A stretch of DNA of 64,000 nt, taken from Anaerolineae bacterium. Its GTDB lineage: Bacteria > Chloroflexota > Anaerolineae > Aggregatilineales > Phototrophicaceae. This document shows positions 1 to 64,000 of this stretch, piece by piece. The notes beneath the pieces were generated by a model. It searched no databases. It saw only the letters and a list, made by a program, of their open reading frames with translations, and was not told the origin of the DNA. A program made the translations under genes and the position numbers. The stretch is from the NCBI GenBank assembly GCA_022843745.1, contig JALHNB010000017.1, positions 1 through 64,000 of the forward strand, written 5' to 3'. Every line of letters begins with the position of its first letter. The stretch's first letter is position 1.

Positions 1-356
1 TCTGCGCGCTGAATGTTGAGGTCATCGACGGCTTGGTCACCTTCCAGGTCGTCAATCGTCTCCAGATCAGCCAGGAGTTGACCGGCTGTAACGGTATCAC
101 CCTGCTTGACATAAATATTGCGCACTCGACCTTCAATACTGAATGAAACCGTTGTCTCTACGACTGGCCTGATGCGACCTACAAACTGAAACTGTGTGAC
201 GACATCACCCCGTTGAACTTCATAGGTTGGTTGAGTCGGCACAACGGGTTTTGGAATCGGTGTTGGTGTGGGTGCTTCCTGGGCAGAAGGTGAACAAGCT
301 GTCAGTAAAATTAACAATAATAAAGGAAATATTGGAGTAAGGTATCGTTTCAACAC
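1..356 (-). CDS. HlyD/RND-type periplasmic adaptor lipoprotein (partial)
   Basis: This is the N-terminal 118 codons of a gene that continues off the left edge. The protein starts at a GTG (VLKRYLTP) preceded by an AGGAAAG ribosome site. A hydrophobic stretch leads to a lipobox (LLTAC), so it is likely a lipoprotein. A threonine/proline-rich linker follows, then a biotinyl-lipoyl-like half-barrel with YEVQRGDVV, GRIRPVVETTVSF and VKQGDTVTAGQLLADLET. That pattern is typical of membrane-fusion (adaptor) subunits of ABC or RND exporters. The partner transporter should lie to the left of the window. The family call is firm; the substrate is unknown. Confidence 0.8.
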   Translation of the reverse strand, partial: MLKRYLTPIFPLLLLILLTACSPSAQEAPTPTPIPKPVVPTQPTYEVQRGDVVTQFQFVGRIRPVVETTVSFSIEGRVRNIYVKQGDTVTAGQLLADLETIDDLEGDQAVDDLNIQRA

Positions 357-466
357 GTTAGCTTTCCTGTTTTTCAATGGCGGGTTCAGCGCCTCCATTA
401 TAATTTAGAAGCGCAAATTCAACGAGGCAAATTGGACTTAAGCTAACAGATTGGGACAAATTGATG

Positions 467-1726
467 TTAATCACCAGCAGGAGCCACAGCCAGCCGATCC
501 TCATACTTTTCCAGACGTGGCACGAGCAGCGTCCACAAAATCAGCGGCACAAGGCTGACAACGCCCATACCCAAGACAATCTCGCGAACATGATCCGTAC
601 CAATTGAATCGACCAGCAAGCCTGTTATCAGGGTGCTAATCACGCTGGCGAACTGGAAACCCACCATATCCAATGAGAAAATTCTGCCGAGAAAACGATC
701 CGGGACGCTCTTTTGCAGGATGATCGAGCTATATGTCCAGGTCGATGAGCCGCCCATCGCCCGCAGTATCAGCGCCACCGCCACAATCGCCAGCGATGTC
801 GCGCCGCTGAAGACCAGCCAGCCGAGTGACATTGAGACAAAGCCGATGATAATCACACGGCGCATTCCCCGTACCGAACCATCATGGAAACGATTGAGGA
901 TAATCGGCCCGACCACCGCGCCGATCCCAAATGCGGCGTACATGAGACTCAGCGATGTCGTCCCGCCTTCCCCAATCACGAACAATTCGGTGGCATAAAT
1001 AATCATCAGCGCATCGACATTACCCAAACTCTGTCCCAGCTTGACCAGAAGTACAACAGCAGTCGCGGGATTCTGCCGCGCATAACGCAAACCATCCATC
1101 AATCCGCGATCTGATCGGTTTTCAGCGGATTTGTGTTCTTCGGTGGGGCACGTTTTGATCTGTGCGATGAGCAATGCTGAAATCGCAAATGTCGATGCGT
1201 CGATCAACAGCGCAACCGATGTGCCGAACACCGCAGCCACCACACCACCAACTATCGCGCCGACAGCCAGCATCGCTGACCAGGTAACGCTGCCGAGCGT
1301 ATTCCCTAATACGAGGTCTTCCTGCCGGAGCAAACTCGGCATAATGGCGTTGCGCCCAGGCTCAAATATGGAGGACAGCGCAAACTGGCAAATTGTCAGA
1401 ACATAAATCAGCCAGAGCATATCGGGCGATGTGGCGAAAAGCAGCAGCAAAACGACCAGTGAACGGCTGACATCACTAAAAATTAATAAGCGTTTGCGGT
1501 TAAAACGGTCAGCCAGCACCCCAGCGAACGGGCCGATAATCAGCGGAGGGATAAAACGCGCCAGCAAAAACGCACTTACCGCCAGACCGGAACCACCGCT
1601 GTAATTCGAAACCAGCGCTGACAGAACAATCGTATTGAACCAATCACCCAACAAACTGACGACCTGCGCCAACCACAGACGAGCATAATCGGGATTATCG
1701 CGCAGTAAACGAATATATTCAGACAC
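467..1726 (-). CDS. MFS transporter, MFS_3/EntS-like exporter
   Basis: A 419-residue, 12-segment major facilitator protein. The start is GTG (MSEYIRLL) with GGTGA upstream. The N-terminal pattern (LRDNPDYARLWLAQVVSLLGD) and the loop 2-3 motif ADRFNRKRLLIFSD match the MFS_3 group, which includes enterobactin exporter EntS and many multidrug exporters. It probably exports a small molecule across the cytoplasmic membrane by proton antiport. It lies 110 bases from the adaptor lipoprotein on the same strand, but nothing shows that they work together. The substrate cannot be read from sequence. Confidence 0.88.
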   Translation of the reverse strand: MSEYIRLLRDNPDYARLWLAQVVSLLGDWFNTIVLSALVSNYSGGSGLAVSAFLLARFIPPLIIGPFAGVLADRFNRKRLLIFSDVSRSLVVLLLLFATSPDMLWLIYVLTICQFALSSIFEPGRNAIMPSLLRQEDLVLGNTLGSVTWSAMLAVGAIVGGVVAAVFGTSVALLIDASTFAISALLIAQIKTCPTEEHKSAENRSDRGLMDGLRYARQNPATAVVLLVKLGQSLGNVDALMIIYATELFVIGEGGTTSLSLMYAAFGIGAVVGPIILNRFHDGSVRGMRRVIIIGFVSMSLGWLVFSGATSLAIVAVALILRAMGGSSTWTYSSIILQKSVPDRFLGRIFSLDMVGFQFASVISTLITGLLVDSIGTDHVREIVLGMGVVSLVPLILWTLLVPRLEKYEDRLAVAPAGD

Positions 1727-1951
1727 GTTAAAATCACCTTACGCTTTTTAGGAGCAAGTGTAACGAAGAAGTTTGCTTTGTGACAATTGTACCAAAGGCC
1801 AGTTGCCCGAATGCATACAGTCTGAGGTTTTAATTTTGCAGTAAACGGTGAAAGGTCACTTTATGAATGATCTTCGCTGACATTGCCGATATTCCATTCT
1901 GATACTGGAAGCACAGGTTTTATCGAGGGCGTTATTTAGCGGTCTGGATTG

Positions 1952-3196
1952 TCAATCAGCGTTCATTTCATCCAGGCGGCGCTGCAAATAGGCTTTTTCG
2001 AGGTTATTCTGGCACAGGGCTAAGGCTTGCTGATAAGCATCAGCGGCAGCTTCACGCTGATTACTCCGGCGCAGCAGATCGGCGCGCGCCGCATGAAATG
2101 GATAATAATTTTCCATCGACTCGCCCATCGAGAGCAAGCGCTGTAAACCTTCATGCGGCCCATCAACCATCGCGATAGCCACAGCGCGATTCACTTCAAT
2201 CACCAGTGAGGAAGTCATTGCGGCCAGCCTGCGATACAACTCTGCAATTTGAGGCCAATCGGTTTCATCAGCAGATAGAGCCTCGGCATGAATCGCGCTG
2301 ATCGCCGCCTGAAGCTGGTACGAACCCGGCCTCCGCAGCGGCAATACCGCCTCTAATATGCCGATGCCTTCACGGATTTGCGCCCGATCCCACAACGAAC
2401 GATCCTGATCCTCCAGCAGCACAAGCTCACCCGCTGCATTCACACGAGCGTTCCGCCGCGAATCGTGAAGCAGCATCAAGGCTAAAAGGCCTCGTGCCTC
2501 AGCATTTAAAGAATCGTCCGGCAGCAAGTCCACCAGGATGCGACACAAGCGGATCGCCTCGCCGCAAAGTTCGCTGCGAATCAGCGAGTCGCCGCTGGTC
2601 GCGCAATAGCCTTCATTGAAAACTAAATAAATGACTGCCAGCAGCGCATCCAGCCGTTCCACTAATAAATGGGCAGGTGGAATACTATACGGGATTCCGG
2701 CGACCTTTATTTTTCCCCGCGCCCGTGCCAATCGCTGTGCCATCGTCGGCTCCGAGACCAGAAATGCCCGTGCGATCTCGATAACTGACAATCCGCCAAG
2801 CGTCCGCAGCGTTAAAGCGACCTGCGCTTCCAGTGCCAAAGAAGGATGGCAGCAGGTAAACATTAGTTTTAGGCGGTCATCGGCAATCGGTTTCATGTCA
2901 TCGTACTCAGGTTCTTCTGATGTTTCGATTTCAACCAGAAGAGGTTGTTTGCGAGCAAAGTTTGAGTCACGGCGCAAACGGTCTATCGCACGCCGTTTGG
3001 CGATTGTCGTCAACCATGCGCCAGGGTTATGGGGGATACCTTCAAGCTCCCACCGTTCCAGCGCGATCATCAAAGCGTCCTGTAAAACATCTTCTGCCAA
3101 CTCGAAATCCCGAAGCTGGCTGATGAGCGCTGCCAATACCCGCCCGTATTCTTGCCGGAAGGTATTTTCGATAACCGCGTGTGTTTTTTCGCTCAT
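1952..3196 (-). CDS. ECF42-type RNA polymerase sigma factor with C-terminal extension
   Basis: A 414-residue extracytoplasmic-function sigma factor. Region 2 is at about residues 15-85 (FRQEYGRVLAALISQLRDF, then DAEDVLQ-like AEDVLQDALMIALERW). Region 4 is at about 110-170 (LMFTCCHPSLALEAQVALTLR). A long helical, TPR-like extension follows (DUF6596 type, with the NEGYCATSGD and RGLLALMLLHDSRR motifs). This architecture is the ECF42 group, which lacks an anti-sigma factor and pairs with a DGPF/YCII protein, found here directly upstream. I prefer the ATG at 3196 with AGGG upstream; a GTG six bases earlier is also possible. The gap to the upstream partner holds a GC-rich hairpin. Confidence 0.92.
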   Translation of the reverse strand: MSEKTHAVIENTFRQEYGRVLAALISQLRDFELAEDVLQDALMIALERWELEGIPHNPGAWLTTIAKRRAIDRLRRDSNFARKQPLLVEIETSEEPEYDDMKPIADDRLKLMFTCCHPSLALEAQVALTLRTLGGLSVIEIARAFLVSEPTMAQRLARARGKIKVAGIPYSIPPAHLLVERLDALLAVIYLVFNEGYCATSGDSLIRSELCGEAIRLCRILVDLLPDDSLNAEARGLLALMLLHDSRRNARVNAAGELVLLEDQDRSLWDRAQIREGIGILEAVLPLRRPGSYQLQAAISAIHAEALSADETDWPQIAELYRRLAAMTSSLVIEVNRAVAIAMVDGPHEGLQRLLSMGESMENYYPFHAARADLLRRSNQREAAADAYQQALALCQNNLEKAYLQRRLDEMNAD

Positions 3197-3213
3197 CCTC
3201 ACCCTCGATATTT

Positions 3214-3235
3214 GGGGCGCATGGCGATGCGCCCC
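3214..3235. repeat. Palindrome, GGGGCGCAT core (family A)
   Basis: A 9-bp perfect stem (GGGGCGCAT / ATGCGCCCC) with a 4-base GGCG loop lies between the DGPF protein and the sigma factor. Its core matches the palindromes near 38.2, 50.4, 54.0 and 58.0 kb. It may act as an mRNA hairpin between the two genes. Confidence 0.7.
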
Positions 3236-3250
3236 ACCGATGAATTTACC

Positions 3251-3601
3251 TTACTCGAAAATAACCACCGGGCGAATCTCTATCGACCCAGCTCGTGACT
3301 CAGGGATTTTCGAGGCGATCTCAATCGCTTCGTCCAGGTCTTTGCAGTCCACCATATAGAAGCCACCAAGCTGTTCTTTTGTCTCAGCAAACGGGCCATC
3401 GGTGGTGAGTGTTTTGCCATCACGAACCCGAACTGTCGTTGTCGCGCTGGTGGGGTGCAGCGCTTCACCGCCAACATAAACATTGCGTTCCCGAGCCATT
3501 TTACTAAAAGCCATATGCTCACCCATATTTGCTTCTTGTTCAGCCTCGGTCATGAGCGCATAGTCGGCTTCGTTCCCGTAAATCAACAGTAGATATTTCA
3601 T
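3251..3601 (-). CDS. DGPF-domain (YCII-related) protein, ECF42 partner
   Basis: A 116-residue ferredoxin-like-fold protein of the YCII/DGPF family. It begins MKYLLLIYGNEADYALM and carries the diagnostic DGPFAETKEQLGGFYMVD motif at about residues 68-86, then a C-terminal RPVVIFE strand. The start is an ATG with AGGAG 8 bases upstream. Genes of this family sit next to ECF42 sigma factors across many phyla, and the same order is seen here: DGPF upstream, sigma downstream, same strand. Its biochemical role is unproven. A part in sensing or controlling the sigma factor is inferred from linkage. Confidence 0.9.
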   Translation of the reverse strand: MKYLLLIYGNEADYALMTEAEQEANMGEHMAFSKMARERNVYVGGEALHPTSATTTVRVRDGKTLTTDGPFAETKEQLGGFYMVDCKDLDEAIEIASKIPESRAGSIEIRPVVIFE

Positions 3602-3812
3602 CGGTTAGTCTCCTGTATTTTATAGACGAGCGATTGATTTCGCACTTTCTAAACATACGTCGAATGAAAATGCTCCAAAATGACAATTTGAGCAGGATTC
3701 TCATAATTCTCTTATCTTCGCCTGTTTAACAAGGCAAACAAACCAAAACCAAACAAAAATAAAACTTTTGTCCAATTGAGTATCGCTTTGAGGGGGCATA
3801 CAATGAAAATTG

Positions 3813-3903
3813 TGAGATTGTTTCCTATCATTAAGGGAAATCGTGAGATTATTTCCCGGCGTTAGGAAAATCATGAGATTGTTTCTTAGCAATAAGGAAA
3901 GCT
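3813..3903. repeat. Three imperfect 30-31 bp tandem repeats, each with an internal dyad
   Basis: Three units begin TGAGATT at 3813, 3844 and 3874. Each contains a dyad of the form TTTCC-N(8-10)-GGAAA, so each unit could fold or bind a dimeric protein. The last unit runs into the ribosome site and ATG (3904) of the next gene. The rest of the 302-base gene-free stretch (3602-3812) is AT-rich and shows nothing I can identify. Confidence 0.75.
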
Positions 3904-4308
3904 ATGCAGTCGATTAGTGGTGAAATGATTATTTTTACCCTCGGCGTGGTGGGGTTTTTATTATGCCTGCTGACGCTGATCGCTGTTTTGTCTATTTTCC
4001 GCCAGCGCCGCGCCTGGAAGGAACAGCAGGCCGACACCCGTACCCGCCCACCCACAGGCCTGGCGGAAGCGATTAAAAACTCGGAAGCGCTCAAGCATTC
4101 CGAAGTAGCACCACCACCGAAAATGCCGATCAAGCCGAAAACCAAGCCTATTCCCGAACATCACCGCCTGCCTGTGCGCGAAGCCGCGCCCGACCAGGTG
4201 GTGATTCAGATCGAGCCATCCGAAGACCCCACCCGCGACCAACGTAACGTCCAGCGCCTCATCGCTTTTCTCAAAGACGAATCCAAACACGATGCCAAAG
4301 TGAGCTAG
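3904..4308 (+). CDS. Small single-pass membrane protein, function unknown
   Basis: A 134-residue protein that I do not recognise. Residues 8-32 form one transmembrane helix (IIFTLGVVGFLLCLLTLIAVL). A basic RQRRAW stop-transfer follows, then a proline/lysine-rich cytoplasmic tail (PPPKMPIKPKTKPIP) and an acidic C-terminus. The ATG has AAGGAAAG upstream, and that ribosome site is part of the third copy of the preceding tandem repeat. Codon use looks normal for the window, so the frame is probably real, but no family can be named. Confidence 0.65.
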   Translation: MQSISGEMIIFTLGVVGFLLCLLTLIAVLSIFRQRRAWKEQQADTRTRPPTGLAEAIKNSEALKHSEVAPPPKMPIKPKTKPIPEHHRLPVREAAPDQVVIQIEPSEDPTRDQRNVQRLIAFLKDESKHDAKVS

Positions 4309-4358
4309 CGCACACCTCTATTCTGGTTTGCGGACTATTTTGATTCGCGCCTGTGTTA

Positions 4359-4364
4359 TATAAT
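4359..4364 (+). promoter_or_regulatory. Possible -10 element with leaderless start
   Basis: A perfect TATAAT lies 7 bases before the ATG at 4372. A transcript starting at the usual distance would begin at about 4371, making the mRNA leaderless. No ribosome site precedes the ATG. The -35 match is weak (TTTTGA with a 15-base spacer), so this is tentative. Confidence 0.35.
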
Positions 4365-4371
4365 GTTTGGC

Positions 4372-4599
4372 ATGAATCAGACACCCAATCCGCTTAACCA
4401 AAACAACCTGTCACGTGCCACCATTATTGCCACTGGCATTGCTGTCGGGGGTATTATCCTATTTTTTATTATATGGGCTGTCTTAGGCAGCACGGGGATG
4501 GATGCTTTTGCGCGCCTCATTTTATCATTGTGTATCCCGCCGGGGTTGATGGCTGCGCTGATTGGCGGCTATTTTCTTATGTCCCAGTCTAAAAAATAA
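4372..4599 (+). CDS. Small two-helix membrane protein
   Basis: A 75-residue protein starting MNQTPNPLNQ at ATG 4372; an in-frame ATG at 4363 overlaps the TATAAT box and is less likely. Two hydrophobic helices are seen at about residues 17-38 (IIATGIAVGGIILFFIIW) and 50-70 (LILSLCIPPGLMAALIGG), with a short lysine tail. There is no recognisable family. It could be a structural or regulatory membrane peptide. It is close behind the 134-residue membrane protein but probably has its own promoter. Confidence 0.6.
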   Translation: MNQTPNPLNQNNLSRATIIATGIAVGGIILFFIIWAVLGSTGMDAFARLILSLCIPPGLMAALIGGYFLMSQSKK

Positions 4600-4630
4600 G
4601 TTCCCACTTCTCCAAGAACAAATTCTCACC

Positions 4631-5296
4631 TCATTCCTTACACAATCTATAAGCGATAACAACTGGCGTACCCACCCCGTTGTTCATCTCAATACTGGAT
4701 TCGACGACATCCTCAATCCACAAATTGTTCTCTCGTGACGCGCGATGATAATCGGCATAAAGATGGGCGTAATGCTCAACAGCATAGGTCAAGCCATCGG
4801 ATGCCGTAAAGGTTCTCTGGCCGCCACTGAGAAAAACAAAGGGGTGAAAATCGCTGACCAGCGCCACACCGCCGGACTTGAGTATGCGGCTGATTTCGCT
4901 GAGTGTTGGCTTCAACGCTGGCAGATGTCCCAACGCCAGCCCGCATAGCACAACATTGACCGATTGAGAACGCATTGGGATCGCTTCACTGGTCGCCAGC
5001 GCGATTTGACTCTGCGGATTCGCCTCCAGCATGGCTCGGCTGTTATCCAGCCCGACCACCTGTTTTGCGCCCAATTCATGCGCCAGAAGGCTATACCGCC
5101 CCGTTCCACAAGCCAGATCAAGCACAACTTGCCCGCTGAGATCAGGCATTAATTTGCGCATCGCCGCTTCTTCTACCTGCATCAGGACATTATGGGCGCG
5201 TGGCGGATAACTGGATGCCCATCGGGTATAGGCATCCAGGCTCGAAAGCGTTTTGAGCGATACGGTGGGCAAAAAACGGCGAACACGATCTAGCAC
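4631..5296 (-). CDS. Class I SAM-dependent methyltransferase (Methyltransf_11 type)
   Basis: A Rossmann-fold methyltransferase of about 221 residues. Motif I is VLDLACGTGRYSLLA and the acidic strand-2 end is VVGLDNS. The motif IV region is VNVVLCGLALGHLP, followed by EISRILKSGGVALVSDFHP. The architecture resembles BioC/UbiE-like enzymes acting on small molecules. The GTG at 5296 has AAGGA upstream and is preferred; the frame extends to a GTG at 5344 without a ribosome site. The substrate is unknown and the neighbours give no clear hint. Confidence 0.85.
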   Translation of the reverse strand: MLDRVRRFLPTVSLKTLSSLDAYTRWASSYPPRAHNVLMQVEEAAMRKLMPDLSGQVVLDLACGTGRYSLLAHELGAKQVVGLDNSRAMLEANPQSQIALATSEAIPMRSQSVNVVLCGLALGHLPALKPTLSEISRILKSGGVALVSDFHPFVFLSGGQRTFTASDGLTYAVEHYAHLYADYHRASRENNLWIEDVVESSIEMNNGVGTPVVIAYRLCKE

Positions 5297-5382
5297 AGTA
5301 TGGATTTCCTTAAAATAAACGACACATGATGAACTCAAAATCACTTACGGAAAATGCGTCGAGGGAGTTGCAATCGGTAAAC

Positions 5383-5916
5383 TTATAATCCGTTGGTCTG
5401 CGCGTCGTGCCAATCGCCAATATCTTCCTCAAACGGAATCGTGGCGATAATAACCAGGTCAGCCCACTGGTTGAATGCACGATCATTACCGTTAAACGCC
5501 ATCCGCATTCGATACGGCAGCCCCAGCCACATATAGGCGATCCGCCGCCGTTCATAGCGCGAGGTACGTTCGCGCAGTTCATAGTACCAGCTCGGATAAC
5601 TCATGAAAATTTGCGGGTACTGCTCGGCAATTTCAGGATGAGTAAAAGCGTAATAGGCACCAAAGATCAGCAGGATACCGGGTATCACCAGCACCGTCCA
5701 TGATCGAAGCGGCGCAGCCAACCAGAAACCGCTGGTGACGACAAACACGCCACCCCAGAACAACAACGAGGGCAGCGGAAAATAGACGGTCTCGGTATCG
5801 CCATATTTCTCGAAAGAATGCAAAATTGGCCCCTTGAGTACGCCTGTCATAATCAATGCAGTACGCATCAAAAATGTGAGACTAAGCAGTAAAGGGATAA
5901 ATTGGAGTATCGCCAT
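5383..5916 (-). CDS. Membrane protein, function unknown
   Basis: A 177-residue protein with three likely transmembrane helices: residues 3-24, about 48-70 and about 72-92. A soluble, charged C-terminal half follows (ELRERTSRYERRRIAYMWLGLP, then NQWADLVIIATIPFEEDIGDW). I do not recognise the family. It lies just downstream of the radical SAM gene on the same strand. Its ribosome site and ATG are part of a threefold tandem repeat, so the two are likely co-transcribed. Confidence 0.7.
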   Translation of the reverse strand: MAILQFIPLLLSLTFLMRTALIMTGVLKGPILHSFEKYGDTETVYFPLPSLLFWGGVFVVTSGFWLAAPLRSWTVLVIPGILLIFGAYYAFTHPEIAEQYPQIFMSYPSWYYELRERTSRYERRRIAYMWLGLPYRMRMAFNGNDRAFNQWADLVIIATIPFEEDIGDWHDAQTNGL

Positions 5917-6000
5917 TTCGCACTACATCCTCAATAAAGCATCACCATTCGCGCACTATATCCTTAATAACGCATCACCATTCACGCTACATCCTCAACA
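5913..6000 (-). repeat. Threefold tandem repeat of a ribosome-site/start region (31-33 bp units)
   Basis: Three imperfect units each read, on the coding strand, GAGGATGTAG or AAGGATATAG followed by a GAATGGTGATGC-like block. The unit nearest the downstream gene supplies its real GAGGA site and ATG (5916). The outermost unit overlaps the stop codon of the radical SAM gene. The middle and outer copies resemble duplicated translation-initiation sequences. Confidence 0.8.
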
Positions 6001-7030
6001 GTGAACGAGGCCCTTTATATAACGGACAGACACAGCGTTCACATTCAGTACGCTGACCGCTGCGATAAGCTTTACGAAGCGCTTGTGCGGTGTCTGTATT
6101 GATTGCCTCTACCAGCGAGTCGCCATTGGGCGTTAATTTGCCATAACCGGGCAGGAAATAACAGGGACGCAGTGTGCCATCCACCTCAATAACCGTACTG
6201 AAGTGCGGCGCATTGCAACGTGGGCGTGGAAAATCACCTTTATTATGGATGGCGTTAAAATAAGTGACCATGCGGCGCAGTTTTTCTGGCGACTCAGTAA
6301 TACGCCCACTGGCGAAATCCTCAGCAAATCGCGTTTCGATTTCGCCCAATATCTGCGTGAATTCGCCGACATCCTCAAGGGTAAGCGCCGAAATTGTGGG
6401 TTCATGTTCCATAGGGAGGAAGGAGTCGGCCACAAAGCGTGGGCCAAATGCGATGTGACTGCTGACATCAACTGTCAAAAAGCTGATATTCGATACATCT
6501 GCTGCTTTCGCCGCCTCGATAATCAGCGGCATTTCGCGGAAATTGGCGTGCTGGAGTGTCGTCCGCGTGGTCACGGGCAGACCACCGCTACGCACAGCCC
6601 GGATGCCATCCATCACCAGATCAAAAGCGTCTACACCGCGTATCGCCGCATACGTTTCGGCTGTGCCGCCATCCAGACTCACGATCACTTCGTCTACGCT
6701 GGCGAGCACGTCGTCAATTTGCTTTCGCAGCAAAAGGCCGTTCGTCAGCAGCATGACATGCGCACCCTGCGCCCGGAAACGACGCGCGATTTCCGGCCAT
6801 TGAGGATGCTGCATCGCCTCACCGCCGCTGAGAAGCACCCAGCGCACACCCAATTCACGAAACGTACCCGCAATACTTTCGACCAGTTCCATACGCATAT
6901 TGCGGCGCGGGTTGCGCCAGATGTCACAGGTTGCACAGCGGCTGTTACACCCATCTGTGAGATACAGAACCACCAATGGCAGTGTGTGAAGCCGATCACC
7001 AACCAGGTTAAGCAGATTTTTTGCTTTCAT
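5987..7030 (-). CDS. Radical SAM protein with SPASM-like C-terminus
   Basis: A 347-residue radical SAM enzyme. The CxxxCxxC cluster motif is at about residues 29-36 (DGCNSRCATCDIW), followed by SGGEAMQHP (the GGE SAM motif) and VSLDGG. The C-terminal part has a cysteine cluster typical of SPASM/twitch domains: CNAPHFSTVIEVDGTLRPCYF, then CERCVCPLYKG. These proteins modify peptides or cofactors by radical chemistry with auxiliary Fe-S clusters. There is no precursor-peptide gene beside it, so a RiPP role is not supported. It is transcribed divergently from the NMT1-type lipoprotein operon. Confidence 0.88.
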   Translation of the reverse strand: MKAKNLLNLVGDRLHTLPLVVLYLTDGCNSRCATCDIWRNPRRNMRMELVESIAGTFRELGVRWVLLSGGEAMQHPQWPEIARRFRAQGAHVMLLTNGLLLRKQIDDVLASVDEVIVSLDGGTAETYAAIRGVDAFDLVMDGIRAVRSGGLPVTTRTTLQHANFREMPLIIEAAKAADVSNISFLTVDVSSHIAFGPRFVADSFLPMEHEPTISALTLEDVGEFTQILGEIETRFAEDFASGRITESPEKLRRMVTYFNAIHNKGDFPRPRCNAPHFSTVIEVDGTLRPCYFLPGYGKLTPNGDSLVEAINTDTAQALRKAYRSGQRTECERCVCPLYKGPRSLLRM

Positions 7031-7176
7031 GACTCAAGTATAGTCATAAGAATTTGGAAGATCAAACAACATGTGGATGATGTGTTACTTAACGTTTACA
7101 GGCAAGATTCAGCGATACAATAATTTCTATCTTCTATATTCAAGTTTGTCCATCTATAACAAAATTTTAGGATAAT

Positions 7177-8163
7177 ATGAAGAAATTTCTTAGTAACCTT
7201 TTCGCTGCACTTTTTCTTCTGGCAAGCGCTTGCTCCCCTGCCGCGACCTCAAGCTCTGCGCTCACACCCATAACATTGCAATTAGGCACATCCCACCAGG
7301 CGGTATATGCTGGCTTCTACGCCGCCGATCAGAATGGTGATTATGCGCGTGAAGGGCTGAAAGTCAGTTTCATTGAAGGCGGTGCGGATATTGATATAGC
7401 CGGAGCTGTATTGGATGGAACAGCACAGTTTGGCAGCATGGGTGCAAGTAACATCATTCTGGAACGCGCGAACGGCAAACCTGTTCGGGCATTGGCAACC
7501 ATTGCTCGGCGTGATCCTGTTGTTTTTTTCAGCCTCGCAGACTCTGGTATCACCCATCTTGAAGATTTCATCGGAAAAAAGGTTTATGTAAGTCGCGTCT
7601 TGAGTTCCCGGCTTCACGCGATGATGGGACACATTGGCCTTGAGCCAGATCAAATCACCGAGATCAGCACAGGCAGCGTCACTGATTTATATACAGGCGA
7701 AATTGACGTTGCAAGCGGCCTTATCACCAGCAGCGTTCTCTCAGTGCGAGATGCGGGATACGATGTCAACATTATCTATCCCGATGATTACGGCGTACAC
7801 TTTTATTCCACCGCGATTTTTACATCAGATGACTACATCGCCACCCAACCCGATGTGGTAAGGCGTTTTCTGCGTGCTACTATGCAAGGCTGGACTTATG
7901 CCATTGAGAACCCATTAACGGCAGGGGAATTAATACAACATTACAACCCGAATGCCGACAGTGCTTTTGAAAGCGCCAGCATGGTCGCATATTTGCCTTA
8001 CGTGAATACGGGTGAAGACCATATCGGATGGATGAAGCACGAGACATGGGAACAAATGGCGCAAACTTTGCTGGAGCAGGGTGAATTGACCACTACTCTA
8101 AACGTTGATGACCTTTATACCCTGCAATTCATCCAGGAAATCTACGGGGAAACAAATCCGTGA
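7177..8163 (+). CDS. NMT1/THI5-type substrate-binding lipoprotein
   Basis: A 328-residue binding protein with a lipoprotein signal (lipobox ASAC, Cys at about residue 19). The mature part is a periplasmic-binding fold: LGTSHQAVYAGFYAADQNGDY, then EGLKVSFIEGG, FGSMGASNIILERANGKPV and VVRRFLRATMQGWTYAIENP. This matches the NMT1/SsuA/THI5-like family that binds thiamine precursors, sulfonates or similar ligands. No ABC permease or ATPase follows. Instead the stop overlaps the start of a sensor kinase by 4 bases, so the protein probably feeds ligand information to the kinase. AGGAT precedes the ATG. Confidence 0.9.
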   Translation: MKKFLSNLFAALFLLASACSPAATSSSALTPITLQLGTSHQAVYAGFYAADQNGDYAREGLKVSFIEGGADIDIAGAVLDGTAQFGSMGASNIILERANGKPVRALATIARRDPVVFFSLADSGITHLEDFIGKKVYVSRVLSSRLHAMMGHIGLEPDQITEISTGSVTDLYTGEIDVASGLITSSVLSVRDAGYDVNIIYPDDYGVHFYSTAIFTSDDYIATQPDVVRRFLRATMQGWTYAIENPLTAGELIQHYNPNADSAFESASMVAYLPYVNTGEDHIGWMKHETWEQMAQTLLEQGELTTTLNVDDLYTLQFIQEIYGETNP

Positions 8164-10574
8164 AGCGACCTATACGTTTAACTCCCAAAGTCACCATCGC
8201 TTTTGTAATTTTTGCCGCTCTCCTGCTTGCGTCTGTGGGTATCCTGGCCTATTCCAGTGGGCGGACATCGCTAGAAGACGCGACTTTCTCTGATCTGTTT
8301 TCGGCGGCGCTTGAAAAAGAAGCGGCGCTTGAAACCTGGATAACAGAAGGCCAGACACATGTTACGACCATTGCCGAATCACCATTTTTGCGCGATTCGG
8401 TCACAACGCTGCGAACTGTATCGGATGTAGAAGCGATCCAAACCGCACACGATCAAATTGTGGCGGAACTGGAACCAGCAACTCGAAGCGGTCACATTTT
8501 CTTGAATCTCATGATTCTGGAACCAGCAACCGGAAAAGTTATCGTCTCCACCGACCCTAGCCAGGAAAGAAAGTTCAAGGAAGATCGTCCCTACTTTATC
8601 AATGGTCAGAATGGGCCATACGTTCAGAATGTTTACTTTTCCATCGAACTTCAACGTCCAGCGATTACGACTGCCGCGCCGATCCTATCCGACGATGGCA
8701 CCGTATTAGCTGTTCTGGCGGGCTGGCTGAATCTGGACGAGATGAGTGCGATCATCACCCGCACGACAGGGCTTCGTGAAACCGCCGATGCCTATCTTGT
8801 AAACAATGCCAATTTGTTTGTCACCCAGCCTCGTTTTATCTCTGACCCGGCGGTGCTTCAACGAGGGGTACGCACGAGAGATGTCCAGCAATGCCTGGCT
8901 GGAAACAGCGGCTCAATGTTGAATAATGATTATCGTGATGTGCCGACAGTCACAGCCTATCGCTGGTTGCCAGCACGACAGCTCTGCCTGGTTGTCCAGG
9001 TTGACCAGGCCGAAGCGTTTGAGGCTGTGCATTCATTTGGTCGTACACTACTGTTCATTTCGGGACTCGCGCTGCTAACCGCTTCCATTCTGGCGATTTG
9101 GTTAGCCAGAACCATTACACATCCGATTTTGATGCTCAAAGATGGCGTGATGCGGTTTGGACAGGGCGATCTCAGCATTCGATTCCCCAAAGTTTCTGAG
9201 GACGAACTCGGATTACTGGCGCATGAATTTAATTCAATGGCGAATTCAATCAGCGAAAAAGAAACGCTTTTGCAAAATCATGCCAAAGAGCTGGAGCAGC
9301 GCGTCGCCGAACGCACTGCGCAGCTTTCATTTCTTGCCAATGCCAGTCAGGTGCTATCCGAATCACTCGATTATCCAAGCAGGCTGATGCAGTTGGCGCA
9401 ATTGGCTGTGCCTCAGATGGCGGATTGGTGCAGCGTCGATATTTTAGGCGAAGATGGGGTGTTAAATCGTTTGGCAGTTGTGCATACTGACCCCAAAAAG
9501 GTAGAATTTGCCTACGAATTACAGCGACGTTATCCACCGAACCCGGACGCGCCCAGTGGCACATACAATGTATTGCGAACCGGCAAATCTGAGTTTTACC
9601 CGGATATTTCCGACGAAATGCTGACTGCTGTCTCACCAGACCCGGAAATACTCAAAATTGTGCGCGAACTTGGTTTGAAATCCAGCATGACCGTACCCTT
9701 ACTCGTACATGGACATGCGCTGGGTGTTATGACACTTGTCATGGCTGAATCGGGTCGTCATTATGACATTCGCGATTTGGAGTTGGCGGAAGATATTGCT
9801 CGGCGAGCTGCACTCCTGATCGACAACTCGAAGCTCTATCAGGAAGCGCAAAAGCTTAATGCCGAGTTGGAGCAGCGTGTTCTTGAACGGACAACCCAGT
9901 TAACAACCATCAATAAGGAACTGGAAGCCTTTAGCTACTCCGTTTCTCACGATCTTCGCGCACCCCTCCGCGCTCTGGATGGTTTCAGTCAGGCATTGGA
10001 AGAAGATTATGGCGACAAACTGGATCAGGATGGTAAAAACTATCTTGCCCGTATCCGAGCCGGAAGCCAGCGTATGGGTGTGCTCATTGACGACCTGATC
10101 GAGCTATCGCGTTTAACCCGCAGCGAGATGCGGCATGAACCCGTCGATCTCAGCGCTTTGGCACTCCATACAGTCGCAGAATTGCAGGAGCAGTATCCAG
10201 GTCGCGAGGTCGAATTCGAAATCCAAAATGGAATGACTGTCACCGGAGATACGAGACTGCTGCGAGTAGCCTTAAACAATCTGATCGGCAATGCCTGGAA
10301 ATATACGGGTAGGCAACCGCATCCACGAGTCGAGTTTGGCACTGTGAACTATAACGGGAGTCAGGCATATTTCATTCGCGATAATGGGACGGGCTTCGAT
10401 ATGGCCTACGTTGACAAACTCTTTGGCGTTTTCCAGCGCCTTCACAGCGCCAATGATTTTCCTGGCAATGGGATTGGGTTAGCGACTGTTCAGCGCATCA
10501 TTAACCGTCATGGAGGCCAGATTTGGGCTGAATCCAGCGTGGGTCAAGGCGCTACCTTTTATTTTTCGCTTTAA
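8160..10574 (+). CDS. Sensor histidine kinase (Cache-HAMP-GAF-HisKA-HATPase)
   Basis: An 804-residue membrane kinase with a GTG start overlapping the binding-protein stop. The order is: TM1 at about 15-33; extracytoplasmic double-Cache domain about 40-290; TM2 about 297-317; HAMP about 318-372; coiled coil with [15 protein letters not shown] about 395-560; a second [12 protein letters not shown] coil; HisKA with the phospho-acceptor in [16 protein letters not shown]; and HATPase with the N-box [11 protein letters not shown], a G-box DNGTGFD and [12 protein letters not shown]. The HisKA type is that of bacteriophytochrome-like kinases, which use Rcp1-type regulators; one follows 17 bases downstream. 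It likely autophosphorylates in response to the ligand of the upstream lipoprotein. Confidence 0.95.
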
Positions 10575-10591
10575 ACAGGAGCAGCATAAAT

Positions 10592-11029
10592 ATGAGAACA
10601 ACCGTTATTTTATTAGTCGAGGATAATCCGGACGACGAGGCGCTTACGCTGCGTGCTTTTAAGAAAAGCAATCTCAGCAACGAAGTCGTGGTTGCGCGGG
10701 ACGGTGTAGAAGCGCTGGATTACCTGTTTGGGACAGGCGCATACGTGGGCCGCAACCCTGATGAAACGCCGCATCTCGTCCTGCTGGATTTAAAACTCCC
10801 CAAACTCGATGGCCTGGAGGTATTGGAACGTATCCGCGCCAACCAGCGTACCCGACTCCTTCCAGTTGTTATTCTGACATCTTCGAAAGAACAGGAAGAC
10901 CTTGTGAACAGTTATTCGCTGGGGGCGAACAGCTATATTCGCAAACCAGTTGATTTCAATCAGTTTATTCTGGCTATCCAGCAGCTTGGGTTATATTGGC
11001 TGGTTTTGAACGAGTTACCAGCAAATTAA
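10592..11029 (+). CDS. Single-domain response regulator, Rcp1/CheY type
   Basis: A 145-residue receiver domain with no output domain. It has the acidic pocket ([10 protein letters not shown]), phospho-acceptor Asp in [14 protein letters not shown], switch Thr/Ser in [10 protein letters not shown] and Lys in [12 protein letters not shown]. The inserted [17 protein letters not shown] segment is typical of Rcp1-like partners of phytochrome-type kinases. CAGGAGCAG precedes the ATG. It completes a lipoprotein, kinase and receiver operon; the target of the receiver is not in the window. Confidence 0.95.
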
Positions 11030-11162
11030 CTGACCAGGCTCTATCACATCCTCAATCTATGCTAAAATAGCATCCTAATCGACATGCTCACGCCCATTCA
11101 GAATGTTCCATCCGGTGCGCGAACAGGCCGATTCCAGTTTCATTTTTTTCAAGAAAAGCTGC

Positions 11163-12539
11163 ATGAACAATACAGAATTAATCAACTCCGGGCCAGGCCC
11201 GCGCACTGCCTTTTTAGAAAAGGTCGATGCGAAATCAATGGCTGAAACGATGGTCGCCTTTGCCAATACCGAAGGCGGAACTGTCGTGATGGGTGTGAAA
11301 GACGATGGCGAGGCTGCCGCCCAGAAAATCGATACCGAGGCGCTCGAAAAAGTCCTTCGGGAAGCTGATTCGCTGTGTAACCCCACCGTTGTCGTTGGCA
11401 ACTGGGAGCCTATTGAGGTTGAAAATGGCAGCACAGTCTATACCCTGCGCATACCGCGCAGCATCGAACTCCATGCCCTGACCGATGGTCGTGTACTCAT
11501 CCGCAGCGGCGCGAAAAATCGCCCTCTCGGCGGACAGGAGATTTTAAAACTCGCCAGCGCCAAAAGCACCGGTGATTTTGAATCCGAAGTCATTCCCGGT
11601 GTTACCAAAGATGATTTCAGCCGCAAGATGATCGACGAGTATCTGGCGAAACGCGCTGAACGTACCAAACGCCCTTATAACGGAAAAGTTGATGATCTGT
11701 TTCGCGAAATCGGCGCTGTAAATTCCGATGGCAAACCGACGGTAACAGGTATTCTGTTATTCAGCGAATATCCCCAGCACTGGATGCCCCAGAGCGGAGT
11801 GGTCTTCGCCAAATTTGTCGGCAAGACCCCGCGCGGCGAGAATGGTCTTGCGGGATATTCCCGACGTGAAGAACTCACTGGCCCACTGCCCCGTTTGATC
11901 GAATCCGCCTGGAATCTGATCTGGAGCGAAATGGCTGTCAGCGCGGTGGTCAAAGGGTTGGAGCGTGAGGAAACTTACGAATATCCCCAATTTGCTGTCC
12001 GCGAAGCCATCGTGAATGCCGTCTGCCATCGCGATTATCGCCTCAAAGGGCGGCGAATCGAGATTCGTATGTACTCGGATCGGCTCGAAGTCATTTCACC
12101 GGGCGGGCTTCCGGGCTTCATTACTGTCGAAAATATCGTTGATGAGCATTTCAGCCGCAACCCTCGACTCGTGAACGGCCTGTTTCAGTGGGGCTATATC
12201 GAAGAACTGGGGCTGGGTATTGACCGGATGATGGAAGTGATGCAGCAGGCTGGGCATAAGCCACCTTCATTTGATGCTCGTCCCTACAGCTTCGCAGTAA
12301 CTCTTTATAATGCGCGGGAAAAGCAATCCGCCCCGGCCTGGTCGCGCAATACCAACCACCGACAGGCACGTGCATTGCAATATATCCGCGATCATGGCTC
12401 AATCACCAACCGCGAATATCGAACGCTTTGCCAGGGAGTTTCGGCGGAAACGCTGCGCCTCGACCTGGCTGATATGGTATCGCAAGGAATTTTGCTTAAA
12501 GTAGGGTCAAAAAAGGGAACATATTATATCCTTAAATAG
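11163..12539 (+). CDS. AlbA_2/HATPase_c_4 putative transcriptional regulator
   Basis: A protein of about 458 residues in three parts. The N-terminal AlbA_2 (Schlafen-like) domain has AETMVAFANTEGGTVVMGVKDDG. The middle HATPase_c_4 domain has AVREAIVNAVCHRDY, DRLEVISPGGLPG and GLGIDRMMEVM. A C-terminal winged helix at about 395-458 has ALQYIRDHGSITNREYR. Such proteins are usually annotated as ATP-binding transcriptional regulators, and few have a tested function. ATG 11163 (MNNTEL) fits the domain start. An upstream in-frame ATG at 11103 would add 20 residues without a clear ribosome site. Confidence 0.88.
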   Translation: MNNTELINSGPGPRTAFLEKVDAKSMAETMVAFANTEGGTVVMGVKDDGEAAAQKIDTEALEKVLREADSLCNPTVVVGNWEPIEVENGSTVYTLRIPRSIELHALTDGRVLIRSGAKNRPLGGQEILKLASAKSTGDFESEVIPGVTKDDFSRKMIDEYLAKRAERTKRPYNGKVDDLFREIGAVNSDGKPTVTGILLFSEYPQHWMPQSGVVFAKFVGKTPRGENGLAGYSRREELTGPLPRLIESAWNLIWSEMAVSAVVKGLEREETYEYPQFAVREAIVNAVCHRDYRLKGRRIEIRMYSDRLEVISPGGLPGFITVENIVDEHFSRNPRLVNGLFQWGYIEELGLGIDRMMEVMQQAGHKPPSFDARPYSFAVTLYNAREKQSAPAWSRNTNHRQARALQYIRDHGSITNREYRTLCQGVSAETLRLDLADMVSQGILLKVGSKKGTYYILK

Positions 12540-12596
12540 AATAATCTCCGTTTCCACCAATAGAACAATTACTGTTTCCACAGGACGATAAATGGG

Positions 12597-14900
12597 ATGA
12601 ACTCAGTAATCGGCGCAATTATTCTCGTCAACATCGTTGTTCATCTGCTTTTGCTGGTTTACATTCAAGTCCGCAAAAATCAGATGCGAGTCGGCAGCGG
12701 ATGGCTGGCGCTAACCGTATTATTTTCGCTGCTGACGACTGCGGTTTATTTTCTGCCAGACGAAATATTTGCTGCTCAATTCAGTCAGGGTTTCGTGCGT
12801 GTGCTGCTGCTGGTCGCCATGATCGCGGCATACGGGATGCTCGTGATTCGCGATACGCTCAACCGCGAACTGCGTCTGTGGTTAGGGTTGGTTGGACTAT
12901 GGCTCATTGGCATGGTTATGGTCGGTTTATTAGGCGAAAACGCGGTTATCGGACAGCCGGAGTGGTTGCTCAACGCTTTCCGCGCGCCCGATCCGCTGAG
13001 TCTGGTCACATTAAGCGGACTTGCGGTGACGACGTTTTTCCTGTTAGGCGTCACATTCTACGCTTTCTACATCGCCCGTCTGCCAGAAGTCGCCAATCGC
13101 GCCTTATTCTGGGTGTTGAACACAGCGATTGTGGTCTTGAGCGTCCTGCTCACCCTGAGCGGAACTGAACTCTGGCTGATGGCGGGCAGCCTGACCTTAT
13201 TGATGAGCATGCTTGGCGCGACCTATGCGCAGGTGTCCTACCGCGTCTTTGATATTCGCAGCGGCATTACCTCGACTCTCCGAACGCTGGTCGTCATTGC
13301 ATTGACAGCCGCCCTGATCTGGGCCGTACTCTATATTTTTAACATCCTCCCCAGCGGCAGCCGCGATGATGATCTGCTGGTGATGGTTTTTCTGGCGCTC
13401 ATCGCCGCGACTATTTACACGCTGGGCCGCCAGTTCCTCAAGCTCATCAACCGAACATTCCTGCGGGCAGTCGATAACCCGACAGGCGCAGCCCGTAAAT
13501 ACAGCCAGCAGGTATCCAAAGCTGTCGAACTTGATAATCTGATCGAGGTTTCATCAGAAACGCTCAACAACGTCATGGCAGTGCGCCGTTCGGGGATGCT
13601 TCTGGTCAGTGATACCAGCAGCGATGACACCCGCGTCGAACTGCGTGTGATGAAAGGTGTCAATTTCCCGGATATTAAAGATCAAAAAGGCTTTATGTCC
13701 AAATCCGGCGCGATTTATCAACGACTGGCGGCTGAACGCGCGCCGCTGTCACAATTCGATATTGAATTTGACCCTCGTTATAAATCGCTCCACGAAGCCG
13801 AGCGTGAGTTCTTTCGCAATTTGCAAATGAGCGCCTATGCACCGATTGTCGTCGAGGATGTGCTGATCGGTGTGTTAATCTGCGGCCCCAAAGTCAATGA
13901 TGCGCCATTTTATCCACGCGATCTGGAATTACTGGCGACGATGGCCGATCAAACGGGCATCGCCCTGCGTAATGCGCGTCTGGTAGCCGACCTGCGCCAT
14001 TTGAACAGCTCCATGAGGTCGCTCAACACAGGCCTTGAAGAAGCCAACGAGCAGCTTGAAAAACTGGACTCGGTGAAAACGGATTTTGTCACCATTGCCA
14101 GCCATGAACTCCGCACCCCGCTGGCGCAGATTCGCGGTTATACCGATATTATTGATGCCCTCAACGAGCAAGGGATGCTGGATAAAGACCAGACGGCGGG
14201 CATGGTCGCCAATTTACGCAAAGCCATCGAGCGAACCGAAGAACTCATCTCCGCCATGCTCGATGTCAGCCAGCTTGATGTAAACGCGATGGACTTGCGC
14301 TTTGCCCAGGCCCCGCCAGAAAGCATCGTGCGTATGGCGATTGAACCGCTGACCGATGCCATCAAACAGCGCAAACTCACCCTTTCCGCGCGTGGGCTGC
14401 GCGGTTTGCCGACTATCCAGGCTGATATGCAGCGTCTTGTGCAGGCCTTCCGCAATATCGTCGTCAACGCGATCAAATTTACGCCGGACGGTGGGCGCAT
14501 CGACATCACCGCCAGCCAGCAGCCATCGGAAGAACCGGGTGGGGTCGATCAAATTCTGATCGCGATTTCCGATACGGGTGTCGGCATCGACCAGGAAAAT
14601 CTGGAATTGATTTTTGAGAAGTTTTATCGCGCTTATGATCCCAGCTTACATTCAACCGGAACGTATAAATTTATGGGCGCGGGGCCGGGTCTGGGCTTAA
14701 CGATTGCGCGGGGCGTGATCGAAAGTCATGGGGGGAGAATCTGGTCGGAAAGCAGCGGTCATAATATGGACACTTACCCTGGTACGACCTTTTATGTTCT
14801 ACTGCCTGTCAGCCCGCCGGAAGATGCCCGCCGCGTCGCGATTGAGGATCACAGCAGCGATAGTGCATCCAGCAGTGAGCCGACGATGATGCGCTCGTAG
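12597..14900 (+). CDS. Membrane sensor histidine kinase with multi-TM N-terminus and GAF domain
   Basis: A 767-residue kinase. Residues 1-260 hold about eight transmembrane helices, like the 7TM/histidine-kinase N-terminal sensor modules. A GAF domain occupies about 300-470, followed by a coiled coil (LEEANEQLEKLDSVKTDF). HisKA follows with FVTIASHELRTPLAQIRGY, and HATPase with FRNIVVNAIKFTPDGG, SDTGVGID and GPGLGLTIARGVIESHGG. There is no cognate regulator beside it. It follows the AlbA_2 regulator by 57 bases, so co-transcription is possible. Its stop codon lies inside a family A palindrome. Confidence 0.93.
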   Translation: MNSVIGAIILVNIVVHLLLLVYIQVRKNQMRVGSGWLALTVLFSLLTTAVYFLPDEIFAAQFSQGFVRVLLLVAMIAAYGMLVIRDTLNRELRLWLGLVGLWLIGMVMVGLLGENAVIGQPEWLLNAFRAPDPLSLVTLSGLAVTTFFLLGVTFYAFYIARLPEVANRALFWVLNTAIVVLSVLLTLSGTELWLMAGSLTLLMSMLGATYAQVSYRVFDIRSGITSTLRTLVVIALTAALIWAVLYIFNILPSGSRDDDLLVMVFLALIAATIYTLGRQFLKLINRTFLRAVDNPTGAARKYSQQVSKAVELDNLIEVSSETLNNVMAVRRSGMLLVSDTSSDDTRVELRVMKGVNFPDIKDQKGFMSKSGAIYQRLAAERAPLSQFDIEFDPRYKSLHEAEREFFRNLQMSAYAPIVVEDVLIGVLICGPKVNDAPFYPRDLELLATMADQTGIALRNARLVADLRHLNSSMRSLNTGLEEANEQLEKLDSVKTDFVTIASHELRTPLAQIRGYTDIIDALNEQGMLDKDQTAGMVANLRKAIERTEELISAMLDVSQLDVNAMDLRFAQAPPESIVRMAIEPLTDAIKQRKLTLSARGLRGLPTIQADMQRLVQAFRNIVVNAIKFTPDGGRIDITASQQPSEEPGGVDQILIAISDTGVGIDQENLELIFEKFYRAYDPSLHSTGTYKFMGAGPGLGLTIARGVIESHGGRIWSESSGHNMDTYPGTTFYVLLPVSPPEDARRVAIEDHSSDSASSSEPTMMRS

Positions 14901-14924
14901 AGGCGACACATGTGTCGCCCCTAC
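14897..14924. repeat. Palindrome with GTAG/CTAC ends (family A), terminator-like
   Basis: A 28-base near-perfect inverted repeat (core GGCGACACA / TGTGTCGCC, ends GTAG / CTAC, one mismatch). It spans the stop codon of the kinase and sits between convergent genes. It is placed to act as a hairpin for both mRNAs, followed on the plus strand by AAAATTT rather than a long T-tract. Confidence 0.75.
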
Positions 14925-14929
14925 AAAAT

Positions 14930-15691
14930 TTATGCAACCGCTGACTTGGTGAATTTACTCACCATATTCTGACGCGCTGCGGCAACAAAGGTATCGAACA
15001 ACCGCCGCATCTGCTCATTATCAGGCATAATTTCCGGGTGCCACTGAACACCGAGCAAAAAGTGTTTGCCGGGCATCTCGATAGCCTCAACCACCCCATC
15101 AGGCGCGTGCGCAGTGATAATTAAACCAGACGCAAGTTTTTCCACACTCTGATGATGCAGCGTATTGACAGTCACATTCTTCGTAGCACCGATGATGTCT
15201 GCCAGACGAGTGCCGGGTTCAATATCGACGGTATGGCCCTCCTGTGGATAAGCCGTACCTTCTGGACGGAAACGATGATTGATATCCGACTCCAGTTGAG
15301 ACGTAATATCCTGGATCAGCGTACCGCCCAGCGCGACATTAATCACCTGATTGCCCCGGCAAACCCCTAACAACGGCACATCATCCGCCGCTGCCCATTG
15401 AACAACGGAAATTTCGAGGGTATCGCGCGAATCAACAATCCGGTCAGTGGTTGGGTGATGCGGCGCACCGTATCGGTCTGGGTTAACATCGCCACCACCG
15501 GGGACAAAAATGCCGTCCATGCGATCATAAATGGCTCGCAAAGTCGCTGCATCAAGCCCGGCAGGAATCAAAACCGGGAGTCCCCCGGCTCGTTCTATCG
15601 CCATCGCGTTTGGCGCGAATGACGTGTGATTTTCAGCTAAACCGTCTTCTCGAAGTTGCAGCGATGTGGTGATACCGATCAACGGTTGCAT
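14930..15691 (-). CDS. puuD: Class I glutamine amidotransferase-like gamma-Glu-GABA hydrolase (peptidase C26)
   Basis: A 253-residue peptidase C26 protein. The nucleophile elbow is GVCRGNQVINVALGG (Cys at about residue 110) and the catalytic His-Glu is in GVQWHPE near residue 220. HHQSV and PGGGDVNP are also family motifs. PuuD-type enzymes release glutamate from gamma-glutamyl-GABA or related gamma-glutamyl compounds in polyamine breakdown. No other puu gene is nearby, so the exact substrate is open. The ATG lies 4 bases after the rplS stop, so it is probably read from the rplS transcript, an odd partnership. Confidence 0.88.
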   Translation of the reverse strand: MQPLIGITTSLQLREDGLAENHTSFAPNAMAIERAGGLPVLIPAGLDAATLRAIYDRMDGIFVPGGGDVNPDRYGAPHHPTTDRIVDSRDTLEISVVQWAAADDVPLLGVCRGNQVINVALGGTLIQDITSQLESDINHRFRPEGTAYPQEGHTVDIEPGTRLADIIGATKNVTVNTLHHQSVEKLASGLIITAHAPDGVVEAIEMPGKHFLLGVQWHPEIMPDNEQMRRLFDTFVAAARQNMVSKFTKSAVA

Positions 15692-15695
15692 AAAA

Positions 15696-16037
15696 TTAGC
15701 GACGTTCTTTCAGGCGTGCAGCCTTGCCACGCACGTCACGCAGATAGTAAAGCTGCGCACGACGCACTTTTGCACGACGCAGGACTTCGATTTTCTCGAC
15801 GCGAGGGCTTTTCAACAGGAAGCTGCGCTCTACACCAATACCATGACTGGCAATACGCCGCACGGTGAAATTCGCATCATTGCCACCGCTGCGTACCCGG
15901 ATCACAATGCCCTGGAAAATCTGAACACGTTCGCGATCACCTTCGACAATGCGAACGTGAACTTTAACTGTATCCCCTGCAGCCACTTGAGGGTGGCCGC
16001 GATCCTCAGCCACCAAAGATTTCATAAGGTCAATCAC
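15696..16037 (-). CDS. rplS: 50S ribosomal protein L19
   Basis: A 113-residue L19, the usual length, placed at the 30S-50S interface. Conserved stretches are [26 protein letters not shown], split as [10 protein letters not shown] and [10 protein letters not shown], then [19 protein letters not shown] and [14 protein letters not shown]. The preferred start is GTG at 16037 with AAAGGA six bases upstream; the open frame extends farther but without family similarity. The usual rpsP-rimM-trmD neighbours are absent; instead puuD follows immediately. Confidence 0.97.
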
Positions 16038-16141
16038 GATAAATCCTTTCGAACTCAAAAAAATACGCCATACGGCGTGTCTATCATTCGGAATAGTCAA
16101 AAATTATAACATGGAGAGGGTAGGTGCTACAAGACAGTTTT

Positions 16142-16672
16142 TTACAGCTTGAGACGACGCGCTACACGCAGCAGCCCATTGATCGACTTGCCATCGACAA
16201 TTTCGCCTCGTTCAACCATCGCCAACGCCTCAGTTAACGGAATTGATTGCGCTTCGATGAATTCATCGTCGTCACCATCCAGTACCGCTTCGATCAATTC
16301 GGTTGCCAGAAAGAGGTGAATATACTCCGTCGTATAGCCCGGCGCGACAAAAAACCCCCCCAAAGATTCCAATTTACCCGGCTTGTGTCCCGCTTCTTCC
16401 TGCAATTCACGTTCGGCACAAATATCCGGGGCTTCGCCGGGTTCGAGTGTACCAGCCGGAATTTCATAAAGAATCTTGTTGGCTGCCAGCCGGAACTGCC
16501 GCACGAGCAGCACATTCTGTTGAGAGTCGAGCGCGACAATCGCGACTGCGCCGGGATGCTGGATGATTTCGCGTTTGCTCAGGTTGCCATCCGGCAGCCG
16601 AACCTCGTGAACATCCAGTTTAATGACGCGGCCTTTATAAATCTTGCGAGTGGAAGTGATGGTTTCTTGCAT
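16142..16672 (-). CDS. nudF: Nudix hydrolase, ADP-ribose pyrophosphatase type
   Basis: A 176-residue Nudix enzyme. The Nudix box reads GTLEPGEAPDICAERELQEE followed by AGH, with the metal-binding REXXEE core intact. The VRQFRLAANKILYEIPAG segment before it is typical of ADP-ribose/ADP-sugar pyrophosphatases, which hydrolyse ADP-ribose to AMP and ribose 5-phosphate. The ATG is at 16672. A terminator for the upstream LysM gene lies just before it, so it likely has its own promoter. Confidence 0.9.
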   Translation of the reverse strand: MQETITSTRKIYKGRVIKLDVHEVRLPDGNLSKREIIQHPGAVAIVALDSQQNVLLVRQFRLAANKILYEIPAGTLEPGEAPDICAERELQEEAGHKPGKLESLGGFFVAPGYTTEYIHLFLATELIEAVLDGDDDEFIEAQSIPLTEALAMVERGEIVDGKSINGLLRVARRLKL

Positions 16673-16680
16673 AGTGATTT

Positions 16681-16704
16681 AAAAGGGCGGGTTTTCACCG
16701 CCCT
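16681..16704 (-). terminator. Intrinsic terminator of the LysM lipoprotein gene
   Basis: On the minus strand an AGGGCGG / CCGCCCT stem (7 bp, 7-base loop) is followed by TTTAAA. It sits 41 bases after the stop of the LysM gene and just before the Nudix start. Confidence 0.7.
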
Positions 16705-16744
16705 ATAGTTCGTTAATTGGCTAGATATCTGGGTATGTTGACGA

Positions 16745-17527
16745 TCATGCTGCTGGTATAACAAGCTGCTGACCGATGTAGATCAGATTGATGTTCGGGA
16801 TACCATTAGCGGCGGCGATCTGGTGAACGGTAACGCCATATTGCATCGAAAGCTTGAACAGCGTATCGCCCTGCATCACCGTGTAGCCCTGCCCACTACC
16901 AATGGGGCCGCCTGTACCAAAATCGCCACCGGAATTACAACCCGGGATATTCAGCGTCGCGCCCATACTGATGATATTGACATTCAGGATGTTGTTGGCT
17001 GTCGCAATCGTCTGAATCGGCACGTTATAACGCAGGGAGATGCGGAACAGGTTATCGCCTTGCTGAACGACGTGTGTACATGGGCCGCCCGTTCCACCTG
17101 TGCCGCCGCTGGTATCGAGCGTGGGCGTGGCTGAAGGCAGGAATGGTTCGAGGGTTGGAGTCGGCGTTGTAAAAGCCAGCGCGGTTGCGGTCAGGTTAAA
17201 GGCTGCACGCTCAGTAGCGGCAACGATAATGGCTGTCGCTGTCTGTGCCGGGCTGTCATCCTGCGCCTGAGCAACTTCTTGACCGCCTTCAGTGCCGTTC
17301 ACCGAACCGAATGTATCGGGTGTGGGCGTACCAACAGATTCAATACTAATCGGCTCAGTCGGTGCCTCGGTAGGGATTTCAAGCGTTGGGGATGGCGTAA
17401 AAGTCGCGCCCTGGGCGACACTGGTCGCTTGTAAACCTTCACCAGCCGGTTGGAAACAGCCTGTCGTTAGAAGAAGGATCGACAAACAACTCATAGCCAA
17501 AAGCCAGAGAGTCTTGTAATTCCGCAT
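16745..17527 (-). CDS. Lipoprotein with two LysM domains
   Basis: A lipoprotein of about 260 residues starting MRNYKTLW at ATG 17527, with GAGGAGG nine bases upstream. The lipobox is LTTGC. A long Thr/Pro/Glu-rich low-complexity spacer follows (about residues 25-145). Two LysM repeats come next, each opening HVVQQGDNLFRISLRYNVP or YTVMQGDTLFKLSMQYGV and closing with a GATLNIPG- or GQQLVIPA-type strand. LysM binds N-acetylglucosamine polymers, so the protein is likely anchored at the cell surface and bound to peptidoglycan or another glycan. No catalytic domain is present. Confidence 0.9.
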   Translation of the reverse strand: MRNYKTLWLLAMSCLSILLLTTGCFQPAGEGLQATSVAQGATFTPSPTLEIPTEAPTEPISIESVGTPTPDTFGSVNGTEGGQEVAQAQDDSPAQTATAIIVAATERAAFNLTATALAFTTPTPTLEPFLPSATPTLDTSGGTGGTGGPCTHVVQQGDNLFRISLRYNVPIQTIATANNILNVNIISMGATLNIPGCNSGGDFGTGGPIGSGQGYTVMQGDTLFKLSMQYGVTVHQIAAANGIPNINLIYIGQQLVIPAA

Positions 17528-17629
17528 GTAGTACAGCCTCCTCAAACAACAGGCATCATTTTAAATGGATTTCAATATATGCAGTCTACCATCAGGTGAA
17601 ATTATGGGCAAGCAAATTGGGGCTTTTGG

Positions 17630-18724
17630 TTATGAACTCAGCGCTAGGTTCATCGTCACGGCGGTGTGATGATCGGGAATGCTTTCAATCGTCAGTTCGG
17701 CATCATGAAGTTCTGCCAGACGGCGAGCAATGACCAACCCCAGACCTGAACCCTGTTGTTCATGCAGCATACGATTAAACTGCATGTACGCACCGACATC
17801 GCGAATCTGCTGGGCCGTCATCCCGCGTCCATGATCCGTAACCTGCAACAGATAGCGTCCCTCGTGCTGGCTGCCGACCACATAAACAGGTGTGCCCTGC
17901 TCCGAAAACTTAAAAGCGTTATCAATAACTTCTTCCACCATCTTTTTTAAGTATTCTTCCAGCACATGGATACCCGCAACTTCCGCAACTTCCAGCTTCA
18001 AATCCGATTCACGGTTGTAAAGCTGAGACTTTTGGATCGCCTGATCCTCGATAACGACTCGTGGATGGGGAGTCGTGCTGTCGTGGAGCATCTTCGAAAA
18101 ATCAGCATCACTCGCTGAGGTTTCAATCTGAGCGTAAACCAGATAATTTTCGATCAGGTGATACAGCCGGTTAGCTGCTTTGTTGATGTGCCGCGCCATA
18201 TCGTGAATCTGATCGAGATCAGGATTCATTTCACCCAGCAGGAGGTCAGAAAAGCCGAGAATAATGGTCAGTGGAGTCCGAAGTTCATGAGGCATCGAAA
18301 GGATAATATTGCCGCGCAGTTCTTCCATGCGCTGTGCAGTGACACGTTCAATATCGACCCGTCGCCTTAAACGAGCGCTGATGGTTTTGAGTAAATCGGC
18401 CACACTGAAGGGCTTGGTGAGATAATCATCCGCACCATGTTCCATGCCATGCCGACGATCAATTTTATCGGTACGCGCAGTGAGGAAGATGAATGGAATA
18501 GCAGCCGTTTGGGGATCGCGACGCAGTTCATCCAAAACGTCGTACCCATCCAACTCTGGCATCATAATGTCGCAAATAATCAGATCGGGTAAATATTTGC
18601 GGGCTTCCCGGATACCCACGAGGCCGTTTTCCGCACCCACCAGTGTATAACCCTCAAAACCCAACATCTCCATAATGTCTTTTCGAAGCGAGTGTTCGTC
18701 TTCAATAACCAGAATTTTCGTCAT
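17630..18724 (-). CDS. Hybrid REC-histidine kinase
   Basis: A 364-residue soluble protein with an N-terminal receiver. The acidic pair is in ILVIEDEHSLR, the phospho-Asp in LIICDIMMPELDGYD and the Lys in DDYLTKPFSVADLL. A HisKA domain (about 140-205, ILSMPHELRTPLTIILGF) and HATPase (EEVIDNAFKFSEQG, then HGRGMTAQQIRDVG and GSGLGLVIARRLAELH) follow. The order REC then kinase suggests that it is phosphorylated by another kinase and relays the signal. The start is ATG 18724 (MTKILVIE) with GAGGT upstream. There is no adjacent partner. Confidence 0.93.
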   Translation of the reverse strand: MTKILVIEDEHSLRKDIMEMLGFEGYTLVGAENGLVGIREARKYLPDLIICDIMMPELDGYDVLDELRRDPQTAAIPFIFLTARTDKIDRRHGMEHGADDYLTKPFSVADLLKTISARLRRRVDIERVTAQRMEELRGNIILSMPHELRTPLTIILGFSDLLLGEMNPDLDQIHDMARHINKAANRLYHLIENYLVYAQIETSASDADFSKMLHDSTTPHPRVVIEDQAIQKSQLYNRESDLKLEVAEVAGIHVLEEYLKKMVEEVIDNAFKFSEQGTPVYVVGSQHEGRYLLQVTDHGRGMTAQQIRDVGAYMQFNRMLHEQQGSGLGLVIARRLAELHDAELTIESIPDHHTAVTMNLALSS

Positions 18725-18812
18725 GCAGGATACCTCGAAATTCAACAGCCCCACCTTAAGCTGCTGATATTCATTGTACCATTATTAGACAAATTAAAAT
18801 GTAAATTTTAGC

Positions 18813-19622
18813 TCAGGATAAGACCTGAGATGCCGCAAGAACCAGGATAATGATGCCCGCGATGATGCGATAATAGCCAAAAGCGACGAACGTATTATTG
18901 GCAACATAGCGCAGCAGCCAGCCAATTGAAAACCAGGCGACAATTCCCGACACAATCGCTCCCACGATAAGCATGGCAAGCTGATCGCCATTGATCTGGT
19001 CGAGATTGGTTAAAAGGTCAAAAATGGTGGCGAGTCCCAATGTGGGGATAGCCAGATAGAACGAAAATTGAGTGGCTGCACGTCGACTCATTCCACCCAA
19101 CCGTCCGCCAATAATCGAGGCGCCCGAGCGCGATACGCCAGGGATCAGCGCTGCCGTCTGGGCGAAGCCGACCTTAACGGCTTGCGACAGTGTAATATCC
19201 TCAGCTTCATCCGTTGTTGACTCGACCACTGGACGGCGTTCGACGATCAAAAAGATGATACCACCGACGATCAGGGTAATGCCGACAACGACAGGTGAAA
19301 ACAGAACTTCCTTCACCCAGTCCTTAATCAAAAGACCGATTACTGCCGCGGGGATAAAAGCGACGATAATACCCAACCAGAAACGTTGAACACGGGGATC
19401 CGAAGTCACGGTTCGGACTTGCTGAAGAATCTCAGACCGATAAAAAATAATAACGGCCACTACTGAACCAAGTTGGATGAAAATCTCAAATGTACCACCC
19501 ACACTGCCTTGAAAATTCAGCAGTGCTGCGGCGACAATCAGGTGGCCTGTGGACGAAATGGGTAAAAATTCAGTTATTCCTTCGACGATACCCAGTATGA
19601 CAACTTTTACCCATTCAATCAT
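18813..19622 (-). CDS. uppP: Undecaprenyl-diphosphatase
   Basis: A 269-residue integral membrane enzyme that removes one phosphate from undecaprenyl diphosphate, recycling the lipid carrier for peptidoglycan and other envelope glycans. Both family motifs are present: EGITEFLPISSTGHL at about residues 14-28 and PGVSRSGASIIGG with downstream RRAATQFSFYLAIP in the second half. Length and hydrophobic profile (seven to eight helices) match BacA/UppP. The ATG lies 49 bases after the glnS stop on the same strand, so the two may be co-transcribed. Confidence 0.96.
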   Translation of the reverse strand: MIEWVKVVILGIVEGITEFLPISSTGHLIVAAALLNFQGSVGGTFEIFIQLGSVVAVIIFYRSEILQQVRTVTSDPRVQRFWLGIIVAFIPAAVIGLLIKDWVKEVLFSPVVVGITLIVGGIIFLIVERRPVVESTTDEAEDITLSQAVKVGFAQTAALIPGVSRSGASIIGGRLGGMSRRAATQFSFYLAIPTLGLATIFDLLTNLDQINGDQLAMLIVGAIVSGIVAWFSIGWLLRYVANNTFVAFGYYRIIAGIIILVLAASQVLS

Positions 19623-19670
19623 GATTTGTCCTTCGATACATGTAAATTTAAGATACCAGGATTGTCGCGA

Positions 19671-21395
19671 TTAACTCGGCTGATTTTTCTGCACCTTTGC
19701 CCACTCATCTTTCAACGACACAGTGCGGTTGAATACCAGCTTATCCGTTTTCGAGTCGGGATCGACACAGAAATAGCCCAATCGCTCAAATTGATAGAAG
19801 CTGCCTGCCGCTGCTCCGGCCAGACTCGGTTCAATCCAGGCGGACTCCAGAACCTGAAGCGAGTTGGGATTAATAAACGCCGTGAAATCACCGTCCTCAA
19901 CTTCCTCGTTGGGATTCGCGCGATCAAAAAGATGATCGTACAGGCGTACCTCCGCCGCTTGTGCGTGATTCGCCGAAACCCAATGCAGCGTCGCTTTGAC
20001 TTTGCGCCCGTCGGCTGCGTCACCACCGCGTGTCTCCGGGTCATAGGTGCAGTGCAGTTCGACAACATTCCCCTGCTCGTCCTTGATGACATCGACGCAC
20101 TTGATGAAATAGGCATAACGCAGGCGTACTTCACGTCCCGGTGAAAGCCGATAAAATTTATTCGGCGGGTTTTCCATAAAATCTTCCTGTTCGACATACA
20201 ACACGCGCGAAAATGGCACTTTGCGCGTACCCATTGTCGGGTCTTCAGGATTATTCACCGCGTCAAATTCTTCAACCTTGTCTTCAGGATAGTTGGTAAT
20301 CACTACGCGAAGCGGCTTCAGCACACCCATGACACGCTGTGCCCTCTTGTTCAAATCCTGCCGGACACAATATTGCAGCATTCCAATCTCGGCGATGCTG
20401 TTACTTTTGGCGATGCCGATCAGATCGCAAAAATTTCGGATCGCCTCTGGCGTATAGCCAAGCCGCCGCACACCTGCCAAAGTCGGCATCCGAGGATCGT
20501 CCCAGCCGCGTACATGCTTATCCTGCACGAGTTTGATCAGTTTACGTTTGCTCAACACCGTGTAGTTGAGATTCAGGCGGGCAAACTCAATCTGCTTCGG
20601 GTGATAGATTCCCAATTGATCCAGACACCAGTCATAAAGTGGACGGTGATCTTCAAATTCGAGTGTGCAGATCGAATGTGTGATGCCTTCAATCGAGTCC
20701 GACTGCCCATGCGCAAAATCGTACATCGGGTAAATGCACCACTTGTCGCGAGTGCGAGGATGTTCCGCGTGTAAAATACGATACAGCACGGGGTCACGCA
20801 AATTGATATTGGGCGAAGCCATGTCGATTTTCGCGCGCAGGACACGCGAGCCATCGGGGAATTCGCCTTTGCGCATCCGTTCAAACAAGTCCATATTTTC
20901 GTCAATCGAACGACTGCGGTGCGGACTTTCTTTGCCCGGCTGAGTCAGAGTGCCGCGATATTCGCGAATCTGGTCAGCGGTCAGGTCATCAACATAGGCC
21001 TTACCCGCTTTAATAAGCTGGACTGCCCACTGGAAAAGCTGCTCAAAATAATCAGAAGCGTAAAAGACTTTATCACCCCACTCAAATCCAAGCCAGCGAA
21101 CATTTTCGATGATGGCATCAATGTATTCCTGTTCTTCTTTAGCTGGGTTGGTATCGTCAAAGCGAAGATTGCATTTGCCATTGTAATCGGCAGCGAGGCC
21201 AAAATTCAGGCAGATCGACTTGGCATGTCCGATATGCAGATAGCCGTTCGGCTCTGGCGGGAAACGGGTCTGAACACGCCCATCAAATTTACCAGTTCGA
21301 TTGTCTTCGTCGATGATGTCGCGGATAAAATTGCTGCGTGCTGGCGTTGCTTCCGCAGAATCCGTCTGTTTTTTTTCGTCTGGATTGCTGGTCAT
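19671..21395 (-). CDS. glnS: Glutaminyl-tRNA synthetase
   Basis: A class I synthetase of about 574 residues that charges tRNA-Gln directly. The HIGH motif is in [15 protein letters not shown] (about residues 45-60) and the KMSKS equivalent is [11 protein letters not shown]. The middle part has [18 protein letters not shown] and [10 protein letters not shown]. The C-terminal two-barrel anticodon-binding domain has [18 protein letters not shown]. Length is normal for bacterial GlnRS. I prefer ATG 21395 (MTSNPDEKK) with AAGGA upstream; the frame opens at a TTG 21 bases earlier. Many bacteria lack this enzyme and use GatCAB amidation instead. Confidence 0.97.
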
Positions 21396-21511
21396 TTTAT
21401 TGCTTGTCCTTGTCAATGTGTCGTGCTGGACTAGTATAATGAACCACTCTACCAGATGTCAAAGCGCAGTTACTTGGTTTGAGAGCAACATTACCACCGC
21501 AGGAGAACATT

Positions 21512-23740
21512 TTGCGTCAACACCGTCCCCTGTTCGTCATCCTCATCCTTTTTGCAGTGGCCGTTCTGGCGCAACAAGCTGTACTTCCGCTGTTCGAAGG
21601 CAGTGATGAGCCGCTTCACTACGCTTACATTGAACACCTTCGGGCAACAGGGTCACTGCCAGACCGGGATGAGCGACTTTCCAGCGCGACACGCCAGGAA
21701 AGCGGACAGCCGCCGCTGACATACATCGTTGGAGCGCTGTTGGCGGATACCTTCCGCCTACCTGCTCTGCCTGACTTGATGCCCCAAACGCGGGATGCGC
21801 TTGTGGGGAAAACACGCAATCCCTGGAACACACCCGGCAACATCTGGAATCGCGTCGATAACCATAACTATTACTACAACTCAGCGAACGCCGATCCCGA
21901 AATCGCGCGGGCAATGTACAGCCTGCGATTAACATCGTTGGTCTATGGAATCATCGCGATCATCGGCGCTTATGGCGCGGCATCAGAAATTTTTGATCGC
22001 AGAGAATGGGTGATCGTCAGCACTGTCTTATTCGCTTTCATGCCAACCTTTGTCCATAGTGCCGCCTACATCAATAATGATGTTAACAGCACGGCCTTCT
22101 GCACACTGACCCTCTGGCAGTTGCTCCGGTTATTACGCCTGGGCGCTTCTACAAAACGTCTGCTGCTGATCGGCCTGCTCATTGCGTTGGCTGCGCTTTC
22201 AAAAGTAAACAGCCTGGGTATCCTACCTGCCGCCGGGTTAGCCCTGCTGCTGGATTGGCGGCGACAAGGCTACAGTTTTGGGCGTTTTTTAAAATTCGCG
22301 GTCATTTTGGCGATACCGATTGTGCTGCTGTTCGGCCCCTGGCTGCTGTATGGCCTGGTGCGCTACGGCGATCCTTTTGGATTCAACACCCATCCGCTTG
22401 GCAACTTTTTGACTCTGCAAGAACTGATGCCCCAATTCCCAAACATTTACCTGTCGTATTTTGCGCGATTCGGCCTATCAATTTATTTCTATCCGCTGAC
22501 TTATACCCTGTTTGGAGTGCTGTTGACGCTGGCTGTGACGGAATATGGACTTGCAGCATGGCGTTGGCGGCAGCTTCGCGAAAATCGCGTGTTACATCAG
22601 GCACTTGTGCTGGGTGCTGCGGCTTTGGTGGCGTTCGCCGGACTAATTCGGTGGATGCAGCTTCTGCCTGAAATCCCCGCCCGCTTGCTCTACCCTGCGC
22701 ATCTTTCATTAGTTATCTTGCTCACCGGAGGGCTATTTTTGCTGGCGCGGCGCTGGGAAATTTTTGATCGCCCACTCCGACTCTACGCCATTGGGTTGAC
22801 GGCAGGTACAGGCTTAATTGGCGGCAGTATCGCCGTCTACGCTGCATACACACCCCCTCCCTTAACCGAACGTGCCAATCTGCCACCACTCAAAGGAACA
22901 CCCTTTATTTTTGAAGATTCAGTCGCTTTTCTCGGCTATACACAAGATACACAGCGACTTTCAGGTACGTGGTATCCGATGACCTTATGCTGGGAAATTT
23001 TGAAAATGCCGCCGAGTGAGCCTGCATATTCGCTGAAATTGATTGGCGACGATGGCATTCTGACAGATCGAACAACGATCTTTGGCCTGGGTCAGCGAAA
23101 CAGTGCGCTCTGGAATGTCGGGGATATCTTCTGCGATAACGTGGAGCTGCCGCTGGTTGGTCGTATTATTGAGCCAGCGCGGGCTTACAACGTCATTCTG
23201 GTGATGCTGAACGCGGAAACATTCGCGATTGAAGACTGGCAGGCGGCAACATCCGATGGCAACCCGATTGACATCCCAATTCTCACACAGGCTTTCAGCC
23301 CAGCCGGGGATATGTCCACCGATGTTCCAGAAATAATCGCCGCTGATATTTCATTTCCTGGCTTCGCGACTCTCAAAGGCTATCACATTGATGGCAATCT
23401 CCAACCCGGCGAAACAGCCATTTTGAAATTATTGTGGGAGGTTTCTGGAACAACGCTGGATAATTTCGCGCAATTCATCCACTTAAGCGGCACGAATGGT
23501 TCGATTTCGCTCGCTGATGGCATCCCCCGACACGAAGAATATCCGACATTCGCGTGGGCGCGTGGCGAAACCGTTGCCGATAAATGGACTCTTCATCTAC
23601 CAGACGATCTGCCACCGGATGAATACAGCATCGGCATCGGCTTCTATCGACCTGACTCCGGCGCACGGATGTCGGCTGTCCAGAACAACGCCCCGGCAGC
23701 CGACAATATCGCAACGCTGCTCACAGTTTCCTTAAAATGA
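21512..23740 (+). CDS. GT39/ArnT-like multi-spanning glycosyltransferase or DUF2142-like membrane protein
   Basis: A membrane protein of about 742 residues. After the first helix, the loop LFEGSDEPLHYAYIEHL carries the Asp-Glu pair expected of GT-C enzymes (ArnT, GT39). QESGQPPLTYIVGALL follows. About ten helices run to residue 430. A soluble, extracellular beta-rich C-terminal part (about 440-742) has two similar segments. The start is a TTG with AGGAG six bases upstream; an earlier in-frame TTG at 21479 has none. It likely transfers a sugar from a polyprenyl-phosphate donor outside the membrane. A shorter paralogue lies at 40763-42586. Confidence 0.75.
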   Translation: MRQHRPLFVILILFAVAVLAQQAVLPLFEGSDEPLHYAYIEHLRATGSLPDRDERLSSATRQESGQPPLTYIVGALLADTFRLPALPDLMPQTRDALVGKTRNPWNTPGNIWNRVDNHNYYYNSANADPEIARAMYSLRLTSLVYGIIAIIGAYGAASEIFDRREWVIVSTVLFAFMPTFVHSAAYINNDVNSTAFCTLTLWQLLRLLRLGASTKRLLLIGLLIALAALSKVNSLGILPAAGLALLLDWRRQGYSFGRFLKFAVILAIPIVLLFGPWLLYGLVRYGDPFGFNTHPLGNFLTLQELMPQFPNIYLSYFARFGLSIYFYPLTYTLFGVLLTLAVTEYGLAAWRWRQLRENRVLHQALVLGAAALVAFAGLIRWMQLLPEIPARLLYPAHLSLVILLTGGLFLLARRWEIFDRPLRLYAIGLTAGTGLIGGSIAVYAAYTPPPLTERANLPPLKGTPFIFEDSVAFLGYTQDTQRLSGTWYPMTLCWEILKMPPSEPAYSLKLIGDDGILTDRTTIFGLGQRNSALWNVGDIFCDNVELPLVGRIIEPARAYNVILVMLNAETFAIEDWQAATSDGNPIDIPILTQAFSPAGDMSTDVPEIIAADISFPGFATLKGYHIDGNLQPGETAILKLLWEVSGTTLDNFAQFIHLSGTNGSISLADGIPRHEEYPTFAWARGETVADKWTLHLPDDLPPDEYSIGIGFYRPDSGARMSAVQNNAPAADNIATLLTVSLK

Positions 23741-23780
23741 CTCGGTTCAGGATATCGACTACTGTTTATTTCTGCTAGCT

Positions 23781-23820
23781 TCCCCTCCTCATCGCAATGG
23801 GGAGGGGATTGAGGGGTGGG
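23781..23820. repeat. CCCCTCC/GGAGGGG hairpin (family B)
   Basis: A CCCCTCC / GGAGGGG inverted repeat with a short loop, followed by GAGGGGTGGGG, sits between convergent genes. It resembles the elements at 53.87 and 60.71 kb. It may end transcription of the GT39-like gene. Confidence 0.6.
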
Positions 23821-23840
23821 GATATTACTCAAAATTTTCG

Positions 23841-25001
23841 CTAATTTTCGCGACCCAGAATATGCGTCACCACCGTTGCACCCGTGCCGCCAATATTTTG
23901 CGACATACCAATCGCCGCGTTCGGCACTTGATTAGCACCCGCTTCGCCGCGAAGCTGCGTGATTAAATCGACCAGTTCATATACGCCTGTCGCACCTACC
24001 GGATGTCCGCGCCCCTTGAGTCCACCCATCGTGCTGATCGGCACACGCCCGCCAACGGTGATTTCACCATCCTGCGCCAGATATGTTCCCTTCCCGCGCT
24101 CGGCAAATCCAGCCGCTTCCAGACTCAGCGCAGCCATAATCGAAAATGCGTCATGAACTTCAAAAACGTCTATATTCGACGGGGCAAGTTTGGCGCGATC
24201 ATAGGCTTTCGCGGCACTCATCCGCGCGGCTTCCAGCGCCAACATATCACGGCGGTTCGCGAGATCAAGCGAGTCGGTTGCTGTTGCGCTTGCCAGCACC
24301 CGAATCGGCGTGTTTTTGCTCAAATCGTGCGCCATCTCCAGCGAACATAAAATAATCGCCGCTGCACCGTCGCAAATCGGCGAGCTATCATAAAGATTGA
24401 TCGGGTCAGCGATCATCGGCGCGTTGTTATAAACCTTCTCGCTGATGGCCTTGCGGAACATCGCGTTGGGATTATTGACTGCGTTCTGATGCGCGTTGAT
24501 GCTGAACGGGCCAAATGCCTCGTGCGGCACGCGATATTCATACATATATCGCCGCATCACCAGCGCGTTGAGTGCGACAAACGATGCGCCGTGTGCGCCT
24601 TCAAAATCCGCATCAGCCGCCGTCGCCAAAGCGGATGTCACCGGGCCAGTGGTTGCATCGGTCATTTTTTCGACACCGCATACCGCCGCTACGTCGATCA
24701 TACCGCTGGCAATCGCGCGTACCGCTGTTTGGAATGCCGCGCCGCCGGATGCGCAAGCCGCCTCGACGGTGGTCGCCTCGATCCCGCGCCAGCCGACAAA
24801 ATCCGCGATCAACGCGCCGAGGTGTGCCTGGTTGCTGAGTCGCGGTGCGAGCATATTCGCAACATATAAAGCATCAACCTGTTCGATCCCAGCGTCCTGT
24901 GCCGCGCTTCGTAACGCCGCCGCACCCAGATCACGCAGACTCATTTCCCAAAGCTCACCAATCGGTGTCTGGCCGATCCCAATCACACAAACTTCACGCA
25001 T
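23841..25001 (-). CDS. Thiolase-family protein (SCP-x/archaeal-type acyl-CoA acetyltransferase)
   Basis: A 386-residue thiolase-fold protein. The nucleophile Cys is in TVEAACASGGAAF (about residue 84), and the His motif GGLKGRGHPVGATG is near residue 335. The C-terminal Cys of canonical thiolases (CxGGG) is missing and replaced by MSQNIGGTGATVVTHIL, as in the SCP-x/archaeal-type group. Such proteins usually act with an OB-fold DUF35 partner, and none is adjacent. It probably condenses or cleaves acyl-CoA, but the direction and substrate are unknown. The ATG is at 25001. Confidence 0.88.
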   Translation of the reverse strand: MREVCVIGIGQTPIGELWEMSLRDLGAAALRSAAQDAGIEQVDALYVANMLAPRLSNQAHLGALIADFVGWRGIEATTVEAACASGGAAFQTAVRAIASGMIDVAAVCGVEKMTDATTGPVTSALATAADADFEGAHGASFVALNALVMRRYMYEYRVPHEAFGPFSINAHQNAVNNPNAMFRKAISEKVYNNAPMIADPINLYDSSPICDGAAAIILCSLEMAHDLSKNTPIRVLASATATDSLDLANRRDMLALEAARMSAAKAYDRAKLAPSNIDVFEVHDAFSIMAALSLEAAGFAERGKGTYLAQDGEITVGGRVPISTMGGLKGRGHPVGATGVYELVDLITQLRGEAGANQVPNAAIGMSQNIGGTGATVVTHILGREN

Positions 25002-25137
25002 AGAGGATATCCTGTTCTATTTTTCACAATGAATGTCACTAATATAGCATGGCAAATCTCTCAAAACCTACCAAACTTCCCATATCAGGGCTAAACTCAC
25101 CCAAATTTAATCTCTAATCTGTTAAGAGGAGTGCATT

Positions 25138-26226
25138 ATGTCAAAAGCACAACTCACGGGACGTGAGCGTGTCCAGCGAATGTTCGAACGTCAGGATCAT
25201 GATCGCATCCCTCGCTATGATTCTTACTGGGATGAGACGATCAACCGCTGGCAAGGTGAAGGATTGGTCGGTGAACATGCGGCTGCCCTCGACCTGCTCG
25301 AAACAGATTTTCAAAGTCTGGGAGTAATCTGGCCGTCTCCCTTCCCTGGGCAACGAATTGTACTCGAAGAAGATACAGACACTGAAATTGTCCGCGATGC
25401 CTTTGGAGCAACCGGACGTTTCTGGAAAAACAAGTCCGGCACGCCAGAGCATATTGGCTTTGACTGCGACAGCCGCGAAAAATGGGAGAGTATCTATAAG
25501 CCGGCAATCGTCAACTCCCCAATTCAAACTGACCTGGAATCCTTCAAGACCAAATACGCAATTGCCCGTAAAGCCGGACGCTGGATTCATTGGCACTCTG
25601 CCGAATCGTTTGAGGAAACGCGCAAAATCGTCGGCGATGCGGTTGTTGCAGTGGCGATGGCAACCGACCCCGAATGGGTAGCAGATATGTCCAGAACCTA
25701 TACCGATTGTCTGCTACGGGAGTTTGAAGCCATTAACAGCCTGGGGTTGGAAATCGACGGTGTATTCATGTGGGGTGACATGGCTTATAACCGCAATACC
25801 TTCTGCTCTCCTAAGATGTATCGCGAGTTGATCTGGCCGGATCACAAGCGACTGGCGGATTGGGCACATACGCACGGCATGAAATTTATTTACCATACCG
25901 ATGGTAATGTCAATCGCGTGATGGATTTATATATTGAGGCTGGCTTCGATGCTCTACAACCCCTGGAAGCCAAAGCAAGTATGGATATTCGCGACCTGTG
26001 TCCAAAATACGGGGACAGAATTGCGCTTCAAGGCAATATCAATGTCATGGTGATGATGACGAACGATCATGAGCAAATCGAGCAGGAGATGGTATCCAAG
26101 TTTGCGGCAGGCAAAGCAACGAAAGGCTATTCGTATCACTCCGATCATTCGGTGCCTCCACAGGTCAGCCTGGAAACCTATCAATATATTGTCAGTTTGA
26201 TCGAGCGTTATGGAAGCTACGACTAA
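25138..26226 (+). CDS. Uroporphyrinogen decarboxylase (URO-D) family protein
   Basis: A 362-residue TIM-barrel protein of the URO-D superfamily (MSKAQLTGRERVQRMFERQDHDRIP). Features are GVFMWGDMAYNRNTFCSP, FIYHTDGNVNRVMDLYIEAG and QGNINVMVMM. It lacks the N-terminal arginine-rich catalytic loop of true HemE and sits outside any heme cluster. It is more like the MtaA/CmuA or uncharacterised sugar-cluster branch of the family. AAGAGGAG precedes the ATG. Methyltransferase, decarboxylase or another role is possible. Confidence 0.85.
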   Translation: MSKAQLTGRERVQRMFERQDHDRIPRYDSYWDETINRWQGEGLVGEHAAALDLLETDFQSLGVIWPSPFPGQRIVLEEDTDTEIVRDAFGATGRFWKNKSGTPEHIGFDCDSREKWESIYKPAIVNSPIQTDLESFKTKYAIARKAGRWIHWHSAESFEETRKIVGDAVVAVAMATDPEWVADMSRTYTDCLLREFEAINSLGLEIDGVFMWGDMAYNRNTFCSPKMYRELIWPDHKRLADWAHTHGMKFIYHTDGNVNRVMDLYIEAGFDALQPLEAKASMDIRDLCPKYGDRIALQGNINVMVMMTNDHEQIEQEMVSKFAAGKATKGYSYHSDHSVPPQVSLETYQYIVSLIERYGSYD

Positions 26227-26260
26227 CGAATTGACCTATCGCAAATAGTCCATTTTGCCC

Positions 26261-26289
26261 TTGTCACATGAGCGATCAGTATCTATAAT
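26261..26289 (+). promoter_or_regulatory. Sigma-70-type promoter of uvrA
   Basis: TTGTCA at 26261-26266 and a perfect TATAAT at 26284-26289, separated by exactly 17 bases. The expected start of transcription is near 26296, about 50 bases before the uvrA ATG. Confidence 0.7.
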
Positions 26290-26290
26290 A

Positions 26291-26302
26291 GAACGTTTGT
26301 AC
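26291..26302 (+). promoter_or_regulatory. Possible SOS (LexA) box at uvrA
   Basis: GAAC-GTTT-GTAC differs by one base from the Gram-positive type SOS half-site pair GAAC-N4-GTTC and overlaps the predicted transcription start. Position and neighbouring gene fit LexA control, but the lineage-specific LexA motif is not known to me. Confidence 0.4.
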
Positions 26303-26344
26303 ACTCCCCTTTTCTGCTCGATCAAGAAGTCACAGGCAGGCAAA

Positions 26345-29245
26345 ATGACTCAGGACAAAATCGTCGTTCGCGGCGCTCGTGAACATAACCTGAAGAATAT
26401 TGATGTCGAAATTCCACGAAATAAACTCGTCGTCATTACAGGGTTATCCGGTTCGGGAAAATCCTCATTGGCGTTTGATACCATTTTCGCCGAAGGTCAG
26501 CGGCGCTATGTCGAGAGCCTGAGCGCCTATGCTCGGCAGTTCCTCGGCCAGATGGAAAAACCGGATGTCGACCAGATCGAAGGACTCAGTCCGGCGGTAT
26601 CCATCGACCAAAAAGGCGTGAGTCAGAATCCACGCTCGACTGTCGGCACAGTCACAGAAATTTACGATTATTTACGTCTGCTCTACGCCCGCGTTGGCAT
26701 CCCGCACTGTCCGGTGTGCGGCGAAGAAGTGGTCGCCCAGAGTGCTCAACAGGTCGTGGATGCGGTTCAATCCCTGCCCGATGGCACACGCACGCAGATT
26801 CTTGCGCCGATCATCAAAGGGCGCAAAGGACATCACGAGAAAGTTTTTGAAGATGTGCGTAAAGGCGGCTTCCAGCGTGTGCGTGTGGATGGCACTGTGC
26901 GCGACATCGAAGAAGAAATTACGCTGGATCGCTACGGCATTCACAATATTGATATTGTGGTTGACCGCCTGATTATCCGACATTACGAAGATCATGATTC
27001 TGAAGAAGCAAAAAGCGCGGAGTCCCGACTCACCGACGCTATCGAGACCGCGCTGGAATTGGGCGATGGCGTGGTAATTATCAACAACATCAGCCTCGAC
27101 CCACCGGAAGACATTCTTTTTAGCGAACATCTGGCTTGCGTGCATGGTCACGGCAGCCTGCCGGAGATCGAACCACGTACATTCAGCTTTAACACGCCAA
27201 AAGGCGCTTGCCCGGACTGCCAAGGGCTTGGTTTCCGTCTGGAATTTGACCCCGATCTGATCGTCCCGAACCCGGATTTGAGTCTTGCGCAGGGCGCGAT
27301 CAACGGCAACGGCTGGAATCTGGAAGAAGAAAGCAGTTGGGGACGCGGCCTCATCGCCGGAATCGCCAACGCTTACAATTTCTCGCTCGACACACCCTGG
27401 CGCGAAATGAAGCCAGAGCATCAGAAGCTTATCCTTCACGGCACAAATGGGCGCAAAGTCCAGGTACGCTATTCCAACTCGCGCGGCGATTATCGTGAAT
27501 ATACAACGGCGTTTGAGGGGGTTTTGAACAACCTTGCCCGTCGCTACCGCGAGACGAACTCCGATATGATGCGCGAGATGTTCGAGCAGTACATGGCTAA
27601 AGTACCCTGCAACACCTGCCAGGGTAAACGTCTGCGCCCGGAAGCATTGGCTGTGACCATCGCTGCCAAGTCAATTTTTGCCATCAGCCTCCTCCCCATT
27701 TCAGAGCTGCTTGGCTGGGTCGAGTCACTGCGTGGGCCGAATGCGCTGCTGAATGAACGCGAACAGCAAATCGCTTATCAGATTCTGAAAGAGATCGCGG
27801 CGCGAGTCGGCTTCCTGAACAACGTCGGGCTGAATTATCTCACGTTAGCGCGCTCTGCCGGATCACTCAGCGGCGGCGAGGCACAGCGCATCCGTCTGGC
27901 GACTCAGATCGGCAGCCGTCTTACAGGTGTACTCTATGTGCTGGATGAGCCTTCTATCGGCTTACACCAGCGCGACAACGCCAAGTTGATCGACACCTTG
28001 ATGGAGATGCGCGACCTGGGTAATACGCTTCTCGTCGTCGAGCATGACGAAGAAACGATGCGCAGCGCCGATTGGCTGATCGACCTCGGCCCCGGCGCGG
28101 GTGAGTACGGCGGCTATATCATCGCTGAAGGCACGCCCGAAGAGGTGATGAAAGTTGAGGACAGTCTCACAGGTGCATACCTCTCAGGGCGCTTGTCGAT
28201 TGAAGTGCCGGAAAAGCGGCGCGAAGGCAACGGCCAAGTCATCAAGGTGCGTGGCGCACGTGAGAATAACCTCAAAAATCTGGATGTCGATATTCCGCTT
28301 GGCAAATTAGTTTGCATCACAGGTGTGAGTGGCAGCGGCAAAAGTACGCTGATGGTCGATATTCTCCACACAAAGCTGGCGCAGGTTATCAACGGCAGCA
28401 AGGAACGCCCCGGCCTACATGACAAGATTGAGGGCATTGAGCAAATCGACAAGATCATCAATATCGACCAGAGTCCCATCGGGCGGACACCGCGCAGCAA
28501 CCCCGGTACCTATACCAAGATGTTCGACGCTATCCGCACGCTGTTCACGGAGCTGCCGGAAAGCAAAATTCGCGGCTATACCGCCGGACGCTTCAGCTTT
28601 AACGTCAAGGGTGGGCGCTGCGAGAACTGCCAGGGTCAGGGTGTGCTTCAGATCGAGATGCAGTTCTTGCCGGATATTTATGTGCCCTGCGAGGTGTGTC
28701 GCGGCACGCGCTATAACCGCGAGACACTCCAGGTTCACTATAAAGGAAAGAGCATCGCGCAGGTGCTTGACACGACAGTGACCGAAGGCTTGGAATTTTT
28801 TGCCAACATTCCTACCATCTTCACCAAATTACAAACGCTGGAAGCAGTCGGCCTGGGCTATATCCGCATCGGCCAACCCGCGACAACTCTCAGCGGTGGC
28901 GAAGCGCAGCGCATCAAACTCAGCCGCGAACTTTCGAAACGCGCCACCGGGCAAACGCTTTACATTCTCGATGAGCCATCGACTGGCCTCCACGCAGCGG
29001 ACGTAAAACGACTGATTCAGGTTTTGCAGCAGCTTGTCGATTATGGCAACACCGTTCTCGTGATCGAGCATAATCTGGACATCATCAAAGTCTCCGATCA
29101 CCTGATTGACCTGGGGCCGGAGGGCGGCGACGCGGGTGGATACATCATCGCGACGGGTACACCGGAAGAAATAGCGATGGTGGAGGAAAGCTACACAGGT
29201 CAATTTTTAAGGCCGTATCTGAAAATGACCGAGCCTGTGAAATGA
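26345..29245 (+). CDS. uvrA: Excinuclease ABC subunit A
   Basis: A 966-residue UvrA, normal length, starting [19 protein letters not shown] at ATG 26345. It recognises bulky DNA lesions and loads UvrB in nucleotide excision repair. It has two ABC ATPase modules (Walker [10 protein letters not shown] and GVSGSGKST; signatures [12 protein letters not shown] and [12 protein letters not shown]). Zinc-binding Cys pairs are [32 protein letters not shown] and CEVCRGTRY. It has a strong promoter and a possible SOS box upstream. The last codons overlap the alkB start (ATGA). Confidence 0.98.
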
Positions 29246-29832
29246 TCCAGCCGCCCGAAATTTTAGCGATGCCGGACGCTGAAGTGCTGTACTATCCCAA
29301 CCTGTTCAGCACTTCAGAAAGCGTCGATTTCTTTCAGGATTTAACCCTGTCAATCGCCTGGGAGCAGCGCGAAATCAGATTCCCCGGCAAGCTTGTATCG
29401 CTGCCGCGCCTGACAGCCTGGTATGGTGATCCCGGAAAAGCTTACCGCTACTCCGGCATGACTCACGAACCTCACGCCTGGACACATTCGCTGACGACCA
29501 TTAAAGAGCGTATTGAAGCTATCGCAGAGATGCAATTCAACAGCGTTTTATTGAATCTTTATCGCCACGAGCAGGACAGCGTTTCCTGGCACAGCGATGA
29601 CGAACCGGAATTGGGTGAAAATCCGGTCATCGCTTCGGTAAGTTTTGGAGCGACACGACTTTTTCAATTCAAACATAAGCACGAATCCAAACTTCGACGC
29701 ACGATTGACCTCACATCCGGCAGCCTGCTGTTGATGCGCGGTACAACTCAAAAATACTGGAAACACCAGATTCCAAAATCCAAAGAACCATGTGGCGCAC
29801 GTATCAACTTGACATTTCGGGTCATACAGTAG
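29242..29832 (+). CDS. alkB: Alpha-ketoglutarate-dependent dioxygenase, AlkB family
   Basis: A 196-residue Fe(II)/2-oxoglutarate dioxygenase. The metal-binding HxD is in SVSWHSDDEPELG, the distal His in KYWKHQIPKSK, and the 2OG-binding Arg pair in GARINLTFRVIQ. SVSFGATRLFQFKHK and LTAWYGDPGKAYRYSG are family landmarks. It reverses alkyl damage on DNA bases by oxidative demethylation. The ATG overlaps the uvrA stop by 4 bases, so the two are likely translationally coupled, forming a small DNA-repair operon. Confidence 0.93.
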   Translation: MIQPPEILAMPDAEVLYYPNLFSTSESVDFFQDLTLSIAWEQREIRFPGKLVSLPRLTAWYGDPGKAYRYSGMTHEPHAWTHSLTTIKERIEAIAEMQFNSVLLNLYRHEQDSVSWHSDDEPELGENPVIASVSFGATRLFQFKHKHESKLRRTIDLTSGSLLLMRGTTQKYWKHQIPKSKEPCGARINLTFRVIQ

Positions 29833-29874
29833 ATATTTTCCAGCATTCCTATTTTACATTTTTGAGGATGCTTC

Positions 29875-31080
29875 ATGAAAATTACGGCTGTCAAACCTTA
29901 TATTGTTTATGTCGAGTCCCGCCGTCGCAACCAGATGCTTGTCAAAATCGAGACTGATGACGGCGTTTATGGTTGGGGCGAGTCCGGCTTATCGGCACGT
30001 GAATTCGCTGTATCTGGCGCGGTACAGCACTATGCTGAATTTCTGGTCGGCAAAAACCCGTTTCAGATTGGGCGGCACTGGCAGGAAATGTACCGCAGTC
30101 AATATTTTGAAGGCGGGCGTGTCCTGACCGCAGCCATCTCCGCTATCGACATCGCATTGTATGATCTCAAAGGCAAGGCGCTCGGTGTTCCAGTTTATGA
30201 ACTCCTCGGCGGCAAACAGCGCGATTTTGTCCCCTGCTTCGCGACAGTTTTTATCGGCAATGTCGCACGCCGCCCCGGTGATAAAGGGCAGGAACGCGAT
30301 CTGGAAGCCTTGATTGATGGCGTAAAATTGTTGATTGACAACGACTGGCCTGCGATTCGCGTCGTATTGGCCTCATCGAATCCAGAGTATGGCGATGACG
30401 TATTTGAACCGCGTGAATCCATCGCGAAAACCGCCGAATACATGATCGCGGTTCGTGAAGCTGTCGGGTCAGGGCCAGTCATCGGTGTGGAGTATCATCA
30501 TCGGTTGAGTGTGGCGGAGGCCGCGTCTTTCTGCCAGCGGATGCCGTCTGGAACGATGGATTTTCTCGAAGAACCGATCCGCGACGAAACGCCGGAAGCC
30601 TATGAAGCGCTGCGAAAAATGACCGATGTACCGTTCGCGATTGGCGAGGAATTCAGCAGCAAGTGGCAGTTTTTGCCGTATATCGAGCGCGGCATCACCA
30701 ATTTCGCGCGGATTGATGTCTGCAACATCGGCGGTTTTACTGAGGCAATGAAGGTCGCGGGGTGGGCAGAGGCGCATTATATTGACCTCATGCCGCACAA
30801 TCCGCTTGGGCCGATCTGCGCAGCGGCGACGATTCATCTGGCCGCCGCCGTCCCCAATTTCTCGTGGATGGAAGTCCGCCTCTCGCCAACTGAAAATCTT
30901 GGGGTTTACGAGAATGACCTGTTTCCAGTGCAACCTGTCGCCGATGGCCCGAACTTTAAATTATCGGATGCCCCCGGCTTAGGCATTGATGTAAACGAGG
31001 AACTTGCCGCATCAATGAGTTATCAACCGTCTGAGCCGCCACATCTGCGCCGCCGCGATGGATCATTCACCAACTGGTAG
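29875..31080 (+). CDS. Enolase-superfamily sugar-acid dehydratase (mandelate racemase/galactonate dehydratase group)
   Basis: A 401-residue protein of the mandelate racemase/muconate lactonizing family. The N-terminal capping domain (residues 1-115) contains MLVKIETDDGVYGWGESG. The barrel carries the metal ligands in VIGVEYHHRLS, FLEEPIRDE and FAIGEEFSSKW, and an MPHNPLGPICAAATIHLA stretch typical of galactonate dehydratase-like members. It probably dehydrates an acid sugar to a 2-keto-3-deoxy acid; the exact sugar cannot be read. GAGGATG precedes the ATG. There is no sugar operon beside it, though a carbohydrate cluster lies 24 kb away. Confidence 0.87.
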   Translation: MKITAVKPYIVYVESRRRNQMLVKIETDDGVYGWGESGLSAREFAVSGAVQHYAEFLVGKNPFQIGRHWQEMYRSQYFEGGRVLTAAISAIDIALYDLKGKALGVPVYELLGGKQRDFVPCFATVFIGNVARRPGDKGQERDLEALIDGVKLLIDNDWPAIRVVLASSNPEYGDDVFEPRESIAKTAEYMIAVREAVGSGPVIGVEYHHRLSVAEAASFCQRMPSGTMDFLEEPIRDETPEAYEALRKMTDVPFAIGEEFSSKWQFLPYIERGITNFARIDVCNIGGFTEAMKVAGWAEAHYIDLMPHNPLGPICAAATIHLAAAVPNFSWMEVRLSPTENLGVYENDLFPVQPVADGPNFKLSDAPGLGIDVNEELAASMSYQPSEPPHLRRRDGSFTNW

Positions 31081-31086
31081 AGCAAC

Positions 31087-31113
31087 AAAGGGGTGCAACA
31101 TGCGCCCCTTTTT
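31087..31113 (+). terminator. Intrinsic terminator
   Basis: A 10-bp stem (AAAGGGGTGC / GCGCCCCTTT with one G-T pair) and loop AACAT, followed by TTTTT, directly after the dehydratase stop. Its 3' edge touches the xisI stop codon, so it may serve both convergent genes. Confidence 0.8.
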
Positions 31114-31444
31114 ATTGGCTTTCCTGCGAGGACGTTTCAGGAACTGTTTCGCCCGCATAGGCCAGAACAATCTGTTCGCGGGGTATTCCGGCACGAATCA
31201 ATTCCTTATACAGCGGCCTATCCGTCGTATCTTCGTCAATGATGACCGTATTGCCGACCACACGCGCCATGACGACAATGCCCAAATCAATTTTTTTGCG
31301 AGCATCATACTCTGGTATCACAATGACTGTGAAGATTTGACGCGGATGATCGCTCACAGCGTAAAGCGCCATATTGAAACCGGACACCGCATAATCTTCG
31401 ACTTCGTGCTGGACAATACCTGTTATATCAATCACTCGATCCAT
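31112..31444 (-). CDS. xisI: XisI-family protein
   Basis: A 110-residue intact XisI. Conserved stretches are ITGIVQHEVEDYAVSGFNMA, FTVIVIPEYDARKKIDLGIVVMARVVG, split here as VIPEYDARKKID, and IDEDTTDRPLYKELIRAGIP with EQIVLAYAGE near the end. XisI and XisH were named for control of fdxN-element excision in heterocystous cyanobacteria. Homologues are widespread in bacteria without that element, and their role there is unknown. The ATG lies inside the 3' end of the xisH frame (13-base overlap), the usual coupled arrangement. The partner xisH is broken here. Confidence 0.88.
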   Translation of the reverse strand: MDRVIDITGIVQHEVEDYAVSGFNMALYAVSDHPRQIFTVIVIPEYDARKKIDLGIVVMARVVGNTVIIDEDTTDRPLYKELIRAGIPREQIVLAYAGETVPETSSQESQ

Positions 31445-31842
31445 CGCACAACTTCCTCTTCCTCTAAATCAATGATGACTAATTTGATCTGATATTCCTC
31501 AATCGTTTTTCGAACGATTCTGTCAAAAAGTCTCGTAAACACATCATCAGGAATTGCGAGATATAGTTCAGCAGTCATTCCCAATTCTATCATCATCATA
31601 CGATAGATGATATATTGCCCGATTGCACCGTATAACTCATCCGTACTACTCTTTCTATCCGCAAAACATTTAACTTCCACCAACAATATTTGCTGGTCTG
31701 TACCATTTACCTGTCGTATAGCACTCAAATCCACATAAGTTCTACGCTTATGAACAAACAGAGAATAGGGTGCCTATATCATTCACCCATCCTTCTGCAA
31801 CGACCGCACAACTTGCTCGTGACACTGATCGAGTTTTGGCAC
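31432..31842 (-). pseudogene. xisH: xisH with two in-frame stop codons
   Basis: Read in a single frame from GTG 31842 (AAGAAGGAG upstream), the gene encodes a complete XisH of 136 codons, the family length. Codon 20 is TGA (31785-31783), where the family has the Trp of KDGW, and codon 23 is TAG (31776-31774). After the stops the frame continues without gaps: APYSLFVHKRRTYVDLSA, then the nuclease-like VEVK (ILLVEVKCFADRK) and IDLEEEEVVRWIE. This last part would be open from about 31773 on. XisH has a PD-(D/E)XK-like nuclease fold; the lost N-terminus makes this copy probably inactive unless a shorter product is made. Confidence 0.82.
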
Positions 31843-31993
31843 CTGTATCTCCTTCTTAACGCCAAAATTATACTTCGTTACATAAATTCACCACAGAGAC
31901 CGCAATTTAGACAATATGCACAGTTTTTTACGGGTTTATTTATATTTCTTACCTAAACGCTAAGGATTTTTCGGGACTTGCAAGGTATACTGA

Positions 31994-32002
31994 TGGTACA
32001 AT
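31994..32002 (+). promoter_or_regulatory. Possible extended -10 promoter of the glutamate dehydrogenase gene
   Basis: TGG-TACAAT fits an extended -10 (TGnTATAAT, one mismatch). No good -35 is visible. Predicted start is near 32009, about 68 bases before the ATG. Confidence 0.35.
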
Positions 32003-32076
32003 GTTGTTTATCTTTCGAATAAACAGCGAGTTTTTTGACAAATAAAAGCCAATTTTGGCGAGGAGACACCCCCACT

Positions 32077-33360
32077 ATGGTGGCCGCTTTAATGAATACA
32101 CGTGTAGAACCCCACATTACGAGCGCGTATCACACCGCAATTGCCCAATACAACCGGGCAACCCAATATCTTGATCTGGAAGATGACCTGGTTGATTTCA
32201 TGCGCTATCCCCGGCGCGAATTTACGGTCAATTTCCCGGTACGCCGCGACAACGGCAAAATTGAGATGTTCACCGGATACCGCGTTCATCACAGCACGGT
32301 GCTTGGCCCATCAAAAGGCGGCATCCGTTACAGCATGGACGTGACACTGGACGAAGTACGTGCGCTGGCGATGTGGATGACCTGGAAATGTGCGCTCGTC
32401 AATATCCCCTATGGCGGCGCAAAAGGCGGCGTTCTGGTCGATCCCAAGTCTCTCAGCCTCCGCGAACTTGAAAATCTGACGCGCCGCTATGCTTCTGAAT
32501 TGATCCCACTTATCAGCCCACATTCCGATATTCCCGCCCCTGATATGGGTACAACACCGCAGATCATGGCCTGGATTATGGATACCTACAGCATGACCGT
32601 CGGCTATTCTGTCCCGGCGATTGTTACTGGTAAACCGATCAATATCGGTGGCAGCCAGGGACGCACCGAAGCCACAGGACGCGGTGTTGTCATCTGCACG
32701 ATGGAAGCGCTCAAGCAGCTAGGCAAAAGCAACAAATCCAAAACCAATGTCGCGATTCAGGGTTTCGGTAATGTCGGCTCGAATGCCGCTGCCTATGCCT
32801 ATGAGATGGGCTTCAATGTCGTCGCCGTGAGCGATATTTATGGTGGCATTTATAATGCAAATGGCCTGGATATTCCTGCTGTTTTGACCCATTTTAAACA
32901 GACAGGTTCGCTGACAAATTTTCCTGAAAGTGAACCCCTGACCAACGACGAGTTGCTAACCTGCCGCTGCGATGTGCTCATCCCCGCCGCGATGGAAAAC
33001 CAGATCACTGAGGATAATGCCAGCCGTATTCAGGCAAAATTGATCGTTGAGGGCGCGAATGGCCCGACCACCCCCGAAGCCGACGACATCATTGATGATC
33101 GCGGTATTACGCTCGTGCCGGATATTCTGGCGAACGCGGGCGGTGTGGTCGTCTCCTATTTCGAATGGGTGCAGGATTTGCAGTCATTCGCCTGGGACAA
33201 AGACGAAGTTTTCCGCCAGCTTCAGCGGATAATGGTCAACAGTTATTATGGAACTGTCGAAGTCGCCGAAAAGCATCAGGTCAACATGCGGATGGCCGCG
33301 CAGATCACGGCAATTCAGCGTGTCGCGGATGCGCTCAAGACGCGCGGATTCTATCCCTAG
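32077..33360 (+). CDS. gdhA: Glutamate dehydrogenase (Glu/Leu/Phe/Val family)
   Basis: A 427-residue amino-acid dehydrogenase. The substrate lysines lie in GPSKGGIRY and CALVNIPYGGAKGG, the catalytic Asp in SDIPAPDMGT, and the nucleotide-binding Rossmann motif in VAIQGFGNVGSNAA. ANAGGVVVSYFEWVQ is a glutamate dehydrogenase hallmark. It interconverts glutamate and 2-oxoglutarate plus ammonia with NAD(P). The ATG at 32077 (MVAALMNTRVE) has GAGGAG upstream; an earlier TTG adds 14 unconserved residues. A terminator hairpin follows the stop. Confidence 0.94.
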   Translation: MVAALMNTRVEPHITSAYHTAIAQYNRATQYLDLEDDLVDFMRYPRREFTVNFPVRRDNGKIEMFTGYRVHHSTVLGPSKGGIRYSMDVTLDEVRALAMWMTWKCALVNIPYGGAKGGVLVDPKSLSLRELENLTRRYASELIPLISPHSDIPAPDMGTTPQIMAWIMDTYSMTVGYSVPAIVTGKPINIGGSQGRTEATGRGVVICTMEALKQLGKSNKSKTNVAIQGFGNVGSNAAAYAYEMGFNVVAVSDIYGGIYNANGLDIPAVLTHFKQTGSLTNFPESEPLTNDELLTCRCDVLIPAAMENQITEDNASRIQAKLIVEGANGPTTPEADDIIDDRGITLVPDILANAGGVVVSYFEWVQDLQSFAWDKDEVFRQLQRIMVNSYYGTVEVAEKHQVNMRMAAQITAIQRVADALKTRGFYP

Positions 33361-33390
33361 TCTCTAGGTTCGAAACGAAAATGATTAAGA

Positions 33391-33419
33391 TGGGTTGCAT
33401 ATATTGTGCAGCCCATTTT
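33391..33419 (+). terminator. Intrinsic terminator of gdhA
   Basis: A 9-bp stem (TGGGTTGCA / TGCAGCCCA, one G-T pair), loop TATATTG, then TTTTG. It lies 30 bases past the gdhA stop. Confidence 0.75.
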
Positions 33420-33511
33420 GCTTATCGGCTGCAAAAAGGTTATCCTTCCTTCGCGTGTGGAAATAAAGTTTTGGTTCCCTCGCTCATGGAAATAATATGT
33501 AGGCACATTGG

Positions 33512-35650
33512 ATGAATGTTATCGACCAGATTTTGAACTGGCTGGGTATGAAACCAACCACGCCGGAAAAAAACCCTGTTCATGAATTGCTCGAAGCCGG
33601 ACAGCGCTCCAAACGAGCCGAAGATTTTCCTACAGCTTTGGAAGCTCTGAGTCGCGCTGGGAAAATGGCCGAGACAAAACACGATCTGACCGCCCTCGTC
33701 GTTATCACCCTACATCAGGCTGAAATTTTCATCTATCAGGCGAAATGGGCAGAAGCCGAGCATCTTTTGCTTACCCTGCGTCACAAAGCGCAAAATACCG
33801 GGCAGCGCACCCAGATGGCCTATACACTGGATATGCTGGGCACACTGGCGCAGGCCAAAGGCGATTGGGGAGAAGCCCGCGCCTATTTTGAGCAAGCGCT
33901 CAAGGTCGGGCGTACAGCGGGCAGTCTCGGCGGCGAAGGCCGGGCGCTCGGTCATCTGGCAGACACTTATCTTCAAGAAAACAACGCCAGCTATGCCGTC
34001 TACCTGCTACGCGATTCGGTCACCAAGCTCAATATGAGTGGCGACATTGAATACAGCAGCTATTTTGTCGCGCGGCTGGGATATGCTTTAATTTTGAGTG
34101 GGCAAGAAACTGAAGGCGAACATCTTCTAAAACGAGCGCTGAATCTGGCGGAACAAATGCGCCACCGCCGCTATGAACGCATTTGCCTGCTTCTGCTGGG
34201 CGAACGCACAATGGTAAGTCTGCGCTATGAAGAGGCGCATAAGTATTATCAACGCGCATTGGCGCTGCTCAACCCTGCCGATCACCACCGAGAATACATC
34301 ACCACACTATGCCACCTGAGCAAAATATCGCTCCATCTGCAAAATCTGACCGATGCACTCACCTACGCGCAACAGGCAGTGGAAGCCAGCGGAAGCATTG
34401 AAGATTTTGAGTTAAAGGCAATGGCGCAGGGTATCTTGGGTATCACGCTTCGTGCAAGCGGACAAAGCGCAAAAGCGATCACGCATCTGGAAACAGCCTC
34501 CGAGCATTATCAACAGATCAATAAAAACACACGCATCGAAATTCTGCGGAATTTGGGCGCGGCGCAGGCTGATATTGGCGATGAACGGGCGATTGCGACC
34601 TATACCCAGGCGATTGACGCTGCCCAAACGCTGGATAACTCATTAGAGCTTGCGCAGGCACGCCTTGAACTAGGGCTGGTTTATGCACGGCGCAAACAGA
34701 TGCAGGCCGCGATTCAGGAATGGGTGGCGGCTCTAGGGATCTATGAGGCCGGACGTTATTATGCCCAGGTCGCACGACTGCGCTGCGATATTGGCAACGC
34801 TCGCAAATATCTGGGGCAAGGCCAACGTGCGATGAAAGAATATGAGCAAGCGCTCGTGACGCTAAACTCGATTGACGATTGGACGACACGCGGAATAGTG
34901 CTTTCCAACGCGGCCAATGCCTATGCAGATCAGGGCGATATGGATTCTGCCGATGCCTTTTTCAGCGAATCAATCACGATTGCCAGCCAGACGGGTGATC
35001 GCGTGGCTGAGGCGACACGGCGCGGCAATTATGGCTGGTTTTTACACGCGACAGGTCGTTCAAAACAGGCTGTTTCTACCCTCGAATACGCCATCCGCCT
35101 GAGCGACGAACAAAAACTTGACCTGCAAGTGGCGATTCAAACCGATAATATGGGACTGGCACACAACGCACTGGGCAATGAGGGAGCAGCACTGACCTAT
35201 CATGAGCAAGCGCTGGAACAAATCAGCAACCTGAATGAGCCACACTGGAAGTCGATTATCCAGATCAACCTGGCGAATTCGCTCCTCGGTCACTCGCGCA
35301 CTGACGAAGCAGCCGTTTTGCTGGACGAGGCGCTGCGCGAGGGACGCGCTCAGGAAGATGTCGAAGTCATCATTCGGGCGCTCACCGGGCAAGCCAGAAT
35401 CGCATTGGTACGAGGCCAGTTTGAAGAATCAGGCACGATGATTAATCACGCCGTTACCCAGGCGCGACGAGCCGATATGCGCCGCCTGCTAGCCGAGGCG
35501 CTGCGCACCCAGAGCGAACAGCAAGCGGCGATCAATCATCCAGAGCAATCATTAGCAATATGGGACGAAGCCCAAAAGCTGTTTAATGTGCTGCATACGC
35601 CAATCAAGCAGTTGCAACCCCAATGGCTCGACAGCCTGACTGAGAAATAG
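33512..35650 (+). CDS. Large TPR-repeat protein
   Basis: A 712-residue soluble protein built almost wholly of tetratricopeptide repeats (at least a dozen, e.g. GDWGEARAYFEQALKVG, QGQRAMKEYEQALVTLNSI, GNEGAALTYHEQALEQ). TPR arrays are protein-interaction scaffolds. No enzymatic, DNA-binding or kinase domain is visible, so the partner is unknown. It may be the sensing half of a regulator, as in AfsR/MalT-like proteins, without the output domain. The stop TAG lies in the first of three 24-bp in-frame repeats that would add TYSLTEKQ-type units if read through. Confidence 0.85.
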   Translation: MNVIDQILNWLGMKPTTPEKNPVHELLEAGQRSKRAEDFPTALEALSRAGKMAETKHDLTALVVITLHQAEIFIYQAKWAEAEHLLLTLRHKAQNTGQRTQMAYTLDMLGTLAQAKGDWGEARAYFEQALKVGRTAGSLGGEGRALGHLADTYLQENNASYAVYLLRDSVTKLNMSGDIEYSSYFVARLGYALILSGQETEGEHLLKRALNLAEQMRHRRYERICLLLLGERTMVSLRYEEAHKYYQRALALLNPADHHREYITTLCHLSKISLHLQNLTDALTYAQQAVEASGSIEDFELKAMAQGILGITLRASGQSAKAITHLETASEHYQQINKNTRIEILRNLGAAQADIGDERAIATYTQAIDAAQTLDNSLELAQARLELGLVYARRKQMQAAIQEWVAALGIYEAGRYYAQVARLRCDIGNARKYLGQGQRAMKEYEQALVTLNSIDDWTTRGIVLSNAANAYADQGDMDSADAFFSESITIASQTGDRVAEATRRGNYGWFLHATGRSKQAVSTLEYAIRLSDEQKLDLQVAIQTDNMGLAHNALGNEGAALTYHEQALEQISNLNEPHWKSIIQINLANSLLGHSRTDEAAVLLDEALREGRAQEDVEVIIRALTGQARIALVRGQFEESGTMINHAVTQARRADMRRLLAEALRTQSEQQAAINHPEQSLAIWDEAQKLFNVLHTPIKQLQPQWLDSLTEK

Positions 35651-35704
35651 ACTTATAGCTTAACTGAGAAGCAGACTTATAGCCTGACTGAGAAACAGAC
35701 CTAA
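35633..35704 (+). repeat. Three 24-bp in-frame tandem repeats at the 3' end of the TPR gene
   Basis: The units start at 35633, 35657 and 35681. Read in the frame of the TPR gene each encodes S-L-T-E-K-Q-T-Y. In unit 1 the Gln codon CAG is TAG, the annotated stop (35648-35650). Units 2 and 3 keep CAG, and the frame then ends at TAA 35702-35704. Differences between units are mostly silent (CTG/TTA, AAA/AAG). Confidence 0.85.
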
Positions 35705-35707
35705 ATC

Positions 35708-35863
35708 TTATTGATTTAAAATTCCGCTTTGATAAACAAGAAGGTAGATGAGCATACCGAGGTAAATGCTGGCGACGAGGATTTGCCAGCGGGGCGGTGG
35801 TGCTGCATCGGCGTATTTCTTTAATAAGTCACGCAAACGTTCGATAGTATCCTGAATCTGCAT
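35708..35863 (-). CDS. 51-residue single-pass membrane protein
   Basis: A short gene in the gap after the TPR protein, on the minus strand. It starts MQIQDTIERLRDLLKKYADA at ATG 35863 with AAGG seven bases upstream. An N-terminal amphipathic charged helix is followed by PPPRW and one hydrophobic helix (ILVASIYLGMLIYLLVY), then a short QSGILNQ tail. The pattern, a cytoplasmic helix anchored by one membrane segment, is coherent and unlikely by chance. I do not recognise a family. It ends within 4 bases of the repeat tract behind the TPR gene. Confidence 0.6.
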   Translation of the reverse strand: MQIQDTIERLRDLLKKYADAAPPPRWQILVASIYLGMLIYLLVYQSGILNQ

Positions 35864-35937
35864 TTCATGACCTTATGATAACTATAGAATTTGACATACC
35901 TTAATCGGTTGGGACATTAACAGATTACCCTATGACT

Positions 35938-35958
35938 CTTCTTATGACCATTAAGAAG
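35938..35958. repeat. CTTCTTA/TAAGAAG inverted repeat
   Basis: A perfect 7-bp inverted repeat with a 7-base spacer lies in the 223-base gap between the small membrane protein and the glycosyltransferase. It could be an operator or a hairpin; no T-tract follows. The rest of the gap shows no gene. Confidence 0.4.
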
Positions 35959-36086
35959 TGGGGTTCTCCGTGATATTTTAGGAAAATTCTCACAAAGCAG
36001 AGGCATTATCCAACTTTTGTCACAGTAGATATTTCATGCGGATGTTAGACTTTAGGGTTCATTGATGCACATCTAGATGGAGTTTT

Positions 36087-37328
36087 ATGTCAAAGTTCTG
36101 GTTTATTTCCGCGCCATTGTTCGGGCATCTGGACTGGGGCGGCTTCCTCAAAACTGCGCAAGTTTTGCACCAGCAGGGACATGATGTCACCTGGGTGAGC
36201 GAAAATTCGATAGCCGGGCCAGTGACAGCCGCCGGAGTACCTTTCGCGCCTGTGCGCAAAACGGGTTGGCTGTGGCCACCACCTCCCGCGCCGGACTTGA
36301 CCACCATCCCACCGCAGCAAGCCGTCATGCTACGCTATCGCCGTGCGCTGGATACATGGCTCAGTGAAGATTTGGTTGGCGACGCGGTTGAAGCTCTCAT
36401 CGAACTAGCGGCGCAGATCGGCAAACCGGATTTGATCGTGACCGACCCCTTTTTGAGCGCGGCGGCATTGGCAGCAGAAGCGCTCGAAGTACCATTGGCG
36501 GTGTGCGGCTGGCCTGCTCAGAAAGAACTCAATGAGGATTTTTTGTTCCCTGTGCAAAAAACGCTCGGCAGCGACAGCCAGGAACGCATCGCGCGTTTGT
36601 GCCAGCGTTTCGGCCTTCAGGGGACAAACTTTGCGAAAGGCCCCACGCCATCGATTCTCAGTTCGCATCTGCATGTGAGCTACTTTAATCGCTTGTGGTT
36701 TCAGGCGGATGCGGACAATCTGCTCCCGCAAAATCTGTTCGTCGGCGGCAAGCCAAATCCGCCGCAGGATGCACCGCCGCAGTGGTTAACCGATATTCCG
36801 CAGGAACTTCCGCTGGCGCTGATTACATTGGGGAGTGTGTTTACGGGCGATCTGGGTTTCTTTAGTTGGGCAGCGCAGGCAGTCGCGCGACTTCGGCACA
36901 TTCCCATCGTCGTCATCGGCTGGAATCCGATCACGCCGGAAGCCAAAGCCGAGCTTAAAGCAGCCCTGCCCCCGGTCACACGTTTGCTCAATTGGGTCGA
37001 TTTCGATCATTTATTACCGCGCACAAAGCTCATGATTCATCATGGCGGCATGGGTACGACTCACGCTGCGTTGGTTCATGGCATCCCGCAGATCGTCGTC
37101 CCCCACGCTGCCGATCAACGCGGACAGGCACGTCGAGTCGCCCAGGTCAAAGTTGGGCTGAATTTAACCGCACACGATGTCCGTCATGGGGCGCTGCTGG
37201 AAGGCGCTAACGCATTGATCCGCGATCAGGCGGTGAAAGATAACGCTCGCCAATTTGCCGAGGATATGGCCTCGCTCGGTGGGGTAACTAAAGCGGCTGA
37301 AGTGTTGGTGTCAATGACAGCCTCATGA
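36087..37328 (+). CDS. UGT/MGT-type glycosyltransferase (GT1, GT-B fold)
   Basis: A 413-residue glycosyltransferase. The N-terminal acceptor domain opens FWFISAPLFGHLDWGGFLK. The C-terminal donor domain has ALITLGSVFTG, then the family signature HHGGMGTTHAALVHGIPQIV followed by PHAADQRGQA. It belongs to the macrolide/sterol/ecdysteroid UGT group that moves a sugar from a nucleotide sugar to a small hydrophobic acceptor. It shares its last 6 bases with the converging methyltransferase gene. Acceptor unknown. Confidence 0.9.
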   Translation: MSKFWFISAPLFGHLDWGGFLKTAQVLHQQGHDVTWVSENSIAGPVTAAGVPFAPVRKTGWLWPPPPAPDLTTIPPQQAVMLRYRRALDTWLSEDLVGDAVEALIELAAQIGKPDLIVTDPFLSAAALAAEALEVPLAVCGWPAQKELNEDFLFPVQKTLGSDSQERIARLCQRFGLQGTNFAKGPTPSILSSHLHVSYFNRLWFQADADNLLPQNLFVGGKPNPPQDAPPQWLTDIPQELPLALITLGSVFTGDLGFFSWAAQAVARLRHIPIVVIGWNPITPEAKAELKAALPPVTRLLNWVDFDHLLPRTKLMIHHGGMGTTHAALVHGIPQIVVPHAADQRGQARRVAQVKVGLNLTAHDVRHGALLEGANALIRDQAVKDNARQFAEDMASLGGVTKAAEVLVSMTAS

Positions 37329-38111
37329 AGCTTTTTTGCCCATGATAATGATGTAATTGTGGTCGAATTTGGCATCCGGCGTTCCGGCGTACTGCGGGTG
37401 CATCCACGCCGCCACAGCTTCCGGCGCTTGTACCAGCATAATCTGCAAACGCTCGATAATGTCCGGCGAACATCCCTGCCGTTCCGACCATGTGACCAGA
37501 TTTGTGCCGCTTTTGGTGATCTGCTCGGCGGATTCAACGGTTAATCCGGCATCGAGGAACATCCCGCGCCATTCGTACATCGCGTAGATTCGATTGTGGC
37601 TGGGGTCGCGCAGACGTTCAAAAGAATCGACGTAGCGGGCTGCCCGATCATCCTCTGGCACGAGTTGATCTTCGACCAGCAGAATTCCGCCCGGTTTCAA
37701 AACTCGCGCACATTCGCGCACAAATTTGAAGCAATCCGCGAAATGATGCGGTGCGATCCGGCATGTCACCAGATCAAAAACGTTGTCGGCAAACGGCAGA
37801 TTTTCAGCATCACCGCCGGAAAACTTAACATTATCCGCGCCCTGCTTAACAACAAAATTTCGCGCGGCTTCCAGCATTTTCGGTGTCAGATCACTGGCGA
37901 CCACATGCCCCACTAACGGCGCAAATCGGAGTCCGGTATGCCCGCCACCTGTGGCGACATCCAGCACCCACCAATCGGGCTGCGGCTGCGCGAGTTCAAC
38001 CAAGCGCTCTAAATCCGCGCCCTCGGCATGGCTTTTGCTTTCGACATAGCCCTGCGCGTATTGTCCAAAACGCTGCTGAACCTGCGCTTTGAGATCGTTG
38101 TCGGTGGGCAT
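37323..38111 (-). CDS. Class I SAM-dependent methyltransferase
   Basis: A 262-residue methyltransferase starting MPTDNDLKAQVQQRFGQYA at ATG 38111, with GGGGAG upstream. Motif I is VLDVATGGGHTGLRFA, the acidic residue lies in VVASDLTPKMLEAA, and motif IV in NVFDLVTCRIAPHHFAD, then VLKPGGILLVED. It resembles UbiE/BioC-like small-molecule methyltransferases. It converges on and overlaps the glycosyltransferase by 6 bases, so they are not one operon. Substrate unknown. Confidence 0.88.
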   Translation of the reverse strand: MPTDNDLKAQVQQRFGQYAQGYVESKSHAEGADLERLVELAQPQPDWWVLDVATGGGHTGLRFAPLVGHVVASDLTPKMLEAARNFVVKQGADNVKFSGGDAENLPFADNVFDLVTCRIAPHHFADCFKFVRECARVLKPGGILLVEDQLVPEDDRAARYVDSFERLRDPSHNRIYAMYEWRGMFLDAGLTVESAEQITKSGTNLVTWSERQGCSPDIIERLQIMLVQAPEAVAAWMHPQYAGTPDAKFDHNYIIIMGKKAS

Positions 38112-38140
38112 TGTTTGTCTCCCCAAAAATGATACAAAAT

Positions 38141-38208
38141 GGGCGCATGGCCCCACACACCGATAAGTGCCTCGGTGCAGGTGGATTTCCTTTGGTCACT
38201 ATGCGCCC
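38141..38208. repeat. Wide-spaced GGGCGCAT/ATGCGCCC inverted repeat (family A variant)
   Basis: The 8-bp arms GGGCGCAT (38141-38148) and ATGCGCCC (38201-38208) flank about 50 bases holding CCGATAAGTGCCTCGGTG. The right end continues CCTACAAG as in other family A copies. It lies in the methyltransferase 5' region. Confidence 0.5.
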
Positions 38209-38233
38209 CTACAAGCATCGGCAGTTTTTTTTC

Positions 38234-38262
38234 GTAGGGGTGACTCGGCGAGTCGCCCCTAC
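38234..38262. repeat. GTAGGGG...CCCCTAC palindrome (family A)
   Basis: A near-perfect palindrome (GTAGGGGTGACTC / GAGTCGCCCCTAC) preceded by TTTTTTTT. On the minus strand, downstream of the ZIP gene, the stem is followed by a T-run (AAAAAAAA on plus is absent; the T-run is on plus), so as a terminator it would work poorly for ZIP. Confidence 0.65.
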
Positions 38263-38287
38263 AAACCCGGCATTTTCACGCGCGAAC

Positions 38288-39487
38288 CTAGAATTTCACC
38301 AGGAAAGCCGTAAAGTACATCAGCGCGATACCAACAACAAGGCCGCTGAAATTCACCCAGTTAATCACGGGCATATTCATACGGGCGCTGTCACGCACCA
38401 CTAATTTACCGACTTCCCAGACAACCTGAAGTATAGCGCCAACACCGATTGCTAAAAAGATCGTCGCCAAAACGGGGTTGAACGCAAAGCCGCCAATCCA
38501 TGTGCCGAGAATCGCTGGGCCGCCCGCCAGCAAAATCAGGAGCGCGAAATGCTTCAAGCCGGGGTTGTGACGCACAATCGGCACGGTGATGCCCACGCCT
38601 TCGGTGATATTGTGCAGCGTGAAGCCTAAAATCAGGAATGTGCCGAGCGCTGCCTGACCCAATGCGAAAGCCGCGCCAATCGCCAGTCCTTCGCCCAGAT
38701 TGTGCAAACCGATACCAAGCGCGATGCGATACGAAATGCTCAAGGGATTGCTTTCAGTGCCTTTTTGGGCATTACCAACCGCCAGCAAAACACCCAGCGA
38801 AATCAGCGCGATAAAAATTACCAGCGGCACGCCTTGCCAGAACGCCGGAAGTTCAGCGGCAAATTCATTCGCGTCCAGCCATGTCCCGATAGCCAGATAG
38901 ACCAGCAGGCCAACCGTCAGCGACAGAATAAAATTCATCGCCCGCGTACCTAACTGCCGCATAAAGGGATACCATAGTACGCCCAGGAAAACCGGGACAA
39001 CGCCGACATAAAGCCCGATAAGCCCAAAACGGGTAAACAAGCTTAATGAGGGAGACGGCGTTTCTACGGCAACGCCAACTTCGCCCACAAACAGCGTGCC
39101 TAGTCCCGAAACCAGTGCGATATGATGTGTTTCATCCTGAACCCAGGGATAGGGAATCGTGAATGTGGCACTCCCCAGACGTGGCAGTGTGTTTGAGGGT
39201 TCAGCAGTAAAGCCAAAATAGGCATCGTCCACCTGTATCTGCGGGATCGTCACGGTTTGCGGGCCATCGTTGATGACTTCGATGCGTATAATCCCCGGCT
39301 CTGGCAGCGTAATGCGCTCAATGGCGATCTGCTCAACAGGCGGCCCCGCCAAATCGCTCAAGCCGCCCCCTGTCACCACCAGATACGTGAGAACCACGCC
39401 CAATAAAAGCAGCGGAATCAGCGCCAACAACCAGACTGAGCCTGAAAAACCCTTTGGTGTCGTCGCGGTGGTTGTCTGGGTACTCAT
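38288..39487 (-). CDS. ZIP-family metal transporter with N-terminal extracellular beta domain
   Basis: A 399-residue membrane protein. Residues 17-37 are a first helix, and about 50-140 form a beta-rich extracytoplasmic domain (EPGIIRIEVINDGPQTVTIP) that ordinary ZIP proteins lack. The ZIP core follows, with the two metal-path motifs HNLGEG (about 262-267) and HNITEG (about 292-297). ZIP proteins import Zn, Fe or Mn. The start is ATG 39487 with AGGGGGG upstream; its ATGA overlaps the stop of the upstream oxidase gene, so they are translationally coupled. Metal oxidation and uptake may be linked; this is inference. Confidence 0.85.
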   Translation of the reverse strand: MSTQTTTATTPKGFSGSVWLLALIPLLLLGVVLTYLVVTGGGLSDLAGPPVEQIAIERITLPEPGIIRIEVINDGPQTVTIPQIQVDDAYFGFTAEPSNTLPRLGSATFTIPYPWVQDETHHIALVSGLGTLFVGEVGVAVETPSPSLSLFTRFGLIGLYVGVVPVFLGVLWYPFMRQLGTRAMNFILSLTVGLLVYLAIGTWLDANEFAAELPAFWQGVPLVIFIALISLGVLLAVGNAQKGTESNPLSISYRIALGIGLHNLGEGLAIGAAFALGQAALGTFLILGFTLHNITEGVGITVPIVRHNPGLKHFALLILLAGGPAILGTWIGGFAFNPVLATIFLAIGVGAILQVVWEVGKLVVRDSARMNMPVINWVNFSGLVVGIALMYFTAFLVKF

Positions 39488-40602
39488 ACCTGTCCCCCCT
39501 GTGTTCCTTTGCGATCCCACTCTTCATCCAGGCCGACTTCCGCTAAAGCCGAAGCATAATCTTCCGGCTGAACGGCGTTAAAAAAGCCCATCCAGCCGAG
39601 TTCCGCGAATTCGCTGACGTGCGCGTGGAACATATACTTGCCCGGCCAACGAAAGCGAAATTCGAGAATCCCACGCTGCCCCTGTGCCTGCATGATCGTA
39701 TCGACTAAACGCAATGTAGGCTGAAGCGTCGTACCTGTGTCGTAGTAATCGAAGAAATTGGCGTGCAGATGGAACGAATTGATAAGGTCAAATTCGATGA
39801 TATTGATAAGGTAGATACGCACAAGTTCGCCCACTTTGACCGGGATCGGGCGGCGCATGAATTCGTGGCCCACCGTATTCACAGCGTAAATTTCGTTGCC
39901 ACCGTCAAAATTGGTGTCAAAGGCGTTCATCATCATCATAAATTCGCGGGCAGGTGGTCGTCCAGCTTTGGGGTCGATGATAAATGAGCCGTACATGCCT
40001 TTGTGAATGTGCCGCTTGAGGGGTGTCGCGTGGCAGTGATAAAGGTGGCAACCGAACGGGTCAGCGTCAAATTCATAGGTGAAATCTTCACCTGGCAGCA
40101 CTTCGCCGCGCCCAACGTGGGGGATGCCATCCATCTCTGAGGTATGAAATCCGTGAAAGTGCATGGTATGAGGGTGCGTACCAAAATTTGAAAAGTGAAC
40201 TTTCAGATGATCTCCTTCCGTGCAGCGGATACTCGGCCCTGGCACACGCGCGTTAAATGCCCACGCAGGGAAGAAAATCCCCGGCGCGATCTCAATTTCA
40301 ACATCACCCGCGCTGACCTCATATTCGCGCACCGTTTCGCCATTTTCATCGGTGCTGACCGTCCCAAAATCCCAATCCACCAGCATTTGCATCGGGTCAA
40401 AGCCATTGCGCTCATGATCGACAGCGCCCATGAGCATTTCGCTCATATTATTGTGAGCGCTGTGTTCGCTGTATTCTTCCCCGGTAGGAGTGGGAGTCTC
40501 CTGCTGCGCTCCCATTGATTGAGCGATCAGGCCCGTCCCCATGACGCTGGCCGTTGCGCCGATTCCAACTTTCAAGAATCGTCTTCGCGTTACATCATTC
40601 AC
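39484..40602 (-). CDS. Tat-exported multicopper oxidase
   Basis: A 372-residue multicopper oxidase. The start is GTG 40602 (VNDVTRRRFLKVG) with GGGAG 8 bases upstream, giving a twin-arginine signal at residues 6-11. Copper motifs are HPHTMHFHG (about 143-150), HLYHCH (about 186-191), FHLHANFF (about 277-284) and MFHAHVSEF (about 324-332). The short length and motif order resemble two-domain laccase/nitrite-reductase-like oxidases. It likely oxidises a metal ion or phenolic substrate with O2 outside the cytoplasmic membrane. The stop overlaps the ZIP transporter start. Confidence 0.9.
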   Translation of the reverse strand: MNDVTRRRFLKVGIGATASVMGTGLIAQSMGAQQETPTPTGEEYSEHSAHNNMSEMLMGAVDHERNGFDPMQMLVDWDFGTVSTDENGETVREYEVSAGDVEIEIAPGIFFPAWAFNARVPGPSIRCTEGDHLKVHFSNFGTHPHTMHFHGFHTSEMDGIPHVGRGEVLPGEDFTYEFDADPFGCHLYHCHATPLKRHIHKGMYGSFIIDPKAGRPPAREFMMMMNAFDTNFDGGNEIYAVNTVGHEFMRRPIPVKVGELVRIYLINIIEFDLINSFHLHANFFDYYDTGTTLQPTLRLVDTIMQAQGQRGILEFRFRWPGKYMFHAHVSEFAELGWMGFFNAVQPEDYASALAEVGLDEEWDRKGTQGGQV

Positions 40603-40762
40603 ATGACACACTCCCAAATAAATTATTTCGATTGATATAAGCAACATTTTAGCCCAGCCGAAAAATATTGTCAACAAGTGGTAACTTTATTTTAAATTGC
40701 CCTCTTACCAAATCGCGCAGACGCTTATAATAGGCGGCTATCAACTCGTGAACTGGACGACT

Positions 40763-42586
40763 ATGCTCTCACTACTGCGTATTCATTGGCATTTTCTCGT
40801 TTTGCTGGGGCTGTTCATCGTGGCGGTGATGGCGCAGCGCATCTTTCTCCCGGCGATGGAAGGTGGCGACGAATACCTGAATTACAATTACGTTCAATTC
40901 TTAGTGAATGAAAATCGCTTACCAGACCGCGCCACGTCTCTAACCAACAGTATGCAGCAGCAAAGTGGTCAGCCACCATTGACGTATTGGACGGCCTCCC
41001 TGCTCGTGCGGCTGTTTAATGTGCCAATGGACGGCTCACTGGAACGCTACGAGACGCTTAAAAACTTCTGGTATGCGCCGCCCGACCTCTGGAATCGAAC
41101 GGACAATCGAAACGTGCATTTTCAAGGTGCGGGCGATCAGTCCTTCACAACGCCCATTATGGAACGCAGCGACCAGATCATACGTTTTGCCGCCCTCCCA
41201 TTTGGTATCCTGGCGGTAATTGGAGCATATGGTGCATCGCGCGAAATTTTTGCACGGGGGTCATGGGCGCTGGTGGCGGCGGCGATTTTTGCGTTCACGC
41301 CGCAGATGGTTCACATCAGCGCGTTCGTCAACACGGATGTCGGCACAACGGCTTTCAGCACACTCGTTATCTGGCAAATCCTACGATTACTGCGTTTCGG
41401 TGCTTCCCCAACGCGGCTGTTGTGGATCGGGATTCTGCTGGGGCTGGGTGCACTGGCGAAGGTCAACACCTTGTTAATCGCCCCGGCGGTTGGTGTCGCT
41501 CTGCTCATCGACGGGCGCAACCGCAAAATTTCGTTCCTTCAATTGATTGCCAATGGGTTGATTCTGGGGCTGCCGCTGGTGTTGATGTTTGGCCCCTGGG
41601 TACTTTATGGCGCACTGAGTTATCAAGACCCCATCGGAACACTCACGCATCTCCGACCCGGCTATTTTTTCGACCAACCGCTGAATTTGATCGACCTTGT
41701 GCCGCTGTTCCCGGAAGTTTACCTCGGCTATTGGGGCAAACTCGCTGCCGCCGTTTATCTGCATCCGGCGACTTATACCGTACTTGGCACACTTCTGGTA
41801 CTGGCGATATTGGGTTACGCCCGTTGGCTGATTTCCCGCCGCGCCATTCCATTTGTAGCGGCGCACAGCAGTGCGCCCAACGATAATCTGGTCAAACAGC
41901 AAGTTCTCGTCTTAGCAATCGTCTTCATCGTCAGCGCTGCCGGACTGATCCACTGGTTGCAAACGATTCACTTTATCACCGGGCGGCTGATGTATAACGC
42001 GCATATTGCCGTCGCGATTGGCATCACGGGAGGCTTATGTTTTCTCGCGCCCAAGCGTAAATCTTTGCAAATTTATGCACTTGGCGTGATCGTCGCTGCT
42101 GGCCTCTTGCTTGCACCGATGAGTTTATACACAGCCTATTCACCGCCGACGATCCTCACGCGCGAGCGGCTTCCGGCGATCCAGGGCAACCCTGTCGATT
42201 TCGAGCATACGATTCGCTTCCTCGGCTTCAACCAGGAGAGCGAGTTTTTGCAAGGTGATTCGCACACGATTCAACTGTGTTGGGAAGTGCTGCAAACCAC
42301 GACACGTCCGGCGGCATTTTCGGTCAAGCTGGTTCACGACGGCCAGATCATCGCGGATCGCACATCCGTGCATGGCATGGGGCGCTATATCAGTACACTC
42401 TGGAAGCGCGGCGATATTTTCTGCGATACCGTCGAAATTCCGATCACCGCGCAACCACAAGCCGGACAGGTTTATGATATTTTGCTGGTGCTGCTGGATG
42501 CGCGGACTCAAGCTGTCGATTGGCAGGCGACTACACCCGATGGTGAGCCGATTCAATATCCCTTTATCGGAAAAGTGACCGGATAA
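40763..42586 (+). CDS. GT39/ArnT-like membrane glycosyltransferase, shorter paralogue
   Basis: A membrane protein of about 607 residues, clearly related to the one at 21512-23740. After the first helix, MEGGDEYLNYNYVQFL carries the Asp-Glu pair, then QQQSGQPPLTYWTASLL, ASREIFARGSWALVAAAIFA and GALAKVNTLLIAPAVG. About ten helices are followed by one extracellular beta-type segment (LCWEVLQTTTRPAAFSVKL); the paralogue has two such segments. Start choice is uncertain: ATG 40763 has weak upstream signals, and GTG 40748 or TTG 40697 are in frame. It likely transfers a lipid-linked sugar outside the membrane. Confidence 0.75.
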   Translation: MLSLLRIHWHFLVLLGLFIVAVMAQRIFLPAMEGGDEYLNYNYVQFLVNENRLPDRATSLTNSMQQQSGQPPLTYWTASLLVRLFNVPMDGSLERYETLKNFWYAPPDLWNRTDNRNVHFQGAGDQSFTTPIMERSDQIIRFAALPFGILAVIGAYGASREIFARGSWALVAAAIFAFTPQMVHISAFVNTDVGTTAFSTLVIWQILRLLRFGASPTRLLWIGILLGLGALAKVNTLLIAPAVGVALLIDGRNRKISFLQLIANGLILGLPLVLMFGPWVLYGALSYQDPIGTLTHLRPGYFFDQPLNLIDLVPLFPEVYLGYWGKLAAAVYLHPATYTVLGTLLVLAILGYARWLISRRAIPFVAAHSSAPNDNLVKQQVLVLAIVFIVSAAGLIHWLQTIHFITGRLMYNAHIAVAIGITGGLCFLAPKRKSLQIYALGVIVAAGLLLAPMSLYTAYSPPTILTRERLPAIQGNPVDFEHTIRFLGFNQESEFLQGDSHTIQLCWEVLQTTTRPAAFSVKLVHDGQIIADRTSVHGMGRYISTLWKRGDIFCDTVEIPITAQPQAGQVYDILLVLLDARTQAVDWQATTPDGEPIQYPFIGKVTG

Positions 42587-42590
42587 CCGC

Positions 42591-43643
42591 ATGAGAATTT
42601 CAGCGGAAACCCTCAAAGCAAAAGCGCACGAACTCGGCTTCAACCTCGTCGGCATTACCCGCGCCGAGCCATCGCCTACGCTGGACGCTTATCTGCGCTG
42701 GATCGACGCTGGGATGCACGGCAGCATGGGCTATATGGCGCGGCCTGATCGCGTCGCCCGCCGCCGCGATGTTAGCCTGATTTTGCCAGGAGCGCGTTCA
42801 TTCGTCGTCGTTGGGCTGGATTATCAAACAACCATAATTCCCGACTCGATTTTGAACGATCCCTCACGCGGGCGCATCGCTGCCTACGCCTGGGGGCTGG
42901 ATTATCATGATATTCTGACACCACGCCTCGAATCATTAGCCGAGTGGTTGCAGACGGAAAGCGGGCAAAAATTTTCGCATCGCGCCTATGTCGATACCGG
43001 GGCGATTCTCGAACGCAGCCATGCCCAGCAAGCAAGGTTAGGTTTCGTCGGCAAAAATACAATGCTCATCAACCCACGCCGGGGCAGCACCTTTTTTTTA
43101 GGTGAAATCCTCACCGATCTCGAATTTGATGTTTACGATACGCCGCACCGCGCGACGATGTGCGGAAATTGTACGCGCTGTCTGAACGCCTGCCCGACCA
43201 ACGCCTTTCCACGCCCGCATGTATTGGACGCACGTCTTTGCATCAGCTATCTCACCATCGAGTATAAGGGTGAAATCGACTCCGAACTGCGTCCGCTAAT
43301 GGACAATTGGATTTACGGCTGCGATGTGTGCCAGGATGTATGCCCATTTCAGCGCTTCGCCCAGCAAAGTCATGAGCGCTCATTTTTCCCCGTTGACCTT
43401 GACCGCATCGCGCCACCCTTAGTCGATTTGCTCACCCTGGACGATGCTGCCTTCAAAACACGCTTCCAGAATTCTCCCATTGAGCGCATCAAACGCGAAC
43501 GACTCGTCCGTAACGCCTGCATCGCCGCCGGAAACTGGGGGCATCCCGACGTTATATCCCCGCTGAAAAATCTCCTCAACGACGAATCGCCGCTGGTGCG
43601 CGACCATGCTGCTTGGGCATTGGCACGTATCGACAGCCTGTAA
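42591..43643 (+). CDS. queG: Epoxyqueuosine reductase
   Basis: A 350-residue QueG, the cobalamin- and Fe-S-dependent enzyme that makes the last reduction to queuosine in tRNA. Two 4Fe-4S clusters are bound by CGNCTRCLNACPTNAF and CDVCQDVCPFQRF. The N-terminal cobalamin-binding part has GYMARPDRVARRRD and ARSFVVVGLDY. The C-terminus has a HEAT-like repeat (DESPLVRDHAAWALARI), normal for the longer form. The ATG follows the GT39-like stop by only 4 bases, so it is probably co-transcribed with that unrelated gene. No other queuosine gene is in the window. Confidence 0.95.
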   Translation: MRISAETLKAKAHELGFNLVGITRAEPSPTLDAYLRWIDAGMHGSMGYMARPDRVARRRDVSLILPGARSFVVVGLDYQTTIIPDSILNDPSRGRIAAYAWGLDYHDILTPRLESLAEWLQTESGQKFSHRAYVDTGAILERSHAQQARLGFVGKNTMLINPRRGSTFFLGEILTDLEFDVYDTPHRATMCGNCTRCLNACPTNAFPRPHVLDARLCISYLTIEYKGEIDSELRPLMDNWIYGCDVCQDVCPFQRFAQQSHERSFFPVDLDRIAPPLVDLLTLDDAAFKTRFQNSPIERIKRERLVRNACIAAGNWGHPDVISPLKNLLNDESPLVRDHAAWALARIDSL

Positions 43644-43749
43644 TAATGATTTTTTGGCGATCCGTGATGGGCGGTCTATGATGGTCTTAGCAAATATCAC
43701 CAACTAAACGCTAAAATATTTTGTTGATTATTCACAAAAAGAAAGCCTT

Positions 43750-44988
43750 ATGAATACATTCCAACGTTATCCGCGCCAATTCTGGTTGGTATTTGCTGGC
43801 TACATCATCAACCGCACCAGCGGCGGGCTGATCTGGCCGTTTATGACGATTTTTATGCGAGAGCAGTTGAATGTCCCCCTGACGACAGTCGCGCTCCTGC
43901 TTTCGATTCAGTCTGTTGCGGGGTTGATCTCTACATCAATTGTTGGCGTAGCGATGGACGTTTTCGGGCGCAAACGCATCATCATCATGGGATTAATCGG
44001 CACGAGTCTGGTACTGATCGCCATGCACAACGCCTATACTCTAGAAACATGGGCGGTGCTGATCGCCTTCTACGGCATTTTCATCCCCGTTTTTAACGTT
44101 GGCGGCAATGCGGTCATCGCCGATATTGTCGATGAAAAACAGCGTGACGGCGCGTATGCCCTGATTCGCATGGCGCAAAATGTCGGAGTCGCTATCGGCC
44201 CAGCCATCGGCGGATTTCTGATCGTCTCGTCATACGGCCTCACCTATTACATCACGGCGGCGGTCAATATCACGCTGGCGGTGTTGATTATTTTCTTTTT
44301 GGCTGAAACACTCCCCGCCCACAAACGTCAGGGGGATGAACGCAAACCCAGCGGTGGCTACGTCAAGCTCCTGCGTGATCGCCCTTTTCTGCTGTTTTGC
44401 GGCGCGTATATCCTGCTTGAAATGGTCATCACGCTCGTCTTTATTTTGCTGCCGGTATATGCCAAAGAAAATTTCGCGATCCCGGAAAATCAATATGGCT
44501 TCATCGTGATGATTAACGCCGTGATGGTCGTGGCTTTTCAATATCTGGTCACGCGCGTTACGCAGCATTATCGCCGGATGCCCATCCTCGTCATCGGGTC
44601 AGCCATTTATGCGCTTGGCATTTTCAGCATCGCGCTAGGGCGCAGTTTTGAGGCGTTCGCGCTGAGTATGGTGATTATCACGACGGGTGAACTGATCGCC
44701 GCGCCAACCTCACTGGCACTCGTCGCCGGGATCGCACCGCCGGATATGCGTGCGCGTTATATGGGCGTTTTCGGCCTGACGTGGACAATCGCTTCCGGTG
44801 TCGCGCCTGTTATCGGCGGCGTTTTGAGCGACAATATTGCTCCAGCGGCGATATGGTATGGCGGTGCAGTGATGGGTCTGGCAGCGGCAGCCGGATTTTA
44901 TATCCTCATGCGCTCAAACCTGATGGAAGAGAAAGTCAAACGCGATGAAGATATGCCAATCATGGCTGTCAATCAGGAAAGCGTATAG
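43750..44988 (+). CDS. MFS transporter
   Basis: A 412-residue, 12-helix major facilitator protein (MFS_1 type). Loop 2-3 reads GVAMDVFGRKRIIIMGL, a match to the family motif GXXXDRXGRR. The N-terminus (RQFWLVFAGYIINRTSGGLIW) resembles YdeE/YfkF-like multidrug exporters. The last 25 residues are a charged cytoplasmic tail. It stands alone between queG and the HMA protein. Substrate unknown. Confidence 0.88.
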   Translation: MNTFQRYPRQFWLVFAGYIINRTSGGLIWPFMTIFMREQLNVPLTTVALLLSIQSVAGLISTSIVGVAMDVFGRKRIIIMGLIGTSLVLIAMHNAYTLETWAVLIAFYGIFIPVFNVGGNAVIADIVDEKQRDGAYALIRMAQNVGVAIGPAIGGFLIVSSYGLTYYITAAVNITLAVLIIFFLAETLPAHKRQGDERKPSGGYVKLLRDRPFLLFCGAYILLEMVITLVFILLPVYAKENFAIPENQYGFIVMINAVMVVAFQYLVTRVTQHYRRMPILVIGSAIYALGIFSIALGRSFEAFALSMVIITTGELIAAPTSLALVAGIAPPDMRARYMGVFGLTWTIASGVAPVIGGVLSDNIAPAAIWYGGAVMGLAAAAGFYILMRSNLMEEKVKRDEDMPIMAVNQESV

Positions 44989-45062
44989 CCGACGTAAAAT
45001 TTGTGGTTTACAATGCGTCAAATCGGAAGACGATCACTTTAATAATATCAGGAGATTAACCT

Positions 45063-45281
45063 GTGGAACGTAAAACTTTCCAAGTACCCAATATCGGCTG
45101 TGACGGCTGTGTGCGCTCGATCAAGAACGAATTAAACGCGATCCCCGGCGTACAAAGCGTAGACGGCGTGGTCGATACCAAGACGATCACCGTCGAATGG
45201 ATTCAGCCCGCCGACTGGAAACAGATCGTGGATGTGCTGGTCGAGATCGAATACGCGCCCGCCGAAACCCAGGCGAATTAG
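45063..45281 (+). CDS. HMA-domain heavy-metal binding protein (CopZ-like)
   Basis: A 72-residue single heavy-metal-associated domain. The metal-binding CxxC is in NIGCDGCVRSIKNEL, and the fold pattern PGVQSVDGVVDTKTITVEW is typical. The family consensus is GMTCxxC; here a Met is replaced by Ile-Gly. The GTG start has AGGAG upstream. Such proteins carry Cu(I) or related ions in the cytoplasm to P-type ATPases; no ATPase is adjacent. Confidence 0.88.
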   Translation: MERKTFQVPNIGCDGCVRSIKNELNAIPGVQSVDGVVDTKTITVEWIQPADWKQIVDVLVEIEYAPAETQAN

Positions 45282-45296
45282 CCCTCATCTCGATAC

Positions 45297-45323
45297 AAAA
45301 AGACCCCAACGTCGGGGTCTTTT
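45297..45323. terminator. Bidirectional intrinsic terminator
   Basis: The stem AAAAGACCCC / GGGGTCTTTT has a 6-base loop (AACGTC). The A and T runs at its two ends let it work on both strands. It separates the HMA gene (plus) from the Nudix gene (minus). Confidence 0.85.
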
Positions 45324-45326
45324 CAT

Positions 45327-45782
45327 TTACTCACTCAGGTAGCGCTGTTCGAGAACCTGATAGGGTTCCATCGTATACACTCGATAAATGGCCTTGCCCG
45401 AAAAATTCAGCATATCCTGAATGCGATCCCGAATAGCTGGATGCGTGATTCTGGTCAGTACGTCAGCCCGAACAACCCATTCCGTTTCCGGACTCTCGTC
45501 GCTGGTCGTCAAATCGCCTGAAACCCACTCGCCCAAAAACCCGAAAATGACCTTTGATGGCAGTTGGATATTGGAGTAAATGCCCACCAGTACGCCAATT
45601 TTCGTTTCGACTCCCGCTTCCTCACGGATTTCGCGCTGCAAGGCTTCGATCAGCGTTTCGCCTTCTTCGACCTGCCCGCCGGGGAATTCCCAGCCACGAC
45701 GTGGGCTTTTGACGAGCAAAATTTTACCGTCGGGATTCGTAATGAGCGCAGATGCAGCGACGATGTGTCTAGGGGGCTGCAT
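45327..45782 (-). CDS. Nudix hydrolase
   Basis: A 151-residue Nudix protein with an intact box (GGQVEEGETLIEALQREIRE followed by EAGVE) and the preceding ILLVKSPRRGWEFPGG strand typical of MutT-like members. The substrate could be an oxidised nucleotide or another nucleoside diphosphate derivative. The ATG at 45782 overlaps the end of the upstream cytochrome c gene by 14 bases, so they are co-transcribed, though no functional link is known. Confidence 0.9.
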   Translation of the reverse strand: MQPPRHIVAASALITNPDGKILLVKSPRRGWEFPGGQVEEGETLIEALQREIREEAGVETKIGVLVGIYSNIQLPSKVIFGFLGEWVSGDLTTSDESPETEWVVRADVLTRITHPAIRDRIQDMLNFSGKAIYRVYTMEPYQVLEQRYLSE

Positions 45783-46320
45783 CGCTGGTCGCCTCTGCGG
45801 TCACGTCCAGGCCGGATTCCTGACGTGCCACGATCAGATTAGCGCTCACTTCGGCTTGATGCACCCGCTGCTCATCCGTCCACCACAGCTTGATATAGGT
45901 CAGAAGATTGTTGATTTGCTCGTCACTCATAACCGCCTTCCAGCCTAACATCGGATACTGGTCAAGCGGATTCTGGATGCCATTTTTAACGACTTCAATC
46001 AATAACATATCGGCGTACTGCCAGGTTTCGCCTGTCGAATCCAGCGCTGGCACAAGTTTCATCCCCAGCCGCGCGGTGTTACCCGGCACATCAATCGCCT
46101 GCCCGCCGCCTTCATAGCCATGACAATGTGCGCAGTAAAGCAGATAATTCGACTCGCCCTCGCGCAGCGCCGGGTCGGTAAATGTGGAAGTGGGCGCATC
46201 CGCCGAATCAACCAGGTTCACCTCAATTGGCGTGGACTCAGCGGTTGGCGTGACCGCTGTACCGCATCCCGTCGCAGCAATAATCATCAGAAGCATAGTA
46301 AAGCGCATGAAAACAGTCAT
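45769..46320 (-). CDS. Cytochrome c-type lipoprotein
   Basis: A 183-residue protein starting MTVFMRFTMLLMIIAATGC at ATG 46320, with GGAG five bases upstream. The lipobox is AATGC. One c-type heme site is present (YCAHCHGYEGGG, CxxCH), and the axial Met is probably in NQYPMLGWKAVMSDEQ. The fold is that of single-heme class I cytochromes (PF13442). It would sit on the outer face of the cytoplasmic membrane and carry electrons. It is transcribed divergently from the MerR gene, which may control it. Confidence 0.88.
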   Translation of the reverse strand: MTVFMRFTMLLMIIAATGCGTAVTPTAESTPIEVNLVDSADAPTSTFTDPALREGESNYLLYCAHCHGYEGGGQAIDVPGNTARLGMKLVPALDSTGETWQYADMLLIEVVKNGIQNPLDQYPMLGWKAVMSDEQINNLLTYIKLWWTDEQRVHQAEVSANLIVARQESGLDVTAEATSDAAP

Positions 46321-46399
46321 CAAATCTCCAAACGGAAACTGAGTAAAATAGATCATAATATGTTCGGCATTATCGTAAAAGTCAAAAAAACGTGACATC

Positions 46400-46804
46400 A
46401 TGATGGAAAAATTAACCATTGGCGAAGTGGCGGCGTTAGCGGGGGTGCAAACTTCAACGCTGCGCTATTACGAAAGCATCGGTATCTTGCCGCCTCCCAA
46501 CCGCATCAGTGGACAGCGCCGTTATTCGCGGGAAATTCTCTCAGTGCTGGCGATCATCCAACTGGCTAAAGAAGCCAACTTTTCGCTACCGGAGATCAAA
46601 ACGCTGCTTTATGGCGAGGCGAGTATACCTTCGGAGCGCTGGCGACAGCTTGCCGAACACAAGCTCCACGAAGTCAATGCCATTATCGCCCGTGCCGAGG
46701 AAATGAAGCTGCTTCTTGAAGAATCGCTCGAATCCGAGGCACTCCACTACGAACTTGATGAATGTGCGCTGCTCACGCGCGAAGATCAGGCCAACGCGGG
46801 ATAA
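46400..46804 (+). CDS. MerR-family transcriptional regulator
   Basis: A 134-residue MerR protein. The winged-helix DNA-binding part (about 3-72) reads TIGEVAALAGVQTSTLRYYE, then IGILPPPNRISGQRRY. A dimerisation helix follows, and a short tail has one Cys (DECALLTRE), which does not make a metal cluster by itself. MerR proteins bind dyads in long-spacer promoters. It is divergent from the cytochrome c gene, with 79 bases between them. Inducer unknown. ATG 46400 or 46403 both fit. Confidence 0.92.
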   Translation: MMEKLTIGEVAALAGVQTSTLRYYESIGILPPPNRISGQRRYSREILSVLAIIQLAKEANFSLPEIKTLLYGEASIPSERWRQLAEHKLHEVNAIIARAEEMKLLLEESLESEALHYELDECALLTREDQANAG

Positions 46805-46807
46805 TAA

Positions 46808-46908
46808 AGTCTTTAGTCAATAGTCTTTAGCGATTAGCTGAACTCATAGATACTAAATTGATCTTTTGCAGTCTCCCAAAAACGCATAAGAGTCCTTGAC
46901 TAAAGACT
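46808..46908. repeat. 13-bp inverted repeat pair flanking a 75-base AT-rich spacer
   Basis: AGTCTTTAGTCAA (46808-46820) and TTGACTAAAGACT (46896-46908) are perfect inverse copies. A second direct partial copy (AGTCTTTAG, 46822-46830) follows the left arm. The element fills the 124-base gap between convergent genes and has the outline of a small non-autonomous element, with no gene inside. Confidence 0.6.
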
Positions 46909-46928
46909 AAAAGCGAACGTCTAATGAC

Positions 46929-47837
46929 TTACTCGCGCCTGTAGGGTTTGAGCAGTGCCGCAGGGTAGGAGGCGTTGCGCCCGACAAAGGCAATCGCGAC
47001 AATCGTCAGGATGTACGGCAGCGCGAGAAGCAATTCGTAGGGCAGCGGAACGCCTTCGGCCTGGAGTCGCAGTTGAAGCGCCTGCACCCCACCGAACAGC
47101 AGCGCCCCCGCCAGCACACGATACGGCAGCCAGTTACCGAAAATGACGATGGCAATCGCCACCCAGCCACGCCCGTTGATAATACCGTGAGAAAATGCGC
47201 CAAGCTGCGCCAGCGACAGGAATGCACCGGCCAAGCCCATAAACGCGCCGCCCAAAATCAGCGCTAGGTAGCGCATTTTGTAGACATTGATTCCAGCCGT
47301 ATCCGCCGCTTCGGGTTGTTCGCCCACCGCCCGGAGCCGCAGCCCAAACGCCGTCCGATACAGCAACCAATGCACCAGCGGCACACACAGCAGCGATATG
47401 TAGGTCAGCCAATGCTGGCTGAATAAGGGCGCGAAGGCTGTACCGGGCAAAATATCCAACGTGACAAACGAGGTTTCAAGCGCAGGGGGTGTACTCGCTC
47501 CTCCATAGATCAGGCGAAAAGCGAAGAGGGCAACTCCACTCGCCAGCAACGTAATCCCCAGGCCACAAACGTGCTGGCTCAGGCCGAACGTCACCGTCAG
47601 CAAGCCCATGAGCAGACTGAGCGCAATACCCGTCAAAACCGCCGCCACAAGTCCTAACCACAGCGATCCCGTAAACTGCGCCGCCACAAAACCGGAAAAG
47701 GCCGACAGCAGCAATGTACCCTCGATGCCAAGATTCAATACCCCTGCGCGTTCGACCAGCGTTTCGCCGAGCGAGGCAAACAAAATCGGCGTGGAAATCC
47801 GCAGCATCGCGGCAAATAATAAAATCAGCGAATCCAA
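46929..47837 (-). CDS. BMP-type nucleoside ABC transporter permease 2
   Basis: A 302-residue permease of the BPD_transp_2 family (about eight helices), with FASLGETLVERAGVLNLGIE near the N-terminus, the typical mark of YufQ/NupC-like partners. The EAA-type loop is in LRAVGEQPEAADTAGINVY. It forms the membrane channel with the permease encoded immediately upstream (1-base gap). With the ATPase and BMP-type binding protein it makes a complete importer, probably for nucleosides or bases. Confidence 0.92.
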   Translation of the reverse strand: MDSLILLFAAMLRISTPILFASLGETLVERAGVLNLGIEGTLLLSAFSGFVAAQFTGSLWLGLVAAVLTGIALSLLMGLLTVTFGLSQHVCGLGITLLASGVALFAFRLIYGGASTPPALETSFVTLDILPGTAFAPLFSQHWLTYISLLCVPLVHWLLYRTAFGLRLRAVGEQPEAADTAGINVYKMRYLALILGGAFMGLAGAFLSLAQLGAFSHGIINGRGWVAIAIVIFGNWLPYRVLAGALLFGGVQALQLRLQAEGVPLPYELLLALPYILTIVAIAFVGRNASYPAALLKPYRRE

Positions 47838-47838
47838 T

Positions 47839-48894
47839 TTAACGAATCCTTCGGATACGGTAGCGATTCAAGAGCAGCGTCGCTAAACCCACCAGCAGCA
47901 GTGCCGCCTGGATGACATCGCCCAGATAAACGGGGACATCCAGTTCACGACTGGCGGAAATTGCGCCACGATTGACGAGCGCCAAAAATAAAGCCGACAA
48001 AATTGCGCCGGGGACGGTCAGCGCTCCCAACGTAGCGACGATCACGCCTATATAGCCGAAATTCGATGACAAAGTGCTGGTCATATAATAATGAATGCCG
48101 CCGACTTCGCTCACACCTGCCAGCCCCGCGATCCCCCCGCTGATGAGTGCCGCCATCAAAATACGATTACCGACAGGGATACCGAGAAAACGGGCGGCAT
48201 CACGATTTTTGCCGACAGCGCGTACCTCAATGCCGAAGCGTGTGCGCGACATCACCCACCAGATGACCAGCGCCACGATGACCGCCACAATCGCGCCAAG
48301 ATGAACGCGAGAGCGCGGGATCAGCACCGGGAACTGTGCGGCGGCGAGAATGGTCGGCGACTGCGGCCAGCCGCTTACGGGGTCGCGCCAGGGGCCGTTG
48401 AGCAGCGCACTCACCAGAAACAGCATCACCGAATTGAGCAGGAGCGTGGTGACGACTTCATCGACTTGCAGGCGCACTTTTAGTATCGCCGGTAGCAGCG
48501 CCCACAGCATCCCGGCGATAAACCCAGCGATCAGCATCAGCGGAATCATGAGTACGGACGACTCGGTTTGCAACTGCGTGCCGACCCAGGCGGCAGCAAT
48601 CCCTCCGGCGTAAAGCTGACCTTCCGCGCCGATGTTGTAATATCCAGCCGCGAACGCCACTGTAACCGCGATTCCGGTCAGCAAAATCGGCGTCGCCATC
48701 ATCAGAATATCGGCACGTGCCGTCGTTTTGGTCAGCGGGTTAATCAGCAGCTCGAAAAATGCCGAGAGTGGACTTGCACCCGCGACGATCACCAACGCGC
48801 TCACCAGAATAAATGTAATCAGTACGGCGATGACCGGAATAATTGCACGAAACCATACCGGCGCAGACCCGCGTTCAATGCGCAGTTTAAGCAT
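47839..48894 (-). CDS. BMP-type nucleoside ABC transporter permease 1
   Basis: A permease of about 351 residues of the same family (YufP-like). ANPLTKTTARADILMMATPI-type sequence (here INPLTKTTARADILMMATPI) and FAAGYYNIGAEGQLYAGGI are characteristic, and the coupling loop is VRAVGKNRDAARFLGI. The preferred ATG at 48894 lies inside the end of the ATPase gene (8-base overlap), suggesting translational coupling; a GTG at 48921 is an alternative. Part of the four-gene importer operon. Confidence 0.92.
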   Translation of the reverse strand: MLKLRIERGSAPVWFRAIIPVIAVLITFILVSALVIVAGASPLSAFFELLINPLTKTTARADILMMATPILLTGIAVTVAFAAGYYNIGAEGQLYAGGIAAAWVGTQLQTESSVLMIPLMLIAGFIAGMLWALLPAILKVRLQVDEVVTTLLLNSVMLFLVSALLNGPWRDPVSGWPQSPTILAAAQFPVLIPRSRVHLGAIVAVIVALVIWWVMSRTRFGIEVRAVGKNRDAARFLGIPVGNRILMAALISGGIAGLAGVSEVGGIHYYMTSTLSSNFGYIGVIVATLGALTVPGAILSALFLALVNRGAISASRELDVPVYLGDVIQAALLLVGLATLLLNRYRIRRIR

Positions 48895-50398
48895 GAGTTT
48901 TGACTTTCTCGGATGATGCACCTGTCATCAACGCCCCCAGAACGTCAATGTCGGCATCGTTCGCGGCAAATTCGCCGACAATCATGCCCTCAAAAATCAC
49001 GAGAACGCGATCGCTCAGCACCAGAATTTCATCCAAATCTTCCGAAATGAGCAGAACCGCCGCGCCGCGCTGCTTCTGTTCGAGCAATTTTTGATGCACA
49101 TATTCCGTCGCGCCGATGTCCAGGCCGCGTGTTGGCTGTGCCGCGATCACGACTTCAGGATTTTGTGCCAGTGAACGCGCCAAAATAATTTTCTGGATAT
49201 TACCGCCGGAAAGCGTTCGCGCGGGGTCATCCGGCGCGGCTTTGATGTGGAAATCGCGAATCAAGCGCTCGGCGTATTCCCGAATCTGCTTGCGATTCAG
49301 GTGTCCAGCGCGGGTAAATTGCCCGACCTGCTCCAGCATCAGGTTATCCGCGACGCTCAGATCGCCGATCACACCTTTGAGCCGATCTTCCGGGATTCGT
49401 GCGACCTTAAGCTGCGACAGCGCACCGGGGTTTCCGAACGGCATCACATTCCCGCTGACCTGTGCGCTGCCGGACTGCGGCTGTGCCATGCCCGTGAGGA
49501 TGCTAACCAGTTCGCTCTGACCATTACCCGCTACGCCCGCCACGCCGACGATTTCCTGAGCGCGGACATTCAGCGAGAGGCCGCGCAGCCGAGGAGCACC
49601 ACTCCGATCCGCCATCGTCAAATTCTGCACGTTTAATTTGATCTCGTTCTGAGAATGGTGATCGGTATTGCGCGTTACGGGGATTGTCTGTCGCCCGACC
49701 ATCATCTGCGAAAGTTCTGTTTGGCTGGTGTTGGCAGTCTGTTCGCGCCCAACGACCTTTCCCAGCCGCAAAACGGTTACGCGCTGGCTGATCGTAAACA
49801 CTTCGTTGAGCTTGTGCGTGATGATGACAACCGATAGCCCCTGCCGCTGCAATTCCACCAGGATGCTAAAGAGCTTCTCGGTATCCTGCGGGGTCAGCAC
49901 GGCTGTCGGCTCATCCAAAATCAGGACGCGGCAGCCGCGATAGAGCGCTTTCAAAATTTCGACACGCTGCTGCTGCCCGACTGAAAGATGCCCGACAATC
50001 GCGTCCGGGTCGATATTGAAGCGCAGTTTTTCGGCGGTTTCGACCACCTGGCGGCGCATGGCGGCGTGCTGAAGGATGGGCTGCTTCTCATGCCCAAGAA
50101 TGACGTTTTCGGTCACGGTAAACGTCGGGATCAGCGCGAAATGCTGCGAGACAAAGCCGATTCCCTGCGCGATGGCATCCGCTGGCGACTTTAACGAAAC
50201 ACGCTGCCCCTGAACATGAATTTCGCCCTCGTCCGGCTGGTAAAGACCGTAGAGGATTTTCATCAGCGTCGATTTGCCCGCGCCGTTTTCGCCCAACAGC
50301 GCGTGGACTTCGCCGGCTTCAATATCAAACGTAATCTGGTCGTTCGCCACCAACGCGCCAAAACGCTTGGTGATCCCGCGCATTTCAAGAACAGGCAT
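48887..50398 (-). CDS. BMP-type nucleoside ABC transporter ATP-binding protein
   Basis: A 503-residue protein with two ABC domains in tandem, like YufO/RbsA. The first has Walker A GENGAGKSTLMKILYG, signature LSVGQQQRVEILKAL and Walker B RVLILDEPTAVLTP. The second has a degenerate Walker A (GVAGVAGNGQSELVSIL), signature LSGGNIQKIILARSL, and AAQPTRGLDIGA in place of a clean Walker B, as is normal for this family. It energises the permease pair downstream. A perfect 28-bp palindrome separates it from the binding-protein gene. Confidence 0.94.
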   Translation of the reverse strand: MPVLEMRGITKRFGALVANDQITFDIEAGEVHALLGENGAGKSTLMKILYGLYQPDEGEIHVQGQRVSLKSPADAIAQGIGFVSQHFALIPTFTVTENVILGHEKQPILQHAAMRRQVVETAEKLRFNIDPDAIVGHLSVGQQQRVEILKALYRGCRVLILDEPTAVLTPQDTEKLFSILVELQRQGLSVVIITHKLNEVFTISQRVTVLRLGKVVGREQTANTSQTELSQMMVGRQTIPVTRNTDHHSQNEIKLNVQNLTMADRSGAPRLRGLSLNVRAQEIVGVAGVAGNGQSELVSILTGMAQPQSGSAQVSGNVMPFGNPGALSQLKVARIPEDRLKGVIGDLSVADNLMLEQVGQFTRAGHLNRKQIREYAERLIRDFHIKAAPDDPARTLSGGNIQKIILARSLAQNPEVVIAAQPTRGLDIGATEYVHQKLLEQKQRGAAVLLISEDLDEILVLSDRVLVIFEGMIVGEFAANDADIDVLGALMTGASSEKVKTHA

Positions 50399-50431
50399 TA
50401 TTCGCTCGTATCAATTTATATATACAAAACC

Positions 50432-50459
50432 GTAGGGGCGCAATATATTGCGCCCCTAC
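50432..50459. repeat. Perfect 28-bp palindrome (family A) inside the ABC operon
   Basis: The arms GTAGGGGCGCAATA / TATTGCGCCCCTAC match perfectly with no loop. It lies between the binding-protein and ATPase genes of the importer. The position fits a hairpin that stabilises the binding-protein mRNA or partly stops transcription. Confidence 0.85.
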
Positions 50460-50482
50460 AACAAAATCAAAAATTTCGGTTA

Positions 50483-51505
50483 TCACCCGCCGATGGTGGT
50501 ATTTTCCGGCACAACCGCGCCGTTGGGAGTAGCTTCGTCAATATTGACGCGGAACAGACCATCGGTGATCTGCTGCTCACGCTCGCGCACCATTTTTAAC
50601 AAATCCGCGTCGAGGGTTTGCTCGAAACCATACAGCGGGGCGAGTGACGCGCCGCCATAGGCCATCATCGAGAAGTCTTTCAGGTCGAGGCCCGTGTAGC
50701 TGCCTGCTTCCACTTGATCCAGCACGAAATCAATCGTCGGCCCCATATCCCATACCGGGCCAGTAATAACGGTTTCCGGCGCGAGTTCATTCTGGTCGCT
50801 CATATTGCCGAAGGCCCAGAGTTCGTTTTCCGCCGCCACGTCGATCACGCCGAAACGTTCCGCGAAAAGGATGTCCGCCCCAGCGTCAACCTGCGCCTGG
50901 GCTGCTTCCTGGGCCGCTGCCGGGTCAAACCAGCTATTGATGAACGTCACGCGTACTTCAGCTTCTTCGTTCACTTCGGTGACACCCTGGATGAAAGCAT
51001 TGACGATCCGGTTAACTTCCGGTACTGGATAGCCACCGACCACACCGACAATACCCGATTCTGTCACCGAACCAGCGATCAGACCGCTGAGATAGGCGGG
51101 TTCATGAATCCAGTTATCGAAAACCGAAAGATTTGGCTGCGCTGGTCCCAGCCCTGACCCGAAAACAAACGCAATATCGGGATAATCACGGGCGACACGG
51201 CGCACGGCTTCTTCATTACCAAACGCATCGCCAAAAATCACGTCTGGCGCGGTTTCCTCGGCCACTTCTCGGAGGACAATTTCCATATCACCCGAATAGC
51301 CGATTTCATCCTGATACTCGTACTCGATGCGGCCTTCGTCGGCAGCAGCTTGCAGCGCGACATGGATCACGCCGTCCCAGGGTTCTTCAATCGGTGTCGC
51401 ATACGCGGCGAAAACGACCAGCGGCTCTTCATCCTGAGCAGCAGTCACACTTACAGCCAGAATCAAAATCAGGATCACCAATAAAAGGCGAATGTGGTTT
51501 TTCAT
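50483..51505 (-). CDS. BMP-family substrate-binding protein
   Basis: A 340-residue PBP of the BMP (basic membrane protein/PnrA) family. A signal peptide (MKNHIRLLLVILILILAVSV) ends near TAAQDEEP, and no lipobox is seen. Family motifs are ATPIEEPWDGVIHVALQ, DVIFGDAFGNEEAVRRVA, VGGYPVPEVNRIVNAFIQGV and AGADILFAERFGVIDV. BMP proteins of this type bind purine nucleosides or related compounds. The operon promoter lies upstream at 51555-51584. It is the first gene of the four-gene importer. Confidence 0.92.
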   Translation of the reverse strand: MKNHIRLLLVILILILAVSVTAAQDEEPLVVFAAYATPIEEPWDGVIHVALQAAADEGRIEYEYQDEIGYSGDMEIVLREVAEETAPDVIFGDAFGNEEAVRRVARDYPDIAFVFGSGLGPAQPNLSVFDNWIHEPAYLSGLIAGSVTESGIVGVVGGYPVPEVNRIVNAFIQGVTEVNEEAEVRVTFINSWFDPAAAQEAAQAQVDAGADILFAERFGVIDVAAENELWAFGNMSDQNELAPETVITGPVWDMGPTIDFVLDQVEAGSYTGLDLKDFSMMAYGGASLAPLYGFEQTLDADLLKMVREREQQITDGLFRVNIDEATPNGAVVPENTTIGG

Positions 51506-51554
51506 AGCGTTCCCCTTGTGCAGAAAAATTTTCCGGGTTAATTTTATTGGATGT

Positions 51555-51584
51555 ATTCTAACGTGAAATTGTTAATGCTTACAA
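51555..51584 (-). promoter_or_regulatory. Promoter of the BMP importer operon
   Basis: On the minus strand TTGTAA (51584-51579) and TAGAAT (51560-51555) are 18 bases apart, placing the start of transcription near 51548, about 43 bases before the ATG. The three iterons lie just upstream of this -35. Confidence 0.5.
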
Positions 51585-51599
51585 ATTAACGTCTCACTG

Positions 51600-51662
51600 T
51601 TTATCGTATCTTGCTAAACATTTATCACATCTTGTCAAATATTTATCGCACCCTGCCAAACG
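51600..51662. repeat. Three 21-bp iterons in the divergent codA/BMP gap
   Basis: The units start at 51600, 51621 and 51642, each TTTATC-N(6-8)-TG-N-CAAA-like and exactly 21 bp, two helical turns. They sit between the BMP promoter and the codA start. They look like phased operator sites for a regulator such as the SorC/DeoR-type protein encoded by the second gene of the codA operon. Confidence 0.7.
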
Positions 51663-51672
51663 AGCTAAACCC

Positions 51673-52905
51673 ATGACCGACATCATCCTACGCCACTGCC
51701 GCCTGCCCGATGAGGTGGATATTGCCATCGAAAACGGGCGAATCAGCCATATCGCGCCTAAAATTGAGGCCGCCGCAGCGCAAGAAATCGACTGCGCGGG
51801 CAAGCTGGTCACGCCGCCCTTTGTCGAGTCGCACATTCACCTGGATTCGGTATTAGCCGCCGGACAGCCGCGTTTTAATCAGAGTGGGACGCTGTTCGAG
51901 GGCATTCAAATCTGGGGCGAGCGGAAACAAAGCCTGACCGCAGCCGATGTCAAACAACGCGCCCGGCAAGCGCTCGAACTCATGGCGACTCATGGCGTAC
52001 TGTATGTTCGCACACACGTGGATGTAACCGAGCCACGCTTGATTGCGCTCGATGCCCTTCTGGAACTGCGCGAGGAAGTGCGCGATTGGACGACTCTGCA
52101 AATTGTCGCCTTCCCGCAGGATGGCGTTTATTCGCGACCCGAAAATGAGGAACTGCTCGAAGAAGCACTCCGGCGTGGCGCGGACGCGGTGGGCGGCATC
52201 CCCCATTATGAGTTGACTCGCGAGGATGGGGTTCGCTCTGTGCAGCGCGTATTCGATCTCGCAGAGCAATATGATCGCCTCATCGACATTCACTGCGACG
52301 AAGTGGACGACGACCAATCGCGCTTTGTCGAGGTCATGATCGCCGAGGCTATCAAACGCGGCAACGGCGAACGAGTCTCCGCCAGCCATACCACCGCTTT
52401 CGGCTCCTATAACGACTCGTATGCCTTTAAATTGATGGGCTTTCTGCGGCGCACGAATATCAATTTCATCGCCAACCCGCTGATTAACATCACCCTGCAA
52501 GGCCGCATGGACACCTATCCCAAGCGGCGTGGGCTGACGCGCATCAAGGAACTCTGGCAGAATGGCTCTAATGTCAGCCTCGGTCAGGACTGCATTTACG
52601 ATCCCTGGTACATTTTCGGCACGGGTAGCATGATCGGTGTCGCCCACATGACCGTTCACCTCGCGCAGATGACTGGCCTGCCGGAAATTGATGCCTGCTT
52701 CGATATGATCGGAATTAATGGCGCGAAATCGCTTCATATTCAGGATTATGGAATTAAAGAGGGTAATCCAGCGAACATCGTCATTCTGGACGCGCCAGAT
52801 GCTTTTAATGCCTTGCGCTTTCAGTCGATTCCGCTGATGGTGATTTCGCAGGGCAAAATTATCGCTCGCAACCAGCCTGCCGTTCTCTCCTGGCTGAATC
52901 CATGA
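51673..52905 (+). CDS. codA: Cytosine deaminase (amidohydrolase superfamily)
   Basis: A 410-residue metal-dependent hydrolase. Metal and catalytic residues are in VESHIHLDSV (HxH), DIHCDEVDDDQSRF (His and Glu), ASHTTAFGSYND and LGQDCIYDPW (Asp), all as in CodA. A terminal INGAKSLHIQDYGIKEGNP segment is also conserved. The enzyme turns cytosine into uracil and ammonia; related members act on other N-heterocycles, so isocytosine or creatinine-like substrates cannot be ruled out. Its stop overlaps the regulator start by 4 bases. It is divergent from a base/nucleoside importer. Confidence 0.9.
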   Translation: MTDIILRHCRLPDEVDIAIENGRISHIAPKIEAAAAQEIDCAGKLVTPPFVESHIHLDSVLAAGQPRFNQSGTLFEGIQIWGERKQSLTAADVKQRARQALELMATHGVLYVRTHVDVTEPRLIALDALLELREEVRDWTTLQIVAFPQDGVYSRPENEELLEEALRRGADAVGGIPHYELTREDGVRSVQRVFDLAEQYDRLIDIHCDEVDDDQSRFVEVMIAEAIKRGNGERVSASHTTAFGSYNDSYAFKLMGFLRRTNINFIANPLINITLQGRMDTYPKRRGLTRIKELWQNGSNVSLGQDCIYDPWYIFGTGSMIGVAHMTVHLAQMTGLPEIDACFDMIGINGAKSLHIQDYGIKEGNPANIVILDAPDAFNALRFQSIPLMVISQGKIIARNQPAVLSWLNP

Positions 52906-53861
52906 CACCGGAACTCAGCCAGGATGTCGAATTGATGACCCGTGTCGCGTCGCTTTATTATCTGGACGACCTGACGCAGGGCGAAATTGCCGATTCACTT
53001 GGCCTCTCGCGTCCCAAAGTCGGACGTTTGCTCAAACGCGCTCGCGAAGAAGGCATCGTCGAAATCACCGTTCATACTCATCCCGCGCTGAGTATGCAGC
53101 TTGAAAACCGACTCAAAGAGCGATTCGATTTGCAAAGTGCGCTGCTGGTGAGCGACCAGGGCGATGAGCAAACGCAGCGGGCGCAGGTCGCGCGGATGGC
53201 CGCGGGCTATCTCAACCGCGAACTGCACGATGGCATGGTGGTGGCTGTGGGCATGGGGCGCAATACAGGCACAGTGCCGGAATTTGTCGCTAATGTGCCG
53301 CCACGCAACTGCACCTTTGTCAGCGCCATCGGTGGGTCGCCACAAATCGCTGCGCCCATCAACTCCAATGATATTTGCCGACGATTGGCCGAACGTTTTG
53401 GCGGGCAAAGCAAGAGTCTTTACGCGCCTGCTTATGCCGAAACTGCTGCAATTCGCGATTCGTTCATCAACCACGACGATGTGCGCGGTACGCTGGAAAC
53501 GGCGCGACAGGCGGATTTTGCGCTGGTCGGCATCGGCGATGCCCACGACGACAGCGCTGTTGTCGTGATTGGCTGCTTCTCCGCTGGCGAAATGCAGCAG
53601 TTACGCCGCGCCGGAGCAGTTGGCGATATTTTAGGCAATTTTTTTGACGTATCCGGCCAGCGCATCGTCAATGGCATGGATAATCGCGTGGTCGGTTTGA
53701 ATGCCGATGATTTGCAGCGCATTCCTTCGGTGATCGGCATTGTCAGCGAAACGAACAAAATGGCGGCGGTGCTCGGTGCGCTGCGTTCCGGCATGGTCAA
53801 CGTGCTGGCGACCAGCATCGGCAACGCCCGCAGTATTTTGGAAATGGACAGCCAGAAATAA
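52902..53861 (+). CDS. SorC/DeoR-type sugar-binding transcriptional regulator
   Basis: A 319-residue SorC-family regulator. Residues 10-60 form a helix-turn-helix (ASLYYLDDLTQGEIADSLGL, then SRPKVGRLLKRAREEGIVEI). The effector domain (about 70-315) has VAVGMGRNTGTVPEFV, FVSAIGGSP and VVGLNADDLQRIPSVIGI. Members such as Bacillus DeoR sense phosphorylated sugars like deoxyribose 5-phosphate. Translational coupling to cytosine deaminase, and a PfkB kinase downstream, support control of nucleoside salvage. The 21-bp iterons upstream of codA are its most likely target. Confidence 0.92.
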   Translation: MTPELSQDVELMTRVASLYYLDDLTQGEIADSLGLSRPKVGRLLKRAREEGIVEITVHTHPALSMQLENRLKERFDLQSALLVSDQGDEQTQRAQVARMAAGYLNRELHDGMVVAVGMGRNTGTVPEFVANVPPRNCTFVSAIGGSPQIAAPINSNDICRRLAERFGGQSKSLYAPAYAETAAIRDSFINHDDVRGTLETARQADFALVGIGDAHDDSAVVVIGCFSAGEMQQLRRAGAVGDILGNFFDVSGQRIVNGMDNRVVGLNADDLQRIPSVIGIVSETNKMAAVLGALRSGMVNVLATSIGNARSILEMDSQK

Positions 53862-53865
53862 ATTT

Positions 53866-53907
53866 AACCTCACCCCCTACCTCTCTCCAATGCGTTGGAG
53901 AGGGGAA
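53866..53907. repeat. CTCACCCCC...GGAGAGGGG element (family B)
   Basis: A CTCTCCAA / TTGGAGAG stem with a TGCG loop, preceded by CCTCACCCCCTAC, sits between the regulator and the PfkB gene. It matches the element inside the E2 gene at 60.71 kb in its CCCTCACCCC and GAGGGGA parts. Confidence 0.65.
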
Positions 53908-53967
53908 CAAGCGCCTGTGTTTTGTATAAAGGTGTGAGAATAAACATTCACATAGATAACAATTTTT

Positions 53968-53991
53968 GTAGGGGCGCACGGCTGTGCGCCC
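53968..53991. repeat. GTAGGGGCGCAC hairpin (family A, short right arm)
   Basis: GTAGGGGCGCAC and GTGCGCCC flank a 4-base loop; the right end reads CAAAGG instead of CTAC and supplies the AAAGG ribosome site of the PfkB gene. A near-identical copy precedes the E1 alpha gene at 57990. Confidence 0.75.
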
Positions 53992-54001
53992 AAAGGAAAA
54001 A

Positions 54002-54952
54002 ATGATGACCTCAACAAGCTCCCAAGTCGTCTGCGCGGGCATCCTCGTCGCGGATATTTTCGTACCACCGATGCCGCGTTTACCCCAGGCGGGCGAACTC
54101 CAGGCTACTGATGATTTTCTGATCGACTCCGGCGGCTGTGCAGCCAACACCGCCACCAGCCTCGTCAAATTGGGCGTTCCAACGACGGTGATCGGCAAGG
54201 TCGGCGCGGATAATTTTGGCGACTTCATCGAGAACGATCTGCGTAGCAAAGGCATAAACACAGCCGGAATCGTGCGTTCGAACACTTATGGCACATCAAA
54301 AACCGTCATTTTGCCTGTCATCGGCGAAGATCGACGCTATATCCACACATTTGGCGCGAATGCTGATTTCAGTGGAGCAGATTTGAATCGCGAGTTGATC
54401 GCAGGCGCGAAATTCTTTTATCTGGGCGGCTACCTCGTCCTGCCCGGCCTCCAACCGCAAGACCTTTCCGAAACGCTGCAATTCGCGCGGCAGCAAGGCG
54501 CACAGACCATGCTCGATGTGGTCGTGCCAGCCGACAGCGGCGATTCCAGTTTCAAGGCGCTGGAAATGGCTTTGCCGTATGTGGATGTGTTCACGCCCAA
54601 TGACGGTGAAGCGCGCACCTTAACCGGGGAAACTGACCCGGAACGTCAGGCAAAACGCTTATTAGACGCGGGCTGTGGGACGGTGGTGATTACGATGGGT
54701 GAACACGGCTCACTACTGATGAACAAAAGCGAAACGCTGCATCTGCCGTCCTTCCCGGTCAAAGTGGTCGATGGCTCCGGCGCGGGTGATGCCTTCGCGG
54801 CAGGATTTATCGTCGGCTTGCTGGAAGGCTGGTCAATGACTGAAACGCTGCGGTTTGCCAGCGCAGTCGGTGGCTCGGCCTGCACACGGCTCGGCTGCAC
54901 ACCGGGCGTATTTACCCGTCCAGAGGCGCTGGCCTATTTGCAGGCACACTGA
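54002..54952 (+). CDS. PfkB-family carbohydrate/nucleoside kinase
   Basis: A 316-residue ribokinase-like sugar kinase. The substrate-binding start has CAGILVADIF and GGCAANTATSLVKLG. The catalytic and anion-hole region DGSGAGDAFAAGFIVGLLEG is near residue 260, with the preceding VITMGEHGSLL. It probably phosphorylates a sugar or nucleoside; the exact substrate is unclear. The ATG at 54002 (or 54005) has AAAGGA upstream, formed by the tail of a family A hairpin. It lies in the codA-regulator operon direction. Confidence 0.92.
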   Translation: MMTSTSSQVVCAGILVADIFVPPMPRLPQAGELQATDDFLIDSGGCAANTATSLVKLGVPTTVIGKVGADNFGDFIENDLRSKGINTAGIVRSNTYGTSKTVILPVIGEDRRYIHTFGANADFSGADLNRELIAGAKFFYLGGYLVLPGLQPQDLSETLQFARQQGAQTMLDVVVPADSGDSSFKALEMALPYVDVFTPNDGEARTLTGETDPERQAKRLLDAGCGTVVITMGEHGSLLMNKSETLHLPSFPVKVVDGSGAGDAFAAGFIVGLLEGWSMTETLRFASAVGGSACTRLGCTPGVFTRPEALAYLQAH

Positions 54953-54957
54953 GTCGC

Positions 54958-54986
54958 TTGACAAAATTTGCCGATGTTTATATCAT
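54958..54986 (+). promoter_or_regulatory. Strong sigma-70-type promoter before the alpha/alpha-toroid gene
   Basis: A perfect TTGACA at 54958-54963, a 17-base spacer, and TATCAT at 54981-54986. Predicted transcription start is near 54993, 57 bases before the ATG. It suggests a separate transcription unit for the glycan genes that follow. Confidence 0.65.
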
Positions 54987-55049
54987 CACCCTGAACTTTT
55001 TCTCATGGGGTGAATATTTGTTCACTTCAACTTAAATTTTGGGCTAAAT

Positions 55050-57056
55050 ATGCAAATTTTCTCAAATGGATTACTGCGTTTATCCCTCAATACCGAAGCA
55101 GGCAATATTTTTATTCAGTCGATAGAGGTTGTTACCCCTTCCGGTTGGCACACGATCAGCAGTGGGAACGAAGGACAGGTATTTTCAACCAGCCTGGGCG
55201 CTGTGAACGCCCAGACATTGGATGCCGTGCAAGCGGATAATGGCGACTGGACATTGACCCTGCAAGGACGTGGTGATAGCTGGTCAGCCAATGAGGTCAT
55301 CACACTGGAAAATGGTTCGCCTTGGCTGCGCCGCATACAGACTTATCACTTTGAGCAAAAAGCGCGGGTCGCTATTCATCCCGGAATGCGCGTTGAAAAC
55401 TCAAAATCTCTGCTTTATACCTTCCCGCTGCGAGAACATGAACTACCACTGACCGAATGTGAAGCCTATCGCGCGGACGCATGGTGGGCGCTGCCCTTTC
55501 CATTTCACGTCTGGCACACGAATCAATGGGTCGCATTTTACGGCGTTGATACCACCCAATCCGGCGGCACACTCGATTTTCTCCCGGTAGACGACCACGC
55601 CTGGATGCGCACCTATCTCCCGCAGACCACCGCGCAGCGCGAGGACATGGGCGATGCTATCTACAAGTGGCCTCTGCAACCTCAAGATATGGAAGTGGCT
55701 GCTGGCGAAACCGTCACCCTGACACAAATTTTTGGCGCGAAAAAACTTGACGCGGGCGAAGAAGCTTTATTTGAAGCCGAGCGCATCGTCGCGGATATTC
55801 TCCTGGTTGAACCCTGGCCAGAAGCGAATTTCGAAAAAGTCACGGACGGCATCGCGAATTATTATCATCGCTGCCAGTTATGGGAAGCAGATGCGTTTGG
55901 CGCGGGCCGGGGCTGGTTTCTGAATATGTGGGTCTACACCCAATGCCGCGAACCCCAGCGCAAAGGGCCGGGCGGCGGCTATTTCGATCTCGGCTGGGGC
56001 GAAGGCATCGCCGCTGAGATGTTCACCGGCGTGGTACGCCATTGGCAGCGGACACGGCGTACTGACTTGCTGCCGTATATTGACGAGATGACTCGCAGCA
56101 TTCCCCTGTTCAAGCGTGGCACGGACGCGGCTGCTCCCTATTTTGACCGTTCGAATGGAGAGCAATTCGGTGATTTTTTCCTCGAAAATCGCGTCTGGAC
56201 ACATTCTGAAGGCCATCTGGCGCTGTATCTAGCTGATCTTTACCTCGCCGCGCCGGATTATCCACAGCCGGAGACTCGGCAAATCTGGCTGGAAATCGCA
56301 CGTTCAATTGGTGATTTTTATATCACGCAGCAGACCAGCAGCGGAGATTTGCCCGATATTCTCGATGAGAACGATCAGGAAATAAACGTCCGGCGGCGCG
56401 TTACAGCTCGACTGGCGGTGTGCGGTTTGTGGGTACTACTAGCACAGATTACGGGTGATAAGTCCTACATTGGACACGCGCTTCGACTGGCTCAGGCCGC
56501 CGCACCAGAAATTCAGGATTTCGTTTTCTTCTACGGCACGATGATCGACGCGCTTAAAACTGAGATTAACATTAGTGATGGCGAATCGGCTTACTATATT
56601 CTGGAAGGTCTGAGTCGCTTATATGAAGCGGTGCCACAACCCTGGATTCTCGCGTTGTGTCAGAAAGTGGCGGCATTCGCCTTTTGCTGGACATATTTTT
56701 ACAATGTACCGACAGCACATCACGGCATTACGCGCGGCGGACAGGTTTGCCGGATGCCCGATTTCCCGCTGGTCTATCCCATCGGCCCATCCAAAGCGAT
56801 TGATCCGCTGCTGCGGTTGAGTACAGCCAGTGGCGATCCGTTTTATAAACGCATGGCGCAGGAAATGATTCATTTTATCGCCAGCTACCAATGGGATGAC
56901 CCGACAAAACCCTGGCACGGCGGCATGATCCACGCTATCGAGCAGCATACAGGGAAGCATTGGGGGCCAGACAAGTGTGGGCAGGTCGATACGGGCATGG
57001 CGACAGGCAACAGTCTGGCAGCGCTGGAATTATGGCTTCGGCAAGCTCACTCATAA
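55050..57056 (+). CDS. Alpha/alpha-toroid (six-hairpin glycosidase-like) protein
   Basis: A 668-residue cytoplasmic protein that I cannot assign to a named family. Residues 1-220 are beta-rich (a likely beta-sandwich: GLLRLSLNTEAGNIF, then VALENGSPWLRR-like strands). Residues 240-668 are helical, with repeated Trp/Tyr/His-rich hairpins (AGRGWFLNMWVYTQ, FDLGWGEGIAAEMFTGVV, ENRVWTHSEGHLALYLADLY), the pattern of (alpha/alpha)6 glycoside hydrolases and lyases. Position beside an aldolase and a GH38 mannosidase supports sugar-chain breakdown. No signal peptide is seen. Catalytic residues cannot be named with confidence. Confidence 0.7.
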   Translation: MQIFSNGLLRLSLNTEAGNIFIQSIEVVTPSGWHTISSGNEGQVFSTSLGAVNAQTLDAVQADNGDWTLTLQGRGDSWSANEVITLENGSPWLRRIQTYHFEQKARVAIHPGMRVENSKSLLYTFPLREHELPLTECEAYRADAWWALPFPFHVWHTNQWVAFYGVDTTQSGGTLDFLPVDDHAWMRTYLPQTTAQREDMGDAIYKWPLQPQDMEVAAGETVTLTQIFGAKKLDAGEEALFEAERIVADILLVEPWPEANFEKVTDGIANYYHRCQLWEADAFGAGRGWFLNMWVYTQCREPQRKGPGGGYFDLGWGEGIAAEMFTGVVRHWQRTRRTDLLPYIDEMTRSIPLFKRGTDAAAPYFDRSNGEQFGDFFLENRVWTHSEGHLALYLADLYLAAPDYPQPETRQIWLEIARSIGDFYITQQTSSGDLPDILDENDQEINVRRRVTARLAVCGLWVLLAQITGDKSYIGHALRLAQAAAPEIQDFVFFYGTMIDALKTEINISDGESAYYILEGLSRLYEAVPQPWILALCQKVAAFAFCWTYFYNVPTAHHGITRGGQVCRMPDFPLVYPIGPSKAIDPLLRLSTASGDPFYKRMAQEMIHFIASYQWDDPTKPWHGGMIHAIEQHTGKHWGPDKCGQVDTGMATGNSLAALELWLRQAHS

Positions 57057-57084
57057 ACAACCACCACCACAAAAAGGATTAACA

Positions 57085-57981
57085 ATGCCGCTTGTTTCTA
57101 TGACCACTCTTCTCGAACGTGCCTATGCAGGCGGTTACGGTGTCGGCTATTTCGAGGCGTGGGACAGCTACTCGCTGGAAGCAGTAGTCGAGGCCGCCGA
57201 AGCCGAACATTCGCCAGTCATTATTGGTTTTGGCTGCATGATGGTATCGTCCACTTGGCTGGATAATAACGGGGTTGGAATTTTAGGCGCATTAGGGCGA
57301 CAAGCCGCCGAACGCGCCACCGTTCCTACTGCTTTTTTGCTCAACGAAACTCACACCTTTGAACAGGCCGAGCATGGAATCGGTGACGGCTTCAATACGG
57401 TTATGATGGATACCTCCGCCTGGGATTGGGATCGCTCGATAGAAGCAGTAAAACGGTTAGTCACTATCGCTCATGCCGCAGGTGCAACGGTGGAAGCAGA
57501 ACTGGGCCGCCTGCCGGACGCGGTAGCCGACGGTATTGATGACTCGACGGCGTTTCTGACCGACCCCGACCAGGCCGCTGAATTTGTCCGGCTGACGGGT
57601 GTCGATTTTTTGGCGGTTTCCATCGGCAACGTTCACCTGTTGACAAACGGCTATGCACCTGTCGATATGGATCACCTGGAACACATCCACCAGCGCGTCA
57701 GCATTCCGCTGGTCATACACGGTGGGACGAGTTTTCCGCCGTCGGCTGTCCCCCGCGCAATTGCCAATAACGCCGTCAAATTCAACGTCGGCACGATTTT
57801 GAAAAAGTCGTTCTGGGAAGGGATAAACGAAGCCATTTTGAACGCTCCCGCTCCAGTGAATGTCCATGACACCCTCGGTTCGCACAAGGAGGCGGACGTT
57901 TTGAACGCGGGCAAGGCACGGATGAAAGCGAAAGTGCAGGAACTCATGCGACTTTATGGCAGCAGCGGACGCGCGGAATAG
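57085..57981 (+). CDS. Class II (ketose-bisphosphate) aldolase-family protein
   Basis: A 298-residue TIM-barrel protein of the class II aldolase family. Zn ligands are the His of LNETHTFE, GNVH and VIHGG; VEAELGRLPDAV and KFNVGTILK are also family motifs. The catalytic Asp of the LDH(H/G) motif is absent: the region reads LNETHTFE. It probably acts on a ketose phosphate but may not be a classical aldolase. The ATG at 57085 has AAAGGA upstream. It follows the toroid gene by 28 bases and precedes the E1 alpha gene by 71, so they are likely one operon. Confidence 0.85.
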   Translation: MPLVSMTTLLERAYAGGYGVGYFEAWDSYSLEAVVEAAEAEHSPVIIGFGCMMVSSTWLDNNGVGILGALGRQAAERATVPTAFLLNETHTFEQAEHGIGDGFNTVMMDTSAWDWDRSIEAVKRLVTIAHAAGATVEAELGRLPDAVADGIDDSTAFLTDPDQAAEFVRLTGVDFLAVSIGNVHLLTNGYAPVDMDHLEHIHQRVSIPLVIHGGTSFPPSAVPRAIANNAVKFNVGTILKKSFWEGINEAILNAPAPVNVHDTLGSHKEADVLNAGKARMKAKVQELMRLYGSSGRAE

Positions 57982-57989
57982 CAAACATT

Positions 57990-58012
57990 GTAGGGGCGCA
58001 TGGTGTGCGCCC
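57990..58012. repeat. GTAGGGGCGCA hairpin (family A, short right arm)
   Basis: GTAGGGGCGCA - loop TGG - TGTGCGCCC then CAAAGAAAA. It is nearly identical to the copy at 53968 and sits between the aldolase and E1 alpha genes. Confidence 0.75.
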
Positions 58013-58052
58013 AAAGAAAACCATCAACGAATAGGAATTTACAGGAACATTT

Positions 58053-59024
58053 ATGGATAAATTCAACGACCTCAGCACCGAACATCTGCTTGCGCTCTAT
58101 CGCCGAATGATGCTCATCCGGCGCTTCGAGGAGCGAGTCTACTACCTCTTTTTGCAGGGTGAACTCCCCGGCACGCTGCACCAATGCCAGGGTCAGGAAG
58201 CCGTCGCCGTCGGCGTGTGCGATCACCTGAACTACACCGACTGGATCACCTCGACTCACCGCCCTCATGGTCACGCATTAGCAAAAGGCGTATCGACAGA
58301 AAGCGCAATGGCCGAGCTTTACGGCAAGGTCACAGGCTGCTGCAAAGGTAAAGGCGGCTCGATGCACTTTGGCGACCCGGCTGTCGGGATGCTGCCCGCG
58401 ATTGCCATCGTCGGCGGTGGTAACAGCGTCGTGGCTGGTCTTGGGCTGGCCTTCAAACTACGCAAAACGCAGCAAGTCGCTGTCTGCTTTTTCGGCGAAG
58501 GCGCAACCAACGAAGGCGCGTTCCACGAAAGCATCAATTTTGCCGCCGTGCAAAAACTGCCGATTGTCTTCGTCTGCGAAAATAATCTCTATGGCGCGTC
58601 TACCGCCTATCATGCTGTGTCACCCGTTAAGGATGTCGCTGACCGCGCGGCAGCTTACAATGTCCCGGCGCAGATCGTCGATGGCATGGACGTGTTGGCT
58701 GTTCGCGCCGCCGCTGGTGATGCAATTGCCGCTGCCCGTGCTGGGCAAGGCCCGATTTTGCTGGAATGTAAAACCTATCGCTTCACAGGCCACAGCCGGA
58801 GCGATGCACGTGGCTACCGCACCAAAACCGAAGAAGCCGAATGGCTGGCGAAAGACCCGATTCCCGGCCTGGGAAACGCGATGGTCGCCGCTGGACGGAT
58901 CAGCGCGGATAACCTGACCGCCGTTGAAGATGATGTGATGCGAGAGCTTGACGAAGCCGTAGAATTTGCGCGTAACTCGCCGGACACCACGCCGGAACAA
59001 GCGCTGGAGGATGTTTTGGCATGA
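58053..59024 (+). CDS. pdhA: 2-oxoacid/acetoin dehydrogenase E1 component, alpha subunit
   Basis: A 323-residue thiamine-diphosphate subunit (MDKFNDLSTEHLLALYRRMM). TPP/Mg binding is seen in GKGGSMHFGDP and GEGATNEGAFHESINFAA. The phosphorylation-loop segment is TYRFTGHSRSDARGYRTK. It resembles E1 alpha of pyruvate or acetoin dehydrogenase. It oxidatively decarboxylates a 2-oxo acid or acetoin and passes the acyl group to lipoyl-E2. ATG 58053 has ACAGGAAC upstream. The last bases overlap E1 beta (ATGA). The sugar context favours pyruvate or acetoin, but a branched-chain substrate is not excluded. Confidence 0.93.
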   Translation: MDKFNDLSTEHLLALYRRMMLIRRFEERVYYLFLQGELPGTLHQCQGQEAVAVGVCDHLNYTDWITSTHRPHGHALAKGVSTESAMAELYGKVTGCCKGKGGSMHFGDPAVGMLPAIAIVGGGNSVVAGLGLAFKLRKTQQVAVCFFGEGATNEGAFHESINFAAVQKLPIVFVCENNLYGASTAYHAVSPVKDVADRAAAYNVPAQIVDGMDVLAVRAAAGDAIAAARAGQGPILLECKTYRFTGHSRSDARGYRTKTEEAEWLAKDPIPGLGNAMVAAGRISADNLTAVEDDVMRELDEAVEFARNSPDTTPEQALEDVLA

Positions 59025-60058
59025 CGACAAATATTGCGATTGAAGAGCGTAGACTGACTATTGCTGAGGCGCTTCGTGAAGCGATTGCCGAGGAGATGCG
59101 CCGCGACGAATCGGTCTTTCTCATCGGTGAGGATGTCGGCGTAGAGGGCGGTTTTGGCGGCGCGTTCGGTGTCTATCTGGGTTTGCCGGAAGAATTCGGT
59201 CACGAGCGCATCATCGACACGCCCATCAGCGAAAAAGTGATCGCGGGTGCGGCCACAGGCGCGGCTCTGATGGGAATGCGCCCGATTGCCGACATGCAGT
59301 ATTCGGACTTTTTGTTCGAGTGTATGGACGAGTTGGTGAATCAGGCAGCGAAAATGCGCTATATGTCCGGCGGCAAACTGAGCGTCCCGATGGTCATGCG
59401 TGCGCCTGTCGGGGCAACCAATCGCGGCGCACAGCACGCCCAATGCCCGGAAAGTTATTTTATTCACGTCCCCGGCTTAAAAGTCGTGGCTGTTTCCGAT
59501 GCCTATCACGCCAAAGGCATCCTCAAAAGCGCGGTGCGTGACAATAACCCAGTGCTGATTTTTGAGCATAAATTGCTCTACGGCAGCAAAGGTCGCTCGA
59601 TGGCGGGCGGAATCGAACTGACAACGCACGTGCCACAGGAGGAATATTTGTTCCCCATCGGCAAAGCGGTTGTCAAGCGTCCCGGCGATCATGTGACCAT
59701 CGTCGCCACCCACATCAGCCTCTATCGCTCATTGGCAGCGGCGGAAGAATTAGCGGCTGACGGCATTTCGTGCGAAGTCATCGACCCGATCACGCTTAAT
59801 CCGCTGGATAAAGAAACGCTGTTTGCATCCGTTCGCAAAACCGGGCGGCTGGTAATCGCGCATGAAGACACGCTTACAGGTGGTTGGGGTGCGGAAGTCG
59901 CCGCGTTGGTCGCCGACGAGTGCCTTTTCAGCCTGGAAGCACCGATCAAGCGCATCGCCACCGCGGACGTGCCGCTGCCCTTCGCGCCCATCATGGAGCA
60001 GGCCGTCGTCCCCACTACCGAGCGCATCGCAGCAACAATTCGCGGCCTTTTCCGCTAA
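59021..60058 (+). CDS. pdhB: 2-oxoacid/acetoin dehydrogenase E1 component, beta subunit
   Basis: A 345-residue E1 beta subunit of normal length. Landmarks: LIGEDVGVEGGFGGAFGVYLG, split as VFLIGEDVGVEGGFGGAFG; DTPISEKVIAGAATGAALMG; RAPVGATNRGAQHAQCPESY; and the C-terminal IAHEDTLTGGWGAEVAALV and RIATADVPLPFAPIMEQ. It joins E1 alpha to form the alpha2beta2 TPP enzyme. The ATG overlaps the E1 alpha stop by 4 bases. The stop is followed by a duplicated E2 start region. Confidence 0.95.
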   Translation: MTTNIAIEERRLTIAEALREAIAEEMRRDESVFLIGEDVGVEGGFGGAFGVYLGLPEEFGHERIIDTPISEKVIAGAATGAALMGMRPIADMQYSDFLFECMDELVNQAAKMRYMSGGKLSVPMVMRAPVGATNRGAQHAQCPESYFIHVPGLKVVAVSDAYHAKGILKSAVRDNNPVLIFEHKLLYGSKGRSMAGGIELTTHVPQEEYLFPIGKAVVKRPGDHVTIVATHISLYRSLAAAEELAADGISCEVIDPITLNPLDKETLFASVRKTGRLVIAHEDTLTGGWGAEVAALVADECLFSLEAPIKRIATADVPLPFAPIMEQAVVPTTERIAATIRGLFR

Positions 60059-60068
60059 AGGAGTCTCT

Positions 60069-60113
60069 ATGAGCCGTGAAATTCGAATGCTCAATGAGGG
60101 AGATTGTTTATGA
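60069..60113 (+). CDS. 14-codon upstream ORF duplicating the E2 N-terminus
   Basis: ATG at 60069 encodes MSREIRMLNEGDCL and ends at TGA (60111-60113). The first seven residues equal the E2 start MSREIRM. The DNA is a 41-bp tandem duplication (22 bases matching with one change, each preceded by GGAG). The uORF stop overlaps the E2 ATG by 2 bases, so ribosomes could couple to E2. It is probably a leader rather than a functional peptide. Confidence 0.7.
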   Translation: MSREIRMLNEGDCL

Positions 60114-61459
60114 GCCGTGAAATTCGGATGCCCGCGCTAGGACAAGTTTCCGACGAACTTCTAATCGTGCGCTGGCTGAAAAACGAGGGTGATTCGGTCA
60201 AATTGGGCGAACCGCTGCTTGAAATTGAAACTGACAAAGCCACGCTGGAAGTCGAGGCGGCGGAGGCTGGAATCCTGCTGCAAATTACTAAGCAGGAAGG
60301 CGAAACGGTTGAAGTTGGCACGGTGATCGCCGTCGTCGGCAAGCCCGGTGAGAAGCTTCAACAGGCAAAAGTCGAGGTCGCGCAAGCTGCTGCCGCACCG
60401 ATTACAGCGTCTCAGGCGATCATCGATGCGCCAGGGAAAGTATTGGCTGTCCCTACCGCGCGTCTGTTAGCTCGCGAAAATGGAATTGACATCGTGCAGA
60501 TTCCCGGCACTGGCCCGAACGGATTAGTCGAAAAACGCGATGTGCAGGCCATCATCGACCAGAAGCACGAACCAGCAAAAATCGCGGTAACGCCTGTTGC
60601 GCGTCAAATGGCTCGCGAACATAACCTTGACCTCGCGCAAGTCAGTGGCAGCGGCCCGAATGGACGCATCGAAAAACGCGATCTGGAAACGCTGATTCAG
60701 CCAATTACCCCCTCACCCCCAGCCCCTCTTCCCACAGGAACTTCCGTTGGTCGCTCTCAAGGAGCGAGGGGAGAAATTCAGGCACAGGAAAGCGATATTC
60801 CTGTTCCGAAACATCGCCAGATTATCGCCCAGCGTCTCACGCAGTCGGTCACGACCATCCCGCAGATTCGGCTGACGATGACCGCCAATATGAGTCAGCC
60901 ACGCACGATGCTCACCACGCAACGGGCAGCGGGATTGCCCAAATTGTCCTACACGCATCTGATTTTACGGGCGGTTGCTGCTGCGCTGCGGGCATATCCG
61001 CGCGTGAACAGCCTGTGGATCAACGATGGGCCGCGCCTGCGTCCCCTTCAACGTGCCGATGTAGGCCTGGCGATTGCCAGTGATGATAACCTGCTGGTGG
61101 CGACGATTCCTGAGCCGGATCGCACCTCGTTGACACAGCTTATCCGAAGCGCTGACGAAGCCATCGAACGCGGACGGCGCGGGACACTCTCGCAAATCGA
61201 CCTGAATCCGGCAGCAATCACCGTGAGTAACCTCGGCATGTACGGTGTCGATGATTTTGAAGCGATTGTCGATCCTTCGCAGACCGCGATTCTGGCGGTT
61301 GGGCGTGTAGCCGAGCAAGTGATCGTCATTGATGGCGGTATCCGAGTCGCGCCGCTGATAAATCTCAGCCTCACCGTCGATCATCGTGTCGCTGATGGCG
61401 CATTAGCCGCGCAATTTTTGAAACGCATTCGCGAGGAATTGGAACAGAGCGAAGTTTAA
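60110..61459 (+). CDS. pdhC: Dihydrolipoamide acyltransferase (E2) with two E1/E3-binding domains
   Basis: A 449-residue E2. The lipoyl domain (1-78) has the modified Lys in ETDKATLEVEA (Lys 43). Two peripheral-subunit-binding domains follow: about 111-148 (PTARLLARENGIDIVQIPGT) and 158-196 (TPVARQMAREHNLDLAQVSG); one is usual. The linker about 200-224 (PSPPAPLPTGTSVGRSQGAR) is encoded by a family B repeat element. The catalytic domain (about 235-449) ends with the active-site TVDHRVADGALAAQF. ATG 60110 follows a duplicated leader. No E3 (dihydrolipoamide dehydrogenase) gene is in the window. Confidence 0.94.
   Translation: MSREIRMPALGQVSDELLIVRWLKNEGDSVKLGEPLLEIETDKATLEVEAAEAGILLQITKQEGETVEVGTVIAVVGKPGEKLQQAKVEVAQAAAAPITASQAIIDAPGKVLAVPTARLLARENGIDIVQIPGTGPNGLVEKRDVQAIIDQKHEPAKIAVTPVARQMAREHNLDLAQVSGSGPNGRIEKRDLETLIQPITPSPPAPLPTGTSVGRSQGARGEIQAQESDIPVPKHRQIIAQRLTQSVTTIPQIRLTMTANMSQPRTMLTTQRAAGLPKLSYTHLILRAVAAALRAYPRVNSLWINDGPRLRPLQRADVGLAIASDDNLLVATIPEPDRTSLTQLIRSADEAIERGRRGTLSQIDLNPAAITVSNLGMYGVDDFEAIVDPSQTAILAVGRVAEQVIVIDGGIRVAPLINLSLTVDHRVADGALAAQFLKRIREELEQSEV
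60712..60773 (+). repeat. Family B element inside the E2 coding region
   Basis: The DNA CCCCCTCACCCCCAGCCCCT and, farther on, GAGCGAGGGGAGA match the family B elements at 23.78 and 53.87 kb. Here the element is in frame and encodes a Pro/Ser/Gly-rich linker between the second binding domain and the catalytic domain. Confidence 0.65.
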
Positions 61460-61473
61460 AATAGTAGTTCGAG

Positions 61474-61499
61474 AGGGCGGGTCTGAGACTCGCCCCTAC
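61474..61499. repeat. GGGCGGGTCT/AGACTCGCCC hairpin (family A variant)
   Basis: An imperfect inverted repeat ending CCCCTAC, between the E2 stop and the mannosidase start. It shares the CTAC end with other family A members. Its position suits a hairpin between operon genes. Confidence 0.6.
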
Positions 61500-61512
61500 A
61501 AAGGTTTAAATT

Positions 61513-64000
61513 ATGCCAAAATTACGCTTGTTTGTCGTTCCGCACACGCATTACGATGCCGAAGTTTTCATCACCCGTGAAGTCACACTCCGATGGGGTT
61601 CAGATAATATTCTGGACTTGCTCTATGTACTGGATCGTGACCCTGAATACCGCTTCACGCTCGATCAACGCTGTTATATCGAAGGATTTGAGGCGCTGCA
61701 TCCCGAACAAATGGAAAAGTTGAAAGCGCATGTCGCCACCGGACGAATCGAGATGGCGGGCGGGATGCACGTCATGCCGGACGCGAATATCCCCAGCGGC
61801 GAATCACTGGTGCGGCAGATCACTTATGGCCGCGCCTACATGGATACGACGTTTAACAACTCGAATCGCGACGGTTGGATGCTCGACAGCTTCGGCCATC
61901 ACCCGCAGATGCCTCAGATTATGCGTTTGGGCGGCCTGGATACCTACAATATCCAGCGCGGCGTTTCCGACCCACAGCACCCGGCGGCCTTCTGGTGGAT
62001 CGGAATCGACGGCAGCAAAATCCGCGTCGAGTGGATGCCGCACACCTATGCGCTCATCGGCGTTGTGCCAAACACCTTCCCCGCCTTTAAGCAGGTGGTT
62101 GATCACATCGTCAATCTGGTACAGCCCTACATCTATAACAATCAGTTCGCGGCGCTATCTGGTGTTGATCTGGCCGATCCCGTACAACATCTTCCGGTGC
62201 TTGCCCGCCAATATAACCAGTCGCAAAATGATGTTGAGTTGGTCATCGCGACGATGGAAGAATATTTCGCCGCACAGCCGCCCACGAATTTTATCGAGCG
62301 CGAAGGCGATCTGAATCCGGTATTTGTCGGTTGCTACACCACGCGCATTAAGCTCAAACAGAAAAATCGCGCTCTGGAAAACGCGCTTACATCTGCCGAA
62401 AAGCTGATGGCGATCAACCATGCGAACGTTGGTACACCCATCGAGAATTTAGATGACGTGTGGGAGCCGGTGCTGTTCAACCAGTTCCACGACATCATTT
62501 GCGGTAGCCACCTGGACGAAATTTATGAACGTGCGCTGGATCGCTGCAAATTCGCGGCGGTCAGCGTCGAACACCCGACACAGAAGGCCATCACGACTCT
62601 CACCGATCAGATCAATACGCAGGGCGAAGGCATACCGCTGGTTGTCTTCAATCTCCTGGGGCATGAACGAAAAGATGTTGCCCGCTGCACCGTCGGACTA
62701 GGTGGCGAAAGCTGGGAATGGATTTCACTTTATGATGAAAACGGCAGCCAAATTCCGCTGCAATTACAGGATGTGCTTCGCCACACGGATGGCAGCATCA
62801 AACGCGCTGACCTGATTTTTATCGCTCAAGTACCTGCCTTCGGCTATCGGACTTACTTTTTACGAGGCGGCGAGGATCGAAAATTTGATACAGGTTTGTG
62901 GTCGGATTCAACGAGGCGCGCCGGGATTGCAGGCATCGTCACTGGAAATTTGAGTCCGAATTTAGGCCATATGGGCAATAATCTGATTGATGTCGAGATG
63001 AATAAACGCACGGGGGCAATTCATGCCATTAACCTGCGCAGTCTTGATTGGAATATCGTCGATTCGAATCATGCGAATGGTTTCGCGACGGTTTGCCGAC
63101 AGGAAGACCAGGGCGACCCCTGGGAATATTACGGCCCGCTGCGCGGCGACATCACCAGCACCGACCCGCTGATCGACCCTGTGCCGGGGCGCGGCGAAAA
63201 ACGCGCGATTTTTACCGATGAGTATGGCGGAATCGCGCACACTCATGGCGGCCCGGTCATGACCGAGATGGCTGTAAGCTCACCGTTTAATGATGGCAAA
63301 TTCAAAATTACCGCGCGGCTGTATGCTGGGCTGCGGCGCTTGGAGCTAAGAACAGAACTAGTCAACCGGCAGCAGTTCGTGCGCTATCGCAACGTTTTCC
63401 CGTTCAATCTGAAAAATCCGGGCATCACTTATGAGATTCCCTTCGGCGCGATTGACCGCCCTGAAGGCGAATATCCGGCGCAAAACTGGGTCGATGTGCA
63501 TGACGGTCAACGCGGCGTAGCACTCTTAAATCGCGGCCTGCCGGGGCATTCGCTGGTCGGCAATACACTCACCGCTTCGCTGCTCAAGTGTATTAAAGTC
63601 GTCGAGTATGGCGCTGGCGGTTATGACCCCAGATCACGCGATTCACTCGGTTTTGAGCTTGGTGTCGAACACAGCTTCGATCAGGCGATTATCCCGCACG
63701 ATGGCGATTGGAAATCCGCGCAGATTTACCACGAAGCACAGGCGTTTAATTCGCCGCTGGTCGTGCGCAAGGTGACGAATCACGCGGGTTCGCTGGCTCC
63801 AAGCAGCAGTTTCATGACGCTAGAACCCGATCACGTCCTGCTGCACGCTTTCTACTACGAGGGCGCAACACTGGTCATCCGCATCTCCGAAGCGGAAGGT
63901 CGCGCCGGGGAGGGTCAGGTCAATCTGCATTGGCCGATCAGCAGCGCCACCGAGAGCGATTTTATGGGCAATAACGCCTCTGCGATTGCGACCACCGAAC
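61513..64000 (+). CDS. GH38 alpha-mannosidase (partial, runs past the right edge)
   Basis: An open frame from ATG 61513 (MPKLRLFVVPHTHYDAEVF) to the window end, at least 829 codons. Glycoside hydrolase family 38 marks: PHTHYDAE (metal His/Asp), nucleophile Asp in GWMLDSFGHHPQMPQIM, and FNQFHDIICGSHLDE (third metal His). The C-terminal beta-sandwich follows (LVNRQQFVRYRNVFPFNL). The usual Trp after the HxHxD motif is Val-Phe here. It hydrolyses alpha-mannosides, releasing mannose that the PfkB and aldolase products could process. No signal peptide, so it is likely cytoplasmic. No stop codon is seen. Confidence 0.93.
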   Translation, partial: MPKLRLFVVPHTHYDAEVFITREVTLRWGSDNILDLLYVLDRDPEYRFTLDQRCYIEGFEALHPEQMEKLKAHVATGRIEMAGGMHVMPDANIPSGESLVRQITYGRAYMDTTFNNSNRDGWMLDSFGHHPQMPQIMRLGGLDTYNIQRGVSDPQHPAAFWWIGIDGSKIRVEWMPHTYALIGVVPNTFPAFKQVVDHIVNLVQPYIYNNQFAALSGVDLADPVQHLPVLARQYNQSQNDVELVIATMEEYFAAQPPTNFIEREGDLNPVFVGCYTTRIKLKQKNRALENALTSAEKLMAINHANVGTPIENLDDVWEPVLFNQFHDIICGSHLDEIYERALDRCKFAAVSVEHPTQKAITTLTDQINTQGEGIPLVVFNLLGHERKDVARCTVGLGGESWEWISLYDENGSQIPLQLQDVLRHTDGSIKRADLIFIAQVPAFGYRTYFLRGGEDRKFDTGLWSDSTRRAGIAGIVTGNLSPNLGHMGNNLIDVEMNKRTGAIHAINLRSLDWNIVDSNHANGFATVCRQEDQGDPWEYYGPLRGDITSTDPLIDPVPGRGEKRAIFTDEYGGIAHTHGGPVMTEMAVSSPFNDGKFKITARLYAGLRRLELRTELVNRQQFVRYRNVFPFNLKNPGITYEIPFGAIDRPEGEYPAQNWVDVHDGQRGVALLNRGLPGHSLVGNTLTASLLKCIKVVEYGAGGYDPRSRDSLGFELGVEHSFDQAIIPHDGDWKSAQIYHEAQAFNSPLVVRKVTNHAGSLAPSSSFMTLEPDHVLLHAFYYEGATLVIRISEAEGRAGEGQVNLHWPISSATESDFMGNNASAIATTE

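Follow-up and report, generated by a model that had tools for sequence, protein, structure and literature searches.

The stop codon of the leader cistron in a bicistronic design (BCD) overlaps the start codon of the target gene, and this leader cistron reportedly goes back to Mutalik and colleagues in 2013. The accessible text of one description (PMC5995908) gives the arrangement as a first Shine-Dalgarno site (SD1), a leader ORF of less than 20 codons, a second site (SD2) in the 3' end of this ORF, and reinitiation at the second cistron. Overlapping gene pairs share, in the large majority of cases, either 4 nt or 1 nt (available portions of PMC6728339 and PMC10666635), and reporter work on six gene pairs indicates that reinitiation needs an overlap or a very short gap, ~20 nt nearly abolishing it (same portion of PMC10666635). 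As to short duplications, the repair of staggered breaks is described, in the available part of PMC5730883, as giving short tandem duplications in embryonic stem cells (46-nt protruding ends, in a Ku80- and Lig4-dependent manner), and close direct repeats are common in the intergenic DNA of prokaryotes (PMC4060949, in its accessible part). Our literature search, with most subscription papers outside its reach, found nothing on duplicated start or ribosome sites and, for short duplications, no listed title on this process.

The window analyzed here, i.e., the whole 64-kb stretch of DNA, carries an operon for E1 alpha, E1 beta and E2 (Table 1), whose E1 beta-E2 junction is similar to a BCD, as predicted from sequence only, in having SD1 upstream, a 14-codon first cistron that contains SD2, and a stop codon placed on the target start. 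Our preferred reading, to which we assign a probability of about 0.75, is that a duplication habit of this lineage, with selection as a filter, has left in front of E2 a relay cistron that is nearly neutral.

Anatomy of the E1 beta-E2 junction

Downstream of the E1 beta stop codon (TAA, 60056-60058), the junction runs through AGGAGTCTCT, a first start codon (ATG1, 60069-60071), a short upstream ORF (uORF) and a TGA (60111-60113) lying over the E2 start codon (ATG2, 60110-60112), with which it shares a 4-nt overlap (ATGA). The initial annotation had described this 14-codon ORF with its overlapping stop, and the coordinates it gave (60069-60113, and 60110 for the E2 start) are correct. The E1 beta stop is separated from ATG1 by 10 nt, and the gap between E1 beta and ATG2 is 51 nt. 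With SD strength expressed as duplex energy against the tail CCTCCTTT of the genome's own 16S rRNA, both junction starts are preceded by good SDs (Table 1); together with a 4-nt overlap that permits termination-reinitiation (PMC10666635, available portion), these energies bear out a leader-cistron anatomy. In the assembly, a single 16S rRNA match turned up, on an 18.6-kb contig (L168, G000:C99). RNA folding at the E2 start reveals no excess structure (z 0.15), which led us to reject a fold that hides this start, and the unpaired probabilities around this start vary with the folded span, with nothing clear emerging. The sequence TTTATGA was considered as a candidate site at which ribosomes on the uORF might slip by -1 into the E2 frame.

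Table 1. Features of the operon and of the junction (window coordinates), and duplicated starts in the genome sample
Feature	Coordinates	Strand	Basis
E1 alpha, pyruvate dehydrogenase-type, 323 aa	58053-59024	+	Pfam E1_dh 1.2e-84; TIGR03182 1.8e-104, below its curated cut-off
E1 beta, 345 aa	59021-60058	+	NF006667 337 bits, above cut-off 321
SD1, GGAG core within AAAGGAG, upstream copy	60060-60063	+	duplex -8.3 kcal/mol to 16S tail
Copy 1 of duplicated block	60061-60090	+	26/30 vs. copy 2, offset 41
uORF MSREIRMLNEGDCL, 14 codons + TGA 60111-60113	60069-60113	+	sequence reading
Filler, unmatched, between blocks; contains most of SD2	60091-60101	+	no close second genomic copy
SD2, GGAG core of E2, within uORF	60099-60102	+	duplex -8.9 kcal/mol to 16S tail
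Copy 2 of duplicated block, contains true E2 start	60102-60131	+	26/30 vs. copy 1
E2 dihydrolipoyl acyltransferase, 449 aa; lipoyl, E3-binding and catalytic domains	60110-61459	+	Pfam Biotin_lipoyl, E3_binding, 2-oxoacid_dh
Eight duplicated starts	window 60069; L086 511; L070 1612 (-); L078 11439 (-); L090 7316; L058 16103 (-); L050 8020; L096 14557 (-)		

What had been reported as a 41-bp tandem duplication keeps its offset of 41 and loses its character of a clean tandem copy. The best 41-nt window at this offset matches at only 30/41 positions, and the best ungapped block (60061-60090 vs. 60102-60131) is 87% identical; ~30 nt are duplicated and ~11 nt of the 41 are uncopied, i.e., this is a gapped duplication. 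Similarly, the copying of the ribosome site, ATG and first seven codons holds for the coding part, where 20/21 nt from the ATG onward are identical, and less so for the SD region, which is loosely copied, with GGAG-to-ATG spacings of 5 nt (SD1 to ATG1) and 7 nt (SD2 to ATG2). Within the 21 nt of copied coding sequence there is a single base change, and it leaves the encoded amino acid unaltered in either copy (n = 1, uninformative). The duplication is not listed by Tandem Repeats Finder at its default score. The 21-mer of the start occurs at two sites in the genome, both at this junction (reversed-pattern control, 0), and no pair this strong arose in a first-order Markov null of 500 kb; the duplication is thus not due to chance.

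The E2 protein matches NCBIfam E2 models below the model cut-offs. Searched against its own genome (G000; 7.96 Mb, 117 contigs) at E 0.001, it gave nine matches, seven of them among the matches listed (C17, C32, C21, C7, C2 twice, and C44), and several predicted acyltransferase paralogues are behind these nine. Two possible sources of the duplicated material were rejected: (i) recombination with an E2 paralogue, since the genome has the start 21-mer nowhere but at the E1 beta-E2 junction, and (ii) derivation of the filler from elsewhere in the genome, as a search with <=3 mismatches returned its own site plus one place with 3 mismatches.

No other member of the genus is present among the genomes searched, and a scan of named genomes brought up no confirmed relative. 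The nearest full-length E2 (46%) is in G022, a genome of the same family, on a 23,683-b contig with a 13-nt E1 beta-E2 spacer and no duplication at the junction; G337, of the same class, has an E2 with 58% identity over residues 158-446, a spacer of 4 nt and, likewise, no duplication at this junction. These two included, a duplicated start was found at 0/20 E2 junctions of the compared genomes (score of at least 14). Among E2 loci of named genomes (the best 80 of 579, with identity <=44%), 73 were scanned, six having no N-terminus in the match and one no upstream DNA; repeats near the start were present in 2/73, both simple arrays, and duplicated starts in 0/73. At such distances (<=58%), the compared homologues cannot date the event, and most of the E2 genes from named genomes say little about this junction. 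The spacing of ATG1 (10 nt) resembles that of the homologues (13 and 4 nt), so that the duplication is probably derived.

Close duplications across the genome

We have scanned the window together with 80 further stretches of the same genome (L048-L127), in total 1,661,120 b or 21% of the genome from 7 large contigs, for ungapped self-matches with a net score of at least 17 at offsets of 15-200, offsets of 20-45 defining the close class. This sample contains 86 pairs, 58 of them close, with 31-33 as the commonest offsets; the junction pair is among those recorded by the self-match scan (score 19, offset 41). The copies are mostly 17-35 nt long with a mean core divergence of 5.8%; a spacer separates them in 43/58 pairs (with all 58 counted, the median gap is 5 nt), and a few of the pairs belong to arrays with three or more copies. 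In six relatives, represented by one contig each (800,000 b in total), there are 12 pairs, of which 2 are close, both with offsets divisible by 3, vs. 27.9 expected at the rate of the own genome (Poisson P 3e-10). The two controls matched in G+C (G027 and G069, 0.53 vs. 0.52) have 0 and 1 close pairs. This comparison suggests a close-duplication density specific to the lineage, the six relatives sampled being far poorer in such pairs.

By simple ORF calls (1402 ORFs covering 90% of the sample), in which the leftmost start codon was taken as the start, making the start class approximate, the 58 close pairs are distributed as 18 intergenic, 15 stop-spanning, 8 start-spanning, 7 spanning both and 10 inside ORFs. 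Thus, 48/58 touch gene edges or gaps, even though ORFs make up nine-tenths of the sample, and offsets are divisible by 3 in 9/10 of the pairs inside ORFs vs. 16/48 of the others. The concentration at edges and the reading frame kept inside ORFs point to a mutational process filtered by selection. Stops are spanned in 22 cases vs. 15 for starts (the 7 counted in both), and, with starts not favored over stops, the creation of uORFs is not the driver of the duplications.

In several loci (L104:7939, L080:3060, L126:1248, L097:1224, L116:1862), a gene end, as judged by eye, is copied, with the last codons and the stop repeated just downstream. A 951-codon ORF (L115:8090-10945), its sequence rich in ACN/CCN codons, holds several repeats that stay in frame, offset by 66-144 nt. 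Other short tandem arrays of the window, with periods of 15-33, are located at 3805-3900, 5919-5998, 12535-12581, 35633-35700, 51600-51661 and 54872-54902.

Eight starts with an upstream copy, E2 included, were picked by eye from 27 candidate rows (Table 1). Their upstream ORFs span 7-14 codons (7-13 in the seven cases besides E2) and have their ends in the range of -5 to +17 nt relative to the gene start, with an exact 4-nt overlap in 3/8; at some of these starts, e.g., L090 and L050, the SD is weak in terms of duplex energy. The 19 dropped rows comprise second starts in loci that were represented by another row (L096, L070, window), rows with a TTG/GTG start or an ORF 80-171 codons long (L084 twice, L125, L086 (-) twice, L058 (+), L099, L123, L074), L080 (TTG, 302 codons, offset 33), in-frame pairs inside genes (L111 and L098, two each), and L117 12766 and L087 1374 (-), in which, contrary to the E2 case, it is the upstream copy that opens the longer ORF. 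Where a dropped row has an upstream ORF of the short type, this ORF ends at -22 to +28 nt relative to the second start. No selected row has an offset divisible by 3, such offsets being confined to dropped ones (L080, L099, L123, L111, L098), so that the 8/8 out-of-frame offsets are partly a product of choice.

For comparison, duplications were simulated over starts with an SD and ATG (530 found, those near stretch ends being skipped). The 4-nt overlap of the E2 kind arises in 25.7% of simulated 41-nt duplications, and the geometry at E2 therefore needs no special explanation. Three exact overlaps out of eight are within expectation by the same simulation (P 0.15). Over all simulated duplications, 43.7% of ORF ends fall into the -5 to +17 window, and the 8/8 observed there correspond to P 1.3e-3, both the window and the cases having been chosen after seeing the data. 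There may be selection against duplications whose uORF extends far into the gene.

Competing readings of the E2 uORF

In the preferred reading, a close, often gapped direct duplication would have struck the E1 beta-E2 junction. ATG1 was probably the original E2 start; the duplication would have supplied E2 with a second complete start (SD2-ATG2), leaving the old one as a 14-codon frameshifted remnant; an offset of 2 mod 3, combined with the ATGA that opens E2, makes this remnant stop on the new start. E2 would thereby have moved from ~10 to 51 nt behind E1 beta, the uORF bridging the gap. Ribosomes would translate the uORF, many reinitiating at E2 and others beginning directly at SD2, with little net change, and the uORF would be retained for doing little harm rather than for tuning E2. 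Judged by analogy, some coupling between the uORF and E2 is plausible. Against a near-neutral by-product stand the ends of all eight chosen uORFs near the gene start, which hint at selection on geometry, the reversed cases L117 and L087, by which the direction is not uniform, and a sampling basis of 7 large contigs (21%) for the own genome and one contig per control.

A bolder version, which we regard as unlikely, would have an active, Ku-independent process of gapped self-copying over 20-45 nt that, at gene starts, repeatedly builds translated leader cistrons with a coupling or buffering role, E2 being one of some tens (extrapolated from 8 in 21% of the genome).

A selected device, in which the 14-codon leader raises or sets E2 synthesis via termination-reinitiation to match E1:E2:E3 stoichiometry, is rather improbable. 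All of its components are present (SD1, an ORF of less than 20 codons, SD2 within it and a stop-start overlap), the 51-nt gap, given the near loss of reinitiation at ~20 nt (PMC10666635, in its accessible part), is one that a relay ORF could span, and the same operon has a second stop-start overlap, the E1 alpha stop being overlapped by the E1 beta ATG (ATGA, 59021-59024). Nevertheless, the same geometry appears in about a quarter of simulated duplications, E2 has a strong SD of its own, the RNA structure to be unfolded is not unusual, and duplications favor starts no more than stops. The tuning of E2 relative to E1 put forward in the initial annotation finds no support, in view of an equally strong own SD, the folding z of 0.15, the 25.7% of simulated overlaps and the 58 close duplications in the sample.

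It is very improbable that the uORF acts as a decoy, cutting E2 output through the capture of ribosomes by SD1, an effect that could be tolerated or selected. SD1 is indeed the first site behind E1 beta, lies 5 nt ahead of its ATG, and nearly equals SD2 in strength; SD2, however, is as strong as SD1, and the E2 start, where the uORF terminates, is a place permissive for reinitiation (PMC10666635, available text). An assembly or sequencing artefact is barely credible: the assembly is a draft of 117 contigs and the searches turned up no further assembly of this species, but the copies differ at 4/30 positions, the filler between them is without another close copy in the genome, and other sampled contigs show further cases with core divergences of 0-13%.

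Relation to known systems

The genome-wide duplication habit is of more interest than the E2 uORF, which alone is one plausible leader cistron. In one genome of this family, dense, short, gapped self-duplications are found with reading-frame selection visible, and gene starts have been turned into leader-cistron arrangements. This wider pattern offers a concrete and testable route to bacterial upstream ORFs and overlapping frames, and points to a mutational mechanism behind it. If true, the coupling reading would mean that bicistronic control can arise in nature through mutation.

A Ku gene was found in 0/8 genomes (the own one and seven relatives) at E 0.001 and, among 14 named control genomes, in B. 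subtilis only; Ku end joining was rejected as the duplication mechanism, since no Ku was found. Compared with the staggered-break tandem duplications, as far as the accessible part of PMC5730883 describes them, those observed here are likewise short and, unlike there, occur in a genome without a detected Ku. General close direct repeats of prokaryotes are already in print, and what stands out in this lineage is length, offset and density: relative to the repeats covered by the available part of PMC4060949, the copies are mostly 17-35 nt long, at offsets of 20-45, and far denser than in six relatives. With termination-reinitiation at overlapping gene pairs (accessible portion of PMC10666635) the junction shares the 4-nt ATGA, the upstream frame here being a 14-codon remnant and not a gene. 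Finally, in contrast to a BCD, the E2 junction, with putative leader translation and a putative benefit, is natural and built from the gene's own duplicated start.
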